Shown in pieces: positions 1-64,000 of a stretch of 64,000 nt of DNA. How positions within the stretch are numbered: position 1 is the first letter of the stretch; each line of letters starts with the position of its first letter. Under the pieces are notes generated by a model, which searched no databases, was not told the origin of the DNA, and was given only the letters and a program-made list of their open reading frames with translations. The DNA is from Treponema primitia ZAS-2 (GTDB taxonomy: Bacteria > Spirochaetota > Spirochaetia > Treponematales > Breznakiellaceae): contig NC_015578.1 of NCBI RefSeq assembly GCF_000214375.1, positions 682,001-746,000 on the forward strand, read 5' to 3'. Position numbers and translations under genes: made by a program.

Positions 1-2
1 TG

Positions 3-491
3 GTCTGGTACCTGCTTGCCCGTTCCCGGAGCGTTTCTCTGGGCGATCTGGCGCCCCGTCGGCGGGATCTGGGCTGCTTTCTCCTGGCTTTTCCGGGGCT
101 TTTGGTGCTGGGCAGCTTGGTTGCCCTAGGGGCGTCCCTTTTCCCTGAGCTGCCTTCTCCGCTTATTGGGGCGCCCCGGGGACCCGCCGCCTTTCTGGTC
201 ATGGCCCTGTCCGCCCTGAGTACGGGCTATCTGGAAGAAAGCTATTTCCGGTTCTACCTGTTTACCCGGTTCAAAGAAGGGGGTGTGGGCCCGGTGAAGG
301 GGCTGCTGTGTTCCAGCGTCCTTTTTGCCCTTTGCCATCTGTACGAGGGGCCTTTGGGGGTGTTGAATGCCTTTTTAGCCGGGGCGTTTCTGTTTGCGCT
401 CTTTGCCCGGCGGCGATCCCTACATGGGTTGGCTTGGGCTCACGGGGGGTATAATGCCTTTGTCTATATCTGGACAGCTCTGTCCCTGTAG
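3..491 (+). CDS. CPBP family intramembrane metalloprotease (5' end outside window)
   Basis: The reading frame is open to the left edge, so the gene starts upstream and only about 162 C-terminal residues are visible. It carries the CPBP (CAAX protease and bacteriocin-processing) signature: EESYFRF gives the EExxxR glutamate pair and arginine, FALCHLY gives the second-motif histidine, and AHGGYNAF supplies the third motif with a further His and Asn. Hydrophobic stretches surround each motif, as expected for a protease buried in the inner membrane. Members cleave prenylated proteins or peptides or are involved in bacteriocin self-immunity; the substrate here cannot be told. A TTG at 102 could act as an internal start, but the in-frame upstream sequence looks coding, so I prefer the longer protein. 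The last codons contain the dispersed 11-mer. Confidence 0.8.
   Translation, partial: VWYLLARSRSVSLGDLAPRRRDLGCFLLAFPGLLVLGSLVALGASLFPELPSPLIGAPRGPAAFLVMALSALSTGYLEESYFRFYLFTRFKEGGVGPVKGLLCSSVLFALCHLYEGPLGVLNAFLAGAFLFALFARRRSLHGLAWAHGGYNAFVYIWTALSL
476..486 (-). repeat. Dispersed 11-mer GGGACAGAGCT, copy 1
   Basis: The plus strand reads AGCTCTGTCCC. It encodes the last residues (ALSL, then stop) of the CPBP protein. Confidence 0.7.
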
Positions 492-542
492 GATGGCTTA
501 TAGTTCGCAGAGGGATGGACCCGGCTCGCTGGGGGAGACTTT

Positions 543-1055
543 TTAGTTCCGGGTGATTACCTTACCACGCTGTCCGGTCAGTTCCAGGTAAGCCATATCC
601 GCCAGGCCGAACTTGGCGTTTTTCGTATAGGTCTCGGCGTATTTGTCGTAGAGCATATCTTCGTACATATTTCCCGCAAAGCTGTCGTCCATGAGGCCGC
701 TTTTTTGGACCGTGCCCCGCATGCCGGTGATGAGGGTTTTTACCAGGAAGGTTTCCAGGGACAGGCACTGTTCGTAGAGCTTGTCCTCCCGGTCTATCAC
801 AGGCTTGCGGGTCGAAAAGGGGATCGTCCTAGTTTCCGACGCAGCTCTGTCCCCGGCGGCTTCGTCGCCCATAGTGGCGTTGTCCACAGTGGGGACAGAG
901 CTCAAGATTTCGTCCATCTTTGCCTGTTCCAGGAGCGCTGCGAAGGCATTGTTTCCGCTCTCCGTCCCCGCCGCCGGGGTCGCCGTAGCAGTCGGCGCTT
1001 TCACCTCGAACCGGCTTTCATTCAGATAATAGGAACCCAGGGCGCTGATATCCAT
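543..1055 (-). CDS. flgJ: Rod-binding protein, FlgJ N-terminal domain type
   Basis: A 170-residue protein whose C-terminal half matches the rod-binding domain of FlgJ: LETFLVKTLITGMRGTV, then GLMDDSFAGNMYEDMLYDKYAE and a GLADMAYLEL tail. This domain caps or scaffolds assembly of the flagellar rod in the periplasm. The peptidoglycan-hydrolase domain found in enteric FlgJ (about 310 residues) is absent, as is usual in spirochaetes, so wall penetration must be done by another enzyme. The middle (about residues 20-75) is low-complexity and holds two inverted copies of the dispersed 11-mer. It lies 12 bp downstream of flgG and is last in a flgF-flgG-flgJ operon on the minus strand. Confidence 0.85.
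   Translation of the reverse strand: MDISALGSYYLNESRFEVKAPTATATPAAGTESGNNAFAALLEQAKMDEILSSVPTVDNATMGDEAAGDRAASETRTIPFSTRKPVIDREDKLYEQCLSLETFLVKTLITGMRGTVQKSGLMDDSFAGNMYEDMLYDKYAETYTKNAKFGLADMAYLELTGQRGKVITRN
843..902. repeat. Two inverted copies of GGGGACAGAGCT inside flgJ
   Basis: AGCTCTGTCCCC at 843-854 and GGGGACAGAGCT at 891-902 are perfect 12-bp inverted repeats 36 bp apart. Both are translated within the variable linker of FlgJ. The pair could form a hairpin in the flgJ mRNA. Confidence 0.75.
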
Positions 1056-1067
1056 CTACTCCCCCGC

Positions 1068-1865
1068 CTAGCGCTTCAGGCTCGTGGCGGTGCCGAGCAT
1101 GTTGTCGCTGGTCTGTATGGTCTTGGAGTTGAACTCGTAGGCGCGCTGGGCAACGATGAGGTCCACCATCTCCCGCACCACCGACACATTGGACATTTCC
1201 AGGAATTTGTGTTCCAGCCGTCCCATGCCCTCATACCCGGGCTGGCCGGGAATGGGTTCACCGGAGGCCTGGGTCACCTTGTAGAGGTTTTCGCCCACCG
1301 AGTTGAGGCCCACCGGGTTGGGGAAGCGGTAGAGTTCCATCTGGCCCACCTGGACGGTTTCATCCCCGGAGGCGGGGGTCTTCACTTCCACCCGGCCGTC
1401 CCGGGCAATGGTGATGGTCTGGGGCAGGAAGTTTTCGGGCATCACAATATCCGGAAGCACCCAGTAGCCGTTGGAGGTGACCAGCCGGCCGTTTTCGTCC
1501 ACCTTGAAGGCGCCGTCCCGGGTATAGCCGTAGGAGCCGTCGTAGGTCTGGATGCGGAAAAAGCCTTCCCCATTGATTGCCACATCGTAGACGTTCTCCG
1601 TGCTCTGGAGGGAGCCCTGGGTGAACATCCGCTGGGTGGCGGCAAGTTTGACCCCGTGGCCCATCTGGACCCCCACGGGAACCACCGTGTCTTCCGTGGC
1701 AGGGGTGCCGGCGGTTCTCACGGTCTGATAAAGCAGGTCCTCAAAATCAGAGCGGACCTTCTTGAAGCCCGAAGTGTTCACGTTTGCCAGGTTATTGGAA
1801 ATCGTATCAATATTGGCCTGCTGGCCAATCATGCCGGACGCGCCGGTCCATAAACTCCGTACCAT
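1068..1865 (-). CDS. flgG: Flagellar basal-body rod protein FlgG
   Basis: 265 residues, the usual FlgG length. The N-terminus MVRSLWTGASGMIGQQANID followed by TISNNLANVNTSGFKK is the flg_bb_rod motif, and the C-terminal coiled segment (EMVDLIVAQRAYEFNSKTIQ) is the matching flg_bbr_C motif; these two helices pair to build the distal rod. The rod carries torque through the periplasm of this endoflagellated cell. The start ATG lies 15 bp after the flgF stop, so the two genes are cotranscribed. Confidence 0.95.
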   Translation of the reverse strand: MVRSLWTGASGMIGQQANIDTISNNLANVNTSGFKKVRSDFEDLLYQTVRTAGTPATEDTVVPVGVQMGHGVKLAATQRMFTQGSLQSTENVYDVAINGEGFFRIQTYDGSYGYTRDGAFKVDENGRLVTSNGYWVLPDIVMPENFLPQTITIARDGRVEVKTPASGDETVQVGQMELYRFPNPVGLNSVGENLYKVTQASGEPIPGQPGYEGMGRLEHKFLEMSNVSVVREMVDLIVAQRAYEFNSKTIQTSDNMLGTATSLKR

Positions 1866-1880
1866 CTGTTACCTACCCTT

Positions 1881-2732
1881 TTATCCGAATTTCGCTGTTT
1901 GATTGAGCAAGACCCCGAGCATGGAATCCTCGCTCTGTACCATCTTCTGATTCGCCTCGTAGGCGCGGTTTACTTCTATCATTTGGACCATTTCCATGAC
2001 CGGGTCCACATTGGAGGCCTCCACAAAGCCCTGGACCACCCGGGGCCGGGTGTTCAATTCCATGGTCTGGGCTTCCCCGGAAATGTCCGTGGCCCGGTAA
2101 AGGCTGGACCCCTGTTTCTGCAAATACCGGTCCAGGTCGAATTCCACCACCTTCAAAGTATCCAGGAGCACTGTCTGGTCCCAGGTATTGCCGTCCCGGG
2201 AAACCATGAGTTCCGGGTCGTCGGCGTATTGGGCGTTTATCCAGACCCCCCCTTCTTTATCAACCTGGAAGTTGTTCGCCTTAACCTTCAGGGGGCCATT
2301 ATCGCCCAACACCGGGTAGCCCTCTTTAGTTTCCAGGTAGCCCTCTTTGCCCAACACGAAGGAGCCGTTCCGGGTATACCGTTCACCCCAGGGGGTCAGA
2401 ACCGTGAAAAAGCCCTTGCCGTCCAGGGCAATGTCGAAGTCGCTCTGGGTTTCCTTCATGGCGCCCTGCTGGAAATCGGTGAAAATTTCGTTCAGTTCCA
2501 CCCCCATGCCCAGCTTCCCGATAATAGGCGCCGCATCTCCGGAGCCAAAGGGGTGCCTATAGACCCCGTCGTCATCCATACGGCGCATCAGGAGTTCCGG
2601 AAAAGCCTTATGGACCGCGGTGTCTTTCTTGTAGCCGTCCACTTCCACGTTTGCCAGGTTGTTCGCCACTGCATCGAGCTTCCACTGCTGGGCCCGCATT
2701 CCGCTGGCCCCGGTATACCATCCTCTAATCAC
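1881..2732 (-). CDS. flgF: Flagellar basal-body rod protein FlgF (FlgG paralogue)
   Basis: 283 residues of the same flg_bb_rod architecture as the downstream gene (N-terminal YTGASGMRAQQWKLDAVANN, C-terminal MVQMIEVNRAYEANQKMVQS), with a more divergent centre. In Treponema two such paralogues lie side by side and the first is normally called FlgF, a proximal rod protein; some annotations call both FlgG. The start is GTG (2730-2732), chosen because AAGGAG lies 6 nt upstream (2739-2744) and the family N-terminus begins right there. It heads the rod operon and is preceded by a sigma-28-like promoter. Confidence 0.9.
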   Translation of the reverse strand: MIRGWYTGASGMRAQQWKLDAVANNLANVEVDGYKKDTAVHKAFPELLMRRMDDDGVYRHPFGSGDAAPIIGKLGMGVELNEIFTDFQQGAMKETQSDFDIALDGKGFFTVLTPWGERYTRNGSFVLGKEGYLETKEGYPVLGDNGPLKVKANNFQVDKEGGVWINAQYADDPELMVSRDGNTWDQTVLLDTLKVVEFDLDRYLQKQGSSLYRATDISGEAQTMELNTRPRVVQGFVEASNVDPVMEMVQMIEVNRAYEANQKMVQSEDSMLGVLLNQTAKFG

Positions 2733-2750
2733 GTGTATCTCCTTTTAACT

Positions 2751-2777
2751 ATATCGGCGGGGGAAAATAAAAGATTA
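2751..2777 (-). promoter_or_regulatory. Sigma-28 (FliA)-like flagellar promoter for flgFGJ
   Basis: On the minus strand TAAT, 15 nt, then GCCGATAT. The sigma-28 consensus is TAAA-N15-GCCGATAA, so both boxes match with one difference each and the spacing is exact. Transcription would begin only about 12 nt before the flgF GTG, giving a very short leader that still includes the AAGGAG. Confidence 0.55.
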
Positions 2778-2780
2778 GAT

Positions 2781-2810
2781 AGGGACAGAGCTCAATTCTT
2801 GGGGACAGAG
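2781..2810 (+). repeat. Dispersed 11-mer plus partial second copy
   Basis: AGGGACAGAGCT at 2781-2792 is followed at 2801 by GGGGACAGAG, the same word lacking its last two bases. Both lie in the intergenic region upstream of flgF, just outside the sigma-28-like promoter. Confidence 0.7.
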
Positions 2811-2898
2811 AAGAATCCCCCTCGGAGCGCCCGGCGTCTTTTTTGGCTGGCGGGAAGAGCAAAGATATGGTATAGTAGGGTATGGGCGATGGTAAAAT

Positions 2899-3195
2899 AT
2901 GCTAGAAATTGCCGATTTGCAAGCGTTATGCGCCGATGAAACAATAGCGCTTACCGGGCACGTGCTGGCGCGGATGCGTCAACGGGGCATCCGTTATACA
3001 GACATCAAGCATACCATTCAAACGGGGGAAATAATTGAGCAATACGCAACCGATTATCCCTACCCCAGTTGCTTGATAAGTTCGGTTGATTTGCATATCG
3101 TTTGTGGTATAGGCAATGGCGTATTGTACATTATCACCGCCTACCGCCCTTCTGCTGAAAAATGGGAAGCGGATGGTAAAACACGAAGGAGCTAA
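2899..3195 (+). CDS. DUF4258-type small protein, probable toxin
   Basis: 98 residues. The pattern LTGHVLARMRQRGIRYTDIKHTI, then an acidic/aromatic middle and a C-terminal VLYIITAYRPSAEKWE is typical of DUF4258 proteins, which have a BrnT/RelE-like toxin fold. It lies one base before a zinc-finger antitoxin-like gene, an arrangement seen repeatedly for this family. The ATG at 2899 has no strong ribosome-binding site but is the only start that gives the full family N-terminus. The toxin role is inferred from the pairing; the molecular target is unknown. Confidence 0.7.
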   Translation: MLEIADLQALCADETIALTGHVLARMRQRGIRYTDIKHTIQTGEIIEQYATDYPYPSCLISSVDLHIVCGIGNGVLYIITAYRPSAEKWEADGKTRRS

Positions 3196-3196
3196 C

Positions 3197-3454
3197 ATGA
3201 CCTGTGGTATTTGTAAGGCTGAAACGGAACAAAAACTGGTTACCTATACCGAAGATGTCAACAATTCGGTGATTGTCATTCGAAATGTCCCAGCCACGGT
3301 TTGTACCGAATGCGGCAATGTTTGGTACTCCGGAACCGTGGCCGCCCAACTTGAAGCCATCGTTGACCATTGTCTAAAAGGGATTGTTGCGCGGGGAACT
3401 CTGTTGCAAGTAGCCGATGTCGCGGTGGTGAACTACGCCGAACAGGTGGCGTGA
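3197..3454 (+). CDS. MqsA/YgiT-type zinc-finger antitoxin-like protein
   Basis: 85 residues from ATG 3197, with AAGGA 7 nt upstream. The N-terminus MTCGICKAETEQ and the later TVCTECGNVWYS form a CxxC...CxxC zinc finger as in the N-terminal domain of MqsA (YgiT). The C-terminal part is short and lacks the full XRE helix-turn-helix of MqsA, as in many YgiT-type partners of DUF4258 proteins. The gap to the DUF4258 gene is one base, so the two form an operon in toxin-first order, as in mqsRA. Function as antitoxin is inferred from family and context. Confidence 0.7.
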   Translation: MTCGICKAETEQKLVTYTEDVNNSVIVIRNVPATVCTECGNVWYSGTVAAQLEAIVDHCLKGIVARGTLLQVADVAVVNYAEQVA

Positions 3455-3479
3455 CCACAGAGCCCTCCCTAAGGGCGCA

Positions 3480-3842
3480 TCATTTTTTAAGGATTTTGCC
3501 GTTCAGATCCGCCAAATTTTTAAGCACATTCCGGGCAAAAACCCGGACCTCGGGTATAAGCTGGTTATAAAAGTCAATTATTTCCTTTTCGTCCTTTTGC
3601 CGGGTCTCCACATCTTCCTGGGTAATAAACATATTCCCTTCCCCTGCCCTGAGCCATACCGGGTTAACTGAAAACGTGGAGGAAATAAGCCTGATATGGC
3701 GGTCATTTACGGTACGCCGGGATTTTTCGAGTAGCGCTACTTGGGAGCGGGAAACAGAAATCTCTTTACCAAAGTCCAGTTGACTAAGGTTCAGCTTTTT
3801 CCTCAATTCCAAAAGCCTACTATTAATTGATCCCTTGTTCAT
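3480..3842 (-). CDS. XRE-family transcriptional repressor (phage cI-like)
   Basis: 120 residues. Residues 8-65 form a helix-turn-helix of the XRE/Cro type (LRKKLNLSQLDFGKEISVSR, then QVALLEKSRRTV), followed by VNPVWLRAGEGNMF, a motif common in phage-type repressors. The rest is charged and probably mediates oligomerisation. It is transcribed divergently from the small gene at 3937, and a perfect palindrome sits in the promoter between them, so it probably represses that promoter and perhaps its own. It may be an orphan prophage regulator or the control gene of the region to its right. Confidence 0.85.
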   Translation of the reverse strand: MNKGSINSRLLELRKKLNLSQLDFGKEISVSRSQVALLEKSRRTVNDRHIRLISSTFSVNPVWLRAGEGNMFITQEDVETRQKDEKEIIDFYNQLIPEVRVFARNVLKNLADLNGKILKK

Positions 3843-3885
3843 AAAATCAAGGTAGCAAAAAAATTACATTAAAACAAGAATATCA

Positions 3886-3914
3886 TTGACAATGTTGCAT
3901 TGTACCTCTATTAT
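3886..3914 (+). promoter_or_regulatory. Sigma-70 promoter overlapped by a palindromic operator
   Basis: TTGACA (3886-3891), 17 nt, TATTAT (3909-3914): a near-consensus promoter driving the gene at 3937. The palindrome ACAATG-TTG-CATTGT (3889-3903) overlaps the -35 box and fills much of the spacer, a classic repressor position. The divergent XRE gene is the obvious candidate ligand (inference). Confidence 0.75.
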
Positions 3915-3936
3915 AGGACACAAATAGGAGTTATTT

Positions 3937-4149
3937 GTGGAAACTGGCGAAATTTCCGATTTTCCCCTGGAGACCTACCGGCAGCTCCCCTATGAGAGTA
4001 AGCAATTCCTCAAATCTATCTATCGTAATCTGGTTTTACTCCAAAATTCCATTGCACCAAAGGAACCCGGCCAGAAAAAGGGAGTAGCTGCGCGGGGAAC
4101 TTGCCGACTAAAGTCGGTGCAAGCGGCGTCCGGGCATAGAGAAGAATAG
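3937..4149 (+). CDS. Small hypothetical protein behind the XRE-controlled promoter
   Basis: 70 residues from a GTG start with GGAG 8 nt upstream, directly after a strong promoter. The first 45 residues (ISDFPLETYRQLPYESKQFL, then SIYRNLVLLQNSI) look like a real amphipathic protein. The C-terminal third is basic and low in character, and its DNA can fold into a hairpin (CTTGCCGACT / AGTCGGTGCAAG around 4100-4126), so the true coding end could differ. I recognise no family. The layout of divergent repressor, operator and small gene resembles a phage cI/cro switch. Confidence 0.5.
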   Translation: METGEISDFPLETYRQLPYESKQFLKSIYRNLVLLQNSIAPKEPGQKKGVAARGTCRLKSVQAASGHREE

Positions 4150-4156
4150 AACGACC

Positions 4157-4175
4157 GGAACATGTTGTTCCTTTT
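4157..4175 (+). terminator. Weak hairpin followed by T-run
   Basis: GGAACA-TGT-TGTTCC (4157-4171) followed by TTTT. A short stem with a short T-run, between the small gene and the lipoprotein gene; it may be a weak intrinsic terminator or another operator-like palindrome. Confidence 0.3.
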
Positions 4176-4214
4176 ACAATAATTTCTTAAGGAAATGAAA
4201 AAGAGGTGGTTACT

Positions 4215-5849
4215 ATGAAGAAACGATTTGGAGCGGCAATACTCGGCAAAGCTGCTTTAGCAGCTATGTTGATATTCGTGATGGCATTTGTGTCTTGCGG
4301 CGATTTGTTTGGTCCAGACGACGACGACAATAACAACAACTTTAATCCGTACAACCCCACGTATTCCAGTCCCCCCATCAACGACATTGATGCGAGCTTA
4401 GTAGGGACTTGGAGGGATAATGTTCAGGATGGCGCCATATTAAATGTTTCCTTTCAATCTAGTGGGACCGCAGTAATCTGGGGCGGCAGTACCGGTTCTT
4501 GGTTGAATGATCCTACATTAGTATATCAAGGGGGTACCTGGGGTGCAAAGGATGGTAAGATTTCATATCAATACACTTCGACTCTACAGACCGTTGATGT
4601 CTATAGTTATTCCATAAATAACATAGGGCAACTTGTATTAACCGCATCAGGAATGACCATTGTATTAAATAAGAGCTCTTTTGTAGGTGTTTCTTACATT
4701 AACTATCTTCCCACATCCGTTGTCATGGGAACCCCCCTTACCTTAAGCGGTACGGTGTCGCCTTATAATGCTACCGACCGGACTATTGTGTGGAGTATTT
4801 CAGATGCCGATGGCACAGGCGCTGTCATAACCAACGGAAACATCTTAACTGCCTCCAAGATGGGAAACGTTTCCATAACCGCGACCATTACCAATGGGAA
4901 GGAGGACTCCTACTCCTATGGTTACGGTTACACCTACTACTACTCCATCGGATCCTACACCCAATCCTTTACGATAACCATCACATCCGATTTTGTGCCC
5001 GTTACGAGCATTTCCGATGTCCCCTCATCCGCCGTCGAAGGAGTCCCCCTTGTCTTGACCGGTACGGTGTATCCTGATAACGCCACCAACCAGACTATTG
5101 AGTGGAGTGTTGATAGCTATTATGGTACCATAATCGACGGAATCTTTACCCCAACCATTAGTGGCAATAACGCATACATAACCGCGACCATTACCAACGG
5201 GGGGTGGTCGGCTTCCTCTGACTACTCTACCTCCATTTATATTTACGTCAGTAGCATGACTCCTGTTACCGCCATTACCGGTGTCCCTACATCCGCCACC
5301 GCAGGAACCCCCCTTACCTTAAGCGGTACGGTGTCCCCTGCTGAAGCCACCTGGCAGACTATTGTGTGGAGCGTTGCAAACGCCGGTACTACCGGGGCTG
5401 CCATAATAAACGGAAATAGCTTAACCACCACAGCGGGAGGAACCGCTATCGTACGCGCGACCATTACCGACGGGACAAAGGGTTACTTCTCCGGTAGTTA
5501 TTCCATCACCGACTACACCCAAGACTTTACGATAACCGTTATCCCGACAAATAGCATTAGCCTGAGCTTTACCGACGAAAGCGGCGCCGCCTTTACCCAG
5601 GGTGGTTTTACTATCAGTAAAGGTAATGCGATGAATTACACTAAAACTATCATCCTGGTTGGCGACTGGGACAGCCAGAAATGGCGGGTGGATAGCGGCG
5701 ACTCGATAATAGTAGGTTCTTCTACCAGCGATAAGGTTACCGTGAACGCTGCGGACTATGCCCTCGGAGCTCATACCCTGAGCGTTAGGGTTGTCAAAAA
5801 TAACGTCCCCTGGACTAAAAACATAACCTTTACGGTTGTTACCGACTAA
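4215..5849 (+). CDS. Surface lipoprotein with three Ig-like repeats
   Basis: 544 residues from ATG 4215, chosen because AGAGGTGG lies just upstream; a GTG three codons earlier is the alternative. The signal peptide ends in FVSC (Cys28), a spirochaetal lipobox, followed by an Asp/Asn-rich linker. Residues about 55-150 form a beta-rich domain (LVGTW...). Three repeats of about 90-100 residues follow (about 157-255, 263-350 and 355-445), each with P(T/S)S, G(V/T)PL.L.GTV.P..AT..TI.WS and ITATITNG, resembling bacterial Ig-like (Big2-type) domains. A C-terminal domain of about 95 residues is separate. Repeats 1 and 3 are nearly identical in DNA over short blocks. Probably an adhesion or scaffold protein anchored in the membrane; the function is not known. 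Confidence 0.8.
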   Translation: MKKRFGAAILGKAALAAMLIFVMAFVSCGDLFGPDDDDNNNNFNPYNPTYSSPPINDIDASLVGTWRDNVQDGAILNVSFQSSGTAVIWGGSTGSWLNDPTLVYQGGTWGAKDGKISYQYTSTLQTVDVYSYSINNIGQLVLTASGMTIVLNKSSFVGVSYINYLPTSVVMGTPLTLSGTVSPYNATDRTIVWSISDADGTGAVITNGNILTASKMGNVSITATITNGKEDSYSYGYGYTYYYSIGSYTQSFTITITSDFVPVTSISDVPSSAVEGVPLVLTGTVYPDNATNQTIEWSVDSYYGTIIDGIFTPTISGNNAYITATITNGGWSASSDYSTSIYIYVSSMTPVTAITGVPTSATAGTPLTLSGTVSPAEATWQTIVWSVANAGTTGAAIINGNSLTTTAGGTAIVRATITDGTKGYFSGSYSITDYTQDFTITVIPTNSISLSFTDESGAAFTQGGFTISKGNAMNYTKTIILVGDWDSQKWRVDSGDSIIVGSSTSDKVTVNAADYALGAHTLSVRVVKNNVPWTKNITFTVVTD

Positions 5850-5868
5850 GGACATAAGGAGAAAAACT

Positions 5869-8157
5869 ATGGGTACTATGATGAATATATGGACTTTAAA
5901 ACACCGGGTTGGAGCCTTCGCTGCATTGGCCCTGGCAATCAGTCTGGTTTTGGGCTGCGAAAGCCCGGTCAACGCGCCGGTCGTCGTGTCCCAGGGGGTA
6001 CTGGTACAAATCGATCAGGGCATCCTGGCCCGTACCCTGCTCCCCAATGGGGACGGGCTCTACTACACCCTGGTCTTTACCGCCGACGGGAAGACCCCGG
6101 TCAACGCGGTCCTGGACAGCGGCGTTTCAAAGCCAATTTCCCTGAGCGCAGGACCCTGGGCTCTGACCGTTAAGGGCTATCTGTCCAAGGCCGATGCAGA
6201 GCTTATACCGGCGGTGACCCCTGTGGTAAGCGGAAACGTCCCGACGGTCGAGGTGAAGCCCGGGGAAATTGTCCCGGTAATAGTGAAACTACGCCCCACC
6301 CAGACTAGTGGGAAAAAAGGAACGCTGAACTACAAGGTAACATTTCCAAATTCCCCTGCGGTAACCATAGCGGATCTGACCGTGCAAAAATTTGGCGCCT
6401 CCAGCACCTCGGTTACGGTTGATCTTTTATCGAATACCACTGCGCCAAACACTATCATTGGAGCCGTTAGCAGCGCTTCCAGGACAGCCAGCGGTGTTAT
6501 TGAGCTGGACTCCGGGTATTACGAGGTCCTTATAACCCTGAATAACGGAACTGTTTTTCAGGACGGCGATATCGCCCATATCTACGATAACCTGGAAACC
6601 CCGGCCATCTTTACGTATACAGATACCGGGACTGGGAGTCGTTTTGCCAAGGCTGACTATTCAGCAGAAGGGGTATACGTTGGGATCATCTCTTTTGCCG
6701 GGACTGCCACAGATCTGTTCGATGGGAACCTGATTTTTTTAGACGCCGCAGGAACGACAACACTTACTAATGCGTTGAAGTACCAGTATAATATTGCATC
6801 GCAAAGCGGAACTGCATTATTTTACAGTGTACACAAAGCCATAGCAAATTTGAAAAGCAACGAGGCATTATATCCAACAAATCTGGAATCGGTAAATCTT
6901 ATTACCTTTACCGATGGGTTGGACAATGGTTCGTTTTTGCAGTCAAATTCTGCCCCACTGGAAGGTCAAAAACAAATGGAAAGCGGTCCATACGCCGCTT
7001 ATATTGGAAACCAGATCACATCCCGCACTATTAGAGGAAAGCCCATAACTGCATATTCAGCAGGTGTTAAGGGCGGTGATGTTGAAGATATCGGAAAGTT
7101 TACCAGTGATTTGTCAGCCCTGGCGAGCCCCGGTAAAAGTTTTAAATTAGCCAATTATGAGCAACTGACAGATCAGTTTAAGAAAATCGCCGAGGGCTTA
7201 AATATCACCAATACTGATACCACCTTTACCATGGTAACAACCGGAAATGATCCTGACACGAAAATTCGTATGACCTTTGATAGTATTGGTATTGATTCAA
7301 GCGCCGCATCCGGATCGACCAAATATTTCGAAGGCACATTAACCTATACAGCCGGCGATCCTTACTTGACTAATATTACCTACGCAGACGGTTTTGGATC
7401 CACGGAAGGGGACGGGCCAATACCCGGAACGATAAACGGTTCAGAAATAAATTTTGTGCTTACTAATTTTCAAGGCTATAACAGAGCAAATGCGATCAAC
7501 GTAAAGCAATGGACCAAAAAAAAGGCAGATACATTGTGGCAGAGGAACAGTGAGTATTCCGTAGGCAGCGCCGTTGCTTATACATTTGACAGACGTTCAG
7601 CAATAATATACCTTGTTTTAGATGCCAGTACATCCCTTGCATCCAACACCTCAGACTATATACCCGATATTAGGAATGCTGCCATCCGCTTTATTGAGGA
7701 TATATATTCGCAGTATCACGAAGGCGAAATTAGTGATATATATTCACCCAAAACCCCCACATCCATAACAGAGCCCTGGATATTGCAGGCTGACGGGCGA
7801 TATAAATCACCTGCTATTTTGGACGATGAGAAGACAATAATGAGGATAGATTTTTCCACCATTGGGGCAACAACCGTGCAAATTCAACTGGATGTTTCAT
7901 CAGAATTGGATGGCGATTATGCATTGGTTAGCGGTTTGTACCTTATTGCTTCTGGTCCTCGTGAGTCCAATTATTCGTGGAGTTCTCTTTCTGCGCTATC
8001 AATTACCGAATATCAGTACCGAATATCCGGAAATGCTTCGCAAACGATAGCTATACCGGTGACATCGGCAGGCCATTATTTTATTGATATAGGTTATGAG
8101 AAAAATAGTTCGGGGACCGCAGGCGAAGATCGCGCATGGTTCAAGATTGAGAACTAG
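5869..8157 (+). CDS. Large lipoprotein with von Willebrand A-like regions
   Basis: 762 residues from ATG 5869 (AAGGAG 7 nt upstream), 19 bp after the preceding lipoprotein gene. Lipobox LVLGC with Cys30. Residues about 40-140 contain a module with ARTLLP that recurs in the lipoproteins at 57.6 and 61.5 kb. Residues about 268-355 look like a vWA fold: a hydrophobic strand, a Thr in GTALF and the Asp of TFTDGLDN, the second and third MIDAS positions. The first MIDAS motif (DxSxS) is replaced by SFAGT there, yet a good DASTS sits far downstream at about residue 584 in VLDASTSLAS, before a helix. So there are either two degenerate vWA domains or a rearranged one. Probably surface-exposed and metal-binding; substrate unknown. 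Confidence 0.7.
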   Translation: MGTMMNIWTLKHRVGAFAALALAISLVLGCESPVNAPVVVSQGVLVQIDQGILARTLLPNGDGLYYTLVFTADGKTPVNAVLDSGVSKPISLSAGPWALTVKGYLSKADAELIPAVTPVVSGNVPTVEVKPGEIVPVIVKLRPTQTSGKKGTLNYKVTFPNSPAVTIADLTVQKFGASSTSVTVDLLSNTTAPNTIIGAVSSASRTASGVIELDSGYYEVLITLNNGTVFQDGDIAHIYDNLETPAIFTYTDTGTGSRFAKADYSAEGVYVGIISFAGTATDLFDGNLIFLDAAGTTTLTNALKYQYNIASQSGTALFYSVHKAIANLKSNEALYPTNLESVNLITFTDGLDNGSFLQSNSAPLEGQKQMESGPYAAYIGNQITSRTIRGKPITAYSAGVKGGDVEDIGKFTSDLSALASPGKSFKLANYEQLTDQFKKIAEGLNITNTDTTFTMVTTGNDPDTKIRMTFDSIGIDSSAASGSTKYFEGTLTYTAGDPYLTNITYADGFGSTEGDGPIPGTINGSEINFVLTNFQGYNRANAINVKQWTKKKADTLWQRNSEYSVGSAVAYTFDRRSAIIYLVLDASTSLASNTSDYIPDIRNAAIRFIEDIYSQYHEGEISDIYSPKTPTSITEPWILQADGRYKSPAILDDEKTIMRIDFSTIGATTVQIQLDVSSELDGDYALVSGLYLIASGPRESNYSWSSLSALSITEYQYRISGNASQTIAIPVTSAGHYFIDIGYEKNSSGTAGEDRAWFKIEN

Positions 8158-8186
8158 AAAGCGCTAAGCCAGGATGGTGTGGGCGG

Positions 8187-8240
8187 GTTTCCGGGCTTAG
8201 GCCCGGGAAACGGCTCCCCCGCCCCTTAGGCGGGGGGGAG
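8187..8240. terminator. Tandem GC-rich hairpins between convergent genes
   Basis: GTTTCCGGGC-TTAG-GCCCGGGAAAC (8187-8211, one bulged base) is followed by CTCCCCCGCC-CCTTA-GGCGGGGGGGAG (8214-8240). Both stems are very stable but lack T-runs. They sit exactly between the plus-strand lipoprotein gene and the minus-strand hicA, so a bidirectional transcription block is likely. Confidence 0.5.
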
Positions 8241-8255
8241 GGACGAGGTCTTAAA

Positions 8256-8429
8256 TTATGACAAATTCCTTATAATGCTCCTGGCTACATATTCCTTTAT
8301 TTCATTATGCCGGGGAACAGCAGATTGTTTTCCGGTTTTTGGCTGCCGGTAAACGTCATGGCCTCCGCCATGACGCACAAATTGAGCCCCGTTCTTGCTT
8401 ATGGCGCTGATTAAATCTACCCGTTTCAT
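8256..8429 (-). CDS. hicA: HicA-type mRNA interferase toxin
   Basis: 57 residues: starts MKRVDLISAISKNGAQFVRH and continues GGGHDVYRQPKTGKQSAVPR. The HicA double-stranded-RNA-binding fold has a catalytic His in the G-H pair before the strand that leads to the P-H/R-H motif; both H24 (GGGHD) and PRH are present. HicA cleaves mRNA and tmRNA independently of ribosomes. Its ATG overlaps the hicB stop by four bases (ATGA), so the two are translationally coupled. Order is antitoxin first, toxin second. Very short genes like this are easily missed in annotation. Confidence 0.85.
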   Translation of the reverse strand: MKRVDLISAISKNGAQFVRHGGGHDVYRQPKTGKQSAVPRHNEIKEYVARSIIRNLS

Positions 8430-8602
8430 GCAATAAATAATTTTGCTTTATGGTATTTAGAAAGTTCCAGGCAATCATATAGATCTTTGAGCATATCTTC
8501 TAATTCCTCAAGGGTCTGACCCTGGGTTGGGTGATCGGGGAAATCATCAAAATACCCAATATACCACCCATCCTCTTGCCAATAGGTGTATTGTTTTTCC
8601 AT
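8426..8602 (-). CDS. hicB: HicB-type antitoxin, short form
   Basis: 58 residues: MEKQYTYWQEDGWYIGYFDD, then FPDHPTQGQTLEELEDMLKD and a C-terminal KLFIA. This is the partially degraded RNase-H-like HicB fold with the G.T.EEL...L.D motif. The usual C-terminal ribbon-helix-helix or HTH extension is missing, so DNA binding may need the complex or another factor. AGGAGG lies 6 nt before the ATG. It is first in the hicBA operon, behind its own promoter. Confidence 0.85.
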   Translation of the reverse strand: MEKQYTYWQEDGWYIGYFDDFPDHPTQGQTLEELEDMLKDLYDCLELSKYHKAKLFIA

Positions 8603-8629
8603 TGCAGCCCTCCTGCTCGATTATAGCTA

Positions 8630-8658
8630 AGTATACCCTCTGATACATCAATAGTCAA
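8630..8658 (-). promoter_or_regulatory. Sigma-70 promoter of hicBA
   Basis: On the minus strand TTGACT (8653-8658), 17 nt, TATACT (8630-8635). It lies 28 bp upstream of the hicB start, with a second TATAAT-like box at 8620-8625. Confidence 0.7.
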
Positions 8659-8793
8659 AGGCGTCGTGGCCCCTTGCATTTTCGATAAAAGGCCCCTCAT
8701 AGCCCTGATCGTTGACAAGCTCATTTGGCGGAGTTGAAAAAAAGGCCTTATCCGGGATATACTGAACAAAATCTTTTGTATGGATGGAGCCCT

Positions 8794-10044
8794 ATGAACC
8801 AGGCCCTAGAGAACCTTAAAACCCGCGGACTTTTCCAGCAGTGCACCGACCCGGATGCCCTTTCCCGTCTGATGGACGCCGGTCCGGTAACTTTTTACGT
8901 GGGCTGCGATCCCACGGGCCCCAGTCTGCACATCGGCCATATGGTGCCGTTTTTTGCGTTCCGCCACCTTATGGCAGCGGGGCACAAGGGTATAGCCCTC
9001 ATCGGCGGGGGGACTGCCCGGATCGGGGACCCCTCGGGGAAGACCGAGATGCGGAAGATGCTGAGCTACGAGCAGCTCGACGCCAACGCCGCCTGCATCG
9101 CCGCCCAACTGGACAAGTTCCTGGGCTTCGACGGGGACAGAGCTCGGACGGCGAACAACAAGGACTGGCTGGCGGACCTGAACTACATCGACTTTCTCCG
9201 GGAAATCGGCAGCCACTTTTCGGTGAACCGTATGCTCAGTTTTGAAGCCTACAAAATGCGCATGGAGACCGGGCTTTCCTTCATCGAATTCAACTACCAG
9301 CTCCTCCAAAGTTACGACTTCCTGGAACTGTACCGCCGCCACGGCAACCGCCTCCAGATAGGCGGCGACGACCAATGGGGCAACATCGTGGCAGGCGCGG
9401 ACCTAATCCGCCGTATCGAAGGCGCCGAAGTCTTCGGCATGACCTTCCCCCTGGTAACCACCGCGGACGGTAAAAAGATGGGCAAAACCGAAAAAGGCGC
9501 CATCTTCCTGGATCCGGCCATCACCAGTCCTTACGAATTTTTCCAATACTGGCGCAATGTCCAGGACGCCGACCTCCGCCGCTTCCTCCTGATGTTCACC
9601 TTCCTCCCGGTAGGAGAGATTGACACCATCACCGCCCCGGGCAAGAACCCCAACGAAGGCAAAGAGCGCCTGGCTTGGGAAGTAACCGCCCTGATCCATG
9701 GCAATGATGAAGCCGACAAAGCCCTCTCCGGCGCTAAGGCCGCCTTTGGGGGGGAGGGCGGGGACAAATCCGCCATGCCCAGCGCAGCTCTGTCCCTGGC
9801 AAAGTTCCAGGCCGGTTACAACGTGGTGGACCTTTTCACCGATGCAGGCTTGACCCCCACCAAAAGCGAAGCCCGCCGCCTGGTCCAGCAAGGCGGCGCC
9901 TTCGTGTCCGCCAGCGGCGACACGGCTTCGCTGGCCGCCATCACTGACGTAGCCGCCCTGATTGGGGCTGACGCCCTGGACGGCGACGGGGAACTGGTGC
10001 TCCGAGCGGGGAAAAAGCGGTTTTGCCGGGTAACCACCCGGTAG
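8794..10044 (+). CDS. tyrS: Tyrosyl-tRNA synthetase
   Basis: 416 residues from ATG 8794 (ATGGAGCC upstream; the family N-terminus starts here rather than at the further upstream in-frame codon). Class I synthetase that charges tRNA-Tyr. The HIGH motif is SLHIGHMVPF, the signature YVGCDPTGPS precedes it, the tyrosine-binding region includes FNYQLLQSYDF and GGDDQWGNI, and the KMSKS motif is KMGKTEKG. A C-terminal S4-type RNA-binding domain follows (EARRLVQQGGAFVSASG). Two copies of the dispersed 11-mer are translated within it: one as GDRA after LGFD, and one as ALSL in a Gly/Asp-rich linker before the S4 domain. Confidence 0.97.
   Translation: MNQALENLKTRGLFQQCTDPDALSRLMDAGPVTFYVGCDPTGPSLHIGHMVPFFAFRHLMAAGHKGIALIGGGTARIGDPSGKTEMRKMLSYEQLDANAACIAAQLDKFLGFDGDRARTANNKDWLADLNYIDFLREIGSHFSVNRMLSFEAYKMRMETGLSFIEFNYQLLQSYDFLELYRRHGNRLQIGGDDQWGNIVAGADLIRRIEGAEVFGMTFPLVTTADGKKMGKTEKGAIFLDPAITSPYEFFQYWRNVQDADLRRFLLMFTFLPVGEIDTITAPGKNPNEGKERLAWEVTALIHGNDEADKALSGAKAAFGGEGGDKSAMPSAALSLAKFQAGYNVVDLFTDAGLTPTKSEARRLVQQGGAFVSASGDTASLAAITDVAALIGADALDGDGELVLRAGKKRFCRVTTR
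9133..9144 (+). repeat. Dispersed 12-mer GGGGACAGAGCT in tyrS (1)
   Basis: Encodes the GDRA peptide in a surface loop of the catalytic domain of tyrosyl-tRNA synthetase. Confidence 0.7.
9786..9796 (-). repeat. Dispersed 11-mer in tyrS (2), opposite orientation
   Basis: The plus strand reads AGCTCTGTCCC, translated as ALSL in the linker between catalytic and S4 domains. Confidence 0.7.
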
Positions 10045-10148
10045 GGGGCCAAGCCCTGTCGCTCCTCTGAAGCCTAAGTCTCTGTTGGCGCCGTTTATAC
10101 TTTGCTGGTGACGTTCTGAGTCCCGCCGGTGACGCTTGAGGCCCGGCC

Positions 10149-11768
10149 TTATCCCTCATCCTTCTTGCCCCGTTTTTGTCTCAGCAGGGCCACCACCGCC
10201 CCCAGGTGGGGGTCGCCGGTCAGTGTCAGGAGGAGGAGGCCTACTGCCCCGAACAGGGCGGCGTTGATGGCCAGGGGGGCGCCGTAGGCGAGAATGCGGC
10301 CATGGCCGGTGAAACTGGGGAGCTGGGGGGACAGAGCTAAAACAGGTAGGGCGGCGATGCAGGAAAAGAGGATCAGTTTGGCGGCGTAGAGCAGGGCGGA
10401 GCGGAGGGTTTTGCCCAGGGTAATGTAGGGGTTGCGGCGAAGGAAGACCAGGAGGAGTACCGTGTTGACTGCGCTGGCCAGGGACAGAGCTAAAGCAATG
10501 CCAGCGCCCCGGAATGGGCCGACCAGGAGCGTTGCCAGGGCTATGTTCACCCCAAAGGAGATGATCCCCGCCAGGGTGGGTGATTTAGAATCGCTCTGGG
10601 CGTAGAAAGCCGGAGCCAGGATGCGGTTCAGGGCTATAAAGAAGAGTCCCGGCATGTGGAAGCTGAAGGCGGACATGGTGAGGGCCACGGATTGTTCATT
10701 GAAACTGCGGCTCTGGAAGAGGAGCCGTATCAGGGTTTCGCCCTGGGCCAGGGAAAAAAAGGTGATGGGGATGGTGATCAGGGCGATGATGTTCATGGCC
10801 GAGATCAGCCGGTCATTGTAGAGTGCCCATTGGGCGGATTTGGCGTATTCCGCCAGGTCCGGCAGGAGCACCGTGCCCAGGGACACCGCAAAGACCCCCA
10901 GGATCAGTTCCTGAAGCCTCAGGGAGTATTGAAGGCTTGAAACCACCCCCGCCCCGGCATTTCCTGCCAGGGCAGTGGATACCAGATCGTTGAGCTGGTA
11001 GGCTGCCATACCAATGATGGTGGGGCCGATGAGCTTTAGTACCTTCCGGGTGCCGGGGTGCTTGAAGGCCCGTTTCAGGCCGGTGAAAAAAAAGCGGAAA
11101 CCCTTCTGCAGCACAAAGGGAAGCTGGATGGCAGCCTCTAAAACCCCCCCCGCAAGAATGCCGATTGCCATGGCCCGGGCGGGGTTGGCGGTAAAACGGC
11201 TTAGCCCGTAGGCGCAGAGTATGGTGACCAGGTTGAGCAGTATGGGCGCCAGCCCCGAGGGGGCAAATATCCGGACACTGTTCAGGATGCCCTGAAAAAA
11301 GGCTGCCAGGGAAATAAAAGCCAGAAAGGGGAACATGAGCCGGGTGAGGAAGACGGTCTCGTTATATTCCTCCATGCCAAAAACAGACACCACCAGGGGG
11401 GTCACCAGGATGCCTGCAATCACCGCCAGGGTCACGAAGAAGGTCAAAAAGGTGAAGATGCAGGAGAGGAACTCCCGGATTTGGGCGTGACCTGCGGCTT
11501 CAACGCCACCGTCCCCATTGCCGGATGCCAAGAGGTATTCCTTGAAGGTGGGGATGAAGGCCACGGCGATGGAGCCTTCGGCAAAGAGCCGGCGGAAGAG
11601 GTTGGGGATCATGAAGGCTACGGAAAAGGCGTCGGACAGGGCGCTGGTACCCAGGAGGCTGGCCTTGGCCATTTCCCGCAGGAGGCCGAGGATGCGGGAA
11701 CCCAGGGTGAGAAGGGACAGAGCTGAACCGTGACGGAGCAGGGACCGGGCGGAGCTGGGCATGGGCAT
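10149..11768 (-). CDS. murJ: Lipid II flippase MurJ (MviN)
   Basis: 539 residues with about 14 hydrophobic segments, the usual size for MurJ, the inner-membrane flippase that moves lipid-linked peptidoglycan precursors. The N-terminal signature LTLGSRILGLLREMAKASLL and the SDAFSVAFMIPNLFRRLFAEG motif (with the functionally important arginines) are intact. A variable loop around residues 80-95 is Gly-rich. It is convergent with tyrS. The start is not marked by a clear ribosome-binding site; MPMPSS or the second Met are both possible. Three copies of the dispersed 11-mer lie in the gene (10327, 10480, 11714). Confidence 0.95.
   Translation of the reverse strand: MPMPSSARSLLRHGSALSLLTLGSRILGLLREMAKASLLGTSALSDAFSVAFMIPNLFRRLFAEGSIAVAFIPTFKEYLLASGNGDGGVEAAGHAQIREFLSCIFTFLTFFVTLAVIAGILVTPLVVSVFGMEEYNETVFLTRLMFPFLAFISLAAFFQGILNSVRIFAPSGLAPILLNLVTILCAYGLSRFTANPARAMAIGILAGGVLEAAIQLPFVLQKGFRFFFTGLKRAFKHPGTRKVLKLIGPTIIGMAAYQLNDLVSTALAGNAGAGVVSSLQYSLRLQELILGVFAVSLGTVLLPDLAEYAKSAQWALYNDRLISAMNIIALITIPITFFSLAQGETLIRLLFQSRSFNEQSVALTMSAFSFHMPGLFFIALNRILAPAFYAQSDSKSPTLAGIISFGVNIALATLLVGPFRGAGIALALSLASAVNTVLLLVFLRRNPYITLGKTLRSALLYAAKLILFSCIAALPVLALSPQLPSFTGHGRILAYGAPLAINAALFGAVGLLLLTLTGDPHLGAVVALLRQKRGKKDEG
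10327..10338 (+). repeat. Dispersed 12-mer in murJ (1)
   Basis: GGGGACAGAGCT on the plus strand, antisense to murJ, where it is read in frame as LALSP. Confidence 0.7.
10480..10491 (+). repeat. Dispersed 11-mer in murJ (2)
   Basis: AGGGACAGAGCT; read from the murJ strand as LALSLA inside a hydrophobic segment. Confidence 0.7.
11714..11724 (+). repeat. Dispersed 11-mer in murJ (3)
   Basis: GGGACAGAGCT near the murJ start, read as SALSLL at the beginning of the first transmembrane helix. Confidence 0.7.
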
Positions 11769-11866
11769 AGCTTAGCGCGTTAGCACGGCTTCTGCAATGC
11801 TGGGTTTTTACGTTGTCCAGTCCTCAAGCGCTCAAATTACTGTACCCTGCGGCATATCTCCGGAGC

Positions 11867-13348
11867 TTACAGGGTCTTGATTATCGCCTCCGCCGCAGCC
11901 TTGCCGTCGTCGATGGCCCGGACTACCAGGCTTGCGCCGTTCCGGGAATCACCGGCGGCCCAGACCTTGGGGTTGGAGGTGTGGAAGCTGCCCTTGGTGC
12001 GGATATTGCCCCGCTCGTCGAGTTCTAGCTCGAAGTCGGCTACTGCGCCGTTTTGTACCACGTGGGTAAAGCCCATGGCGAGGAGTACCAGGTCTGCGCC
12101 TATCTCAAAATCCGAGCCGGGTACCTCGGTCATCACCTGGCGGCCGTCTTTTTCGGCCCAGTCCACCCGGCAGGCCTGGATGGCTTCCACTTTGTTATTA
12201 CGCCCCACAAAGGCTTTTGTGTTGACCGACCAAAGCCGTTCACCGCCCTCCAGGTGGGAGCTTGAGGTTTTGAGGACCTTGGGCCACAGAGGCCAGGGTT
12301 CGGCGTCGGATCGGTGTTCAGGCGGCTTGGGGAGTACTTCTATCTGGGTGACCCGCATGGCGCCCTGGCGGTTGGCGGTGCCCACGCAGTCTGAGCCGGT
12401 GTCGCCGCCGCCTATGACTACCACCCGTTTGCCGTAGGCGGTGATGGGCTCAAGGCCCGTGTTTTCGCCCCCCAGGATGCGGTTCTGGAGGGAGAGAAAA
12501 TCCAGAGCCTGGACTATGCCGGAATTTTCCCGGCCCGGCAGTTTCACGTCCCGGGGTTCCCTGGCGCCTATGGTGAGGAGCACCAGGTCGTAGGAGGATT
12601 CGAGCTCCTTGGCAGAGATGAGTTTGCCTTCGCCGCCTTCGCCGTCTGCGCCTTTTGCGCCGAAGCCGTAGCGGGCGGAACCGATACGGGCGCCGGTTCT
12701 GAACTCGACCCCCTCGGCTTCCATGATGCTGACCCGCCGGTCAATAAAACTTTTGTCCAGTTTGAAGTCCGGGATGCCGTAGCGGAGGTAGCCCCCCAGT
12801 TTTTGTGCGCCTTCGTACACAGTGACGGAAAAGCCTGCGCGGTTGAGGAAGTAGGCGGCAGAAAGCCCCGCAGGGCCGGCGCCGACCACGGCGACTTTTT
12901 TCCCGTTCCGCATCCGGGGGGGCCGGGGGACCACCAGTCCCAAGTCGTAGGCTTTTTCGATGATCGCAAGCTCGTTCTGCCTGATGGTGACAGGCTCGTC
13001 GTTAGCGCCCAGGACGCAGGAGGCTTCGCACAGGGCGGGGCATACCCGGCCGGTGAATTCCGGAAAGGGGTTTATGTATTCCAGGGCGGCCCATGCGCCG
13101 GCCCAGTCATTGCGGTAGAGCCGGTCTTGCCATTCGGGCATGACGTTGGATACCGGACAGGCCCAGTGGCAGAAGGGGACCCCGCAGTCCATACAACGGG
13201 CTGCCTGCTGTCGGCGCTCGTCGTCGGAAAGCAGTATTTCTACTTCGCTGTAATCGTTAACTCGTTCTTCTACAGGCCGGTAGCCGGAAACCTTCCGCTT
13301 TATCTTCAAAAATCCCTTTGGATCGCCCATACATTCCTCTCTTATCAA
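11867..13348 (-). CDS. gltD: Glutamate synthase small subunit (NADPH-dependent GOGAT beta chain)
   Basis: 493 residues. It feeds electrons from NAD(P)H through FAD and 4Fe-4S clusters to the large subunit, which makes glutamate from 2-oxoglutarate and glutamine. Seen: N-terminal cysteine clusters CMDCGVPFCHWACP and CPALCEASC, the FAD-binding GAGPAGLSAAYFLNRAG, and the second nucleotide-binding GGGDTGSDCVG. A short insert (about residues 228-240, rich in Gly/Glu) is specific to this protein. It lies 122 bp downstream of gltB with a repeated hairpin between, so it is probably cotranscribed. Confidence 0.95.
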   Translation of the reverse strand: MIREECMGDPKGFLKIKRKVSGYRPVEERVNDYSEVEILLSDDERRQQAARCMDCGVPFCHWACPVSNVMPEWQDRLYRNDWAGAWAALEYINPFPEFTGRVCPALCEASCVLGANDEPVTIRQNELAIIEKAYDLGLVVPRPPRMRNGKKVAVVGAGPAGLSAAYFLNRAGFSVTVYEGAQKLGGYLRYGIPDFKLDKSFIDRRVSIMEAEGVEFRTGARIGSARYGFGAKGADGEGGEGKLISAKELESSYDLVLLTIGAREPRDVKLPGRENSGIVQALDFLSLQNRILGGENTGLEPITAYGKRVVVIGGGDTGSDCVGTANRQGAMRVTQIEVLPKPPEHRSDAEPWPLWPKVLKTSSSHLEGGERLWSVNTKAFVGRNNKVEAIQACRVDWAEKDGRQVMTEVPGSDFEIGADLVLLAMGFTHVVQNGAVADFELELDERGNIRTKGSFHTSNPKVWAAGDSRNGASLVVRAIDDGKAAAEAIIKTL

Positions 13349-13358
13349 TAAAACTGTC

Positions 13359-13442
13359 GGAGTTTTTTCAAGGTAAAAACTCCATTGTAAAAATAAACGT
13401 AGTTCAATAAATCTTCTGGAATTTTTTTAAGGTAAAAACTCC
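13359..13442. repeat. Duplicated hairpin between gltB and gltD
   Basis: Two imperfect copies, about 60 bp apart, of a unit containing GGAGTTTTT-(7 nt)-AAAAACTCC (13359-13383) and GGAATTTTT...AAAAACTCC (13418-13442), each followed by a similar AT-rich stretch (AATAAACGTAG / ATTAAACGCAG). Both can fold in either strand. They may attenuate or process the gltB-gltD message. Confidence 0.6.
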
Positions 13443-13470
13443 ATTATAAAAATTAAACGCAGCTTAATTT

Positions 13471-16400
13471 TTATACACGTTCCGAAATTTCTTCCCGTTC
13501 CCGGATATCGTAGAGTTTCCGGTCCAGTTCCGCCAGCTTCATCTGCTGGAGGGCCATCTTGTATTCCACCGGAAGCACCTTTACGAACTTGGGCTTGTAC
13601 TCGGCCCAGTTGTCCAGAATGTTTTTGGCATAGGCCGATCCGGTCCAGTAGATATGCTGTTCAATATGCTGCTTAACAAAGCTCTCGTCCTCTTCGTTAT
13701 CAAGGCCGGAAAGCTCTACCATTCCCTTATTGAGGAAGTACTCGAAGTCGCCTTTCCGGTCCAGCACATAGGCTATGCCCCCGGACATACCGGCGCCGAA
13801 GTTGCGGCCCACGGTTCCCAGGACGATGAGACGGCCCCCGGTCATATATTCTGCGGCATGATCCCCCGCACCTTCCACCACTGCGGTGGCCCCGGAATTC
13901 CGCACGCAAAAACGCTCCCCGGCCACCCCTGCGGCGTACAGTTCCCCGGAAGTGGCGCCGTAGAGCACCGTATTCCCGATGATGATGTTCTCGCTGGTTT
14001 CAAAAGTCGATCCAGGAGGAGGGGCCACCACGATGCGGCCACCCGAAAGGCCTTTGCCCAGGTAGTCGTTGGAGTCCCCGGCCAGGCGGAAGGTGATCCC
14101 CTTGGCAAGGAAGGCGCCGAAACTCTGGCCGGCGGAACCGGTGAAGTCCACGGTAACAAAATTCTCAGGTAGGCCCTGGCCGCCGAAACGTTTGGATACT
14201 TCGTAGGAGAGCATGGCACCTACTGCCCGGTCGGTGTTGCGCACCGGCAGGGAAAGGGCGGCGGGAATTTTTTTATCCAGGGCGGAGAAACATTTTTCGA
14301 TAAGCTGGCGGTCCAGGACTTTGCCGATATTGTGGACCTGGTCCTGCACGCAGCGCCGTTCCTGGCCGCCGGGTATAAAGGCCGGGCCTTCGGGTTTGTA
14401 GAGCAGGGCTGAAAGGTCCACCCCGGCGGATTTTGCCTTGCCGCTCTTCCGTTCCACCAGTAAATCTGCGCGACCCACCAGGTCGTCAAATTTTCTGATC
14501 CCCACAGAGGCCATGATCTCCCGGACTTCTTCGGCGATGAACCGGAAGAAGTTGATCAGGTACTCGGGTTTGCCGGTGAAGCGTTTCCGCAATTCCGGGT
14601 CCTGGGTGGCCACTCCCATGGGACAGGTGTTTTCGTGGCACTTGCGCATCATTACGCAGCCCATGTTGATCAGGGTGGATGTGCCGAAACCGAATTCTTC
14701 GGCCCCCAGCATTCCTGCGATCACCACATCCCGGCCGGTTTTAAGCTGGCCGTCGGTCATGAGGCGGACCCGGCCCCGGAGACCGTTCTTTACCAGCACC
14801 TGGTTGGTCTCCGAAAGACCCAGCTCCCAGGGGAGGCCTGCGTGGCGTATGCTGCTCTGGGGGCTGGCCCCGGTGCCGCCATCGTAGCCTGAGATGAGGA
14901 TATTGTCCGCATGGGCCTTGGCAACCCCGGCGGCAACGGTTCCCACCCCGGATTCGGATACCAGTTTGACGCTGATCCGGGCCTGGGGGTTGGCGTTTTT
15001 CAAATCGAAGATAAGTTCAGCCAAATCTTCTATAGAATAAATGTCGTGATGGGGGGGCGGGCTGATCAGGGTAACCCCGGCGGTGGAATGCCGGACCTTG
15101 GCAATCATGGCGTCCACCTTATGCCCCGGGAGCTGGCCTCCCTCGCCGGGCTTGGCGCCCTGGGCGATTTTGATCTGGATCTCCTCGGCATTGGCCAGGT
15201 ACTCGCTGGTCACCCCGAAGCGGGCTGAGGCTACCTGCTTGATGGCGCTCCGCAGCCAGGAGCCGTCGGACCTGACCGCAAAACGTTCCGGGCTTTCCCC
15301 GCCCTCACCGGAGTTGGATCGGCCGTGGATGGAGTTCATTGCCCTGGCTACGGTTTCGTGGGCTTCCCGGGAAATGGACCCAAAGGACATGGCCCCAGTG
15401 GTGAAGCGCCGCATGAGGGTTTCCACGCTCTCCACTTCCTCCAGGGGAACCGGAGCCGCAGGCCCGTCCTTCACGGTACCCGGCGCGGCAAAGTCCAGAA
15501 GGCCCCGGATGACATGGGGGCTTTGGTTCAGTTTATTTGTCAGGGTGGAAAATTCCTTGAATTTCTTATAATCCCCGGTACGGGTGGCCCACTGGAGCAG
15601 GTAGATGCTTTCAGGGTTCCAGGCGTGCTTTTCCCCGAATTTCCGCCAGCGGTACTGGCCATCCCCATTCAGGAGATAATCCACCCCCTGGGGCCAGTCC
15701 CCGGTTTTGATAAAGGCTTTCCGGGCTTCCCGATAATGGTCCAGAACCTCCCCTTCCAGCTCGGCAAAGCCCGCGCCGCCTATACGGCTGGGGGTGCCCC
15801 GGAAACAGGTGTCTATCACTTCCGGGCCCAGCCCTATGGCTTCGAATATCTGGGATCCCCGGTAGGACCGGAGGGTGCTGGTGCCCATTTTGGACATCAC
15901 CTTGAGCATGGCCTTGTTAAGCCCCTTGATGTAGTGCTTCTTTGCCTCCGGGAAAGACCCGGCCCGTTTTCCGTCCGGCCCGGCGCTTATGGCGGCCAGG
16001 GAGGCCAATGCGCCGTAGGGGACCACCAGGTCTGCGCCGTAGCCGAAGAGCAGGGCAAAGTGCATGGGCTCCCGGGGCTCCATGGATTCTGAAATAATCG
16101 ACAGATGCATACGCTGCCCCGCCCGGATAAGGCCGTGGTGTACTGCCCCCACCGCCAGCAAGGCTGGAATGGCGCAGCGACCGGTCTTGGCGGCCCCCGA
16201 AGGGACAGCTTCCGGGGACAGAGCTCCCCGGTCAGAGAGGATCAGCAGGGACACCCCGTCCTTCACCGCCTTGATTGCCTCCGCAATCAGATTATCCAGG
16301 GCCGGTTTCAACAGTTGTCGCGAAACCTTTCCCGTTTCCAGTTCCGAATTTTTCACTTCAAAGGTGGCGTCCAGTATCCGGGACTTGAAATCCACCGGGT

Positions 16401-18210
16401 GGACCTGCTTGAGGGTTTCCAGATCCGCGGGGGTCATGATGGGATTGAGGACCTTGATGCGCCGGCAATGGGACTCGGTTTCTTCCAGCAGGTTCTTCTG
16501 GGGACCGATGAAACTGGTCAGGGTCATGACCAGGTCCTCCCGGATGGAATCAATGGGCGGGTTGGTCACCTGGGCAAAAACCTGCTTGAAGTAGGTGTAA
16601 ATCCGCTGGCTCCGATCGGAAAAAACCGCCGTGGGGGTATCGGTACCCATGGAGCCTGTGGGTTCCTGGCTGGTTTCCGCCATGACCAGGAGCAGCTTTT
16701 CCCTGTCCTCCCGTGAATAGCCCGCAACCCGTTCCATGTACAGCCGCTTGGCATCGCTTTTCAGCTGGGGGTCTACAAATTTCACCCCCTGCCCTTCCCC
16801 GGTCAGTTCCTGCTGCAGGGTGATGATCTGCCGCTTTACCCAGTCCCCGTAGGGCTTGGACTGGTAGACCTGGCGCTTCACCTCGTCATCCGGGATGATC
16901 CGCCCTTCCAGCAAATCCACCATGAGCAGTTTCCCCGGCCTGAGCCGGCCCTTGTAGACCACCTCTTTGGGGCTAAAGTCCTGGACCCCGGTTTCCGAGG
17001 CCATGACAATAAGATCGTCCTTAGTGATGGTGTACCGGGAAGGCCGCAGCCCGTTCCGGTCCAGGGTCCCCCCCACAAAGCGGCCGTCGCAGAATACCAT
17101 GGAGGCCGGGCCATCCCAGGGCTCCATAATAGCGGCGTGGTATTCATAAAAAGCCTTGAGCTCCTGGGGTATGGGGTTTTTGTCGTTCCAGGATTCGGGG
17201 ATCAGCATCATCAGGGCATGGGGAAGGGTGCGGCCGGACATGATCAACAGTTCTAGGACATTGTCAAAGCTGGCGGAATCGCTCTGGTCCGGCTCGATAA
17301 GGGGGAACAGGTCCTTCAGGGCAGCGCCGAAACGGGGATGGGCAAAGAGAGCCTCCCGGGCAGCCATCCAGAACCGGTTTCCTTTGACCGTATTGATCTC
17401 CCCGTTATGGGAAACAATGCGGAAGGGCTGGGCCAGGGGCCAGTTGGGGAAGGTATTGGTGGAAAACCGGGAATGGACCAGGGCCACTGCGGTCTTTAGC
17501 CCCTCATCTTTAAGTTCCGGGAAGTAATTCTGGAGCTGGGATGACATGAGCATCCCCTTATACACGATAGTCCGGGACGAAAGGGAGGGCATATAGCCCC
17601 GGGCCCCGGCGTTTTCCAGGGCAGGATCCTCCCGAATACGCTTTTCCAGAGATTTTCTGAAAATATAGAGCCGGAATTCCAGGTCCGAGACCCCTTCACC
17701 ATCCCTTTTTGCCCCCTGATCCTGGGAACCCAGGAATATCTGGCGCGTCAGGGGCTCCGCAGCCTGGGCAATGGCGCCTAGTACCCCGGTGTCGGTGGGT
17801 ACATCCCGCCATCCCAGGACCGAAAGGCCCGCCGTCGCAGCAGTTTCGTCGATTAAGCCGAGGATTTTAGCGCCCTTTTCCTCCGCCTTCTTATCCCCTG
17901 CCGGACCGGGAAGAAACACCAGGCCGGTCCCGTAGTTTCCCGCTTCCGGGAGGGCAGGGACAAATTTTTTATAAAAATCATGGGGGATCTGGATCAGCAC
18001 CCCGGAACCGTCACCGGTCTTATTGTCAGCGCTTTCCGCGCCCCGGTGTTCCATCCGTTCCAGGACCTCAAGCCCCCGTTTCAAAATTTCATGGGAAGGT
18101 CGGCCCTTAATATCAGCCACAAACCCTATACCGCAAGAATCATGCTCATCCTCTTCCCGATACAAACCCTTTTGGAGGCGCTGGTCTACCTCTTCTTCGT
18201 GCTGGCCCAT
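13471..18210 (-). CDS. gltB: Glutamate synthase large subunit (GOGAT alpha chain)
   Basis: 1579 residues, the full length of bacterial GltB. The N-terminal amidotransferase domain begins at Cys26 in DSCGIGFVADIKG, so a 25-residue propeptide must be removed to expose the nucleophile. The central and FMN-binding synthase domains follow (GEGGESPERF, DGGTGASPQSSI), with the 3Fe-4S ligands in CVMMRKCHENTCPMG, and the C-terminal GXGXG beta-helix (GLSGGRIVVAPP, TSGELYAAGVAGERF). It hydrolyses glutamine and channels ammonia to 2-oxoglutarate. Start ATG has AAGGAG 6 nt upstream. One copy of the dispersed 11-mer is present. With hcp next door, this is a nitrogen-assimilation neighbourhood. Confidence 0.97.
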   Translation of the reverse strand: MGQHEEEVDQRLQKGLYREEDEHDSCGIGFVADIKGRPSHEILKRGLEVLERMEHRGAESADNKTGDGSGVLIQIPHDFYKKFVPALPEAGNYGTGLVFLPGPAGDKKAEEKGAKILGLIDETAATAGLSVLGWRDVPTDTGVLGAIAQAAEPLTRQIFLGSQDQGAKRDGEGVSDLEFRLYIFRKSLEKRIREDPALENAGARGYMPSLSSRTIVYKGMLMSSQLQNYFPELKDEGLKTAVALVHSRFSTNTFPNWPLAQPFRIVSHNGEINTVKGNRFWMAAREALFAHPRFGAALKDLFPLIEPDQSDSASFDNVLELLIMSGRTLPHALMMLIPESWNDKNPIPQELKAFYEYHAAIMEPWDGPASMVFCDGRFVGGTLDRNGLRPSRYTITKDDLIVMASETGVQDFSPKEVVYKGRLRPGKLLMVDLLEGRIIPDDEVKRQVYQSKPYGDWVKRQIITLQQELTGEGQGVKFVDPQLKSDAKRLYMERVAGYSREDREKLLLVMAETSQEPTGSMGTDTPTAVFSDRSQRIYTYFKQVFAQVTNPPIDSIREDLVMTLTSFIGPQKNLLEETESHCRRIKVLNPIMTPADLETLKQVHPVDFKSRILDATFEVKNSELETGKVSRQLLKPALDNLIAEAIKAVKDGVSLLILSDRGALSPEAVPSGAAKTGRCAIPALLAVGAVHHGLIRAGQRMHLSIISESMEPREPMHFALLFGYGADLVVPYGALASLAAISAGPDGKRAGSFPEAKKHYIKGLNKAMLKVMSKMGTSTLRSYRGSQIFEAIGLGPEVIDTCFRGTPSRIGGAGFAELEGEVLDHYREARKAFIKTGDWPQGVDYLLNGDGQYRWRKFGEKHAWNPESIYLLQWATRTGDYKKFKEFSTLTNKLNQSPHVIRGLLDFAAPGTVKDGPAAPVPLEEVESVETLMRRFTTGAMSFGSISREAHETVARAMNSIHGRSNSGEGGESPERFAVRSDGSWLRSAIKQVASARFGVTSEYLANAEEIQIKIAQGAKPGEGGQLPGHKVDAMIAKVRHSTAGVTLISPPPHHDIYSIEDLAELIFDLKNANPQARISVKLVSESGVGTVAAGVAKAHADNILISGYDGGTGASPQSSIRHAGLPWELGLSETNQVLVKNGLRGRVRLMTDGQLKTGRDVVIAGMLGAEEFGFGTSTLINMGCVMMRKCHENTCPMGVATQDPELRKRFTGKPEYLINFFRFIAEEVREIMASVGIRKFDDLVGRADLLVERKSGKAKSAGVDLSALLYKPEGPAFIPGGQERRCVQDQVHNIGKVLDRQLIEKCFSALDKKIPAALSLPVRNTDRAVGAMLSYEVSKRFGGQGLPENFVTVDFTGSAGQSFGAFLAKGITFRLAGDSNDYLGKGLSGGRIVVAPPPGSTFETSENIIIGNTVLYGATSGELYAAGVAGERFCVRNSGATAVVEGAGDHAAEYMTGGRLIVLGTVGRNFGAGMSGGIAYVLDRKGDFEYFLNKGMVELSGLDNEEDESFVKQHIEQHIYWTGSAYAKNILDNWAEYKPKFVKVLPVEYKMALQQMKLAELDRKLYDIREREEISERV
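16214..16225 (+). repeat. Dispersed 12-mer in gltB
   Basis: GGGGACAGAGCT, read from gltB as GALSPE in a loop; a partial copy (GGGACAGCT) lies just before it at 16202-16210. Confidence 0.7.
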
Positions 18211-18783
18211 AATGGCTCCTTAACATAAGCGATTCCTATAGTTATACAAAATTGAGGATTATTATGCAATAATGGGGGATAAGGCGTTATGTCAGGCTTG
18301 GGACGCTCATACCGGAGGGGGCGGGCGAATCCCCCTCCCCCTAACCTGTGGAGTCTGCCTACGGAGCCCGGTAGGTCTCCTCCGGCAGGGAAAGGGGGCT
18401 TGACGCATTATCCCAAATAGCGGCCTTTATTGAGCCCCACGCCAGGCGACATTTATTCAGGTAACAACCTGGCGGTTGCATTTCCAGGCGTCCAGAGACG
18501 GGGGAGGGGGATTCGCCCGCCCCCTCCGGCCTGGTGTGCCAGTAAGAGCATAACGACTTTTCCCCTGAGGGGGGACCGGGGGGTGGGATAGGGCATAACG
18601 GCTTTTCCTTGGGAAGGGGAGCTGGGGGCGGGAGATTCGGCGGTTTGGCATCATCAATCTTCTTTTTCTAAAAACTAACCGGGTTTTTAGAAATGCCCTT
18701 TATGAGAAAAACATAGAGTTCACAGAGAACCTATTTTTCTTTCGTTCATCTGCGTTCTCTGTGTTTTTCTTTGCTTGGAATTA
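18211..18783. other. 573-bp intergenic region between gltB and hcp
   Basis: I see no credible gene here. It holds the 30-bp inverted-repeat element (18312-18529) and a direct duplication of GCATAACG(A/G)CTTTTCC followed by G-rich runs (about 18549 and 18594). Near the hcp end there is an inverted pair CACAGAGAAC / GTTCTCTGTG (about 18720-18762), which could end hcp transcription. Confidence 0.6.
18312..18529. repeat. 218-bp element with perfect 30-bp terminal inverted repeats
   Basis: The 30 bp at 18312-18341 (begins CCGGAGGGGGCGGGCGAATC) are an exact reverse complement of 18500-18529. The 158-bp interior has its own nested inverted repeats, for example CGCCAGG / CCTGGCG. There is no open reading frame worth calling and no obvious target-site duplication. 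MITE-like, or a strongly structured RNA or transcription barrier. Confidence 0.7.
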
Positions 18784-20349
18784 TTACTTGGCTAGTATCT
18801 TTGCTAGATCCGCCTCGGGGGTGCTGATGGGGGTGATGGCGAATTTTTCGACCAGGAAGTTCAGCACAGTGGGCGAAACAAAGGCCGGCAGGCTGGGACC
18901 TAAGTATATGTTTTGGATACCCAGGTACAGAAGGGTGAGCAGGATGCTTACTGCCTTTTGTTCATACCAGGAAAGAACCATGGTCAGGGGCAGATCATTT
19001 ACCCCGCACTTAAAGGCGTCGGCTAATGCAATAGCCACCTGTATGGCCGAGTAGGCGTCGTTGCACTGACCCATGTCCATGATTCGCGGGAGGCCGCCGA
19101 TTTCTCCGATATCAAGGTCGTTGAAGCGGTACTTGCCGCAGGCCAGGGTTAGGATAATTGAGTCCTTGGGGGATTGCTTCACAAAATCTGTATAGTAATT
19201 ACGCCCCGTCTTTGCGCCGTCACATCCGCCTACCAGGAAGAAGTGCTTGATCGCCCCGGCTTTGACCGCATTGACAACCGTTTCTGCCGCAGCAAGAACA
19301 GTGTTTCTGGCGAAACCGGTGGTCACTTCTTTACCGCCGTTGATGCCGGTCATGGGGTGGTCCTCCTTATACCCACCCAGTTCCAGGGCCTTGTTGATTA
19401 CTGCGGAAAAATCCTTTGGCTCACCAATGTAAACCATGCCGGGATAGGCGACTTCCCCGGTGGTGAACACCCGGTCACTATAACTGTCCTTAACCGGCAT
19501 GAGGCAATTGGTGGTGAAAAGAATTGGCCCGGGAAGCCCATCGAATTCCTGCTGTTGGTTTTGCCAGGCGGTTCCGAAATTGCCCTTGAGCTGGGGATAG
19601 GCTCTGAGGGCCGGGTAGGCGTGGGCAGGTAACATTTCACCGTGGGTATAGATATTAATGCCCTTGTCCCTGGTCTGATCCAGGAGTAATTTGAGGTCCC
19701 GGAGGTCGTGGCCGCTTATGACGATGAAGGGTCCTTTTTCCACAGTTAAACTAACTTTTGCCGGGGCTGGGTGTCCATAGCTTTCGGTATTGGCTTTGTC
19801 CAGGATTTCCATGCACTTGAGGTTGATCTTCCCGGTTTCCATGACCAGGGGCAAAAGTTCATCCATGCCGTACTGTTCTTCACTCAGTGCATTAAGGGCG
19901 GTATAAAAGAAATCCGTCACTGTTTGGTCCGTGTAGCCTAAGACCATCCCATGGTAGGCATAGGCGGCTATACCCCGTACCCCAAAGAGTAAAAGTGACT
20001 TGAGGGAACGGATGTCCTCATGGGCCTGCCAGATTTTTTCCATGTCAAAGTCCTCACACTGTGCGGCCTCAGCAAAAATGGCGGCCCGTTCAGCCCGGGC
20101 AATTTCAATTTTTTTGGCAATAGCAGCATTGTCAAAATCCACATTGGTCATAGTGGTGAAGAGACCTTCAACAATAATCCTATCCGTGTTTTTTGTTTTT
20201 CCCTTTCTTGAGGCTACTTTAGCCAGAATGATAAGGGCGCCGGTCAACTGGTCCTGTAAAAGGGCGGTATCGTCCTTTTTTCCGCAGACCCCCGCCTTTC
20301 CTGCACAGCCTTTGCCGGCTGCCGTTTGCTCGCATTGAAAACAAAACAT
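18784..20349 (-). CDS. hcp: Hydroxylamine reductase (hybrid cluster protein)
   Basis: 521 residues. The N-terminus MFCFQCEQTAAGKGC...GVCG carries the four cysteines of the 4Fe-4S cluster; the hybrid cluster ligands are in the C-terminal half (GGCDGAKTGRNYYT, ACGKYRF, MGQCNDAYSA). Hcp reduces hydroxylamine to ammonia and is also linked to nitric oxide detoxification and S-nitrosylation in anaerobes. AGGAGG lies 6 nt before the ATG. Neighbouring gltBD could capture the ammonia formed (inference). A palindrome upstream may be its regulatory site. Confidence 0.95.
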   Translation of the reverse strand: MFCFQCEQTAAGKGCAGKAGVCGKKDDTALLQDQLTGALIILAKVASRKGKTKNTDRIIVEGLFTTMTNVDFDNAAIAKKIEIARAERAAIFAEAAQCEDFDMEKIWQAHEDIRSLKSLLLFGVRGIAAYAYHGMVLGYTDQTVTDFFYTALNALSEEQYGMDELLPLVMETGKINLKCMEILDKANTESYGHPAPAKVSLTVEKGPFIVISGHDLRDLKLLLDQTRDKGINIYTHGEMLPAHAYPALRAYPQLKGNFGTAWQNQQQEFDGLPGPILFTTNCLMPVKDSYSDRVFTTGEVAYPGMVYIGEPKDFSAVINKALELGGYKEDHPMTGINGGKEVTTGFARNTVLAAAETVVNAVKAGAIKHFFLVGGCDGAKTGRNYYTDFVKQSPKDSIILTLACGKYRFNDLDIGEIGGLPRIMDMGQCNDAYSAIQVAIALADAFKCGVNDLPLTMVLSWYEQKAVSILLTLLYLGIQNIYLGPSLPAFVSPTVLNFLVEKFAITPISTPEADLAKILAK

Positions 20350-20409
20350 ACTATCCTCCTATGGACTTAATGGATTATGTAAATATAGCCGCCCTGGGTG
20401 GAGAAATAT

Positions 20410-20423
20410 GTTGTATTTACAAC
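20410..20423. promoter_or_regulatory. Palindrome upstream of hcp
   Basis: GTTGTA-TT-TACAAC, a perfect 14-bp palindrome 61 bp upstream of the hcp start. Its position and two-fold symmetry fit a Crp/Fnr-family or other dimeric redox regulator, but no regulator gene is nearby. Confidence 0.4.
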
Positions 20424-20581
20424 GGAATGGAGAAAAAATGCAAAAAACAGGGGGAATAACCACGAAGGACACCAAGGAACACAAAGGGGCAATTCCAAAC
20501 AGCCATCTTTTCTCTTCCTCTGTGATCTCTGTGTGCTTCCCTCTGCGTCTCTGTGGTAAATCTTCTATATCAATAATTTAT

Positions 20582-21439
20582 TTACTTCCAGTTTTTTATC
20601 AGGACCTCGTTTACGGCGCCTCTGCCGCCTGAATCAGCATTAATTAACCGCCTTGCCGATACGGGTATAATCTCAAAGTACCCATGGGCATACAGGCCCC
20701 GGATAAATTCGGTATCCGAATTGCTCAATAGGCATTTCACCCCCCGCTCGGCCATGGTAATCATAACATTGCGGAGCCGTTCCTGTTCCGTCTCAAGAAA
20801 CCCATCAGCCTGGTATCCTGTGAAGCTGGTTTTATCAAGCCGGTGATAGGGCGGGTCAAAATATATAAAGGAGTTTGTATCGGCATTGGTAACGGCTTGT
20901 TCAAAGTCAGTATTAAGGATGGTAATGTCATTGCTGTTAAGATAGTTGCCAATTTGGCGTAATAGGGTTTCATCATAGATTGCAGGATTTTTGTTTTTTC
21001 CATGGGGCACATTGAAAAGACCCTGAGAATTGACGCGATACAGGCCGTTAAAACAGGTTTTGTTCAAAAATATTAAACGGGCAGCCTTTTCGGTGTCGGT
21101 CAATTTGTTAAATTCATCGGTATTCCGGTCAAGGTTTCTGATTTTATAATAATATTCCTTGTCGTTATTCTCTCTATGGGTTCTTAATAGTTCAATGAGC
21201 TGTTCAATGTTTTCTTTTATTGCCCTGTAGGTTAAAATTAACTGGGCGTTAAAATCGTTAATGATTGCCCTTTTGGGTTGTAATTCAAAAAACAGAGCCC
21301 CGGCGCCGATGAAGGGTTCGTAATAAGTATACTTATCTATATTTCCGGGGAGATGGTTTTTTATTTCAGCCAGCAATTGCCTTTTGCCCCCCGCCCATTT
21401 TAGATAGGGTTTAAGGGTTATTTTTTCGTCTTTGTTCAA
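20582..21439 (-). CDS. D12-class DNA adenine N6-methyltransferase (Dam-like)
   Basis: 285 residues. Motif I is FLKWAGGKRQLL-like (YLKWAGGKRQLLAEI), the S-adenosylmethionine-binding YYEPFIGAGALF follows, and the catalytic motif IV is IYFDPPYHRL. This is the Dam/DpnIIA group, which usually methylates A in GATC-like sites. No restriction endonuclease gene is adjacent. The TTG start lies inside the end of the HEPN gene (29-bp overlap), implying translational coupling with the MNT-HEPN pair. The gene is AT-rich relative to its surroundings, suggesting acquisition together with that pair. Confidence 0.88.
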   Translation of the reverse strand: MNKDEKITLKPYLKWAGGKRQLLAEIKNHLPGNIDKYTYYEPFIGAGALFFELQPKRAIINDFNAQLILTYRAIKENIEQLIELLRTHRENNDKEYYYKIRNLDRNTDEFNKLTDTEKAARLIFLNKTCFNGLYRVNSQGLFNVPHGKNKNPAIYDETLLRQIGNYLNSNDITILNTDFEQAVTNADTNSFIYFDPPYHRLDKTSFTGYQADGFLETEQERLRNVMITMAERGVKCLLSNSDTEFIRGLYAHGYFEIIPVSARRLINADSGGRGAVNEVLIKNWK

Positions 21440-21854
21440 AAACTTTTTCCGTATTTTGATTTTGGATTATTTGTTCTAATTTTTTCAATGCTTCCAAATT
21501 AATTATGTTTTCCAATGCTTTGAAAGACAAGTTTACATCATTGCTATTTGCTTCAATTCCATCAGGATATCTTATGTTGTTATTAAATTTGTTCAATAAA
21601 CTGCACTCGTCCTTTATATCGTTAAAACAATTATCGTATTGTAAACACAAATTATTTAAATATGGTAAATTATGCGTATTTTCAATTTCATGATCATTGT
21701 ATACTAAATATCCCTTTAAATATTTTTCTGTGGCCTGTGAGCATAAGTAGCATATAATTTCATTATGTTTTTTTAACGCACTATTCAATATTTTTGCAGC
21801 ATCATAATCTTCGGCTGCCTTATAAAACCATTGGATTGTATCTTTAAGATTCAT
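21411..21854 (-). CDS. HEPN-domain protein (toxin-like partner of MNT)
   Basis: 147 residues, helical. The segment CSQATEKYLKGYLVYNDHEI with H in NTHNL and the late NNIRYPDG match the HEPN nucleotide-binding/RNase family of the kind paired with MNT nucleotidyltransferases. The conserved RxxxxH of RNase HEPNs is not obvious; the R of NIRYP may take part. Overlaps MNT by 11 bp and Dam by 29 bp. Strongly AT-rich. In known HEPN-MNT modules the MNT protein AMPylates and silences the HEPN toxin. Confidence 0.8.
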   Translation of the reverse strand: MNLKDTIQWFYKAAEDYDAAKILNSALKKHNEIICYLCSQATEKYLKGYLVYNDHEIENTHNLPYLNNLCLQYDNCFNDIKDECSLLNKFNNNIRYPDGIEANSNDVNLSFKALENIINLEALKKLEQIIQNQNTEKVFEQRRKNNP

Positions 21855-22167
21855 AAATTATTTTTCCTTTATTATAAATAGTATTCTCAAGAATGTAGTC
21901 ATTTTTTCTTGAATTAAAAATATTTTCATTTACTAGTAATAAATCAATAAAAAAAATATTCTTGTCGCTTAATTCCCTTATTATTTTTGCATATATTTCT
22001 GTGGTGTTTTTGTATTTGTCGGGTAATACTGTATATATGTCTATATCGCTGTCTTCATTTGGTTTTCCATAGGCATAGGATCCAAAAAGATAAATGGATT
22101 TTGCGTCAATATTATTTAAAATTGTTTCTTTTATCAATTGTATGTCTTTATCAAAATTTATTTTCAT
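21844..22167 (-). CDS. MNT-type nucleotidyltransferase (antitoxin-like)
   Basis: 107 residues from the second ATG (22167), which leaves 8 nt to AGGAG; an ATG two codons earlier is too close to it. The minimal nucleotidyltransferase core is clear: IYLFGSYAYGKPNEDSDIDI gives GS...D.D, and FFIDLLLVNE gives the third acidic position. In HEPN-MNT systems this enzyme adds AMP groups to the HEPN partner. It starts 25 bp after the aldo/keto reductase stop and overlaps the HEPN gene. Confidence 0.85.
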   Translation of the reverse strand: MKINFDKDIQLIKETILNNIDAKSIYLFGSYAYGKPNEDSDIDIYTVLPDKYKNTTEIYAKIIRELSDKNIFFIDLLLVNENIFNSRKNDYILENTIYNKGKIIYES

Positions 22168-22192
22168 GGTCATATCTCCTTGTATTTTGCTG

Positions 22193-23353
22193 TCAGCCTA
22201 AGAACTGTCGGGCTATGGATAAGCCCAGGCGGACAGGCAATGGTTCCATGCGGCGGGCTACTTGTTTAAGCGCCTTGCGAATCGGCAAATGTTGGGGGCA
22301 GTGGCTTTCGCATTTGCCGCATTCAACACAAAGCCTCGGGCTATGGGGCTTTTTACTCACCGCTGCAGTACTGGTAAGAAATTGCTGCATCCCGATTGTA
22401 AAATTTTGGGCAAAGCTGGCATTATAGGCGGCAAAACAGCCGGGGATATTTATGCCCTTGGGACAGGGCATACAGTAATTGCACCCTGTACAGTGAATTT
22501 TGTATGCCCGGTTAAACAGTCCAATCACTTCGGTATACACTGCCAATTCCGCATCGGTTAAAGGGCGGGCATTCTCAGCGGAGCGAAGATTGTCTTCCAT
22601 TTGCGCAGTAGTATTCATGCCGCTTAACACGCAGCTTACTTCGCTCTGGTTCCAGAGCCAGCGGAATCCCCATGCTGCGGGGGAAAGGGTGGGGTCGGTT
22701 TTTGAAAACAGGGCGGCCGCTTCCTTTGGCAATCCTGCGGCAAGTTTTCCCCCGAGCAGGGGCTCCATGATCATAACCGGTATTCCCTTTGCTGCGGCCG
22801 CTTTTAGCCCTTCCTTGCCGGCCTGATAATTCTCGTTGGAATAATTGTATTGTATCTGGCAGAAATCCCATGGATAGGCATTGAGTATCTTCAGGAATTC
22901 TACCGAGGAACCGTGAAATGAAAATCCCGCCTGGCGTATTTTTCCTGCCCGCTTTTTTTCGGCTATCCATTGTTCTATTCCCCATTCACGAAACTGTTCC
23001 CATTGGGCGGAGTCGGTTATCATGTGCATTAGATAATAGTCTATGTAATCAGTTTGAAGGCGTTCAAGTTCCTTGTTAAAAAATTTGTCAAAATCATCGG
23101 GACCTTTGCACACGATCAAGGGTAATTTTGTGGCGATAAAAACGGATGTGCGTTTTTTGTGCTTCCCAAGAATTGTCCCCAAGGTTTCCTCGCTATTTGG
23201 GTATATATACGCGGTGTCAAAATAATTTACCCCCCCGTCAATCGCCGCCAGGATCATCCGTTCTGTTTCGGCCATATTCCGTGAAAACCGCATGCATCCA
23301 AGCCCCAGTATTGACAGCTTATTTCCTGAAACTTTATCTTCCCGGTATTGCAT
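22193..23353 (-). CDS. Aldo/keto reductase with C-terminal ferredoxin-like domain
   Basis: 386 residues. Residues 1-275 form the aldo/keto reductase TIM barrel (LGLGCMRFSRN, the catalytic Asp/Tyr in NYFDTAYIYPNSEE, Lys in IATKLPL, His in YYLMHMI). The C-terminal 100 residues bear two cysteine clusters, CTGCNYCMPCPKGINI and CVECGKCESHCPQHLPI, which look like 4Fe-4S sites. This COG1453-type fusion is frequent in anaerobes and probably couples NAD(P)H and ferredoxin-level electrons; its substrate is unknown. Ribosome-binding site AGGAG lies a few bases upstream. Confidence 0.88.
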   Translation of the reverse strand: MQYREDKVSGNKLSILGLGCMRFSRNMAETERMILAAIDGGVNYFDTAYIYPNSEETLGTILGKHKKRTSVFIATKLPLIVCKGPDDFDKFFNKELERLQTDYIDYYLMHMITDSAQWEQFREWGIEQWIAEKKRAGKIRQAGFSFHGSSVEFLKILNAYPWDFCQIQYNYSNENYQAGKEGLKAAAAKGIPVMIMEPLLGGKLAAGLPKEAAALFSKTDPTLSPAAWGFRWLWNQSEVSCVLSGMNTTAQMEDNLRSAENARPLTDAELAVYTEVIGLFNRAYKIHCTGCNYCMPCPKGINIPGCFAAYNASFAQNFTIGMQQFLTSTAAVSKKPHSPRLCVECGKCESHCPQHLPIRKALKQVARRMEPLPVRLGLSIARQFLG

Positions 23354-23392
23354 ATAGGATCTCCTGTTTTTCGGTTTTTTCCACCAGGTTCC

Positions 23393-24082
23393 TCACCGTC
23401 CCAGAAAAGACAGCTTGCCGCCGAATTTGTGCCACTTGCCTGAGTCCCGTTTGTTTCCCTCTTCAATAATGTTAAAGATAAAGGTACCGAGGGCGTTGTC
23501 CTCCCCGGCTTCGGAGGCGGAAAAACCGTAGACTTGGTAGGGTTCGTTCCGGGAGGAATCCATGAGCCCCTGAGCGAAGGCGCGGAAGGATGCGGCCACC
23601 GGGGGGCCGATAAGATCAACCGGATCATCCCTGCCGCCCCCTGAGCCGATGTCCGCCAGTACCAGTGCCAGGGCACCCGCCCCATGGGCCTTGAAAACTG
23701 TAGCCAGTTCCTTTACCAGAAAAAACCAGCCTTTGATATAATCGTTGATGATGATCTCCAGGTTGGCAGGGTTCAGGTTTTCTGCGCTCTTCCGCACCGC
23801 CGGGGGTGTGCAGACCAGGATGGCTTCACTAAGCTGTCCCAGCCGGTTTTCCGCCCCAAGCACCATGGTACGTGCCGAGACGGGGCTGCCGGGGTTCCAG
23901 TCCAAGGGGATGGGGCCGGTCCCTTCAGGCGCCTTCGCCGAGGCAGGCCTGTTTTCCAGCGGGTAGGGCAGGCGGTTAGGGATAATGGCCGCTACAAAGC
24001 GATCCACCCGCCGCCCCGTCTCGGAGGCAATTGCGGCGGAAAGGGTGGATTCGTTTCCGGCGATGAGAATTCCTCTGGTCAT
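23393..24082 (-). CDS. SDR-like protein of unknown function
   Basis: 229 residues. The overall run, an N-terminal hydrophobic strand ILIAGNES, mid-protein AILVCTPP and later KGWFFLVKELATVFKAHGAG then LALVLADIG, resembles a Rossmann-fold short-chain dehydrogenase. However, the glycine-rich TGxxxGxG motif and the YxxxK active site are not recognisable, so catalysis as an SDR is doubtful. It lies between the aldo/keto reductase and the symporter, on the same strand as both. I do not recognise a named family. Confidence 0.55.
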   Translation of the reverse strand: MTRGILIAGNESTLSAAIASETGRRVDRFVAAIIPNRLPYPLENRPASAKAPEGTGPIPLDWNPGSPVSARTMVLGAENRLGQLSEAILVCTPPAVRKSAENLNPANLEIIINDYIKGWFFLVKELATVFKAHGAGALALVLADIGSGGGRDDPVDLIGPPVAASFRAFAQGLMDSSRNEPYQVYGFSASEAGEDNALGTFIFNIIEEGNKRDSGKWHKFGGKLSFLGR

Positions 24083-24160
24083 CGGCTAATTACTCCTCAC
24101 ACCCATTCTACCGCATTAAAACCACGAATGACAGGGCACCGGGCATTGCTAGAAAAGCCC

Positions 24161-25738
24161 TTAAAATTCCGCAGTTTTTGCGGCGATAAATTCCTTTTCA
24201 ATCTCCTCCGAGGGCTTGGGAGTTGCCAGGCTGACCAGGAAGATCGCCAGACAGGACAGGATGAACGCGGGGAGGAGCTCGTATACCCCAAAGGCGCCCC
24301 CGATCTTGCTGATGAATTCCTTCCAGATGATCACCATGCCGCCGCCGGTGAGCATTCCTGCGATGGCCCCTTGCAGAGTGGTCCGTTTCCAGAACAGGGA
24401 GAAAAGGATCAGGGGGCCGAAGGCGGCGCCCAGGCCAGCCCAGGCGTAGGAGACGATGCGGAAGATCGACTGGTTGCCCGAAAGGGCGATGGCCACCCCG
24501 AAGATGGTTACCAGGAGCATGGTGATCCGGGCCACCCACATTACCAGGCTTTCGCTGGCGTCCTTTTTAACAAGCCCCTTGAAGATGTCGTTGGCCAGGG
24601 CTGAGGAAGCGATGAGCATATAGGAGTCAGAAGAACTCATGGAGGCCGCCAGGACCCCGGAAATCACCAGCCCTGCCAGGAGGGGCGGGAAAAAGTCCAC
24701 GGCCAGATGGATGAAGATGGTTTCCGAATTTCCCGCTGTATTGAGCAGGGCGGGCATATAGGCCCTCCCGATAAGGCCGATGGCCACTGCGGCAAAAAGG
24801 GAGACGAAGCACCAGGTCACCGCGATAAGCCGGGATTGGGCAATTTTAGAGGATTTGCGTATGGCCATAAACCGGAGCAGCACCTGGGGCATACCGAAAT
24901 AGCCCAGCCCCCAAGCCATGCAGGAAACGATGTTGAGCAGGGAATAGTTTGCCCCGGGGCCAAAAGAGGGCTTCCCGTTCACCAGGGCCTGGACCCCTGC
25001 GGCTTTCCCCGAAGCATCCAGGGGGGTGGCTATACCGAAGATATCTGTAAACCGGGGGAAATTCTTGAGGTTTTCAGAAACCCCCGCCAAGCCCCCGGCA
25101 TGGGAAACCCCGAAACCCAGGACCAGGATTAGGACCAGGATCATCATCAGGCCCTGGATAAAGTCGGTAGTGCTCTCCGCCAGAAAGCCTCCCAGAAGGG
25201 TATAGACCATCACCAGGGCCGCTCCCAGGATGACCATGGCGGTATAGTAGTCTTCCGCCCCAAAGACGTAACCAAAGAGTTTCCCGAAGGTGACAAACTG
25301 GGAGCCCGCATAAATAGAGAAGAACACCAGGATCACCAGGGCGGCAATGGACATGAGGATGCGCTTTTTGTCATGGAAGCGGTTGCTGAAGAAGGTCGGC
25401 AGGGTGATGGCGTTATCCGCCACCTGGGAATAGGCGCGGAGCCGTTTTGCCACGAGCTGCCAGTTGATCCAGGTCCCGATAAAGAGCCCCAGGGCGGTCC
25501 AGAAGGCCTCCCCCATCCCGGTAAAGTAGGCCACCCCGGGCAACCCCATGAGGAGCCAGCCGCTCATATCCGATGCCTCGGCGCTCATAGCCGCCACCCA
25601 GGGCCCGAGCCCCCGTTTCCCAAGGAAAAACTCCTCGGGGTTACTGTTACTCCGCTGGGCATACCACAAACCGATGACGATCATCACCACCAGATAGGCT
25701 CCCATCCCAATCAGGGTCTGAATATTGGACGCAGACAT
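24161..25738 (-). CDS. putP: Sodium/proline symporter-type transporter (SSS family)
   Basis: 525 residues with about 13 transmembrane helices. The SSS-family features are clear: LGKRGLGPWVAAMSAEASDM near TM1-2 (substrate and sodium sites), the GWLLMGLPG turn, and SSSDSYMLIASS in the middle. PutP imports proline with sodium; related members move pantothenate or sugars, so the substrate is inferred from the closest-looking signature. The start has AAGGAGG upstream at about 25747. It is the first gene of a minus-strand series. Confidence 0.88.
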   Translation of the reverse strand: MSASNIQTLIGMGAYLVVMIVIGLWYAQRSNSNPEEFFLGKRGLGPWVAAMSAEASDMSGWLLMGLPGVAYFTGMGEAFWTALGLFIGTWINWQLVAKRLRAYSQVADNAITLPTFFSNRFHDKKRILMSIAALVILVFFSIYAGSQFVTFGKLFGYVFGAEDYYTAMVILGAALVMVYTLLGGFLAESTTDFIQGLMMILVLILVLGFGVSHAGGLAGVSENLKNFPRFTDIFGIATPLDASGKAAGVQALVNGKPSFGPGANYSLLNIVSCMAWGLGYFGMPQVLLRFMAIRKSSKIAQSRLIAVTWCFVSLFAAVAIGLIGRAYMPALLNTAGNSETIFIHLAVDFFPPLLAGLVISGVLAASMSSSDSYMLIASSALANDIFKGLVKKDASESLVMWVARITMLLVTIFGVAIALSGNQSIFRIVSYAWAGLGAAFGPLILFSLFWKRTTLQGAIAGMLTGGGMVIIWKEFISKIGGAFGVYELLPAFILSCLAIFLVSLATPKPSEEIEKEFIAAKTAEF

Positions 25739-25918
25739 AGCGTATCCTCCTTGTTATAGCATGGTGCCAGATAAAAATTGACTTTTGGAACCAGCCATAG
25801 AATTTATACCGGAAAAAGAGGGGAAATGTATACCGTATGGCAAAAAAATTGAAAATAAACGGAGTTCCCAGGCCCATGAGAAATAATTTTTGAAGTCGAC
25901 AACTTTGAAGTACGATAC

Positions 25919-25950
25919 TTGACTTTTTTTGCTTCACTTATTACTATAAT
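25919..25950 (+). promoter_or_regulatory. Promoter of the tRNA-Asp gene
   Basis: TATAAT at 25945-25950 lies ten bases before the tRNA 5' end. The best -35 is TTGACT at 25919-25924, but the 20-nt spacer is long, so the -35 assignment is uncertain. Confidence 0.5.
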
Positions 25951-25960
25951 AGAAACCTAT

Positions 25961-26035
25961 GGGGGTGTAGTGAAGCTGGTTTATCACGCTGGCCTGTCAA
26001 GCCGGAGATCGCGGGTTCAAGCCCCGTCGCTCCCG
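25961..26035 (+). tRNA. tRNA-Asp (GTC)
   Basis: Full cloverleaf. The acceptor stem GGGGGTG pairs with CGCTCCC, discriminator G. The anticodon arm is CTGGC-CTGTCAA-GCCGG with anticodon GTC, and the T-arm is GCGGG-TTCAAGC-CCCGT with one weak pair. CCA is not encoded. Confidence 0.93.
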
Positions 26036-26037
26036 TT

Positions 26038-26067
26038 CCCGTCTGTAAAGACGGGTTTCTTTTTTTT
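26038..26067 (+). terminator. Intrinsic terminator between tRNA-Asp and tRNA-Pro
   Basis: CCCGTCT-GTAA-AGACGGG followed by TTTCTTTTTTTT. The T-run touches the first base of tRNA-Pro, which is unusual. Confidence 0.85.
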
Positions 26068-26140
26068 CGGGTAATAGCGCAGCTGGTAGCGCGCTTGGTT
26101 CGGGACCAAGAGGTCCCCGGTTCGAATCCGGGTTGCCCGA
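26068..26140 (+). tRNA. tRNA-Pro (CGG)
   Basis: CGGGTAA pairs with TTGCCCG, discriminator A. The anticodon arm is CTTGG-TTCGGGA-CCAAG, anticodon CGG; the T-arm is CCCGG-TTCGAAT-CCGGG. CCA is not encoded. The 5' end abuts a terminator T-run; the 3' end runs straight into the tail-repeat array. Confidence 0.93.
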
Positions 26141-26611
26141 CAAAAGTGATTCTTCAACCAAAAAAAGCCGGATTCGAACCGGGGACCAGGACCCTCTAAA
26201 AGGCGATTCAATGAGCCTTTTAGAGGGTCGCGAAGCTGGACCAGTTGCGCAGCACGAATCCGGGTTGCCCGACAAAGTAAACATTCAACCAGTAAAGGCC
26301 GGATTCGAACCGGGGACCAGGACCCTCTAAAAGGCGATTCAATGAGCCTTTTGAAGGGTCGCGAAGCTGTAACCAGCAGCGCCGCCAGAATCCGAGATGT
26401 GCGACACATGTGAGAAGCTCTGAGCCAGAGGGTTGCCCGACAAAACGAGCCTTTTGAAGGGTCGCGAAGCTGTAACCAGCAGCGCCGCCAGAATCCGAGA
26501 TGTGCGACACATGTGAGAAGCTCAGATTCAAGAAGGTTGCTCGACAAAACGAGCCTTTTAGAGGGTCGCGAAGCTGACCCAAGTTGCGCAGCACGAATCC
26601 GGGTTGCCTGA
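26141..26611 (+). repeat. tRNA-Pro tail-repeat array
   Basis: Four further copies of the tRNA 3' tail (GGGTTGCCCGACA-like) end at 26272, 26440, 26544 and 26611. Unit 1 is: AT-rich linker; CCGGATTCGAACCGGGGACC (26168-26187), exactly antisense to the D-distal T-arm of the tRNA just upstream; a 15-bp perfect hairpin GACCCTCTAAAAGGC / GCCTTTTAGAGGGTC (26190-26229); then a sense copy of the T-arm and acceptor end. Unit 2 repeats this with a partly altered hairpin. Units 3 and 4 are shorter and lack the antisense part. Units 2 and 3 share a long block containing GATGTGCGACACATGTGAG. Confidence 0.85.
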
Positions 26612-26747
26612 ATGTAATTATTTGCTATATAAAGACTTGTCGTATTATGCCGACCCGATTCCCTATGCGGAGCTCAACCCGGGGCAAAAAATGATTGCCA
26701 TATTTTCAGAAATCCAAAAAAAAAATGAGATACATTGCAAAAACCAG

Positions 26748-26776
26748 TTGACACATACTGAATGTCTCCCTTATGT
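26748..26776 (+). promoter_or_regulatory. Promoter for the acidic-protein gene
   Basis: TTGACA (26748-26753), 17 nt, TTATGT (26771-26776). The -35 is perfect, the -10 weak. It lies 35 bp before the ATG at 26812. Confidence 0.5.
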
Positions 26777-26811
26777 TTCAAGAGAAATCTCATATTCTAA
26801 CGGAGAATGTT

Positions 26812-27105
26812 ATGGTTCTATTTGAGACCATGTATACTGAAGAGCTCATGTTGATACCCCTGGTCAATGAGCATAATGCCGGATATCCGCCATTCCTGGC
26901 CCTGGACGATGATGACGATGATGATGAGGATGACGAAATGGAAGAAGAAGAAGAATTCGACGACATCGAAGAAGAGTTCGATGATGATTTCGATGATGAT
27001 TTCGATGATGATGACGACGATTTTGATGATGATGACGATGATGATGACGACAATTTCGACGATTATGAAGAGGACATGGATTTCGACGACGATTTTGACG
27101 ATTAA
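26812..27105 (+). CDS. Extremely acidic small protein
   Basis: 97 residues from ATG 26812 (GGAG 6 nt upstream). The first 32 residues are ordinary and partly hydrophobic (MVLFETMYTEELMLIPLVNE). The remaining 65 are almost entirely Asp and Glu with regularly spaced Phe (FDDD units). The Asp-tract DNA is a GAT/GAC repeat. No family is recognised; such proteins often bind divalent metals, histone-like proteins or translation factors. It is convergent with rsfS. The tract could vary in length by slippage. Confidence 0.65.
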   Translation: MVLFETMYTEELMLIPLVNEHNAGYPPFLALDDDDDDDEDDEMEEEEEFDDIEEEFDDDFDDDFDDDDDDFDDDDDDDDDNFDDYEEDMDFDDDFDD

Positions 27106-27136
27106 AGGTTTTTAACCAGCGCCGGAAAATCGGGCA

Positions 27137-27496
27137 TCAGGGTGATACTATCACGGCGGCACTCCAAAGCCGCTCCAGCTCATAAAATGAACGGGAACCC
27201 GAAGACATGAGGTGAACCACGATGTTCCCCAGGTCGATGAGGTTCCATTCGTCATCGGAGCTGGCTTTTCGGTGTTGCCTAAGTATCTCAATGCCCTTGT
27301 CCCGGGCATAGTCTTTGATATGCCGCTGTAGTCCTTGGACATGGGCGGAACTGGAGACTGTGGCTACCACAAAGAAGTCGGTCCAGTGGTTGATTTCCCG
27401 GAGATCCATCACAATGACATCTTCTCCGCGGTGATCCCTGATAAGGGCGGCTAATTCGAGGGCGGCGGTTTTATCCACCTGAAACGTATCTTCCAT
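27137..27496 (-). CDS. rsfS: Ribosomal silencing factor RsfS
   Basis: 119 residues from ATG 27496 with AAGGA 6 nt upstream. RsfS/YbeB/Iojap motif: ALELAALIRDHRGEDVIVMD, then TDFFVVATVSSSAHVQGLQR and the WNLIDLGNIVVHLM core. It binds L14 on the 50S subunit and blocks subunit joining when nutrients are scarce. Its start overlaps the preceding gene's 3' end by 26 bp, so translation is coupled. It is last in the L21-to-RsfS block. Confidence 0.93.
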   Translation of the reverse strand: MEDTFQVDKTAALELAALIRDHRGEDVIVMDLREINHWTDFFVVATVSSSAHVQGLQRHIKDYARDKGIEILRQHRKASSDDEWNLIDLGNIVVHLMSSGSRSFYELERLWSAAVIVSP

Positions 27497-28691
27497 TAAA
27501 ATCCTTTCCAATGATAAGGGTAAAATCCGAACGATATTCAAGGTTCTGGATATTCATCTCTAAGCCAAGCTCCAGGCTTTCAGGGGTTAAAACTTCAAAA
27601 CGGAGGTTCCGGCACCGGATAATGTCCGCAAAGTTCCTGGCCACATCCTCGGAACCTGAGCGGTCCACGATTTCCGTGGCTTCGTAGTCACTATGGTCGG
27701 CGTTTCCGATGGAGATCACGTCATAGCCGAAGCCCCGCAGCAGTTCCGCAGTTCTTCCCGCCAAACCCGCTGTGGTGGTCCCGTTCAGGACCTCCACGGT
27801 AAAGACCCGCTCGGTTAGGGTCCCTTCTACCTGCCGGGTCAGGGCTGCCAGGGACTGGCGGACGATTTCTTTGATCAGGCTGCCATCGTAAAGGGGGAAG
27901 AGGAGCATCTGTCCTGAAACTTCCCGGGGATTGCCCCCAACAGACTGGATATTCACCCGGTCCATATCAATTTTGGCCAGTTCATCGAAAAGCCTGGTCC
28001 TGGTCCGGTGATTCATGGCTGTTTTTACCAAGGGTTCGTACAATTGAGCCACCGTGGGTTCCTTGAGGTACTCCACCTTTTCACCCATCCGCTTGATAAA
28101 GCCCAGGAAAAAGCGCTGTCTGCGGAATAGGGCCAGTTCGCGCTCCTCCTCGGGCAGCTCATAGGTCACGTAGCTCCGGGTCTTGTCTCCGTCCAGCCGC
28201 CTTACCCCGGAAGGAAAGAGGATAGTGTCCTTCCCATCGTATATTTCCACCGGGGTGGGGATAAAAATTTCAACCCCTTCGATTAAATCCACCACCCTTC
28301 CCAGGTCCTCCATGGTAAACACCACTGAAAAGTGTATCTCCACCCCGAGAAATCGTTCGATTTCAGTTTCAAAGTAGCCTATATGCTGGGGATTGTAGAC
28401 CGTATCGATGCGGTCTACCCGGTTGATCCGCTGGATGATCAGCCCCAACTCGCCGGGTATGTCGAAGATCGCCGCCCGCTTTGTGGCCGGGTAGTAGAAC
28501 AGCACATAGGAGCTCAGGGGCTTGTCTCCCTTTTCAATGATAAACAGGGTAGAAATTACCCGGTCCCCGGAAAGGGCTTCCTCAATGGGGTCCGAGCGCA
28601 TAGCCAGGATGGTGAAAAAAATCCCTCCCCCCAGGAGCAGGAGTATCAATATCAGGAGAAATCCGCTGGCATCAACCTTGGAGTTTCTCAA
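27471..28691 (-). CDS. LytR-CpsA-Psr (LCP) family protein with LytR_C domain
   Basis: 406 residues. One transmembrane helix near the N-terminus (LLILILLLLGGGIFFTIL) then an LCP domain (GVEIHFSVVFTMEDLGRVVD; LDGDKTRSYVTY; RRQRFFLGFIKRMG). A C-terminal LytR_C domain begins at VEVLNGTTTAGLAGRTAELL. LCP enzymes ligate glycopolymers to the cell wall in Gram-positives; spirochaetes have similar proteins whose acceptor is unclear. Overlaps the upstream nadD by 4 bp (ATGA) and the downstream rsfS by 26 bp. Confidence 0.85.
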   Translation of the reverse strand: MRNSKVDASGFLLILILLLLGGGIFFTILAMRSDPIEEALSGDRVISTLFIIEKGDKPLSSYVLFYYPATKRAAIFDIPGELGLIIQRINRVDRIDTVYNPQHIGYFETEIERFLGVEIHFSVVFTMEDLGRVVDLIEGVEIFIPTPVEIYDGKDTILFPSGVRRLDGDKTRSYVTYELPEEERELALFRRQRFFLGFIKRMGEKVEYLKEPTVAQLYEPLVKTAMNHRTRTRLFDELAKIDMDRVNIQSVGGNPREVSGQMLLFPLYDGSLIKEIVRQSLAALTRQVEGTLTERVFTVEVLNGTTTAGLAGRTAELLRGFGYDVISIGNADHSDYEATEIVDRSGSEDVARNFADIIRCRNLRFEVLTPESLELGLEMNIQNLEYRSDFTLIIGKDFNGRYVSGG

Positions 28692-29857
28692 AAACCGCCC
28701 CTTTTCTGCATGGTTTTTAGCAGCCGTTGGGTGCTTCGGGAAAGGTCCAGTTTCCGGGAGCGCAGGTAGGCCACGGTTTCGTCCAGGGTTGCGGTAAAGA
28801 GGGCATCCAGATCCGTGAAGCCCCGGTAATTTCGGAGTTTTTCACTGACCTGTCCCCGGGAAACCTCTATTTTATCGGCAATATACAGGGCTTTTGCCAG
28901 GGGACCCATTTCCGCACCGGCGGTGGTGTGGAGCTGTACTGCTTCCAGTATATCCTTGGTATGGATGCCAAATTGCTCCCTGAGCAATATCGCCGCAGCC
29001 CGTCCGTGGAGCAGTGAGGGCTTCTGTTCCTCCAGCCTGCTGATCCGGAGGCCGTCCTTTTTTGCCAGCCGGATCATTTCCAGCTCCGGAAAGGACTTGC
29101 ACATGTCATGGGTAATCCCCGCCAGGTAGCCTGATGGCCCGTCCATGCCGAAGCTCAGGCAGAGGTCTTGGGTAAGAAGGGCAACATTCCGGGAATGGAG
29201 GAACCGGGAGGGGCTTATCATGGTCCGCACGGTATTCTCGATAGCGGCAATGGTTTCCCAGGTAAAGCCTGATTCCATCTTTTTTTGAAAGCCGTAGAGG
29301 CCCCGATCTTGGATTATCAGGCGTGCCCCCTGGGGTACCAGGTAGCCCCAAGGACCGGCGGAGCGGATGCGGTCCCGCAGATCCCCCGAAGAAAGGGCTA
29401 AAATTTCATTTTCCAGTTGTTTATGGGGGAAAGGGAAGGGGAGAGCCTCCGCCGAAAGCCGGTGGGCGATGATAATATCCGTGATCTCCGCGATTTCCCC
29501 AGCGCTCCGCCATTTGTTGAAGTCCCGGGCCAGATCATCCCCCAGGATGAGGGCGGGCTTTCCTTCGCAGCGGTACCGTTGAATAATGTCCTTAACCGTA
29601 TCTATGGTGTAAGAGACCCCTTCCCGCTGTATTTCGCAGTCATCGATGGTAAAACGGGGATCCCCCGGGATGGAGGCGTTGAGCATATCCAGCCGGTCCC
29701 GGGGAGAAGCCCCATGGACACTCAGTTTGAAGGGGGAGGTGGAGGCGGGGACCAGGATGACCCGATCATACCCAAAGGCAGACAGCACCGCCTCTGCTAG
29801 GGATAGGTGGCCTAAATGGATAGGGTTAAAACTTCCCCCCAGGATCGCAAATCTCAC
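28688..29857 (-). CDS. nadD: Nicotinate-nucleotide adenylyltransferase fused to YqeK HD-domain hydrolase
   Basis: 389 residues. Residues 1-195 are NadD: GGSFNPIHLGHLSLAEA carries the (H/T)xGH motif, and ILVPASTSPFK follows. It adenylates nicotinate mononucleotide for NAD synthesis. Residues about 215-375 are YqeK-like HD domain: LHSRNVALLTQDL, AGITHDMCKS (HD), LLHGRAAAIL, LHTTAGAEMGPLAKALYIAD. YqeK is a symmetrical Ap4A hydrolase. In Firmicutes nadD and yqeK are adjacent separate genes; here they are one polypeptide. Four-bp overlap with the LCP gene. Confidence 0.93.
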   Translation of the reverse strand: MRFAILGGSFNPIHLGHLSLAEAVLSAFGYDRVILVPASTSPFKLSVHGASPRDRLDMLNASIPGDPRFTIDDCEIQREGVSYTIDTVKDIIQRYRCEGKPALILGDDLARDFNKWRSAGEIAEITDIIIAHRLSAEALPFPFPHKQLENEILALSSGDLRDRIRSAGPWGYLVPQGARLIIQDRGLYGFQKKMESGFTWETIAAIENTVRTMISPSRFLHSRNVALLTQDLCLSFGMDGPSGYLAGITHDMCKSFPELEMIRLAKKDGLRISRLEEQKPSLLHGRAAAILLREQFGIHTKDILEAVQLHTTAGAEMGPLAKALYIADKIEVSRGQVSEKLRNYRGFTDLDALFTATLDETVAYLRSRKLDLSRSTQRLLKTMQKRGGF

Positions 29858-29860
29858 GCT

Positions 29861-30955
<1,095 letters not shown>

Positions 30956-31010
30956 TTACTATTCACCATAAATAACCGATAAACCCTCAACCCGCGTGGG
31001 TTTCAGGTTC

Positions 31011-31295
31011 CTATTTCACATTCGCAGAGGACTGCGTTGGAAATTCCACGGGGACAATCCCCGCCAGCTTCCGTCCCCGGCGAGTGGTAAAAGATACGGT
31101 CCCGTCGGCCAGGGCAAAGAGGGTAAAATCCCCCCCGCAGCCCACATTGGGGCCCGGATGTATCTTGGTCCCCCGCTGCCGTACAATAATAGTCCCTGCC
31201 CTTACGGGCTGCCCATCGGATGCCTTGATCCCGAGGTACTGGGGATTCGAGTCCCGTCCATTTTTTGCGCCGCTGCCGCCCCGTTTCCGAGCCAT
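31011..31295 (-). CDS. rpmA: 50S ribosomal protein L27
   Basis: 94 residues, [20 protein letters not shown] at the N-terminus and [20 protein letters not shown] in the core. Its N-terminal tail reaches the peptidyl transferase centre. There is an in-frame stop four codons upstream of the ATG, so it has no N-terminal extension, although the gene for the extension-cleaving protease Prp precedes it directly. Distance to prp is one base. Confidence 0.97.
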
Positions 31296-31296
31296 C

Positions 31297-31638
31297 TTAT
31301 TCCTCCGTTATTTGTCTGTTTACATTCATCGTACAATATTCCGGGAATTCCTCAGAAATCGACTTCAATCCTTCCAGCAGGAAGGTCCCGGCGGCGGAAA
31401 GAAACTCCCTTCCTTCGCCGGTATAGTCGATTTCCATCCGGACCAGCCCCCGTTCAGGGGCCTCTCCCTGGACCATGATCCCCTCTTTTTCCGAGAGAAT
31501 CCGCAGGGCCGTCCTGGTTAACACCGAAACGGCGGCGCATACAATATCGTCGCCCTTTGGCCCTGCCCCGGCGTGGCCTTTGACTGTGCAGGACCTGAGC
31601 AGTCCCGTCCCATCCAAAACCGCGCCGATATGTATCAT
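31297..31638 (-). CDS. prp: Ribosomal-processing cysteine protease Prp
   Basis: 113 residues. [20 protein letters not shown] carries the catalytic His and Cys of Prp in the family's GHA...G.DIVCAAVS pattern. In Firmicutes it cleaves a short N-terminal extension from L27 and sits between rplU and rpmA, exactly as here. This L27 lacks such an extension, so the substrate in this lineage is unclear. Confidence 0.9.
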
Positions 31639-31643
31639 CCGCC

Positions 31644-31976
31644 CTAGGCTCCGACAATATCCTCGATCTTGATGATGGAATACTGCTGCCGGTGGCCCTG
31701 TTTGCGCCGGTAATCCTTTTTAGGCATATACTTGAACACGATGATCTTGCCATCCTTCCCGTGGCTTTCCACCACTGCGGAGACTTTGGCGCCCTTCACA
31801 TAGGGGGCTCCAACGCTCACCGTATTCTGGGAACCCTCATCGGCCCCCGAGGATACCAGCAGTACCGAGTCAATATCCACCGCGGTACCTGGTTCGGCGT
31901 CGATTCTGTCAACCTTCAGTTTGGCCCCTTTTTCGGCCTTATACTGTTTTCCCTTAAATTCAACTAAAGCGTACAT
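31644..31976 (-). CDS. rplU: 50S ribosomal protein L21
   Basis: 110 residues, from MYALVEFKGKQYKAEKGAKL to the family ending; the KYMPKKDYRRKQGHRQQY segment is the L21 signature. First gene of the rplU-prp-rpmA-obg-nadD-LCP-rsfS run; it has its own promoter. AAAGGATAATATACT precedes the ATG. Confidence 0.97.
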   Translation of the reverse strand: MYALVEFKGKQYKAEKGAKLKVDRIDAEPGTAVDIDSVLLVSSGADEGSQNTVSVGAPYVKGAKVSAVVESHGKDGKIIVFKYMPKKDYRRKQGHRQQYSIIKIEDIVGA

Positions 31977-32013
31977 AGTATATTATCCTTTCTTCGAATA
32001 CGAGTAGGGATAA

Positions 32014-32043
32014 TTTATACTACAAAGGGATTGGGATAGTCAA
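32014..32043 (-). promoter_or_regulatory. Promoter of the rplU operon
   Basis: Minus strand TTGACT (32038-32043), 18 nt, TATAAA (32014-32019). It leaves a leader of about 30 nt, shorter than a typical autoregulatory leader. Confidence 0.6.
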
Positions 32044-32304
32044 GTGGGCCACGGGAACTTCCTCATTTGATAAATCCTTTGGCTAGTTTCGGGAAACAAA
32101 GGCTAGATCAAGATCCCTAAACTGCTTTATTATAAGGAAGTTGTCATGAAATTGTATGGATACCCTGATATGTATCCTGCCAATCAAATCGCCCAGTAAA
32201 ATTTTACACCCCGCCGGTGTTATAATAGATGAGTTAAATTTGACCATTGACGTCAGTACTTATTCGTAGTTTGCTGATGAAGTTTTAATTTTCGAGGAGG
32301 AATT
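32044..32304. other. Intergenic region between the divergent rplU operon and the glycosyltransferase
   Basis: About 260 bp. A TATAAT at about 32221-32227 is a likely -10 for the plus-strand genes, with no good -35. A 17-codon frame with an AAGGAAG site (32146-32199) is the only coding signal and is too short to call. Confidence 0.5.
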
Positions 32305-33453
32305 ATGCTTCAATCTGTATTGGATTTTATCATCAGATTGTATTTTCCCATACTTGGGGTTCTAGCCCTCTATTTTTTCGTGCTTGCCACATCAAATATC
32401 CTGGAAATACGGAAAAACACTAGACCCGCAGAGTTGACTGACGGACCCCTGGTGTCGGTCCTGGTCCCCATGCGGAACGAGGAACAGAATGTGGAAATCT
32501 GTATCAATTCCCTGCGGGAACAGACCTACCGGAATTATGAAATTTTAATAATTGACGATAATTCCACCGACCGTACCCTGGAACTGATACAGAAGATGGC
32601 CCGCTTGGATACACGGATACATATTTATCAAGGTATGCCCCTGGCTGATGGCTGGTTCGGTAAGCCCTATGCCATGCAGCAGTTAGCCCGGGAAGCAAAG
32701 GGGGAAATCCTCATGTTTACCGATGCGGACACGGTCCACAGCCCCACCAGTGTTTCCTGGACGGTAACCAATATGCATACCCTTCAGGCGGATTTAATCT
32801 CCGGCTTTACCGGGCAGGTCTTTAAGTCCTTTGGAGAGATGATAGTCGGCTCCCTTTTGTTTTTTATGACCGGCTTTATTATTCCCCTCTGGATGAACAA
32901 ATTGTCCAAATTGGGGAGTTTTTCCACCGCCGTTGGGCAGTTTATTGCCATTAAAAAAGAAGTTTTTGACGAAATCGGCGGTTATGAGCCCCTCAGGCAC
33001 AAGACCACCGAGGATGTATACCTGGCCCGGTATGTCAAAGAAAAGGGATACAAGACTTTTTTCCTGGACATAAAAGGTCATATTCAGTGTCGAATGTACC
33101 CGGGATATACCGCAGCGGTAGAGGGGATAGGCAAAAATATCTACGATTTTTTTGGGAAAAACCCGGTCATTGTTTCAATAGTTGCGGTTTTGGTGTTGCT
33201 TTTCCTCTTCCTTCCCGCGCCCATGCTTTTTGTCAGCCTCTTTATGGGCAGTCATTGGACGCTGAACTTCATTGCCATTGATTTACTCTATACTCTGACC
33301 TGGACCCTGCTCTTCCTGGACCGAAAGCAGCCCTGGTATTATGGATTTCTTTGGCCCTGTATCTTCCTGAACCTTTTTTACATGATAATCTGGTCCTGGG
33401 TTAAGACCGTTTCCGGCCAGGGTTTTTACTGGAAAGACCGCTTGGTGGGCTAG
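32305..33453 (+). CDS. Membrane glycosyltransferase, GT2 family
   Basis: 382 residues from ATG with GAGGAGG upstream. One N-terminal transmembrane helix, then a GT2 domain: LVPMRNEEQNVEI (nucleotide binding), EILIIDDNSTDRTL (DDN), LMFTDADT (DxD metal site), and TTEDVYLARYVKEKGY late in the domain. Three to four C-terminal helices follow. The layout resembles CrtQ-type and HpnB-type lipid glycosyltransferases. With the adjacent acyltransferase and MATE exporter, it probably glycosylates a lipid; the product is not known. Confidence 0.85.
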   Translation: MLQSVLDFIIRLYFPILGVLALYFFVLATSNILEIRKNTRPAELTDGPLVSVLVPMRNEEQNVEICINSLREQTYRNYEILIIDDNSTDRTLELIQKMARLDTRIHIYQGMPLADGWFGKPYAMQQLAREAKGEILMFTDADTVHSPTSVSWTVTNMHTLQADLISGFTGQVFKSFGEMIVGSLLFFMTGFIIPLWMNKLSKLGSFSTAVGQFIAIKKEVFDEIGGYEPLRHKTTEDVYLARYVKEKGYKTFFLDIKGHIQCRMYPGYTAAVEGIGKNIYDFFGKNPVIVSIVAVLVLLFLFLPAPMLFVSLFMGSHWTLNFIAIDLLYTLTWTLLFLDRKQPWYYGFLWPCIFLNLFYMIIWSWVKTVSGQGFYWKDRLVG

Positions 33454-33476
33454 CAGCCTGGCTGGGGAGGAGTATC

Positions 33477-34232
33477 ATGCGGTATCAGCGGGGTAGGCCT
33501 TTACTCAATACATCGCTTCCGTTTCGTATTGCTTCGGTGCTGGTTTTCAGTATCATTTGGCCCCTGGTTCAATTCGTTAATTCCATGCTCTATTCTACCG
33601 CTTGGAAAAACCGGGTAAAGCTGTTCCGCCTTAAACGGGCTATCCTGGTATCCAACCATACCACCCCCCTGGATCCCCTCATGGTATCCGGCATGATTCT
33701 TCCCTACCTTACCTGGCATACCCTTCTGGAAGCGACTGTAGAAGCCCCGGTGGTGGGTACCTTCACACGGCTCTTGGGCGGTATGCCTCTGCCGCCGGGG
33801 GCCCGGGGCTTAAAACAGATTCTGGAGACCTGCGATACCGCTTTCCGGTACCGGAAATTTATCCACTTCTATCCCGAAGGGGAATGTTACCTCTATAACC
33901 AGCAAATCAAAGAATTTAAGCCCGGCGCCTTCCTTATTGCGGCGGAAATGGATCTTCCCGTGGTCCCCCTGGTAACGGTGATGTCCGAAGGGCTTTTTAA
34001 GGCGCCTTCGTTTTGGAGCAGGAAGCGGCCAAAGGAAACCCTGGTGACTCTGGACCCGGTTTACCCTTCACAGTATATCAGGCGGAATGAGGCGGGGGAA
34101 ATTGAAAACGCCTCAGTACGGGAATTTGCCGAAGCGGTAAGGAAGATCATGCAGGGCGAAATTACCCGGCGGGGCGGGAGCTCCGCCTTTTATCGGGGGA
34201 GAATGGAGCGGGTAAAAGGTATCAACGCTTGA
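33477..34232 (+). CDS. 1-acyl-glycerol-3-phosphate acyltransferase-type protein (PlsC family)
   Basis: 251 residues. The HX4D-type motif is NHTTPLDPLM, the substrate-binding PEG is HFYPEGECYL, and PVVPLVTV follows. A hydrophobic N-terminal segment would anchor it. It transfers an acyl group to a glycerolipid or glycolipid. Located 23 bp after the glycosyltransferase and overlapping the MATE gene by 4 bp; the three probably act together on a lipid. Confidence 0.85.
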   Translation: MRYQRGRPLLNTSLPFRIASVLVFSIIWPLVQFVNSMLYSTAWKNRVKLFRLKRAILVSNHTTPLDPLMVSGMILPYLTWHTLLEATVEAPVVGTFTRLLGGMPLPPGARGLKQILETCDTAFRYRKFIHFYPEGECYLYNQQIKEFKPGAFLIAAEMDLPVVPLVTVMSEGLFKAPSFWSRKRPKETLVTLDPVYPSQYIRRNEAGEIENASVREFAEAVRKIMQGEITRRGGSSAFYRGRMERVKGINA

Positions 34233-35587
34233 GCGCTTCAGCACCAAACAAATACAGCCTTACCGAAGGGGGCATCCTGAGCAAGTTGCTTCAGGTGGCC
34301 CTGCCCATCATGGGGACCCAGTTCTTGCAGATGGCCTACAACCTTACAGATATGTTCTGGCTGGGCAGGGTGGGGAGCGACGCCGTGGCTGCCTCCGGGG
34401 CCGCAGGGATGTACATGTGGCTGTCCATGGGCTTTCTGTTGATTGGCAGGATGGGCGCCGAGATTGGGGTGTCCCAGGCCCTGGGGCGGGGTGATAAGAA
34501 AGCCGCCCTGGGCTTCTCCCAAAACGCCATGCTTATGGCGCTATTTTTGGGGCTCCTCTATGGGCTGTGCCTGTTTATTTTTAACCGGGAGCTTGCGGGA
34601 TTCTATAATTTTCGGGAGCCCAATGTCGCCGGGGACGCGGCTGCTTATCTTTCGATTGTCGCCTGGGCAATTCCTGCAACTTTTTTCACTGCCGTAATTA
34701 CCGGGTCCTTTAACGCCTCAGGAAATTCACGGACCCCCTTTATCATAAACGGCATCGGCCTGGCAGCTAATGTGATCCTGGACCCGGTGTTCATTTTTGT
34801 CCTGCGCCTGGAGGTGCGGGGCGCCGCCATTGCAACGGTGATTTCCCAGCTTGTCGTAGCCGCAGGGATGTTCGCAGGTGTCAACTGGCTTAAAGGCCGC
34901 CCCTTTGAGCGGTACCCAATCAAAATACGGATCGAAAAAGAAAAAATAGCGATGATGCTGAAGTGGGCGGTCCCTATCGGTGTGGAAAGTTTGCTTTTCT
35001 GTTTTCTTTCCATGGTCACTTCCCGGATCGAAGCTTCTTTCGGCGCCTTTGCCATGGCGACTGGCAAGGTAGGGTCCCAGATAGAATCCCTGTCCTGGCT
35101 CATCGGGGGCGGCTTTGGATCCGCCCTGATAGCCTTTATCGGCCAGAATTACGGGGCGGGAAAATGGGATCGGATACGGAGGGGGGTGCGGATTTCCGCC
35201 CTGCTCATGACAGCCTGGGGTATCTTTGTAACATTACTGTTGTACTTCGCCGGGGGCTTCCTTTTTTCGCTATTCCTTCCCGACCCTGAGCTGGTACAGT
35301 TTGGGACAAAGTATTTACGTATCCTCGCCTTCTGTCAGTTGGCCATGAACCTTGAAGCGGTATCCGCCGGGGCCTTTAAGGGAACCGGCAGAACCATGGC
35401 GCCATCGGCGGTGAGCATTATCTCAAATCTGATACGGCCCTTTCTTGCGCTGATCCTCTCCCGGACATCCCTGGGCCTCTACGGTGTCTGGGTGGCGGTT
35501 AGTATTACTGCCATTATCCGGGGCGCCTGGATAAGCCTGTGGTATGTTTTCCGGAAAAAAGCGCGGGAACAAAGTACTGGGCAATAA
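34229..35587 (+). CDS. MATE family efflux transporter
   Basis: 452 residues with about 12 transmembrane helices in two halves. MATE signatures: LQVALPIMGTQFLQMAYNLT, DMFWLGRVGSDAVAASGAA, and in the second half GFGSALIAFIGQNYGAG. These antiporters export cationic drugs or metabolites, or lipid-linked products, using Na+ or H+. The TTG start (34229) overlaps the acyltransferase stop and has AAAGGT upstream. Confidence 0.88.
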   Translation: MSASAPNKYSLTEGGILSKLLQVALPIMGTQFLQMAYNLTDMFWLGRVGSDAVAASGAAGMYMWLSMGFLLIGRMGAEIGVSQALGRGDKKAALGFSQNAMLMALFLGLLYGLCLFIFNRELAGFYNFREPNVAGDAAAYLSIVAWAIPATFFTAVITGSFNASGNSRTPFIINGIGLAANVILDPVFIFVLRLEVRGAAIATVISQLVVAAGMFAGVNWLKGRPFERYPIKIRIEKEKIAMMLKWAVPIGVESLLFCFLSMVTSRIEASFGAFAMATGKVGSQIESLSWLIGGGFGSALIAFIGQNYGAGKWDRIRRGVRISALLMTAWGIFVTLLLYFAGGFLFSLFLPDPELVQFGTKYLRILAFCQLAMNLEAVSAGAFKGTGRTMAPSAVSIISNLIRPFLALILSRTSLGLYGVWVAVSITAIIRGAWISLWYVFRKKAREQSTGQ

Positions 35588-35594
35588 GCGGGCC

Positions 35595-37424
35595 TTACAT
35601 GGCTTCCAGAAAGGGTATCCCGATGAGCTCAAGGGCATCCCGCAGCACCCGCAGCACCCCCCGGCTCAATGCCAGCCGCCCGGCGGCCAGATCCGGGGTG
35701 GCGGCGTTGAGGATGGGGCAGTCGTGGTAGAAGCGGCTGAAGCCCTTGGATAGCTCGTAGAGGTAGGCCGCCAGAATCGCCGGGTCCATTCGGGCCGCCG
35801 CTTCGGCTACTGCCTGGGGATAGGCGGAGAGGGCCTTGATCAGCTCCCACTCAGCATCGGTGCTGAGCAGTTCCGGCTTGACGGTGCCGCCGGCATTACC
35901 ATCGGTCTTGCCCGCAGCAGTACTGTTGTCCGCCGCGCGTTCCCTGTCTTTGCGGAGCATTGAGGAGATGCGGGCGCCCATGTACTGGAGGTAGGGGCCG
36001 GTGTTGCCGTTAAAGGACAGGGATTCCTTGGGGTCAAAGAGCATATCCTTGGCGGGGGTTACCTGGAGCAGGTAGTAGTGGAGGGCGCCCAGGGCGATTT
36101 TTTCCGCCACTTCGGCGGAATTGCCCACCGCCTCTTCCCGGTCTTTGCTGCGGATTTCTTCCAGGGCCAGGTCCCGGAGGCTATCGATGAGGTCGTCGGC
36201 GTCTACCACGGTACCTTCGCGGCTCTTCATCTTTCCTTCCGGGAGGTTTACCATGCCGTAGGAAAGGTGGTAGAGGTTCTCCGCCCACTGGTAGCCCATT
36301 TTTTTCAGGATTGCGAAGAGGACCTGAAAGTGATACTGCTGCTCGGACCCTACCACGTAGATCAGCCGGTTAAAGGGCCAGTCGTTGTGCCGGAAAATGG
36401 CGGTGCCGAAGTCCTGGGTGATGTAGATTGAGGTGCCGTCCTTGCGGAGGAGTATTTTTTTGTCCAGTTTTTCTGCGCTCAGGTCTACTGCAACTGCGCC
36501 GTCAGGCTCCTTGTAAAAAATACCTTTCTCAAGGCCTTTGTAAACTTCATCTTTGCCCAGGAGATAGGTCTGGCTTTCGTAGTAATACTGGTCAAAGGAA
36601 ACGCCGGTGCGTTCATAAGTGGCCTTCATGCCCTCCACGGTCCAGCGGTTCATGGTTTTCCAGAGTTCCACCGTTTCCGGGTCCCCGGCTTCCCATTGGC
36701 GGAGCAGTTCCTGGGCCCGGCCCTCGGCGCCTTTGTCCTCCTGGGACATCTGATGGTATTTCACGTACCAGTTCCCCACAAAGTGATCGCTTTTGATACC
36801 CTCGGACTCCGGTGTCTTGCCTTGGCCGTGTTCTTTATAGGCAAGCATGGATTTGCAGATGTGGATGCCCCGATCGTTGATGATGCAGACCTTGCGGACC
36901 TCGGCCCCGCAGGCGGCGAGGATCCGGGAGACGCTTTCACCCAGGATGTCGTTCCGGAGGTGGCCCAGGTGAAGGGGCTTGTTGGTGTTGGGGCTGGAAA
37001 ACTCCACCATGATGCGGGAACCGGTCAGAGAGCCCGGGCGGCCCACCGGGGATCTTTCATCCGCAAGCTCCGACAGGACCGCTGCGGTAACCGAGGCGCG
37101 GTCCAGCCGCACGTTCACATAGGGGCCCTCGGCGGCGAAGGTCCCGGCGGCGAAGGTCCCGGCGGCGCTGACAGTATTGCTGTTGGAATCGCTATCCTCC
37201 CCGGCTAATACGGCGCAGACCAATTGGGCTATCTGGGGCGGGCCTTTGCGCAGTATTTTTGCGTAGCTGAACATGGGGAAACCCAGGTCCCCCAGTTCCG
37301 GTTTTGGGGGTATCTCGGCGATCACCTGGGCAGGATCAATGTGAAGCTCTGCTCCGGCTTCTTTCGCTATTTTTTCCACAGCCCGGGCTATCCGAGCTTT
37401 CCATGCGTCTCTTGCCTTATCCAT
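35595..37424 (-). CDS. argS: Arginyl-tRNA synthetase
   Basis: 609 residues from ATG 37424 (GAGGG 6 nt upstream); an in-frame extension to 37523 exists but is not family-like. Class I synthetase: the N-terminal tRNA-binding Add1 domain, HIGH as NKPLHLGHLRNDILGES, the KMSKS region as GKMKSREGTVVD and a C-terminal helical anticodon-binding domain ending FSRFYHDCPIL. A lineage-specific insert near residue 95 contains an exact 15-bp duplication read as AAGTFAAGTFAA. Confidence 0.96.
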   Translation of the reverse strand: MDKARDAWKARIARAVEKIAKEAGAELHIDPAQVIAEIPPKPELGDLGFPMFSYAKILRKGPPQIAQLVCAVLAGEDSDSNSNTVSAAGTFAAGTFAAEGPYVNVRLDRASVTAAVLSELADERSPVGRPGSLTGSRIMVEFSSPNTNKPLHLGHLRNDILGESVSRILAACGAEVRKVCIINDRGIHICKSMLAYKEHGQGKTPESEGIKSDHFVGNWYVKYHQMSQEDKGAEGRAQELLRQWEAGDPETVELWKTMNRWTVEGMKATYERTGVSFDQYYYESQTYLLGKDEVYKGLEKGIFYKEPDGAVAVDLSAEKLDKKILLRKDGTSIYITQDFGTAIFRHNDWPFNRLIYVVGSEQQYHFQVLFAILKKMGYQWAENLYHLSYGMVNLPEGKMKSREGTVVDADDLIDSLRDLALEEIRSKDREEAVGNSAEVAEKIALGALHYYLLQVTPAKDMLFDPKESLSFNGNTGPYLQYMGARISSMLRKDRERAADNSTAAGKTDGNAGGTVKPELLSTDAEWELIKALSAYPQAVAEAAARMDPAILAAYLYELSKGFSRFYHDCPILNAATPDLAAGRLALSRGVLRVLRDALELIGIPFLEAM

Positions 37425-37435
37425 AGTTTCCCTCT

Positions 37436-38206
37436 TTAAAAAAATCCCATCACCCCGGACATCCGGGTATAGGCGTTTCCTTCCCGGCGGAAGGAGCCCA
37501 GCCGTTGGTCCGTAAAGGTGCAATTTTCACAGTAAGCAATGTTCCGTACCCCCGCGTTTGCCAGGAGCCGGGCATTGGCGGCCTGGAGGTCCAGGCTCGG
37601 CTTGTCCCCATTCCGCAGCACCACCGGCCCCAGGGGATAGTCCCCATCCGGCCCGCCGAATTCCGCCTCAAATGCTGCGGCCCGCTCTTCGTCCACCTGG
37701 TAACAGCAGGAGCGAATGCAGGGACCCAGCAGGGCCGCCACGTCTTCGGGCCGGGTCCACCAGCGCTCGGTCATCAGGGACAGGGCGGAAAGGGCTATCC
37801 CCGTACCCTTCCAGCCCGAATGGACCAGGGCAAAGGCGCCGGTCCCGGTATCGTACAGATACACCGGGAGGCAGTCCGCCACGGTCACCGAAAGGGCGAT
37901 TTCCCGATCACGGCTTACCATGCCGTCCGCCTCGGGAAAGCCGGCGCTGCGCCGGTCCGCCACGATGACATCCCGTGAGTGGACCTGGGTGCAGCTTTTG
38001 ACTTTTTCCGGGTCCAGGCCCAGGGCCGAAAAGAAACGGTCCCGGTTGGGGTTGCCTTCTTCCGAATATACCATATCTCCGGCGGAACGGGAAGAAAGGG
38101 CGCAGCTGATTTCCCCCAATTCTTCGCCCTCCATCATCAGGGGGAACCGGGCTTGGTTAGGGCTGGTATCGAAATTTAATGTGAAGGGGTACAGTTTTGC
38201 TGTCAT
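37436..38206 (-). CDS. pgeF: Peptidoglycan editing factor / laccase-domain protein (YfiH family)
   Basis: 256 residues. Metal ligands and signature: SCTQVHSRDVIV, VTVADCLPVYLYD, LVHSGWKGTGIALS, LLGPCIRSCCYQV. The His/Cys/His zinc site is intact. Members act as purine nucleoside phosphorylase/adenosine deaminase and, in E. coli, remove wrong amino acids from peptidoglycan precursors. Overlaps the DUF5312-like gene by 4 bp and precedes argS by 11 bp. Confidence 0.9.
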   Translation of the reverse strand: MTAKLYPFTLNFDTSPNQARFPLMMEGEELGEISCALSSRSAGDMVYSEEGNPNRDRFFSALGLDPEKVKSCTQVHSRDVIVADRRSAGFPEADGMVSRDREIALSVTVADCLPVYLYDTGTGAFALVHSGWKGTGIALSALSLMTERWWTRPEDVAALLGPCIRSCCYQVDEERAAAFEAEFGGPDGDYPLGPVVLRNGDKPSLDLQAANARLLANAGVRNIAYCENCTFTDQRLGSFRREGNAYTRMSGVMGFF

Positions 38207-39933
38207 CTTCCTGCCTCCAGGGTATCAATTTTGGCCATAAATGCAAGGGTTTCGTTCAGTCTATTAATGGTGGCGCTGATGCCGTTAGTAAAGGTGTCGG
38301 TTTTTCCGGACATTTCCGCCAGATTGGTCAGGGTGTCGAATTTGCCGTCCGGGGATTTGGTCAGCAAGCCCTTGAGGACCTTTTTCATGAGGGTCATGGC
38401 ACTCCGCATCCGGTCGATAATCCGCTTCGCTTCGTCAGAAGCTTCGTCCACCGCGAGCTGGACCTTGTGCCGCTTGGCCGTAAGAGAGGACACCTCAAGC
38501 TTTGCCTGGGTGTAGCGTTTCCCCAGCTCCCCGGCATTGGAGATGTCCCCCTCGAAGAGGCGGATCGCATCGCCCAGGTTGAATATTTCGTTGTAGCTTT
38601 CGGTGAATTCGGCGAGGTTTTCCTTTTTGAAGAATTCCCCGTCGATCAGGATGGGCCGGAGAACCAGGTTCAGTTCCTTCATAAATATTGTTGAATAAAA
38701 GGTCGCCAGGAAGGAAAGGCAGAAGGCCCCCTTGAGGGGAATCCCCACGGGGTTGAGAACCGATTCAGCCCCGGCGAGGGTTTTCATCTTTGCGCCGCTA
38801 AAAAAAGCGGTGAGGGCATCCAGCAGTTCCTGACTGCGGTGATTGCGGGTATAATCGGTAATGCGTTTTTCTACGGTCTGTTTCCAGTACTCCTTGTACA
38901 GGCTGAACCAGTCTTCGCCGCCGCTCAGGGCCATGGGAAGAAGGCTCATGTCCCGTTCCGCGCAGCGGAGTATTTTGGTGAGGGGCACCGTTTTATTGAA
39001 GTGGCGTATATTCAATAAAGCTTTTTCAGCCTGGGAGAGGAGGGCCTTCATCTCTTCCTCCATATTGAAGTCCGGGGCTTCCGCGCGATCCTGGAGGATA
39101 AAAATGAAGAGGGACTCCAGCAGGGTCATGGGGGGAGTCTCTTTCAGGGAAAAGAGAATGTTGTTCAGACTCCGGAGGTAATTGTTCACCAGATGGGCGG
39201 AACAGACCTTGCCCAGTTTGGCAGGCTGGTGGGCAAAGGACCCCAGGAGCCGGTCAAAGAGGAAGGAGGACAGCTCCCTGAGGAAGCTCAAGGTCCGGGC
39301 ATTGTAGTACATCACCGTCCGCCGATCATCCCCGATAGTGGCGATACAAGATTCCATGGCCTCCACCCCCAATTGCCGCAGGGCCGATTCGTTTAAGCCC
39401 GTGTGCTGCTCCGCGATTTTTTTGGGATCCGTTTCCTCCAGCAGCCGGCGGTGGATATCATCCATTTCCAGTGAGGCCAGGAATACATAAAAGGCCCCCT
39501 TATCCCGGTTCACGCTCATATCCAGGGCATCATAGAAAAACCGGGCGCTTTCCTTGAGCTTGCTCAGTTCCTGGTGAAAATTCGGAAGCAGCTGGTCATG
39601 TTCAAAATCGTAGAGCCCCGGGGACTGTTCCTCAATACTCCGCCCCAACTGGGCGACCTGCCGGTCTATGAATACCTGGCGGGAGCTTTTCCCCGTGAAA
39701 AGCCCAATGATCCACAGGACAAGTCGGGTAAGCCAGGATGCTGCCTCGTACTCCTTTGCAAGCCCCTGACCCGGGGCTTGGGGTACCTCGTCCCCAGCCT
39801 TCGGGCTCTCCTCGTCATCATACATTGGCTGATTGGATATCCCTGAGTGTGCGCCGAGTTTTTCCAGGAGGCTTTTCCGGTCATCCATGGAAAGTTCTGA
39901 GGCAAGGCGGTTAAAAACTTCGGGGTCTTCCAT
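38203..39933 (-). CDS. Spirochaete-specific protein, DUF5312-like
   Basis: 576 residues, mostly helical, with one hydrophobic segment (WLTRLVLWIIGLFTG) at about residue 65-80. By memory the pattern matches the spirochaete-restricted DUF5312 family; I cannot confirm it here. Residues 20-55 are acidic and disordered. The rest is a long helical body with no catalytic motif that I recognise. Four-bp overlap with pgeF suggests an operon. Location may be the inner membrane with a large soluble domain. Confidence 0.7.
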   Translation of the reverse strand: MEDPEVFNRLASELSMDDRKSLLEKLGAHSGISNQPMYDDEESPKAGDEVPQAPGQGLAKEYEAASWLTRLVLWIIGLFTGKSSRQVFIDRQVAQLGRSIEEQSPGLYDFEHDQLLPNFHQELSKLKESARFFYDALDMSVNRDKGAFYVFLASLEMDDIHRRLLEETDPKKIAEQHTGLNESALRQLGVEAMESCIATIGDDRRTVMYYNARTLSFLRELSSFLFDRLLGSFAHQPAKLGKVCSAHLVNNYLRSLNNILFSLKETPPMTLLESLFIFILQDRAEAPDFNMEEEMKALLSQAEKALLNIRHFNKTVPLTKILRCAERDMSLLPMALSGGEDWFSLYKEYWKQTVEKRITDYTRNHRSQELLDALTAFFSGAKMKTLAGAESVLNPVGIPLKGAFCLSFLATFYSTIFMKELNLVLRPILIDGEFFKKENLAEFTESYNEIFNLGDAIRLFEGDISNAGELGKRYTQAKLEVSSLTAKRHKVQLAVDEASDEAKRIIDRMRSAMTLMKKVLKGLLTKSPDGKFDTLTNLAEMSGKTDTFTNGISATINRLNETLAFMAKIDTLEAGR

Positions 39934-39994
39934 CTATATAACTATATGGTGTACCGGGGGATCGGTCAACGAGAGGGGGGGAAGCTGGGAAAGC

Positions 39995-40282
39995 TTCCAG
40001 CCCGCGGTTTGACCCTGACGGGGCCATCCATGGCCCCTTTTCTTCCCTTCGGTCAGCGGGTCAAACCGAGTTCGATTCTCCTAGGGAAATTTTTTTTATG
40101 TAATACTTTTTTCTAGCCCCTAGGAGAATCGAAGCTTCCAGTCGGCAACATCCTGTTGCCTCCTTCCAGCCCGCGGTTTGACCCTGGCGGGGCCATCCAT
40201 GGCCCCTTTTCTTCCCTTCGGTCAGCGGGTCAAACCGAGTTCGATTCTCCTAGGGAAATTTTTTTTATGTAATACTTTTTTC
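39995..40282 (-). repeat. tRNA-Glu tail-repeat array, two units
   Basis: The period is exactly 169 bp; the proximal unit (40114-40282) and the second (from about 39995) are nearly identical. Listed in the plus orientation: GAGTTCGATTCTCCTAGG (40068-40085, 40237-40254), the antisense T-arm; stem GGTTTGACCC / GGGTCAAACC (40006-40015 with 40058-40067); hairpin GGGGCC-ATCCAT-GGCCCC (40020-40037, 40189-40206); in the proximal unit, hairpin GGCAAC-ATCCT-GTTGCC (40144-40160) in a 35-nt module (40135-40169); and a sense copy of the tRNA 3' end (40114-40132). The distal unit has a different hairpin where the 35-nt module would be. Confidence 0.85.
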
Positions 40283-40354
40283 TAGCCCCTAGGAGAATCG
40301 AACTCCTGTTTAAAGATTGAGAATCTTTTGTCCTAACCGTTAGACGAAGGGGCC
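40283..40354 (-). tRNA. tRNA-Glu (CTC)
   Basis: Acceptor GGCCCCT with AGGGGCT (first pair G-U), discriminator A. The anticodon arm is AAAGA-TTCTCAA-TCTTT, anticodon CTC. The T-arm is AGGAG-TTCGATT-CTCCT. The 3' end continues into the tail-repeat array. Confidence 0.9.
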
Positions 40355-40406
40355 GGAGCGTAAAACGCTATCTTGTCTTTATTTATCATATTTGCCACCT
40401 CTTGGT

Positions 40407-40511
40407 CTACCCCTTTCTCAGGGGCTTCCACCGGAATCCTCCTAACACATCCTCAAATTTGGGGTTGCGGTCTACGGCCTTCGTGTAATATTTTTTAGAA
40501 AGATCATTCAC
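40407..40511 (-). CDS. Possible 34-residue protein downstream of the Panacea pair
   Basis: GTG start within the last codons of the preceding toxin gene, with AAGG just upstream. The sequence MNDLSKKYYTKAVDRNPKFE ends DVLGGFRWKPLRKG and looks like natural coding sequence. It may be an independent small gene, or the displaced C-terminus of the toxin gene after a frameshift. I do not recognise it. Confidence 0.3.
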   Translation of the reverse strand: MNDLSKKYYTKAVDRNPKFEDVLGGFRWKPLRKG

Positions 40512-40917
40512 CGCCTTGAAGGAAAAACTTAAAGAAATACCTTAATTCTTCAGGCAGATGGGGAGAATCCTCCGCGCCCCGTTGCATTTCTTGAATGATC
40601 CTCGGGTTCATGTCCTCTTTCCTGATGAGCAGCCCCTTTTGGATACCGACAAGTATTTCAACTGCGCTCATCTGACGGGCGTTCTTGTACCGGACATACG
40701 ATTTATGTTTGAGAAAAGGGTGGCTTCCCGCTTTGAGAATGCAGCTATCGTCCTGTCCCGGAATGGGGTTTCCATTGGTATCTTCCCGGTAGCTTGTTAT
40801 CGGAACGACCAGATAGTTCATATCTTCGGTTGGCTCGGTGATGATGACATTCAGGTGTCTGGTAAGGCCTTTTGATGTTGGTTCTTCTTCGCTAAGGAAT
40901 GACTGGCCCTTTGCCAT
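40504..40917 (-). CDS. Putative toxin of a Panacea-type toxin-antitoxin pair
   Basis: 137 residues, rich in charged and aromatic residues (HLNVIITEPTEDMNYLVVPI; HKSYVRYKNARQM). The beta-rich pattern with a central SYVRYKNAR suggests a PemK/MazF-like or related small RNase fold, though no catalytic motif is certain. Its ATG shares a base with the stop of the upstream Panacea gene. In described PanAT systems the Panacea protein neutralises diverse toxins encoded next to it; I infer the same relationship here. Confidence 0.6.
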   Translation of the reverse strand: MAKGQSFLSEEEPTSKGLTRHLNVIITEPTEDMNYLVVPITSYREDTNGNPIPGQDDSCILKAGSHPFLKHKSYVRYKNARQMSAVEILVGIQKGLLIRKEDMNPRIIQEMQRGAEDSPHLPEELRYFFKFFLQGGE

Positions 40918-41480
40918 TATTTCTCTGTAACAAGGGAGGCAAAGATACTATCTTCCTCTTCAAACACCTTATTTTCTTCCAGAATCCATTCAATTTGTTC
41001 CGGGGTACGGCCCAGGGCGCTGAGAATATCCTCAAGGCTGATAGGCTCCGAAGTGTCGCCAGGGTTGTGCCATTCAGGGCAGTGTGCATGTGCATATTCA
41101 ATTAATTCCCCGTACCGGCTCTGGTGGAATTGCCCGTCAATCTTATCGAGGATTTCTTTTTCAGCTCTTGAGAGCTTTCCTTCGGGATATTGATCAAAAT
41201 TTGCGAGTAGTTCATTTCCATCGGTGGAAAACCGGGAATCCCAATACTCCTGATTTTTAGCGCCCCAGCTTTTTCCTTTGATAAGCTCATAGAGTTTACG
41301 CAATACGGGGCCATTTTTCATGCTTACATAGGTATCCCCGGTGATAGAGGAATTAGTTTCGTGTATAGATGCCCGATCCGCCAGATACAACTCTTTTATG
41401 AGCTTGGTATAATTGAGCCGTCTATTATCGTATTTTTTTAGAAGGTATCCTGTCGCCTGGACAAGCCTCTCGATATTCAT
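40917..41480 (-). CDS. Panacea-domain (SocA/DUF4065-like) antitoxin
   Basis: 187 residues. The N-terminal half (ATGYLLKKYDNRRLNYTKLI, then ELYLADRASIHETNSSITGD and MKNGPVLRKLYELIKG) is characteristic of the Panacea/SocA/GepA domain. The rest is acidic. Panacea domains act as versatile antitoxins that pair with unrelated toxins. AAGGGAT precedes the ATG. Antitoxin first, toxin second, one-base overlap. The pair sits between the tRNA-Glu and tRNA-Gln arrays. Confidence 0.8.
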   Translation of the reverse strand: MNIERLVQATGYLLKKYDNRRLNYTKLIKELYLADRASIHETNSSITGDTYVSMKNGPVLRKLYELIKGKSWGAKNQEYWDSRFSTDGNELLANFDQYPEGKLSRAEKEILDKIDGQFHQSRYGELIEYAHAHCPEWHNPGDTSEPISLEDILSALGRTPEQIEWILEENKVFEEEDSIFASLVTEK

Positions 41481-41647
41481 GGCATCCCTTAATTTACCGC
41501 CAGCTCAAAGCTGGCAATCAGCCATTTTAGGCGGCCTAAAACCACCCCATGATACAAAACTCTTTAAGTAACACACCTTACTTAAAATATATCACATTTT
41601 ACCACAATTTGGGGAAAGATCAAGCGCAAAAAACCCGCTTTGTAAAA
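41481..41647. other. Intergenic region upstream of the Panacea gene
   Basis: About 165 bp of AT-rich DNA without a gene. It includes a GCTGGCAA/TTAGGCGGC stretch near 41509-41535 and would hold the promoter for the Panacea operon. Confidence 0.4.
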
Positions 41648-42470
41648 CAGGATAAGGGAGGATTCGACCTTCCAAGGTTCGGCATCCTGCCTCACCTTTC
41701 CAGGCGGGGTTTTTGCTAAACCCGCCCTCCTGGCGGTTTGCCCTCCGAAGCTTGCGCTTCTGCGGGCCGCAAAAACCCGTTCGAATCCTCAATTTTGTTC
41801 TGAATTTAAGATTTTTTTACCAAATGAGGAATCAGTCGTACTTATTTGATTTTTTTCCCCAGGGAGGATTCGACCTTCCAAGGTTCGGCATCCTGCCTCA
41901 CCTTTCCAGGCCGGGGTTTTTGCTAAACCGCCCTCCATGGCGGTTTGCCCTCCGAAGCTTCGCTTCTCCGGGCCCGCAAAAACCCGTTCGAATCCTCAAT
42001 TTTGTTCTGATTTTACGATTTTTAACCAAATGAGGATTCAGCCGTACTTATTTGATTTTTTTCCCCAGGGAGGATTCGACCTTCCGGTCGGCAACGTCCT
42101 GTTGCCTCCCTCCAGGCCGGGGTTTTTGCTAAACCGCCCTCCATGGCGGTTTGCCCTCCGAAGCTTGCGCTTCTGCGGGCCGCAAAAACCCGTTCGAATC
42201 CTCAATTTTGTTCTGATTTTACGATTTTTAACCAAATGAGGATTCAGCCGTACTTATTTGATTTTTTCCCCAGGGAGGATTCGACCTTCCGGTCGGCAAC
42301 GTCCTGTTGCCTCCCTCCAGGCGGGGTTTTTGCTAAACCGCCCTCCATGGCGGTTTGCCCTCCGAAGCTTCGCTTCTGCGGGCCGCAAAAACCCGTTCGA
42401 ATCCTCGATTTGTTCTGATTTTAAGATTTTTTTACCAAATGAGGATTTAGATGTAACTATTCGATTTTTT
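41648..42470 (-). repeat. tRNA-Gln tail-repeat array, four units
   Basis: Four units, period 205-206 bp; the CCCC before AGGGAGGATTCGA begins at 41857, 42063, 42268 and 42473 (the last in the tRNA itself). Read with the tRNA, each unit has an A-rich linker, GAGGATTCGAAC (antisense T-arm), stem GGGTTTTTGC, hairpin GAAGC-TTGC-GCTTC or similar, hairpin AAACCGCC-ATGGAG-GGCGGTTT, the second half GCAAAAACCC, a variable module, and the tRNA end. The variable module is the 35-nt GGCAAC-hairpin form in the two tRNA-proximal units (42081-42115, 42286-42320) and a different GGCA-TCC-TGCC form in the two distal ones. Confidence 0.85.
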
Positions 42471-42541
42471 TTCCCCAGGGAGGATTCGAACCCCCACGAG
42501 CAGATCCAGAGTCTACCGTGCTACCATTACACAACCGGGGA
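42471..42541 (-). tRNA. tRNA-Gln (CTG)
   Basis: TCCCCGG pairs with CTGGGGA, discriminator A. The D-stem is GTGT/GCAC. The anticodon arm is GTAGA-CTCTGGA-TCTGC, anticodon CTG. The T-arm is GGGGG-TTCGAAT-CCTCC. The 3' end leads into the tail-repeat array. Confidence 0.9.
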
Positions 42542-42639
42542 ATGAGTTTAAATTACCGATAAGATAGTATAAGTTAGACGGTTTTTTGTCAAGTACCGTT
42601 TTGTTCTGTGATATACTAAAAATAGTGCCGGAGGCTGGT

Positions 42640-43137
42640 ATGATCCATGCGGAAACTTCAAGGTTTTTCTCTTGGGGCTGGTTTTTTTGCGGGGTTTTTC
42701 TGATTTTTCCACTGTTTCGGCTTTTTGCGGAAATTCCGCTGGCGGCGGTCTCAGATGCTGACGCCCGGGCAAGGCTTATTGAGGCGGCGCAAAAATACCG
42801 GGGTGTTCCCTATAGATATGGCGGTATGAGCCGGCAGGGACTGGATTGTTCGGGGCTGGTGTTCTTGAGCTTTCGGGATAGCCTCAAGGTTGAGGTTCCC
42901 CGGCGTTCGGAGGATCTGTACCATTGGACGGAGCGTGTGGAAAAAGCGGATATCCAGCCCGGGGATTTGGTTTTTTTTAAGCGGGACGGGCATATATTCC
43001 ATGTGGGGATCTATATCGGGGAGGGCTGGTTTTTCCACTCCGCTTCGGATGGCCCCAAAACAGGGGTGATGTATTCCCATCTGAACGAGGGCTTCTGGTC
43101 CCGCAGTTATGCCGGGGCAGGCCGGGCTCTGCCCTAG
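42640..43137 (+). CDS. NlpC/P60 family cell-wall peptidase
   Basis: 165 residues from ATG 42640 (GGAGG 5 nt upstream). A signal peptide (WGWFFCGVFLIFPLFRLFAE) exports it. The catalytic domain has RYGGMSRQGLDCSGLVFLSF with the nucleophile Cys, and DGHIFHVGIYIGEGWFFHSA with the catalytic His and a second His. These enzymes cut gamma-D-Glu-diaminopimelate bonds in peptidoglycan. It is monocistronic. Confidence 0.9.
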   Translation: MIHAETSRFFSWGWFFCGVFLIFPLFRLFAEIPLAAVSDADARARLIEAAQKYRGVPYRYGGMSRQGLDCSGLVFLSFRDSLKVEVPRRSEDLYHWTERVEKADIQPGDLVFFKRDGHIFHVGIYIGEGWFFHSASDGPKTGVMYSHLNEGFWSRSYAGAGRALP

Positions 43138-43161
43138 CATAACTGCTTCAGACAATGGTGT

Positions 43162-43893
43162 TTACCCTTTCGCCATCTCAATAATAATCGCGTGCGCGGG
43201 AAACTCCGTTGCAAGTTGAGCATCTTCCCCGGCATGAAGAGTTATGTTTTCTTCAGTAATTTCTACCGCATCGCGTTTGGACAATTGCAGATCATTCACC
43301 TTTGCACTGCCCTCTATCAAAACAAGATAGGCCTGCCGGTTTTTTGCAACTTCAAACTCAAGGCTCTTTCCCTTTGATACAATTGTTGCATAGGCATTAA
43401 TATCCGCATGAATCCTGATAGGTGCTTTACTCTTTTCGTTATTCGTACTGGACGCAATAGGCAGCCATTTGTCGCGCCTGTCCTCAAAAGTAAACCGGTA
43501 ATCCCCATAATTGGGCTTGTACCCGGTCTTGTCTGGGAAAATCCATATCTGCAAAAAGCGCAGGCCCTCTTTGCCCAGGTTGTATTCGCTGTGCTGCACC
43601 CCGGTTCCCGCGCTCATATACTGCACCTGTCCCCGGGTCAGAGTTTGCTTGTTTCCCATACTGTCCCCGTGGGTCAGCTCCCCGTCAACAACATAGGAAA
43701 TAATTTCCATGTTCTCATGGGGGTGGGTATCAAAGCCCATTTGGGATTCTACCATGTCGTCATTTATAACCCGTAAAATTCCAAACTGAATGTTTTCTGG
43801 GTTATAATACTCGGCAAACGAAAAATGAAAGTGACTGTCCAGCCAGCCATGAATGCCCCGCCCCATTTTTGCATGATCGATATAACGCAGCAT
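43162..43893 (-). CDS. Pirin family (YhhW-like) bicupin protein
   Basis: 243 residues. The metal site is in the first cupin: GFDTHPHENMEIISYVVDGE, then LTHGDSMGN and the QHSEYN motif give the His/His/His/Glu set. The second cupin is degenerate. YhhW and pirins bind iron and can oxidise quercetin; the native substrate is unclear. It is convergent with the NlpC/P60 gene. AGGAGG lies just before the ATG. Confidence 0.9.
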   Translation of the reverse strand: MLRYIDHAKMGRGIHGWLDSHFHFSFAEYYNPENIQFGILRVINDDMVESQMGFDTHPHENMEIISYVVDGELTHGDSMGNKQTLTRGQVQYMSAGTGVQHSEYNLGKEGLRFLQIWIFPDKTGYKPNYGDYRFTFEDRRDKWLPIASSTNNEKSKAPIRIHADINAYATIVSKGKSLEFEVAKNRQAYLVLIEGSAKVNDLQLSKRDAVEITEENITLHAGEDAQLATEFPAHAIIIEMAKG

Positions 43894-44071
43894 GATGAAT
43901 CCTCCTGTTTTTTAAAATCTGTTGGTGTTTAATACTATTTTGTATAATATAATAAATTATAGTATAGGGGGTCAAGTTTTGCGTTTTTTTGCGGATGACG
44001 CTTGATCAGGTTTTTCGCATCTGTCTGAATCAAAAGCGTTTCTTTTTCTCTTTCATAGTATTGCCGAATCT
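43894..44071. other. Intergenic region upstream of the pirin gene
   Basis: 178 bp, AT-rich, with TATAAT-like boxes around 43943-43965 that fit a promoter for the pirin gene; nothing else recognised. Confidence 0.4.
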
Positions 44072-44605
44072 CTACTCCGAATCGTAGTTTATCAAGGTCC
44101 GCACCGGCGTAGGCGCCAGGGCCTTCTCGTAGTTCAGGAAAGGCAGGCCTAGCACGCCGAAGATCTCCGGGACCTCGGCGCCGGCGGCGTTGATCAGTTC
44201 CCGGGAGGCGTTGAGGGTACCACCGGTGGCGATGAGGTCGTCCAGGAGGAGTATCCGTTTGCCCTGGGGGACATCTTCGCCGTGGATCTCGATTTCCGCT
44301 TCCGCGTATTCCAGGGAATATTTTTTGGACAGGGTTTTGCCCGGGAGTTTACCCTTTTTCCGGATCAGGATCAGGGGGATTCCCATGCGGATGGCGAAGG
44401 GGGCGGCAAAAAGGAAGCCCCGGGCCTCTATGGCCGCCACGGCATCGATGTTTTTGCCGCTGTAAATCTCCATCATCGAATCAATACAGTAGCCAAAGGC
44501 CTTTGGTTCCGCTAAAATACTGGTTATATCGTAAAAAAGGACCCCTTTCTTGGGAAAATTCGGGACTTTCCTGATATAATCGTCAAGATTTAATTGTTCT
44601 TTCAT
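44072..44605 (-). CDS. apt: Adenine phosphoribosyltransferase
   Basis: 177 residues. The phosphoribosyl-pyrophosphate loop is RILLLDDLIATGGTL; the N-terminal PNFPKKGVLFYDITSIL and AAIEARGFLFAAPFA are Apt signatures. It salvages adenine to AMP. The gene ends NYDSE and is followed by no close partner. Confidence 0.95.
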   Translation of the reverse strand: MKEQLNLDDYIRKVPNFPKKGVLFYDITSILAEPKAFGYCIDSMMEIYSGKNIDAVAAIEARGFLFAAPFAIRMGIPLILIRKKGKLPGKTLSKKYSLEYAEAEIEIHGEDVPQGKRILLLDDLIATGGTLNASRELINAAGAEVPEIFGVLGLPFLNYEKALAPTPVRTLINYDSE

Positions 44606-44843
44606 ATTATCAAACCACCTTTTTGTGAGAACCTGTACGGGTCCCCAGTATCCCGGTCACCCAGAGTGTTTAGTTTACCTTTTTATAGAGGGGAGTGTCA
44701 ATATTTCGCCTTCAATGCTGTTTCGGGCGATGGCATTTCATTGTAGAGAAAATTGCAGGAGCCAAGGAGGCGGAATTGACGAATTTGAAAAAGAACTCGC
44801 GCCATACCGTACCGGAAAAGAAACAGGACAAAAAGATTTAAGT

Positions 44844-45269
44844 ATGATACTAAAAAACATTTGCATAAACAGTGTATTGTTAATAGCATCTGCAATTATA
44901 TACTTATTTTACGAAAAATATTTTACGGAATTTTATATAGATAGTTGGCCGTCAATATTTTTAGGCGTTGTCGTAGTGTTTATTATACTATTTTCAAATA
45001 TAACAGGGTTATTATCGTCAATAATAAAAATACAAACGACGGGGTTTACAATTATAAATTATATGCTGCTAATAATTTCAACAATAGTGATATATAAAAC
45101 CATAAACATCATTGCAAAAATATTGGAGGATAAAAAGATTGTTTCTGAATGTTCAATCATATTATTATTGGGAATACTAATAGTGATAGAGAATGTAATT
45201 TCAAACTATATCGGAAAAATAATCAACAACCGGGAAACTAAAATGCGGGCAACTTCGACAGGACTGTAA
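44844..45269 (+). CDS. Small AT-rich integral membrane protein
   Basis: 141 residues from ATG 44844, with four predicted transmembrane helices (for example SVLLIASAIIYLFY, SIFLGVVVVFIILFSNITGL and a late IILLLGILIVIENVI) and a basic C-terminus. In-frame sequence extends upstream to 44625 but does not look coding. In another frame, a TTG with a perfect AAGGAGG (44775) opens a 20-codon basic peptide that stops just before this ATG, so it could be a leader peptide. The strong AT bias differs from neighbours and suggests acquisition. No family recognised. Confidence 0.5.
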   Translation: MILKNICINSVLLIASAIIYLFYEKYFTEFYIDSWPSIFLGVVVVFIILFSNITGLLSSIIKIQTTGFTIINYMLLIISTIVIYKTINIIAKILEDKKIVSECSIILLLGILIVIENVISNYIGKIINNRETKMRATSTGL

Positions 45270-45449
45270 GGAATGGCTTAACCCACTAAACAGGCTTCCT
45301 GCACTGTTACTGTCTGTCCCCGAATGGGAACAATGGCTTGCGAAACATGGGGGACGGTGACCCTACTTTTTAGGATACAGAGGGTAAAAGAATCCTATCT
45401 TGACCAGAATCCCATTTAGTGTAATCCTGATAAAAAAAGGAGCCCTCTC

Positions 45450-46355
45450 ATGGAAAGCGACCCGGAATTTCGCCTTTTGATTATCGATGATGAAACATCT
45501 AACCTGATGGTGCTGAACCAGATTCTTTCGTCGGAATACACGGTTTTGACCGCCAAGTCCGGCAAAGAAGGGCTGGAACGGGCTGCCGCAGACAGGCCGG
45601 ACCTGATATTGCTGGATGTTCTCATGCCGGATATCAGCGGCTTTGAGACGCTTGTGGCCCTGAAACAGTCCAGTGAAACCATGCAGATACCGGTGATCTT
45701 TATCACCGGGCTCAGTGATGAGGCGGACGAAGAGAAGGGCTTCCGCCTGGGTGCGGTGGACTATATTACCAAACCCTTTAAAAACGCCATCGTCCAGGCC
45801 CGGGTCCGCACCCATAGCCAGATAGTCCGCCAGATCCGCACCATTGAACAGTTGGGGCTCATCGACGGGCTCACCAATATCCCCAACCGGCGCTGCTTTG
45901 ACGACCGCATTGCCCTGGAATGGCGGCGGGCGGTCCGGGAAAAGAAGCCCATCTCCTTCCTCATGATGGATGTGGATAAATTTAAAACCTACAACGATAC
46001 CTACGGCCATCCCCAGGGCGATACCCTGCTCAAGACCATCGCCGGTATATTCAAGGCCGCCGCCAAACGATCCACCGACCTGGCCGCCCGGCTGGGGGGT
46101 GAGGAATTCGGGATACTGCTCCCGGATACGGACATGAAAGCGGCCTTGGTGGTTGCCGAAAAGATCCGTTCCGCCGTGGAGGCTGCCCGGGTGCCTACTG
46201 CGGACGGGAAAACTATCACCACCGCCACTATCAGCATAGGGGCAGTGTCCTTGGTACCTGACGATACCCACAAGGTAGAGGAATTCCTTTCCACTGCGGA
46301 CGGGCGGCTCTACACCGCAAAAAATACCGGCCGGAACCGGGTTTGCGCGGAATAG
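45450..46355 (+). CDS. Response regulator with GGDEF diguanylate cyclase output
   Basis: 301 residues from ATG with AGGAG upstream. The receiver domain is residues 1-125: IIDDE (acid pocket), LLDVLMP with the phospho-acceptor Asp, VIFITG, and the Lys of YITKPF. The GGDEF domain is residues 135-300: NRRCFD, MMDVDKFKTYNDTYGHPQGD, and an intact GGEEF active site with an upstream RSTD inhibitory site (RxxD five residues before). A WspR/PleD-like protein that makes cyclic-di-GMP upon phosphorylation; its kinase is not nearby. Confidence 0.93.
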   Translation: MESDPEFRLLIIDDETSNLMVLNQILSSEYTVLTAKSGKEGLERAAADRPDLILLDVLMPDISGFETLVALKQSSETMQIPVIFITGLSDEADEEKGFRLGAVDYITKPFKNAIVQARVRTHSQIVRQIRTIEQLGLIDGLTNIPNRRCFDDRIALEWRRAVREKKPISFLMMDVDKFKTYNDTYGHPQGDTLLKTIAGIFKAAAKRSTDLAARLGGEEFGILLPDTDMKAALVVAEKIRSAVEAARVPTADGKTITTATISIGAVSLVPDDTHKVEEFLSTADGRLYTAKNTGRNRVCAE

Positions 46356-46519
46356 GCTCCTGCCAAAAGGTGGTATAACTCTCTTGCGCCGTATATAGCC
46401 GGGAGCAAAAGACGCAACACCATTCAGGTGACTGTCACCTTTTCGATTAAGGAGCTTTACTTATTATGCATCGGTTGCTTTGCAATGCCATTACCGCCAA
46501 TACGATACCAAGCTCAGTG

Positions 46520-47029
46520 CTATAATCCCGCATCCAGGGGAATCCTGGGAACATCCGCAATTCCCAGAAAACGGCTGAGGCCATCAACTAAAATATCATG
46601 GTCCTGTAAATGGGGGAGCCCCGAAACCAGGGCTACAGCTACCGGGCCGGTGCCCCGGATTGTGATAGGAAATCCGCCTCCGCAGGTTACATATTCTGTC
46701 GATTCCATTCCCTGAGCCTCCAGGGGTTCATTGTTCTTTTCCCAAACAAGCTTGGTAAGAAGGCTGCTGGCTTCTTTATTCTGGACCAGATTAAATTTGC
46801 GGGTCATCCAGTGGTTATTGTTAAGGTTCGTGCCTTCGGTGAAGTATTGAAAGGCAATCAACCCACTGAACATACGAATACTGAAGGCCAGGGTGTAGTT
46901 TTTGGCAAATATCTCCTCTACAAAAAAAGTCCCCAGGTCCCAAACATCCTTCCGGTTAAAATGGGAAAACTGGATCAGCTCTTCCTGTTTTTTCACAATG
47001 GCAATCCCTTCGTCTATACTTAGCTTCAT
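46520..47029 (-). CDS. UPF0303 / heme-degrading-domain (DUF336-like) protein
   Basis: 169 residues from ATG 47029 (AGGAGG 7 nt upstream); a longer in-frame extension does not match the family. The pattern FSIRMFSGLIAFQYFTEGTN, then WMTRKFNLV and a C-terminal GGGFPITIRG.GPVAVALVSG is that of UPF0303 proteins (relatives of HbpS/GlcG). Function not established; relatives have been linked to heme or cofactor handling. Confidence 0.8.
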   Translation of the reverse strand: MKLSIDEGIAIVKKQEELIQFSHFNRKDVWDLGTFFVEEIFAKNYTLAFSIRMFSGLIAFQYFTEGTNLNNNHWMTRKFNLVQNKEASSLLTKLVWEKNNEPLEAQGMESTEYVTCGGGFPITIRGTGPVAVALVSGLPHLQDHDILVDGLSRFLGIADVPRIPLDAGL

Positions 47030-47091
47030 AAATTCCTCCTGTAAATTTTTCACCGGCATCTCCAAAAACCAACCGGCTTTATGGACAGACA

Positions 47092-47269
47092 CTAATTATG
47101 CATAATTGCAATCTCATCGGAAATTGCTTTTTCCACAAAGCTATTTATGGACATTTTCAATTTTTTTGCCCGTATGGCTACCTCTTTATGCAATTCCGGG
47201 GATAAGCGCAGATTAAATTTACCCGAGTATGGCTTCTCCGGTTCCTAAATAGCCTTTGTATTCCATCAT
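47092..47269 (-). pseudogene. HicB antitoxin remnant with internal deletion
   Basis: The frame MMEYKGYLGT at the start is the classic N-terminus of the long HicB family, and after a shift of frame the sequence resumes with EPEKPYSGKFNLRLSPELHK and continues to AISDEIAIMHN, the RHH-type C-terminal half. The middle of about 50 residues is missing and an in-frame stop is created at the join around GGAACC. No HicA is adjacent. A TTGACA-like element upstream (47344-47349, plus strand TGTCAA) may be the old promoter. Confidence 0.8.
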
Positions 47270-47351
47270 TTTGTAACCCCCGCATTTTCAAGGAATCTTC
47301 TGCTTGGAATTTATACTCAAATAGTGCTTTATTTTGCTACCGGTGTCAATC

Positions 47352-47499
47352 AACATACCCCGCTGCAGAGCAACGAGGTATGTTGTTCTGTAAGGTATGG
47401 ATTGTATGCGGGTTTAATACCCCTACAATCCAAGTTTTACCGGATTGAAACCGTCCTAAAGTTCCCCCGAGTAAGCCCCTTCTTGGGTATTAAACCCGC
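47352..47499. repeat. Nested inverted repeats between hicB remnant and the PIN module
   Basis: AACATACC / GGTATGTT (47352-47359, 47377-47384), GGATTGTA / TACAATCC (47399-47406, 47424-47431), and a perfect 15-bp pair GCGGGTTTAATACCC / GGGTATTAAACCCGC (47408-47422, 47485-47499). The last repeat ends inside the duplicated radical-SAM gene end. Confidence 0.7.
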
Positions 47500-47576
47500 T
47501 TGCGAATAAACCCCTCCCGCCAGTGCCAGACCGGTTCAGAAAGCTCCGGCGAAAAAGGGTTGATCCGGTTAGAATT
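47490..47576 (-). pseudogene. Fragment of radical SAM gene 3' end (duplicate)
   Basis: On the minus strand the last 28 residues (RINPFSPELSEPVWHWREGF, then IRKRV) match the end of the intact gene at 48323 (ANPFSSELSEPVWHWGEGFI). About 80% identical by eye at the DNA level, in the same orientation, on the other side of the Phd/PIN module. Confidence 0.75.
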
Positions 47577-47606
47577 CGGGGATATAGTAGAAATGGAGGA
47601 GTTTTC

Positions 47607-47867
47607 ATGATTACAGTATCTCTTGCCGATTTTTCCCGGAATGTGCAAAAATATCTGCCCGAAGATACCGCAAGCGAAATCCTGATCAGCCGGAAAGGCG
47701 AACCCTATATAAAAATTGTCCCAAATAAGGAACAAAAAAAAGAATCGGCCACAATAAAACAGGAGGCCCTGGCGACCCCCATATCCAATCGGCTCCTCGG
47801 CGCCCTGTCGAGTAAAAACATATCCCTTGATGAAATCAGGGCTGAGCGTTTAAGCAAATACGAATAA
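47607..47867 (+). CDS. Phd/YefM-like antitoxin
   Basis: 86 residues from ATG 47607 with GGAGGAG upstream. The N-terminal MITVSLADFSRNVQKYLPED with ISRKGEPYIKIVPNKE is the Phd/YefM DNA-binding domain pattern; the C-terminal half (GALSSKNISLDEIRAERLSK) is the kind that threads into a toxin. It precedes the PIN gene by 5 bp and probably autoregulates the pair. Confidence 0.8.
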   Translation: MITVSLADFSRNVQKYLPEDTASEILISRKGEPYIKIVPNKEQKKESATIKQEALATPISNRLLGALSSKNISLDEIRAERLSKYE

Positions 47868-47872
47868 TCTTT

Positions 47873-48307
47873 ATGAACGTACTGGTTGATACTAATGTAG
47901 TCTTAGACGTTCTCTTGGAACGTTCTGCCTTTTACGCCGATTCCCTGGAGGTATTCAAATCCTCGGAAATCGGCAAAATCTCAGGCTGGGTATCGGCTTC
48001 CGCCATGACAGATATATTTTACATTGTCCGAAAAGACCTTAAGGACATTGATGACGCATACATCCTGGTTGAAGATCTAACCCGTATTTTTTCAATAGCC
48101 TTAGTTTCAGAAACCGCTATCATTAATGCCCTTGCATTACACTGGAGGGATTTTGAGGATGCTGTCCAATATGCCACCGCCAAAGAAAACGGCTTCGATT
48201 GTATTATCACCAGAAACCCTCAGGATTACGAAAATGCCGATATACCCGTTCTGTTACCATCCCAATTATATGATGTAGTATCCCAAGCTCCTGGAGCGCA
48301 GCACTAA
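47873..48307 (+). CDS. PIN-domain ribonuclease toxin (VapC-like)
   Basis: 144 residues. PIN acidic residues: MNVLVDTNVVLDVLLERSAF (first Asp), the E of SETAI, DFEDAVQYATAKENG (Asp/Glu pair) and CIITRNPQDY at the end. VapC-like RNases cut tRNA or rRNA. Coupled to the antitoxin gene upstream. The module lies between two copies of the radical SAM gene end. Confidence 0.88.
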   Translation: MNVLVDTNVVLDVLLERSAFYADSLEVFKSSEIGKISGWVSASAMTDIFYIVRKDLKDIDDAYILVEDLTRIFSIALVSETAIINALALHWRDFEDAVQYATAKENGFDCIITRNPQDYENADIPVLLPSQLYDVVSQAPGAQH

Positions 48308-48322
48308 AACGGCACCCGCCGC

Positions 48323-49330
48323 CTATGAAGGCCGCCGAATAAACCCCTCCCCCCAGTGCCAGACCGGCTCGGAAAGTTCCGACGAAAAGGGATTGGCCCG
48401 CTTAAAATCCGGGAGCCAGCTATCGTCGGGAACCAGCTCCTGGCAAAATCCGTCCTCAATGCCGTATTCCTCAAGCCATTCCAAAATTTGCCCATATTCG
48501 TCCTGGCCCACATAGCCATCGGGACGCTTCGACGGGTCCGGACCTACCGGGGTGTATTGGGTCATCAGGGACAGCAGGGCCCGGCCCTGGCAATGTTCCG
48601 CAAACCATTGGAGGACCCGCCGGGTGGATGCCAGGTAGCCCGGCAGGACCAGGTGTCGGATCATCACCCCGGAAACCAGGACCGGCGTTTCCGTACCCCG
48701 ATCCTCCCATCGAAGCTCCCCCCGGTATTCCAGCATACGCAAAATCGCCTGTTCTGCTGCTTCCGGGTAGTCCGGGGCTTTAAAAAACCGGGCGGATACA
48801 GCGGCATCCAGGGTTTTCAGGTCCGGGAGGTACACGTCGATCAAGTTTTCCAGGGGGGACAGAGCTTCCGGCCCCTCATAGGCGGAGGAATTCCAGAGTA
48901 GGGGGATGTTCAGCCCCTGTTTGCGGGCGGTCCTGAGAAACCGGGCTATGCCGGGGGCATGGTGGCTTCCGGTTACTAGATTGATGTTCTCCGCGCCCCG
49001 TTCCTGGAGGGCCAGGCATATACGGACAAATTCTGTCTCATCCACTATACGGCCCATGCCGGCATGGGAAATCTGGTGGTTTTGGCAAAAGGAGCAGCCC
49101 AGGGTGCAGCCGGTAAAAAAGATGGTCCCTGATCCACCTTGCCCGGTAATGGGGGGCTCTTCCCCACGATGGATGGAGGCGGCGGCGATGCGGATTTCCG
49201 CGCTTTCCCCGCAGAAGCCCCGGCTGCCTGAAACCCGGTCTGCCCCGCAGCGCCGGGGACAGAGCTCGCACGAATCGAGCCTGTAGGGGCCGGGCCCGGT
49301 GGAATCAGCCATGGGACGCCACTCGCGCAA
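48323..49330 (-). CDS. Radical SAM protein, PflA/PflX-like
   Basis: 335 residues. The CxxxCxxC cluster is FTGCTLGCSFCQNHQIS, preceded by a CELCPRRCGADR...GFCG metal site. It belongs with the COG1313 PflX/AmmeMemoRadiSam-related proteins, whose substrate is uncertain (putative glycyl-radical activase). The start used is TTG 49330 with AGGGGA upstream; ATG 49312 is an alternative. The 3' end has a diverged copy at 47490, and one copy of the dispersed 11-mer overlaps the conserved CELCP motif. Confidence 0.85.
   Translation of the reverse strand: MREWRPMADSTGPGPYRLDSCELCPRRCGADRVSGSRGFCGESAEIRIAAASIHRGEEPPITGQGGSGTIFFTGCTLGCSFCQNHQISHAGMGRIVDETEFVRICLALQERGAENINLVTGSHHAPGIARFLRTARKQGLNIPLLWNSSAYEGPEALSPLENLIDVYLPDLKTLDAAVSARFFKAPDYPEAAEQAILRMLEYRGELRWEDRGTETPVLVSGVMIRHLVLPGYLASTRRVLQWFAEHCQGRALLSLMTQYTPVGPDPSKRPDGYVGQDEYGQILEWLEEYGIEDGFCQELVPDDSWLPDFKRANPFSSELSEPVWHWGEGFIRRPS
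48855..48866 (+). repeat. Dispersed 12-mer in radical SAM gene (1)
   Basis: GGGGACAGAGCT; read from the gene as EALSPLE, in a non-conserved helix region. Confidence 0.65.
49255..49266 (+). repeat. Dispersed 12-mer in radical SAM gene (2)
   Basis: GGGGACAGAGCT; read from the gene as CELCPRR, a conserved cysteine motif, so this copy may be a chance match under protein constraint. Confidence 0.5.
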
Positions 49331-49357
49331 CCATTCCCCTTGCGGGGTGTCTAAAGA

Positions 49358-49386
49358 TAGACTTCTTAAAGCGTACGGGGTATACT
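49358..49386 (+). promoter_or_regulatory. Promoter of the sigma-factor/2-oxoacid oxidoreductase operon
   Basis: TAGACT (49358-49363), 17 nt, TATACT (49381-49386), about 35 bp before the first ATG (49422). Confidence 0.6.
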
Positions 49387-49421
49387 AAAGGGGATTTCAA
49401 CACTTGTAAGGAGTTATTGCA

Positions 49422-49757
49422 ATGAATAGGGGCTCCGCAGCGGAAGTTATCATCGCCATTATTCCCATAGTGGGGATAGTTATGGGCTCGGTGGTCGTGT
49501 TTTTCTATCTCCTCTGGAACCATAAACGAAAAACCCTGCTTATCAAAGCCGGTCAGTATACCCGGGCTGATTTTGACCTTTTTGCCTTCAGTCTTCTTAC
49601 CGGGCTTCTGTTGGTCACCGTGGGGATAAGCTTAACGGTATTCCTCGCCATCGCCAAGGGGGCCGGTTATGGTCTTTTGGGGGGGATTATCCCGCTGTCT
49701 ATCGGCATCGGTCTGCTGATTTATCACGGGATACGGCGGCACGATAGGAAACCGTGA
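49422..49757 (+). CDS. Small membrane protein preceding the sigma factor
   Basis: 111 residues with three hydrophobic segments (IIAIIPIVGIVMGSVVVFFY; LFAFSLLTGLLLVTVGISL; a late GLLGGIIPLSIGIGLLIY). No family that I can name with confidence. GAGT/GGAG precedes the ATG. Overlap of 4 bp with the sigma gene suggests a role in sensing for the sigma/anti-sigma pair (inference). Confidence 0.65.
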   Translation: MNRGSAAEVIIAIIPIVGIVMGSVVVFFYLLWNHKRKTLLIKAGQYTRADFDLFAFSLLTGLLLVTVGISLTVFLAIAKGAGYGLLGGIIPLSIGIGLLIYHGIRRHDRKP

Positions 49758-50314
49758 CCCCTGGGAGCGATGATGAGGATCAGCTTTTGGTTACGCAGAT
49801 CCTTTCCGGGGAAAAGGAGTTATTCCGTTTTTTGGTACAGCGCCATGAGCGGGCAGTTTACGGGATGGGGATGAGTTTTTTGCGGAACAGCGAGGATGCG
49901 GCGGATTTTACCCAGGAGGTTTTTCTAAAAACCTTCCGCAGTCTGAGCCGGTTCCAGGGGGGGGCCCGTTTTTCAACCTGGCTGTACCGGATCGCCTACA
50001 ATACGGCGGTGAATGGGGTGCAGCGCCGGAAAGAGTACGCCAGCCTGGCTGAAGAGGAGCGGCTGGTTGATCCGGAAACCCCGGACCGGGAACTTATCCG
50101 TTCCGCCGCAATTGAAGCGGTGCGGGAGGCTATAGGGGATCTTCCCGAGCGTTACCGTATCTGTGTGGATCTGTTCTTTTTTTACGACCGGTCCTATCAG
50201 GAAATTGAAGCTATTACCGGGTTTCCGGTTAATACTATTAAGTCCCATGTGTTCCGGGCAAAAAAACTGCTTCGGGAAAAACTGGAAGATATAGCCGATG
50301 GAGGCATTGAATGA
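49754..50314 (+). CDS. ECF-type RNA polymerase sigma factor
   Basis: 186 residues. Region 2 is YGMGMSFLRNSEDAADFTQE, then RFSTWLYRIAYN; region 4 is LPERYRICVDLFFFYDRSYQ, then TIKSHVFRAKKLLREKL. No regions 1 or 3. GTG start overlapping the preceding gene by 4 bp. Its stop overlaps the zinc-finger anti-sigma gene by 4 bp. Confidence 0.92.
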   Translation: MTPGSDDEDQLLVTQILSGEKELFRFLVQRHERAVYGMGMSFLRNSEDAADFTQEVFLKTFRSLSRFQGGARFSTWLYRIAYNTAVNGVQRRKEYASLAEEERLVDPETPDRELIRSAAIEAVREAIGDLPERYRICVDLFFFYDRSYQEIEAITGFPVNTIKSHVFRAKKLLREKLEDIADGGIE

Positions 50315-50784
50315 CTTGCCATGAGGTAATGGACAGGGTGTATGAAGCAGATGGCGGGGAAAATCCGCCTTTGGTAACCCAACTGAGGATGCAGATTCAC
50401 TTCTTCTTCTGCCCCCGGTGCAGCCGGGAATTTGAAAAATTACAAATCGCCCGGGGTCTGCTGGGGGAAAGCTTTTTTCCTCCGTCGCCTTCCCTGGAGG
50501 ACGCTATTATGGCGCAACTTGCGCAGATAGAGGAGGTCCCTGAAGAGGAGTACTACGGCGTTGCGGGGGTTTCCTTCCGGAGCTGGGTGATCACCGGCCT
50601 GGTGATACTCCTGACCCTTTCCACGGTATTTTTGGGCATGGACTTCCTCAAACCGTCCTACGACTGGCAATCTTCCCTGCTGCTCCCGGTGGGGATCACC
50701 ATCGGGGCGATAGTTACCGCTTATGGCGCAATTTTTATCGGCAGCCACTTGAAAGAGCTTACAGATCGTTTCAATATGCATTAG
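50311..50784 (+). CDS. Zinc-finger anti-sigma factor
   Basis: 157 residues. MTCHEVMDRVYEADG and then QIHFFFCPRCSREF give an HxxxCxxC zinc site (with the early CH) typical of anti-sigma factors of the ZAS family. Two transmembrane helices in the C-terminal half (WVITGLVILLTLSTVFL; LLLPVGITIGAIVTAYG). It would hold the sigma factor at the membrane until a signal. Its stop is only 13 bp before the oxidoreductase operon. Confidence 0.8.
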   Translation: MTCHEVMDRVYEADGGENPPLVTQLRMQIHFFFCPRCSREFEKLQIARGLLGESFFPPSPSLEDAIMAQLAQIEEVPEEEYYGVAGVSFRSWVITGLVILLTLSTVFLGMDFLKPSYDWQSSLLLPVGITIGAIVTAYGAIFIGSHLKELTDRFNMH

Positions 50785-50797
50785 AGAGAGGGTATAG

Positions 50798-51028
50798 ATG
50801 GCGAGAAAAGGTAAGGTCGTTATTGACCGGGAATTGTGTAAAGGATGTTATTTGTGTATCCGGGCCTGTCCGTCAAAAGTGCTGGAGAAGGACAATAAAA
50901 TTAATTCCGGGGGGTCCTACCCCTCGGTTCCGGTCCGCCCGGAAGACTGTATTGCCTGCGGGAACTGTTATGAGATGTGTCCCGATGTGTGCATCCAGGT
51001 GTTTGAACTGGGGGAGGCCTCGGCATGA
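50798..51028 (+). CDS. 2-Oxoacid:ferredoxin oxidoreductase, delta subunit (ferredoxin-like)
   Basis: 76 residues with two 4Fe-4S motifs: CKGCYLCIRACP and CIACGNCYEMCPDVC. It relays electrons from the TPP site to external ferredoxin. First of four subunits; overlaps the alpha subunit by 4 bp. GAGAGGG precedes the ATG. Confidence 0.9.
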   Translation: MARKGKVVIDRELCKGCYLCIRACPSKVLEKDNKINSGGSYPSVPVRPEDCIACGNCYEMCPDVCIQVFELGEASA

Positions 51029-52155
51029 GCAGCGAAGAAGTTTTGATGAAGGGGAACGAGGCCATTGCCGAGGCGGCGATCCGGGCGGGGTGTACCGCCT
51101 ATTTTGGCTATCCCATTACCCCCCAGAGTGAAATTACCGCCTACATGGCGAAAAATATGCTTGAGCGGGACCGGATCTTTATCCAGGCGGAAAGCGAGGT
51201 CGCGGCGATAAACATGGTGTACGGCGCTTCCTGTGCGGGCGCCAGGGCCATGACCAGCTCGTCCAGCCCCGGGGTCAGCCTGAAGCAGGAGGGGATGTCC
51301 TATGCCGCCGGCGCCGATGTCCCCCTGGTACTGGTCAATGTGGTCCGGGGCGGTCCCGGGCTGGGCTCCATAGCCCCCGCCCAGAGCGATTACTTCCAGT
51401 CCACCCGGGGGGGTGGCCACGGGGACTACCGCAACATCGTCCTGGCCCCCAAAAGCGTCCAGGAATGTGCGGACTTTACCTACCAGGCCTTTGATCTGGC
51501 AGACAAATACCGTATACCCGTGATAGTCCTGGCGGACGGCCTGATCGGCCAGATGATGGAAGGGGTGCTCTTGCCCCCGGAACGGTCATTGAAAGATCTG
51601 CCCAAACGGGACTGGACCGCCGGGCATTTGCCGGAACGGACCGGCAAAGCCGGGGGAGACGCCGTACATATCACCTCAATCTTTCTGGTCCCGGAGGAAC
51701 TGGAGGCCCGGAATAAGGTCCGGTTTGCCCGGTATGCGGAAATTGAAAAAAAGGAACTCCGGTTTGAGGCGGTGGGCTATAAAACCGCTTGCAATGAATT
51801 TACCGGGGAAGGGCCGGACCTGACCCTGGTGGCCTACGGGTCCAGCGCCCGTATTGCCCAGGGGGCAAAGAAACTTGCCGAAAAGGAGGGGATCAAGCTC
51901 GGCCTTTTCCGGCCCATCACCCTCTGGCCCTTCCCCTACCAAGCCCTGGGAAAAGTGGCTGCCACGGGAAAGCCCCTGCTCACCGTGGAGATGAGCGAGG
52001 GGCAGCTGGTGCAGGATGTAAAGCTTTCGGTCCTGGAGGCGCCAGAGGGGTCAAAACGGGCAGCGGTGCATTTGCTGGGTCATTCCGGGGGGGTCATCCC
52101 CACTGAAGAAGAGGTCTTTGCCAGGGTGAAGAAAATTTTGGAGGGGAAAGCATGA
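51025..52155 (+). CDS. vorB: 2-Oxoacid:ferredoxin oxidoreductase, alpha subunit (VorB type)
   Basis: 376 residues. The signature KGNEAIAEAAIRAGC, then YFGYPITPQSEITAYMAKNM and the substrate-binding MTSSSSPGVSLKQEGMSYAA identify the alpha chain (pyrimidine-binding domain I and domain II). By pattern closest to VorB, i.e. branched-chain 2-oxoacid or 2-oxoglutarate oxidation; substrate cannot be settled from sequence. It makes acyl-CoA and reduced ferredoxin, or the reverse in autotrophic growth. Confidence 0.88.
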   Translation: MSSEEVLMKGNEAIAEAAIRAGCTAYFGYPITPQSEITAYMAKNMLERDRIFIQAESEVAAINMVYGASCAGARAMTSSSSPGVSLKQEGMSYAAGADVPLVLVNVVRGGPGLGSIAPAQSDYFQSTRGGGHGDYRNIVLAPKSVQECADFTYQAFDLADKYRIPVIVLADGLIGQMMEGVLLPPERSLKDLPKRDWTAGHLPERTGKAGGDAVHITSIFLVPEELEARNKVRFARYAEIEKKELRFEAVGYKTACNEFTGEGPDLTLVAYGSSARIAQGAKKLAEKEGIKLGLFRPITLWPFPYQALGKVAATGKPLLTVEMSEGQLVQDVKLSVLEAPEGSKRAAVHLLGHSGGVIPTEEEVFARVKKILEGKA

Positions 52156-52931
52156 AACAGTTATACGGCCATCCTAAGAGTCTTTATAATGTCGCTACCA
52201 AGTACTGCGGAGGCTGCGGCCATGGGGTCATCCACCGGATCATCACGGAACTTATCGACGAGATGGGCCTGCGGGACCGTTCCATCATCACCAATCCTGT
52301 GGGTTGCGCCATCTGGTCGGATCTCTACTTCGACTTTGACTCAGTCCAGCCCCCCCACGGCCGTACTCCTGCGGCTGCCACGGGGATTAAGCGGGTGCTG
52401 CCGGACCACCTGGTCATCTGTTACCAGGGTGACGGTGACATGGCCGCCATCGGCACTGCGGAGATGATCCACGCCGCCAACCGGGGCGAAAAATTTACCA
52501 CCATATTTGTGAACAACGCCATCTACGGCATGACCGGCGGCCAGATGGCCCCCACCACCCTGATAGGCCAGAAGGCGGCCACCGCCCCCTTAGGCCGGGA
52601 CCCGGATGCCGCCGGCATGGGCTACCCCATTAGGGTATCGGAACTCCTGGCCCAGCTTGACGGAACCCGGTACATAGCCCGGGGTTCGGTGCACAGTCCC
52701 GGCCAGGTCAGAAAAACCAAGCAGTATATCAGGAAGGCCCTGGAAGCCCAGCTTGCCGGGGTCGGCTTTACCATGGTGGAAGTCCTCTCCCCCTGTCCCA
52801 CCAACTGGGGCATGGAGCCGGTCCCCGCCATGGACTGGCTGGAACGGGAAATGATCCCCGTCTTCCCCTTGGGTGAAATCAAGAATACCCTGGATCAGGT
52901 CACCCCGATCCGCAAAGAGGGAGTTGCCTGA
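52152..52931 (+). CDS. 2-Oxoacid:ferredoxin oxidoreductase, beta subunit (TPP-binding)
   Basis: 259 residues. The N-terminal KYCGGCGHGVIHRI holds a CxxC, and YQGDGDMAAIGTAEMIHAAN is the TPP/Mg-binding GDG(X)24-30N motif, with FVNNAIYGMTGGQMAPTT completing it. Overlaps alpha and gamma genes, so four subunits are made in equal amounts. Confidence 0.93.
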   Translation: MKQLYGHPKSLYNVATKYCGGCGHGVIHRIITELIDEMGLRDRSIITNPVGCAIWSDLYFDFDSVQPPHGRTPAAATGIKRVLPDHLVICYQGDGDMAAIGTAEMIHAANRGEKFTTIFVNNAIYGMTGGQMAPTTLIGQKAATAPLGRDPDAAGMGYPIRVSELLAQLDGTRYIARGSVHSPGQVRKTKQYIRKALEAQLAGVGFTMVEVLSPCPTNWGMEPVPAMDWLEREMIPVFPLGEIKNTLDQVTPIRKEGVA

Positions 52932-53464
52932 TGACGGAAAAATCTTTTTTTGCCGGATTCGGCGGCCAGGGGATCATCTCTCTGGGACAGATATGGGCCT
53001 ATTGCGCTTTGAAGGAAGGGAAAAACGTCACCTTCTTCCCCTTCTACGGTGCGGAAAAGCGGGGGGGCATAGCCCGGGCCGGGGTAGTAGTTTCCGATGA
53101 GGAGATAGACAGCCCCCTGGTGACCACACCGGATTCAGTATTGGTGATGAACGCCGATTCCCTCCCCCTCTGCGAAGGAAACCTCAAGCCCGGGGGGCTC
53201 ATGCTGATCAATTCGTCCCTAGTTAAGGACGCGCCGAAACGTTCGGACATACGGCTCTTCACTGCGGACCTCCAGGCTCTGGCGGAAAAAATCGGCCACT
53301 CCCGGTATACCAACATGGTTGCCCTGGGGGCCATGGCGAAGCTTACGGGCATTTTGAATGTTGAGGGGATTGAGCCTATACTGAAAAAATTTTTTCCCGA
53401 GGATAAGCATAAATTTTTGCCCATGAACATAGCGGCAATTCAGGCGGGGTTTGGGGCGGTTTAG
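52931..53464 (+). CDS. 2-Oxoacid:ferredoxin oxidoreductase, gamma subunit
   Basis: 177 residues. FAGFGGQGIISLGQIWAYCA then FFPFYGAEKRGGIARAGVVV are the gamma-subunit (CoA-binding side) signatures. Its ATG shares one base with the beta stop. Last gene of the operon. Confidence 0.93.
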   Translation: MTEKSFFAGFGGQGIISLGQIWAYCALKEGKNVTFFPFYGAEKRGGIARAGVVVSDEEIDSPLVTTPDSVLVMNADSLPLCEGNLKPGGLMLINSSLVKDAPKRSDIRLFTADLQALAEKIGHSRYTNMVALGAMAKLTGILNVEGIEPILKKFFPEDKHKFLPMNIAAIQAGFGAV

Positions 53465-53516
53465 GGGAAGGAACATCATACCTTGAATAGCTTACTCGCG
53501 AAGTATGCGCCCGGAA

Positions 53517-53852
53517 TCACCGGGACACCAGTTGGTTTATGATTGTAGTATCCCTTTCCAGCAAGTAAAGTAGCTTTGAGGAAGACCCGGAAGGTTTATT
53601 CTTTCCAGCCTCCCAGGCTTCTACTGTCCGGGGGGATACGTTCAATGCAAGGGCGAGGGCCCGCTGTGTCAGCTGATACCTTTGGCGTATCTGAATTACA
53701 TCCCCGGCTTCATATTTTGGGGTGGGAATTTCCCGGACACTTACCCGGGCTTTTGTCTTATCACCCCGTTCAAAGGCAATAGCCTGTTCCAGACTATGGA
53801 TCAAGGCCTTCCCTGCCTCAAAATTATCAAATACAGACGCATCGGTATTCAT
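53517..53852 (-). CDS. HigA/NadS-like XRE antitoxin
   Basis: 111 residues. The C-terminal helix-turn-helix is IRQRYQLTQRALALALNVSP followed by RTVEAWEAGKNKPSGSS, as in HigA-2/NadS antitoxins. N-terminal part (ALIHSLEQAIAFERGDKTKA) binds the toxin. Toxin gene is upstream, with 4-bp overlap, in the toxin-first order of higBA. Confidence 0.88.
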   Translation of the reverse strand: MNTDASVFDNFEAGKALIHSLEQAIAFERGDKTKARVSVREIPTPKYEAGDVIQIRQRYQLTQRALALALNVSPRTVEAWEAGKNKPSGSSSKLLYLLERDTTIINQLVSR

Positions 53853-54199
53853 CGGTTCCTCCCCGTTTTCAGTTCGGTTTTTAATGTTTTTATGAGAATT
53901 GAGATAGCCTTTTTTTCTGCCGGTGTAAGATCATCCTTCTTATCCTTAGGGTAGGCGGTTAAAAAATATATTTTCTCATGAAATAAAATATCCACGTAGA
54001 TAACCCTCGCTCCGCCCCGTTTGCCATGACCCCTCGCAGCTACCCGTATTTTTCTGGCGCCTCCTGACTGTTGTATCAAATCTCCCGATGCAGGATCGTT
54101 TAACAATTCATTCTGTAAGGCATACAAATCATCATCGGCGAGCCCCAAAGCCGCCCAATACTTGTCGAAATCGACGGTACTTACAAAAACCCTGGTCAT
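53849..54199 (-). CDS. RelE/HigB-like mRNA interferase toxin
   Basis: 116 residues from ATG 54199, GGGAGAAG upstream; an ATG five codons earlier lacks a binding site. GGARKIRVAARGHGKRGGAR then VIYVDILFHEKIYFLTAYPK is the RelE/HigB core with the conserved Gly-Lys-(X)-Gly-Gly-Ala-Arg and a C-terminal aromatic strand. Acts on translating mRNA. Partnered with the antitoxin downstream. Confidence 0.87.
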   Translation of the reverse strand: MTRVFVSTVDFDKYWAALGLADDDLYALQNELLNDPASGDLIQQSGGARKIRVAARGHGKRGGARVIYVDILFHEKIYFLTAYPKDKKDDLTPAEKKAISILIKTLKTELKTGRNR

Positions 54200-54397
54200 T
54201 ACCTCTTCTCCCATAATATATACGATTATCCCGTAGTTATCAATCCCTTATGGGCTTATAGGGGTATAAGGGGGAGGGGAGGCTATTTTGCCTTAGTGAC
54301 GGGGAAAAATTGTGGTTTTTTTACGGTAGGAATGAAAAACCAGGGCGTGAGTAGTTTAGCGACTTATAATATGAGGGGGGGATCCTTAATTCCGTCC

Positions 54398-55135
54398 TTA
54401 ATACCCCGAATCTATCGTCTGCCCGCTGATGATCTTAATCCCCCCGCTGGTTCCCAGCCTGGTAGCTCCGGCTTTGATCATGGCTAGGGCGTCCTCGTAG
54501 GTACGGACTCCCCCGGCGGCTTTGACCCCGGCTGCGGCGCCCACGGTCTTCCTCATCAGGGCGACGTGTTCCACCGTGGCGCCATGGGTGGAAAAGCCTG
54601 TGGAGGTTTTTACAAAATCAGCGCCCGCTTTCAGGGCAATGGTACAGGCGCTCACAATTTCTGCTTCCGTTAAGAGGCAGGTTTCGATGATCACCTTGAG
54701 CAGGGCCTTTTTCCCGCTACTTGCAACGCAGTTCCCCGCGCAGGCTTTGCGGACCTGGGCTATGTCGCCTTCCACCAGGGAAAGGTCTCCGGACTTCATG
54801 GCCCCGATGTTCATTACCATATCGATTTCGTCCGCCCCGTTTTTGACGGCGTATTCCGCCTCAAAGGCCTTGGCTTCGGCACCCATGGCGCCCAGGGGGA
54901 AGCCTACTACGACGCAGACTTTGACCTCGGAACCTGCCAGGGTTTTCGCGCACCGGGCGACATAGGCGCTGTTGATGCAGACCGAATAGAACCCGTACTG
55001 TTTCGCCTCGGCGCAGAGCTTATCAATGCCGGCGGTATCCGCCTCCGGTTTAAGCAGGGTGTGATCGATAAATTTAGCTAACCCCGCCGTTGTGATTCCG
55101 GCTCCGCCGTTTTTCTTGTCCGTTTCATTGCCCAT
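54398..55135 (-). CDS. deoC: Deoxyribose-phosphate aldolase
   Basis: 245 residues. [49 protein letters not shown] with the Schiff-base Lys, [13 protein letters not shown]. It cleaves 2-deoxyribose-5-phosphate to glyceraldehyde-3-phosphate and acetaldehyde in deoxynucleoside catabolism. GAGTTAATC precedes the ATG; no deo partners nearby. Confidence 0.95.
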
Positions 55136-55245
55136 GATTAACTCCCTGAAAAATCCGAATCTAATTTAAAAAAATGAATAGCCTAGTATGCTTTTACAGT
55201 ATATACTCATTTCCGGTAACGGAATATACCTTAAAGGATAGAGCC

Positions 55246-56193
55246 ATGATCGATAAGCGGTTTAGATCCCTTTTCATTCCCCTCCTGTTTTTTGCGGCTC
55301 TTCCCCTGTGGGGGGATTCGGGTATTGAGCACTCCGCGGGCCTGAGCCTTCAGACTTCCACCAGGCCTGAGGCAAAGCTGGGCTTCACCTGGAATCTAAG
55401 CGTCCCCCTGCTTCAGGGAGAAGGCCCCCTTACGGAGGGCAATAACCTGAACCTGGCCCTGGGCGCGGATGTTTCTCCCATATCCCTGAACGGGTCCGCC
55501 GAGGCGGTGTTTACCCCCATTGCCTTTTTGCAGGCCGTGGCCGGGGGCCGTATTGGCTCGGGCTGGAACATCAATCTCTTCGGGGGGGATGTGTACGGTA
55601 TGGGGATCAACCGGCGGCGGGCCGCGGATTTGAAGCCCGAAGTCTCAGGCTCCGCATTTAACGGCCTCCTCTGGAGCGCCTGGGGGGGCGGGGTGTTCCA
55701 ATTTGACTTGGCGGCCCTGGTTCCCGGTGACTGGAGCCATGTGGTTTTCCGTACCTACCATGAGGCCCGGTACAAGGGCGATACCGCGGCCTCCTCAAGT
55801 GATTCCTGGTATTATGAAAGTGACGATGGCCAGAACCGTAATGGCTTTAACTACTACGGTAATTATCTCCTGGGCTACCAGATGCCCATCTTCCTCAACA
55901 CCGTGGGCCTCATGGCGGAGATGGATCTCTACCTGTACGACACCCCAAAACGGGGCAGCTGGGGGGACGAGCTTCCCCGCTGGACCTTCGGCCCCCTGTT
56001 CAACTTTACGGTCACCGAAAAGTTCAGCGCCGCCCTGATAGTCCAGTTCCGCACCCGGCGCAATTACACCGCAGGGGACGAGGACGATCTGGGCGCTACG
56101 GTTTTTTATCAGGACCGTCGCCTCAAGGATTCGGACCCCCTGTACCTGACCTTTTACCGGGCGGCGGCGATACTGAGCTATAAGCTCTGGTGA
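55246..56193 (+). CDS. Outer-membrane beta-barrel-like protein
   Basis: 315 residues from ATG 55246 (AAAGGA upstream). Signal peptide ending LWGDS. The remainder is built of alternating polar/apolar strands with Gly and Trp (for example GWNINLFGGDVYGMGI; WSAWGGGVFQFDLAAL; FGPLFNFTVTEKFSAALIVQ) and ends LSYKLW with a C-terminal aromatic residue, as in outer-membrane proteins. About 12-14 strands are likely. It may be a channel or adhesin; no family was recognised. A TTCCG-GTAA-CGGAA palindrome lies upstream (about 55211-55224). Confidence 0.65.
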   Translation: MIDKRFRSLFIPLLFFAALPLWGDSGIEHSAGLSLQTSTRPEAKLGFTWNLSVPLLQGEGPLTEGNNLNLALGADVSPISLNGSAEAVFTPIAFLQAVAGGRIGSGWNINLFGGDVYGMGINRRRAADLKPEVSGSAFNGLLWSAWGGGVFQFDLAALVPGDWSHVVFRTYHEARYKGDTAASSSDSWYYESDDGQNRNGFNYYGNYLLGYQMPIFLNTVGLMAEMDLYLYDTPKRGSWGDELPRWTFGPLFNFTVTEKFSAALIVQFRTRRNYTAGDEDDLGATVFYQDRRLKDSDPLYLTFYRAAAILSYKLW

Positions 56194-56320
56194 AAGTCTC
56201 AGGGAAAATGACGGAATCAGAATATACCTAGCTTATCCTCCAAAAATTTAACGCCAAACGTTGTATTTTTTATTGATTTTGTGATATATAGAGGATATAG
56301 GTATTTCGGGAGAAATTTTA

Positions 56321-57589
56321 GTGGATATCGGTAACCATGGTTTGCGGAAAATGAAACAAGCCCTCGCCCTTCTCCCCCGGGGTATTGCCCTGTTGTGGGC
56401 GCTCCTGCCCCTTTCGGGATGCGAGATATTAAACCTGTCCACCGAGGCGTTTATCGAACTCCAAACAGGCAGGGCCGAAAGCCAAAGTTGGGAGTTCATA
56501 AGCGGGGGGAGCATTAGTCCCTCGGGAACGCCGATTATTGCCCCCGGGGAAAGCTATATTGAGGTAAACCTCCAAAACTACCTAAATTACGATTTAATGC
56601 TCAATGTGGTAAACCAGAATGCCTTGGCCCAAGGGCGTACCCTGGAGGCGAAGTCCCTGGGCTACAATAAGGTTCGAATCCGTATAGACGGCGCTACTCT
56701 GGGGGACGAGTTTAACTTTACCCTAAAAATGGGGACCTCCGACGGGCTGCGGAACTTTAATGATTTCAAGCTGCCCATGGTGGTCTGCAATACCCCCCTC
56801 TGGGTAAGCATACCCGGCGCCGTGGACGAGGCGGTTAAGGGCACGGAAATCGGTACGCCCCCAGTGGCCCACTGGAAAATGCAGGCCCCGGACGAACACC
56901 GGGGTATGCAAAAACTCATCCTGGAATTTCAGCATGAAAATGACGGCATACTCACTGAAGAGTACGATTTGATCTGGGATGAAACGGCCGGTGAGGAAAC
57001 GGCCGGTGATGAAACGACCAGTGATGAAACGACCAATGATGAAACGACCAATGATGAAACGACCGGTATTGAAACCACCGGCGCTTGGGCCCTTGTGGGG
57101 GCCGATGCATCCAGGAATTTCGGCTTGAGGGATGGTTTTTACCATATCAATTTCCCCCTGTCCATAAGAAGAAACCGCTTGCCCGTGGAGAGGCACTATT
57201 TCTTCCGCCTTAGGGTGAGGGATGTTTATGGATTTATCGAAACGGCTTCTACCCCCGGCTTTGGTGAAATAACCGAAGGCCCGGATACCAATCAGCCCAT
57301 TCAGGTTAGCTTTAGCGGCCTTCCGGCGGATGAGTCCGGCGTCCTCTCCGTCCCAGGTACAAGCGGGGTCCTCTCCTGGGAGAAACCCTTGACCCTCACG
57401 ATAACGGGCTATCCCGCCGGGGCGGCCTTCCTGTGGTACATAGACGGCGTTCCGGTTACCGCCGGTGGGACCGATGCTTCCTTGAGCATTCCCGCCGGGA
57501 ATTTTAGCCTGGCATCCCACCAGGTAATGGTAAAGATGACCCTGTCCGGGGTGGTTTACTCTAAGTCCGTAAGCTTTAGGGTTGAGTAA
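56321..57589 (+). CDS. Lipoprotein with acidic minisatellite region
   Basis: 422 residues from a GTG with GGAG 8 nt upstream; MKQ at 56351 is an alternative start. Lipobox LPLSGC (Cys34). Residues about 220-255 are an acidic tandem repeat of ETAGE/DETTN units. The remaining parts are beta-rich. At its end, beta-sandwich-like segments (VLSWEKPLTLTITGYPAGAA) resemble PKD/Ig-type domains. First of three consecutive lipoprotein genes; its stop is 13 bp before the next ATG. Confidence 0.7.
   Translation: MDIGNHGLRKMKQALALLPRGIALLWALLPLSGCEILNLSTEAFIELQTGRAESQSWEFISGGSISPSGTPIIAPGESYIEVNLQNYLNYDLMLNVVNQNALAQGRTLEAKSLGYNKVRIRIDGATLGDEFNFTLKMGTSDGLRNFNDFKLPMVVCNTPLWVSIPGAVDEAVKGTEIGTPPVAHWKMQAPDEHRGMQKLILEFQHENDGILTEEYDLIWDETAGEETAGDETTSDETTNDETTNDETTGIETTGAWALVGADASRNFGLRDGFYHINFPLSIRRNRLPVERHYFFRLRVRDVYGFIETASTPGFGEITEGPDTNQPIQVSFSGLPADESGVLSVPGTSGVLSWEKPLTLTITGYPAGAAFLWYIDGVPVTAGGTDASLSIPAGNFSLASHQVMVKMTLSGVVYSKSVSFRVE
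56978..57085 (+). repeat. 15-bp minisatellite in lipoprotein gene
   Basis: Six to seven imperfect copies of a 15-bp unit similar to GATGAAACGACCGGT, encoding DETTG/DETTN pentapeptides. Copy number may vary without frameshift. Confidence 0.8.
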
Positions 57590-57602
57590 GGGAGAACAGG
57601 AA

Positions 57603-60600
57603 ATGATAGGCCATACCGGACTAAAAAAAACCAGTGCCGCACTTTTCCTGGGGTGCCTGATTTTTTCCGCCTGCTCCAATATGCTTGAAAGTTCCAACTC
57701 TCCCAACTCTCCCAACTTCTCCGGTTATCCCGGTACTTACAACCCGATTCCCCCGGGGAAAGGGCGGGTTATGGTTAAGATCGGAGATTCAAGCGGCGCC
57801 CGTACCCTGATTCCTGAGGATCTTCCGGTTTTTTCTAAATATGAATTGGAATTTACTGCCCCCGGAAAGGACTCGTTTTCCCTGAGCATTTCAGCGCCTC
57901 TGGATATGGCCGGTCTGACCGGCAGCGGCTACCCGGTGGATCTGGACTCGGCAATTTGGAGCCTGACAGTTACCGCCTTTGTTTCCTACGAAGGCGCTTA
58001 TTTACAGGCCGCAAACAATACGATCACCCTTGATGTTGTCGACGGCGCCCTTACCCTGCAAACCATAACGGTGGACTCCCTCCCCATAAGCCAGGGCGGG
58101 GACGGCCTTTTCTACTGGAACCTGGCGGTTTCAGATGTTTCCTATACCGGGACCCTGACTTTAGCGAGGGAAGGCGAGGGCGCGGCGCTGAGCAAGACCT
58201 TCCCTGGGGACACTCTCACCGGGACCGCTGCGGTGGCTGCGGGCTATTATGTTATGATTCTGGAATTAACCAACGATGCGAATAAAACCGCCCGCCGGGC
58301 GGAGGTGGTACATATCTACCCCGGGCTTACCACCAATGGGGATTTCAGTTTTTCCGGCGGTGACTTTGTCGCCCAGAAGTACCTTGAGGGAACGCTTTCC
58401 CTATCTGATTTTTCAGGCCCTGTCTCGGCGATTACAGTCCATGCCTACAGCGGCGCCGGCTTTACCCAGATGCTTGACTCTGTTCTCGCCGTTGATACCG
58501 ACGGGACCTGGGCTTGGAAAGCGAAAGTCCCGGTTACCCACAGGGACATAAATTTCCTGGCGGCCATTACGGCGGGCGGCAAAACCTATACCTTAATCGT
58601 GGGGACCGAGAGCTCTGTAGGGGATGCCGGCCGGTCCGGTATAAGCCTTTCGGCGGTGTACAAAACTATTACCGCCTGGGCGGAAATCAAAGAGGCCATT
58701 GATCGGATACCCCCGGCCGCCGCCGGATTTGTCCCGGGCGGGGAAAGCGTCCTGGTTATCGGCGCTTCTTTTGATATTGCCGATTCCATTGTTTTAAACA
58801 AGCCCATTACCTTGGAAGCGGATTCCTCGCCCCGGAGTATTACCCGGGGAACGGGGATGACCGGCGCGTTCTTTGACATACAAAGCGGCGGGAGCCTTAC
58901 CCTGGGCGAAACCTCGACCGCTGTATTGACCCTGGACGGGAACAAGGGCTCCGTAACAGCCGCCGCCGCGATGGTCACCGTGAATGGCGGAAGCCTGGTT
59001 ATGAATGACAATGCGCTTATCACCAACAATTCAAACAACGGCGTTTCTGTGAATACCGGCAGTTTTACCATGTCCGGAAGTGCCCAGGTGGCGCAAAATA
59101 ATCCGGTGTACCTTGCGGCGGGGCGGACAATCACCCTGGGCGGTAACTTGACCCAGACGACTGCGGCTGTCATCGATTTACCGGCTTCTACGGCCCTTGG
59201 CGCCCAGGTTCTGGAAGGATCCGCCTACCTCATCGGGAATCACAGTAAATTTACCATTGCCGGCTATGACAGCGACGTACGCTGGGTGAATTCCGCCGGG
59301 CAACTGGAGTTTGTGAAGCTCCTGGAGGGAACGCTCTCCCTGTCCGCTTTCTCAGGCGGGACCGCCTCGGCGATTACGGTCAAGGCTTACAGCGCCGGCT
59401 TTACGGAATTACTTTACACCGATACCGCCGTCAATACCGGCGGGACCTGGACCTGGGAAGCGAAAGTCCCGCTCACCCAAAACACCATAGATTTTCTGGC
59501 GACCATTACGGCGGGCGGCAAAACCTATACCTTAATCGCGGGGACCGCGACCTCCTCAGGGGACCAAGCCGGTATAAGCCTCGCTGGGGTGTATACATCC
59601 ATCACCGGTTGGCAGGACATTAAAGCTGTCCTTGACCGGATACCACCGGCCTCTACCGAAGGCTTTACCCCCGCCGACGAAAGCGTCCTGGTCATCGGCG
59701 CTAGTTTTACTGCTACAGCCACTTCGGGAACCATCGTTTTAAACAAGGCCATTACCCTGAAGGCGGATACTACATCAGACCGGAGCATTACCCGGGGAAC
59801 AGGGATGACCGGTGCGTTTTTTGACATACAAAGCGGCGGCAGCCTTACCCTGGGCGAAACTTCCGCAGTAAAGCTATTGACCCTGGACGGGAACAAAGGC
59901 TCCGTAACAGCCGCCGCCGCGCTTATCACCGTGAATGGCGGGATCCTGATTATGAATAATAATGCGCTTATCACAAACAATACAAACTACGGCGTTTCTG
60001 TGAATACCGGCAGTTTTACTATGTCCGGGAGCGCCCTGGTGGCGCAAAATAATCCGGTGTACCTTGCGGCGGGGCGGACAATCACCCTGGGCGGTAACTT
60101 GACCCAGACGACTGCGGCTGCCATCGCCTTACCGGCTTCTACGGCCCTGGGCGCCCAGGTTCTGGAAGGATCCGCCTACCTCAGCGGGAATCACGATAAG
60201 TTTACCATTGACGGCTATGACAGCGATGTGCGCTGGGTGAATACCGCCGGGCAACTGGAGCAGCTTTCCTTGGTCCTGGATGGAACGCTCTCACTGACTG
60301 ATTTCTCAGGCGGTACTGTCTCGGCGATTACGGTCAAGGCCTACAGCGACAGCGCCTTTACCTCGGCGCTTGACTCTGTTTCCGCCGTCAATGCCGGAAC
60401 CTGGACCTGGAAAGTGAAAGTCCCGGTCACCCAAACCTCCGTAGATTTTCTGGCGATCATTACGGCGGATAGTAAAACCTATACCTTGATCGTGAGGACA
60501 GCGTTCTCCGTAGGGGGCGCCAGCCAGTCCGGTATAAGTCTCTCAGCTGTGTATAAACCCATCACCACCTGGATGGGACTCAAAGAGGCCATTGACCGGA

Positions 60601-61517
60601 TACCTCCCGGCTTTACCCAGGGTGAGGAAAGCGTCCTGATCGTCGGCGGTGATGTTACTACCACAACCGCTCCGGGAACCATCGTTATTAACAAGCCTAT
60701 TACCTTAAAGGCGGATTCCTCTAACCGAACTATTACCCGGGGAACGGGGATGACCGGCGCGTTCTTTGACATACAAAGCGGCGGCAGCCTTACCCTGAGC
60801 GAGGCTTCCGCAGTAAATCTATTGACCCTGGACGGGAACAAAGGCTCCGTAACAGCCACAGCCGCGCTTGTCGCCGTGAATGACGGAAGCCTGGTTATGA
60901 AAGACAATGCGCTTATCACAAACAATACAAACAACGGCGTTTCTGTGAATACCGGCAGTTTTACTATGTCCGGGAGCGCCCTGGTAAACCAGAATAACCC
61001 GGTGTACCTTGCGGTGAACCAGAAAATCACCCTGGGCGGCGACTTGACCCAGACATTTGCGGCTGCCATCGCCTTACCGACTTCTACCGCCCTGGGCGCC
61101 CAGGTTCTGGAAGGATCCTCCTACCTCATCGGGAATCACAGTAAGTTTACCATTGCGGGCTATGACCCCGCCGTGCGTTATGTGGATACTAACGGGCAAC
61201 TGGCCCAGCGTGAACCTTCCATAACCTGTGTGATCGGCTATTCTCAGCTTTCATTTAGCGGCGCTGCCGTGGCGGTTGACCGCGGCGCAACGGTATCCGT
61301 GACGGCCCAAAATGCCACGGGCCTAACGTTAAGCGGCTGGACCGCATCAGGGCGGGATTATAGGGGAGCCCGAATCACCCTTTCCAATGTAACCGGCGCC
61401 ACCGAAGGCCTCACATTTACCGCCCCATCGGCTGCGGGGGAGTATGATATAACCATAACGGTTATCGTTAACGGCAAAATCCATTCAGGAAATTTCAGGC
61501 TTAGGGTACGAGCATGA
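57603..61517 (+). CDS. Large lipoprotein with three about 315-residue repeats
   Basis: 1304 residues from ATG 57603 (GGGAG 7 nt upstream). Lipobox LIFSAC, Cys24. Residues 40-250 contain the ARTLIP module shared with two other lipoproteins in the window. Three highly similar repeats follow, beginning near 58384, 59322 and 60275; each has a beta-sandwich part (GTLSLSDFSG...WKAKVPVT) and a beta-helix-like part (SITRGTGMTGAFFDIQSGG; NNGVSVNTGSFTMSGSA; ITLGGNLTQT). A separate 95-residue C-terminal domain ends the protein. Probably a surface adhesin. Long identical stretches should allow recombination between repeats. Confidence 0.75.
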   Translation: MIGHTGLKKTSAALFLGCLIFSACSNMLESSNSPNSPNFSGYPGTYNPIPPGKGRVMVKIGDSSGARTLIPEDLPVFSKYELEFTAPGKDSFSLSISAPLDMAGLTGSGYPVDLDSAIWSLTVTAFVSYEGAYLQAANNTITLDVVDGALTLQTITVDSLPISQGGDGLFYWNLAVSDVSYTGTLTLAREGEGAALSKTFPGDTLTGTAAVAAGYYVMILELTNDANKTARRAEVVHIYPGLTTNGDFSFSGGDFVAQKYLEGTLSLSDFSGPVSAITVHAYSGAGFTQMLDSVLAVDTDGTWAWKAKVPVTHRDINFLAAITAGGKTYTLIVGTESSVGDAGRSGISLSAVYKTITAWAEIKEAIDRIPPAAAGFVPGGESVLVIGASFDIADSIVLNKPITLEADSSPRSITRGTGMTGAFFDIQSGGSLTLGETSTAVLTLDGNKGSVTAAAAMVTVNGGSLVMNDNALITNNSNNGVSVNTGSFTMSGSAQVAQNNPVYLAAGRTITLGGNLTQTTAAVIDLPASTALGAQVLEGSAYLIGNHSKFTIAGYDSDVRWVNSAGQLEFVKLLEGTLSLSAFSGGTASAITVKAYSAGFTELLYTDTAVNTGGTWTWEAKVPLTQNTIDFLATITAGGKTYTLIAGTATSSGDQAGISLAGVYTSITGWQDIKAVLDRIPPASTEGFTPADESVLVIGASFTATATSGTIVLNKAITLKADTTSDRSITRGTGMTGAFFDIQSGGSLTLGETSAVKLLTLDGNKGSVTAAAALITVNGGILIMNNNALITNNTNYGVSVNTGSFTMSGSALVAQNNPVYLAAGRTITLGGNLTQTTAAAIALPASTALGAQVLEGSAYLSGNHDKFTIDGYDSDVRWVNTAGQLEQLSLVLDGTLSLTDFSGGTVSAITVKAYSDSAFTSALDSVSAVNAGTWTWKVKVPVTQTSVDFLAIITADSKTYTLIVRTAFSVGGASQSGISLSAVYKPITTWMGLKEAIDRIPPGFTQGEESVLIVGGDVTTTTAPGTIVINKPITLKADSSNRTITRGTGMTGAFFDIQSGGSLTLSEASAVNLLTLDGNKGSVTATAALVAVNDGSLVMKDNALITNNTNNGVSVNTGSFTMSGSALVNQNNPVYLAVNQKITLGGDLTQTFAAAIALPTSTALGAQVLEGSSYLIGNHSKFTIAGYDPAVRYVDTNGQLAQREPSITCVIGYSQLSFSGAAVAVDRGATVSVTAQNATGLTLSGWTASGRDYRGARITLSNVTGATEGLTFTAPSAAGEYDITITVIVNGKIHSGNFRLRVRA
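58384..61215 (+). repeat. Three about 945-bp coding repeats
   Basis: Units begin at 58384, 59322 and 60275 (spacings 938 and 953 bp), all in frame. Blocks such as those around 58851-58920, 59805-59870 and 60745-60800 are almost identical. Confidence 0.8.
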
Positions 61518-64000
61518 GCGGGAACATACACATGAACAGGAAAACAATTAAGCGGCGTATTCTTTTTACCCTTCTTCCGGGGATAATTTTTCTCGCCTCC
61601 TGCGCCCAGCCCTTGGCAAATTTCTCCGAGACCGGGCCTGGCGGTACACCGGGAACCGTGACCATACGCCTGAGCCTCGGAACAGGGCTTGCCCGCACTG
61701 CAGTACCGACAATAACCCCCGGGTTTTATGTCGTGAGAATTACTAATACTTTGGACACCGTTACCTATGGCTCAGGCTCGGGCACGAGCGGAATTGTTTC
61801 TGTCTCCTTTTCGGCTCCCCTCGATGCGACGGTAAGTTTGGTAAACATTATTGCTGAAGCTTATGACGAAGAATACGGCCTCCTCTTGGCCCAGGGCAAA
61901 GAAGAATCCTTTCCAAGCTCCAACCTGGGGGATTCACCTATCACGGTTACCCTTAACCTGGTCGACCCCGGCCCCGGAACCGGGGACATAAGCCTGACCT
62001 TCAGGTTTGAGGAACCCATTGATCCCGACGATGCGGTTGCCGCCGTGGAAGCCCACCTTTACCCCTCCTACGACCCCGATGGAACGCCTTTTACCGATGA
62101 ATGGACCCCCTATTCCAAACGGTTCACCCTGGGTAACGGCATTTCCGATCCTCCTTCTGATGACGGATACCGCCAAATTACCTTTGAAGCGGCGGATGTG
62201 CCGACGGGGAACGCCGCCCTAAGCCTCTGGTTCTACCGGAAAGACGGCTCCCTGATCAAGGTTTTTGACGACCTGGGGGTTCTGGTCTATAAAAACCTGA
62301 CCACCAATAAGTGGATAGTAGACGACGCTTTAGTATCAAGCTTTGACCTTACGGCGGAGAATTTCCTTTCCTCCGACGCGACCCTGTTAATGCCTACGGG
62401 GATAATCGTTGGCAGCGCTTTCGGAACCCTGTCCCCGGCTTTTAACAGCGGCACTTATCACTACGGCGGCTTGACCGGCACAGGTAGTCTGACCCTGGGC
62501 TTTACCCTGGGAAAAGCAGGGCAGACTTATGCCCTGGAAGTAAACGGGACAGTTCTTGCAAGCCCCTCAGTTACTCATACGGGAGATGTCTATTCGGCGA
62601 GTATTACCGGCCTTACCCTACAGTTTAACAAAGTAACCATCATTGTAAGCGCCCCGGATCAACTGCACAGCAGCCGGTACACCCTGGACTATACCAATGG
62701 GTCATCCCCAACAACGGTCTATTATGTTAGCCCCGGGGGAACCGGAAACGGATTAAGCCTAGCCAGCCCCCTTGGTTCGGTACAGGCGGCGGTGACTGCC
62801 ATAAGAACCGCCTATGCCGATATCGGTGACCCTTGGCCCGGCAAGTCCACAGTAAGTATCGAGCCTGCGGTGATCATCGTGAGCGGAGAAGTAACCGGTA
62901 CAGCAAGCACAAACGGGCTGGTTGATATAAGCGACACTGGCTTGTATGACACCTTGCCCCCGATCATCCTCCAGGGAAATCCCGATAACCCCGGTACACT
63001 CGATGCCGATGAATTAAACCGGGTGTTGTATATAAAAAATGCCAATGTACGGCTGGGGGACAGCCTGACCCTCACAGGAGGGAGACACCCCGATGACAAT
63101 GACGATGGCGGCGGGGTGAAAGTCGTGAATGGGACCTTCACCATGAGCGGGGGAACCATTAGCGGGAATATCGCCTACTGGGGCAGTGGGGTGTCTCTTG
63201 ATAGCGGGACCTTCACCATGACCGGGGGTAGTATCACCGGGAATGGAGATAGTTCATTTGAAGACAGCGACGCTGGCGGAGTCGGGGTGTTTGTCGGCGG
63301 GACTTTCAAGATGAGTGGGGGAACCATCAGCAATAATATCATGGGACAAGGCAAAGGCGGTGGGGTGCTGGTGCCCTTCGGGGGGACCTTCACCATGACC
63401 GGCGGGACCATCAGCGGAAATAAATTTCTGAGCGAATCTCCCAGCCAAGGCGGCGGGGTGTATGTAGAAAATGACGACGACTTTACCATATCCGGAGGCA
63501 GTATCAGTGGGAATATCGCCTACTACGGTAGTGGGGTGTATCTTAATTCCGGGATCTTCACCATGAGCGGGGGTAGTATCAGCGGGAATGGGGATATTTC
63601 ATTTGGAGGTTGGGGCTCCGGCGGAGTCGGGGTGTATGTCGGCGGGACTTTCAATATGAGCGGAGGAACCATCAGCAATAATATCATCCAAGAAGGCTGG
63701 GGCGGCGGGGTGCGGGTCGGCAGGGTGCTCGTCGACGACGAGTGGGTCGGCGGGACCTTCAACATGACCGGCGGGACTATCAGCGGTAATAAAGTCTTGG
63801 GCGTCGCTTCCGGCAAAGGCGGCGGCGGGTTGTATATACAAGGGGGCGCCCAATTTATCATGTCCGGTGGGAGCATCATCGGGAATCGTGCCGACGAACA
63901 TGGCGGTGGTATGTTTATAGATGACGGCTCCAAATTTTCCATGAAAGGTGGTAGTATCAGCGGCAATACTACCAATGGCCTAGGAGGCGGGGTGATGTTG
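61514..64000 (+). CDS. Lipoprotein with right-handed beta-helix (Pmp-like) repeats, 3' end outside window
   Basis: At least 829 residues; open at the right edge. ATG 61514 overlaps the previous stop (ATGA); ATG 61532 is an alternative. Lipobox IFLASC, Cys30. Residues 45-180 contain the ARTAVP module found in the other lipoproteins. From about residue 515 there are repeated units of the form TFTMSGGTISGN...GGGVYV, spaced about 25-40 residues, matching parallel beta-helix folds and resembling chlamydial Pmp GGxI repeats. Likely a surface protein with many strands stacked in a helix. Confidence 0.75.
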   Translation, partial: MSGNIHMNRKTIKRRILFTLLPGIIFLASCAQPLANFSETGPGGTPGTVTIRLSLGTGLARTAVPTITPGFYVVRITNTLDTVTYGSGSGTSGIVSVSFSAPLDATVSLVNIIAEAYDEEYGLLLAQGKEESFPSSNLGDSPITVTLNLVDPGPGTGDISLTFRFEEPIDPDDAVAAVEAHLYPSYDPDGTPFTDEWTPYSKRFTLGNGISDPPSDDGYRQITFEAADVPTGNAALSLWFYRKDGSLIKVFDDLGVLVYKNLTTNKWIVDDALVSSFDLTAENFLSSDATLLMPTGIIVGSAFGTLSPAFNSGTYHYGGLTGTGSLTLGFTLGKAGQTYALEVNGTVLASPSVTHTGDVYSASITGLTLQFNKVTIIVSAPDQLHSSRYTLDYTNGSSPTTVYYVSPGGTGNGLSLASPLGSVQAAVTAIRTAYADIGDPWPGKSTVSIEPAVIIVSGEVTGTASTNGLVDISDTGLYDTLPPIILQGNPDNPGTLDADELNRVLYIKNANVRLGDSLTLTGGRHPDDNDDGGGVKVVNGTFTMSGGTISGNIAYWGSGVSLDSGTFTMTGGSITGNGDSSFEDSDAGGVGVFVGGTFKMSGGTISNNIMGQGKGGGVLVPFGGTFTMTGGTISGNKFLSESPSQGGGVYVENDDDFTISGGSISGNIAYYGSGVYLNSGIFTMSGGSISGNGDISFGGWGSGGVGVYVGGTFNMSGGTISNNIIQEGWGGGVRVGRVLVDDEWVGGTFNMTGGTISGNKVLGVASGKGGGGLYIQGGAQFIMSGGSIIGNRADEHGGGMFIDDGSKFSMKGGSISGNTTNGLGGGVML

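Follow-up and report, generated by a model that had tools for sequence, protein, structure and literature searches.

The short stretches antisense to the T-arm that lie directly downstream of tRNA genes in Treponema primitia ZAS-2 are one arm of a larger folded element; the original observation, made by a sequence-only reading of a 64,000-nucleotide stretch of this genome (hereafter the window), is real and much larger than first noted. The best overall explanation is probably a family of gene-less folded elements that insert at the T-loops of tRNA and tmRNA genes and restore the tRNA. That insertion takes place at the DNA level, at T55|C56, we regard as quite likely. The elements have a common anatomy, a fixed insertion point, arms specific for the host tRNA and a covarying structure, and they are patchy in presence and wide in distribution.

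The ZAS-2 genome is a single contig of 4,059,867 bp, and the stretches around all its tRNA genes were scanned. Of the 50 tRNA genes, 20 have, within 100 nt downstream, a run of 10 nt or longer that is antisense to the tRNA's own 3' third, whereas the same scan of the 100 nt upstream gave none (0/50). When the sequences of other tRNAs were used as query, 1.4 downstream runs were expected by chance, and together these counts exclude a chance origin. Across 114 element-bearing loci of ZAS-2 and its relatives, the antisense run averages 12.7 nt against the adjoining tRNA, as compared to 6.0 nt against tRNAs for other amino acids.

A unit follows its tRNA in a set order: a spacer of 0-76 nt, which often holds a terminator, the antisense T-arm, a non-coding body of about 100 nt, and finally a copy of the tRNA 3' end in sense orientation. 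Of the 115 first units across genomes, 101 have this sense copy, and in 93 of these 101 it is 18-19 nt long, extending from C56 of the T-loop to the 3' end. Units occur singly or in tandem, with at most four per array, and at some ZAS-2 tRNAs only a broken unit is left, without the distal copy. Bodies of family A are found at Glu, Gln, Met, Arg, Trp, Ser, Thr, Pro-tgg and other tRNAs, a second body type at Pro-cgg and Ala-ggc, and a third at Gly-gcc. No integrase gene lies inside the ZAS-2 units, which measure about 100-205 bp. Two further arrangements were seen: at a tRNA-Pro(tgg) gene (L060:1148-1372) one unit is nested in the terminal hairpin of another, and at L070 (G000:C1:1308400-1314800) three copies of tRNA-Leu(gag) stand about 1.1 kb apart, the middle one scoring just 31 bits as a tRNA.

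The window holds two units at tRNA-Glu, four at tRNA-Gln and a decayed array at tRNA-Pro. Each antisense copy leads into a folded body of about 70-110 nt, after which most units repeat the tRNA 3' end in sense orientation; these bodies and sense copies, and the frequent tandem arrangement of units at these three genes, were absent from the sequence-only reading. Its exact 20-nt complement at tRNA-Pro and its minimum of 12 nt at tRNA-Gln both stand, while the complement it gave as 18 nt at tRNA-Glu is present but is 19 nt long. On the forward strand, the host gene tRNA-Pro(cgg) (26068..26141) has its insertion point between T55 (26122) and C56 (26123), and its 18-nt 3' end, from C56 to the discriminator (26123..26140), is repeated as the last part of the unit. 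The antisense T-arm of unit 1 (26168..26187), an arm of stem P1, complements 26112-26131 exactly over 20 nt and is followed by a folded body of family B (26188..26254), with a 15-bp hairpin (GACCCTCTAAAAGGC / GCCTTTTAGAGGGTC), and by the distal sense copy (26255..26272). A second antisense copy (26299..26318) starts unit 2, whose body is degenerate, and decayed tandem remnants occupy 26341..26611, with a final 3'-end copy at 26594-26611. Right after this array is a short ORF (window:26773-27105) whose second half consists almost only of Asp, Glu and Phe codons.

The two other arrays lie on the reverse strand and are made of family A units. Behind tRNA-Glu(ctc) (40283..40354), unit 1 (40117..40256; 129 bits with model R1) has an antisense arm at 40237-40255, complementary to 40287-40305, and a distal sense copy of the tRNA 3' end at 40114..40131; unit 2 (39953..40087) carries a second copy of the antisense sequence (40068-40086) and has no distal copy. 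Behind tRNA-Gln(ctg) (42470..42542) there are four units: unit 1 (42270..42411; antisense arm 42395-42406, 12 nt complementary to 42480-42491; distal copy 42266-42283), unit 2 (42065..42208; distal copy 42061-42078), unit 3 (41859..42002; distal copy 41855-41872) and unit 4 (41653..41795; distal copy decayed). The antisense 12-mer recurs at 42192-42203.

The fold of family A is branched. Stem P1 is formed by the antisense arm paired with the distal sense copy, P2 contains the tandem G-A motif CCGACC/GGGAGG and an AAAA stretch, P3 is a GC-rich hairpin around ATGGAT, and P4 has GGA/GGA and GA/GA loops. Compensatory change was observed in 31 of the 44 pairs among nine copies. When 95 distinct copies from many genera were aligned, 91.7% of cells could pair, 40 of the 44 pairs varied on both sides, and the covariation score was 0.648, as compared to 0.168 for shuffled and at most 0.116 for slid partners. 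The alignment had been fitted to the model, which gives these figures an advantage. Of the standard pairs, G-U accounts for 1.8-1.9% in P2-P4 and about 5% in P1; in tRNA acceptor stems at the same loci the share is 11.3%. Such strong covariation almost without G-U points to selection on folded DNA, and the scarcity of G-U suggests a DNA fold in the cell. Low G-U might also stem from quasi-palindromes repaired by template switching or from RNA hairpins of very high stability. In a search against Rfam, only tRNA reached its gathering score in the window, and no family but tRNA did so in ten more loci. At two loci (L050:1472-1515 and L119:1680-1740) units are broken within hairpin P3 and fused to unrelated sequence, an integrase-like fragment and the stretch preceding a small ORF, as though deletion or insertion were promoted at hairpin tips.

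The edges of the insertion were mapped by comparing tRNA and distal copy in 84 single-unit loci. Identity is 8% at T54 and T55 and 89-100% over C56-N73; past the tRNA end, identity to the distal flank is 71% and then about 50%. This profile sets the left edge exactly at T55|C56 and shows the right edge as a drop at the end of the tRNA gene. About half of the spacer positions thus still match, and 27 of 70 single-unit loci have spacer in common past the tRNA; this may reflect a duplicated target or what is left of tandem units. The sharp edge at the tRNA end would fit either imported 3' ends or selection or gene conversion acting on the copy. Two simple models were considered and set aside. Pure target-site duplication is favoured by the shared spacers of some loci; the fall in identity past the tRNA gene and the differing terminators of successive units (L233, L248, L252) contradict it, while a pure travelling cassette is at odds with spacers that are common only to the closest pairs of bodies at different tRNAs. 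The sequence-only reading had offered, as its second proposal, that the antisense copies are palindromic TTCGAA targets of a recombinase. Insertion does fall exactly at T55|C56 in the T-loop, with the tRNA 3' end duplicated as in tRNA-targeted integration, but the antisense copy is an arm of the inserted folded element and not the tRNA's own palindrome; this proposal was nonetheless closer than the RNA switch with which it was paired.

To follow the distribution, a covariance model of the body was built from nine copies. It matched 20 places in ZAS-2, 65 of 99 genomes of the order (53 of the 74 sampled genera) and 101 of 297 genomes of the class. Just upstream of 138 of the 152 aligned matches is a complete tRNA or tmRNA gene on the same strand, the other 14 lying behind a partial tRNA 3' half or at contig ends. 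Hosts include tRNAs for most amino acids as well as tmRNA, and one body family is common to many isoacceptors and tmRNA. Directly behind tmRNA genes, units were seen at four loci (L140, L188, L325 and L349), with up to three in tandem. A DNA pattern scan extended the range to Omnitrophota, Deltaproteobacteria and a few other assemblies, with lower model scores (about 22-55 bits; one viral contig 64) and with several matches again behind tRNAs. BLAST gave no match to phages and one marginal match to plasmids, and two viral contigs match the model, one of them strongly (L419). One Deltaproteobacteria MAG (L351) has two near-identical units (2124-2262 and 3743-3815) around toxin-antitoxin-like genes, the first behind a tRNA/tmRNA-like 3' end and the second not; these are possibly gene-bearing cassettes, and the second copy may be an ectopic duplication.

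Related genomes differ in which sites are occupied. At tRNA-Gln(ttg)-rplY, a unit is present in ZAS-2, G017 and G021, and absent in about 20 other readable genomes, including G003 and G005 of the same genus. The tRNA-Trp site is empty in G004, again of the same genus, and in G005 holds only a stub of the antisense arm. This stub (L190) matches the tRNA 3' end of G004 (L191) and not the present tRNA of G005, suggesting that the tRNA was replaced after insertion. At tRNA-Met, a single Treponema genus shows filled, empty and apparently deleted sites side by side, and the terminators of successive units differ. The nearest neighbour of a body was found at the same tRNA in another genome in 22 cases (6.6 expected) and at a tRNA for the same amino acid in the same genome in 18 (0.5 expected), most of these from serine tRNA clusters; neighbours at a different tRNA of a different genome numbered 92 (128 expected). 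Spacers track bodies in the closest pairs only; otherwise, like bodies at different tRNAs have unlike spacers. From these comparisons, units appear to have been gained and lost over evolution, with bodies occurring at different tRNAs, and the patchiness, seen between species and not strains, suggests that they are mobile. Partial tRNA halves with displaced units (L083, L119, L099) look like the right ends of islands integrated in a tRNA already bearing a unit. The L083 island, of about 44 kb (G000:C1:3414866-3458900), lies in tRNA-Leu(cag), with the intact tRNA and an integrase-like gene at one end and a partial tRNA 3' half and displaced unit at the other.

The first proposal of the sequence-only reading was an RNA switch, by which the co-transcribed tail would pair with the T-arm and block folding or maturation of the tRNA until processing or changed conditions. 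This is possible in silico: folding the precursor with and without the tail took the T-stem pairing probability from 0.58 (Pro) and 0.98 (Glu) to 0.00, and at equilibrium the T-stem is abolished by the tail in Pro and Glu and by the whole unit in Gln. Moreover, the antisense arm is complementary specifically to its own tRNA, no terminator was reported by the scan in the gap from tRNA-Pro to the antisense arm, and inspection by eye revealed none after Glu or Gln. However, by a strict rule at least 31 of 114 loci have an intrinsic terminator in the gap between tRNA and antisense arm, and in those loci the tail would therefore rarely be transcribed with the tRNA. Most relatives have the same tRNA without a unit, which is dispensable to the tRNA in most species; G-U pairs are scarce in the stems; the distal T-arm copy would compete for the antisense arm; and a switch does not need an 18-nt copy that begins exactly at C56. 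The switch is thus not supported across loci and seems quite improbable as an account of the family, although it may have a local effect in ZAS-2.

It also appears unlikely that the units never moved, the repeats instead arising beside tRNAs through replication template-switching and tandem slippage, being kept perfect by quasi-palindrome correction and passing down vertically. Such an origin would agree with compensations that are Watson-Crick only, with the tandem arrays and with the excess of nearest-neighbour bodies at the same tRNA (22 against 6.6), but it does not predict that a single conserved body structure should recur behind many tRNAs and tmRNA across many families, with sporadic cases in other phyla, nor a fixed T55|C56 edge or a tRNA-Gln site that is empty across many genera. 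Two known kinds of engine were weighed as well. Target-primed reverse transcription at a T-loop nick, giving a SINE-like retroelement with variable target duplications, would explain why the left edge is fixed and the extent of duplicated flank variable; we consider it scarcely probable, as low G-U is not expected of the fold of a template RNA, and reverse transcriptase (PF00078) had no match in the complete ZAS-2 genome nor, ZAS-2 included, in 17 of the 23 element-bearing genomes. Least credible of all is that the units are REP/REPIN-like palindromes mobilised by a Y1 (RAYT/IS200-type) transposase: they are non-coding folded palindromes and ZAS-2 has Y1 genes, but their location is strictly at tRNAs and not in scattered intergenic copies, and 9 of the 23 element-bearing genomes, one of them complete (G033), had no Y1 match. 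Y1 insertion is not known to duplicate a tRNA end, which we also counted against it. The lack of reverse transcriptase matches and of Y1 matches in these genomes speaks against the respective engines.

For the DNA-level insertion element that we prefer, the following mechanism is proposed. A gene-less miniature element would insert in a tRNA or tmRNA gene at the single point T55|C56, after which the portion from C56 to the discriminator would exist both before and after the element, the front tRNA keeping an intact 3' end. Since the 3' portion lies on both sides, the tRNA gene would survive and more tandem units could follow. A single strand would fold into one long structure, composed of P1 (the antisense arm with the distal copy) and a body of P2/P3 and P4 with recurrent tandem G-A loops. 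P1 would present a T-arm-like duplex, corresponding to the right half of the T-arm, to a putative site-specific recombinase supplied in trans, and units might insert and be lost much like folded attC cassettes. By analogy, such folded-site recombination is a possible but tentative mechanism. More speculative, and rather doubtful at present, is the idea of a second integron-like system that lacks genes and has tRNA genes as its universal docking sites. In it, folded single-stranded DNA cassettes would enter the T-loop of almost any tRNA, bringing or duplicating a working 3' end, with the antisense arm matched to each new host.

The search for the enzyme linked no recombinase to the units: the sole one adjoining a unit, in G048, can be put down to its lying near tRNA-Asp by chance, and apart from this tRNA-linked case the IntI-like genes (19 of 20) had no adjoining unit by model R1. 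An IntI-like recombinase as the unit enzyme was rejected as unproven, being confined to a single locus in ZAS-2, having attC-like repeats of its own that differ from the units, and occurring also in genomes without unit matches. The ZAS-2 gene (L271:5220-6407; G000:C1:2031219-2032406) encodes an IntI-like tyrosine recombinase of 395 aa that has an additional N-terminal region, and is followed by ORFs that each end in attC-like repeats (7214, 8663, 9795); this locus is a probable integron. Split matches to the integron-integrase family, similar to this gene, were seen in about 30 relatives.

Few sites are used for docking by large islands and phages as commonly as the 3' ends of tRNA genes. In the literature searched, which comprised open-licence papers only, we found no description of elements such as these, and the family looks to be undescribed, resembling miniature insertion elements and not a tRNA switch. 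Gene-free elements with a conserved, DNA-like fold that use the T-loops of tmRNA and most tRNA types within a large bacterial class would represent a novel sort of minimal element for movement or recombination. They could explain the repeated assembly breaks and the variation beside spirochaete tRNA genes, and they readily lend themselves to comparative study of the evolution of folded single-stranded DNA sites beyond integrons.

Several known systems share some of these features. Casposon or Cas1-type integration at tRNA 3' ends also duplicates the tRNA 3' end, but involves large, gene-bearing elements with short, fixed duplications. REP/REPIN and other miniature repeats are, like the units, short, non-coding, palindromic and multi-copy, but the units differ in occupying one position of tRNA and tmRNA genes, in their tRNA-specific arm and tRNA 3'-end copy, and in lacking a consistently present Y1 gene. 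As in tRNA-targeted integrative elements, insertion is in a tRNA gene with its 3' end duplicated, yet the units encode no integrase. The crossover in attC sites lies at G|TTRRRY within the core GTTRRRY, whereas the edge of the units is GTT|CRAN in the tRNA T-loop, and T54 and T55 are missing from the distal copy. Integron cassettes nevertheless resemble the units in forming tandem arrays at one site, in their imperfect palindrome, in a folded strand that rebuilds the duplex core, and in conserving structure over sequence. The attC site of cassettes acts as a single-stranded folded structure (PMC9668308). Conservation of the unit as a structure is borne out by its strong Watson-Crick covariation, and folding as DNA in the cell would complete the parallel. 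Unlike attC cassettes, the units have no gene, a branched body instead of one hairpin, and arms matched to the host tRNA; IntI-like genes lie far from them rather than adjacent, and the integron-like locus of ZAS-2, with its own attC-like repeats, is separate. The islands at ssrA in Dehalococcoides insert in the middle of the T-loop and leave a 20-bp repeat (PMC3146451), but these are kilobases long, encode a serine recombinase and use one target gene (PMC3146451), in contrast to gene-less units of about 100-200 bp at many tRNAs. Taken together, the nearest working analogues of the units would be folded attC cassettes and T-loop islands: the units seem to work most like attC cassettes and island-type elements, while belonging to neither.
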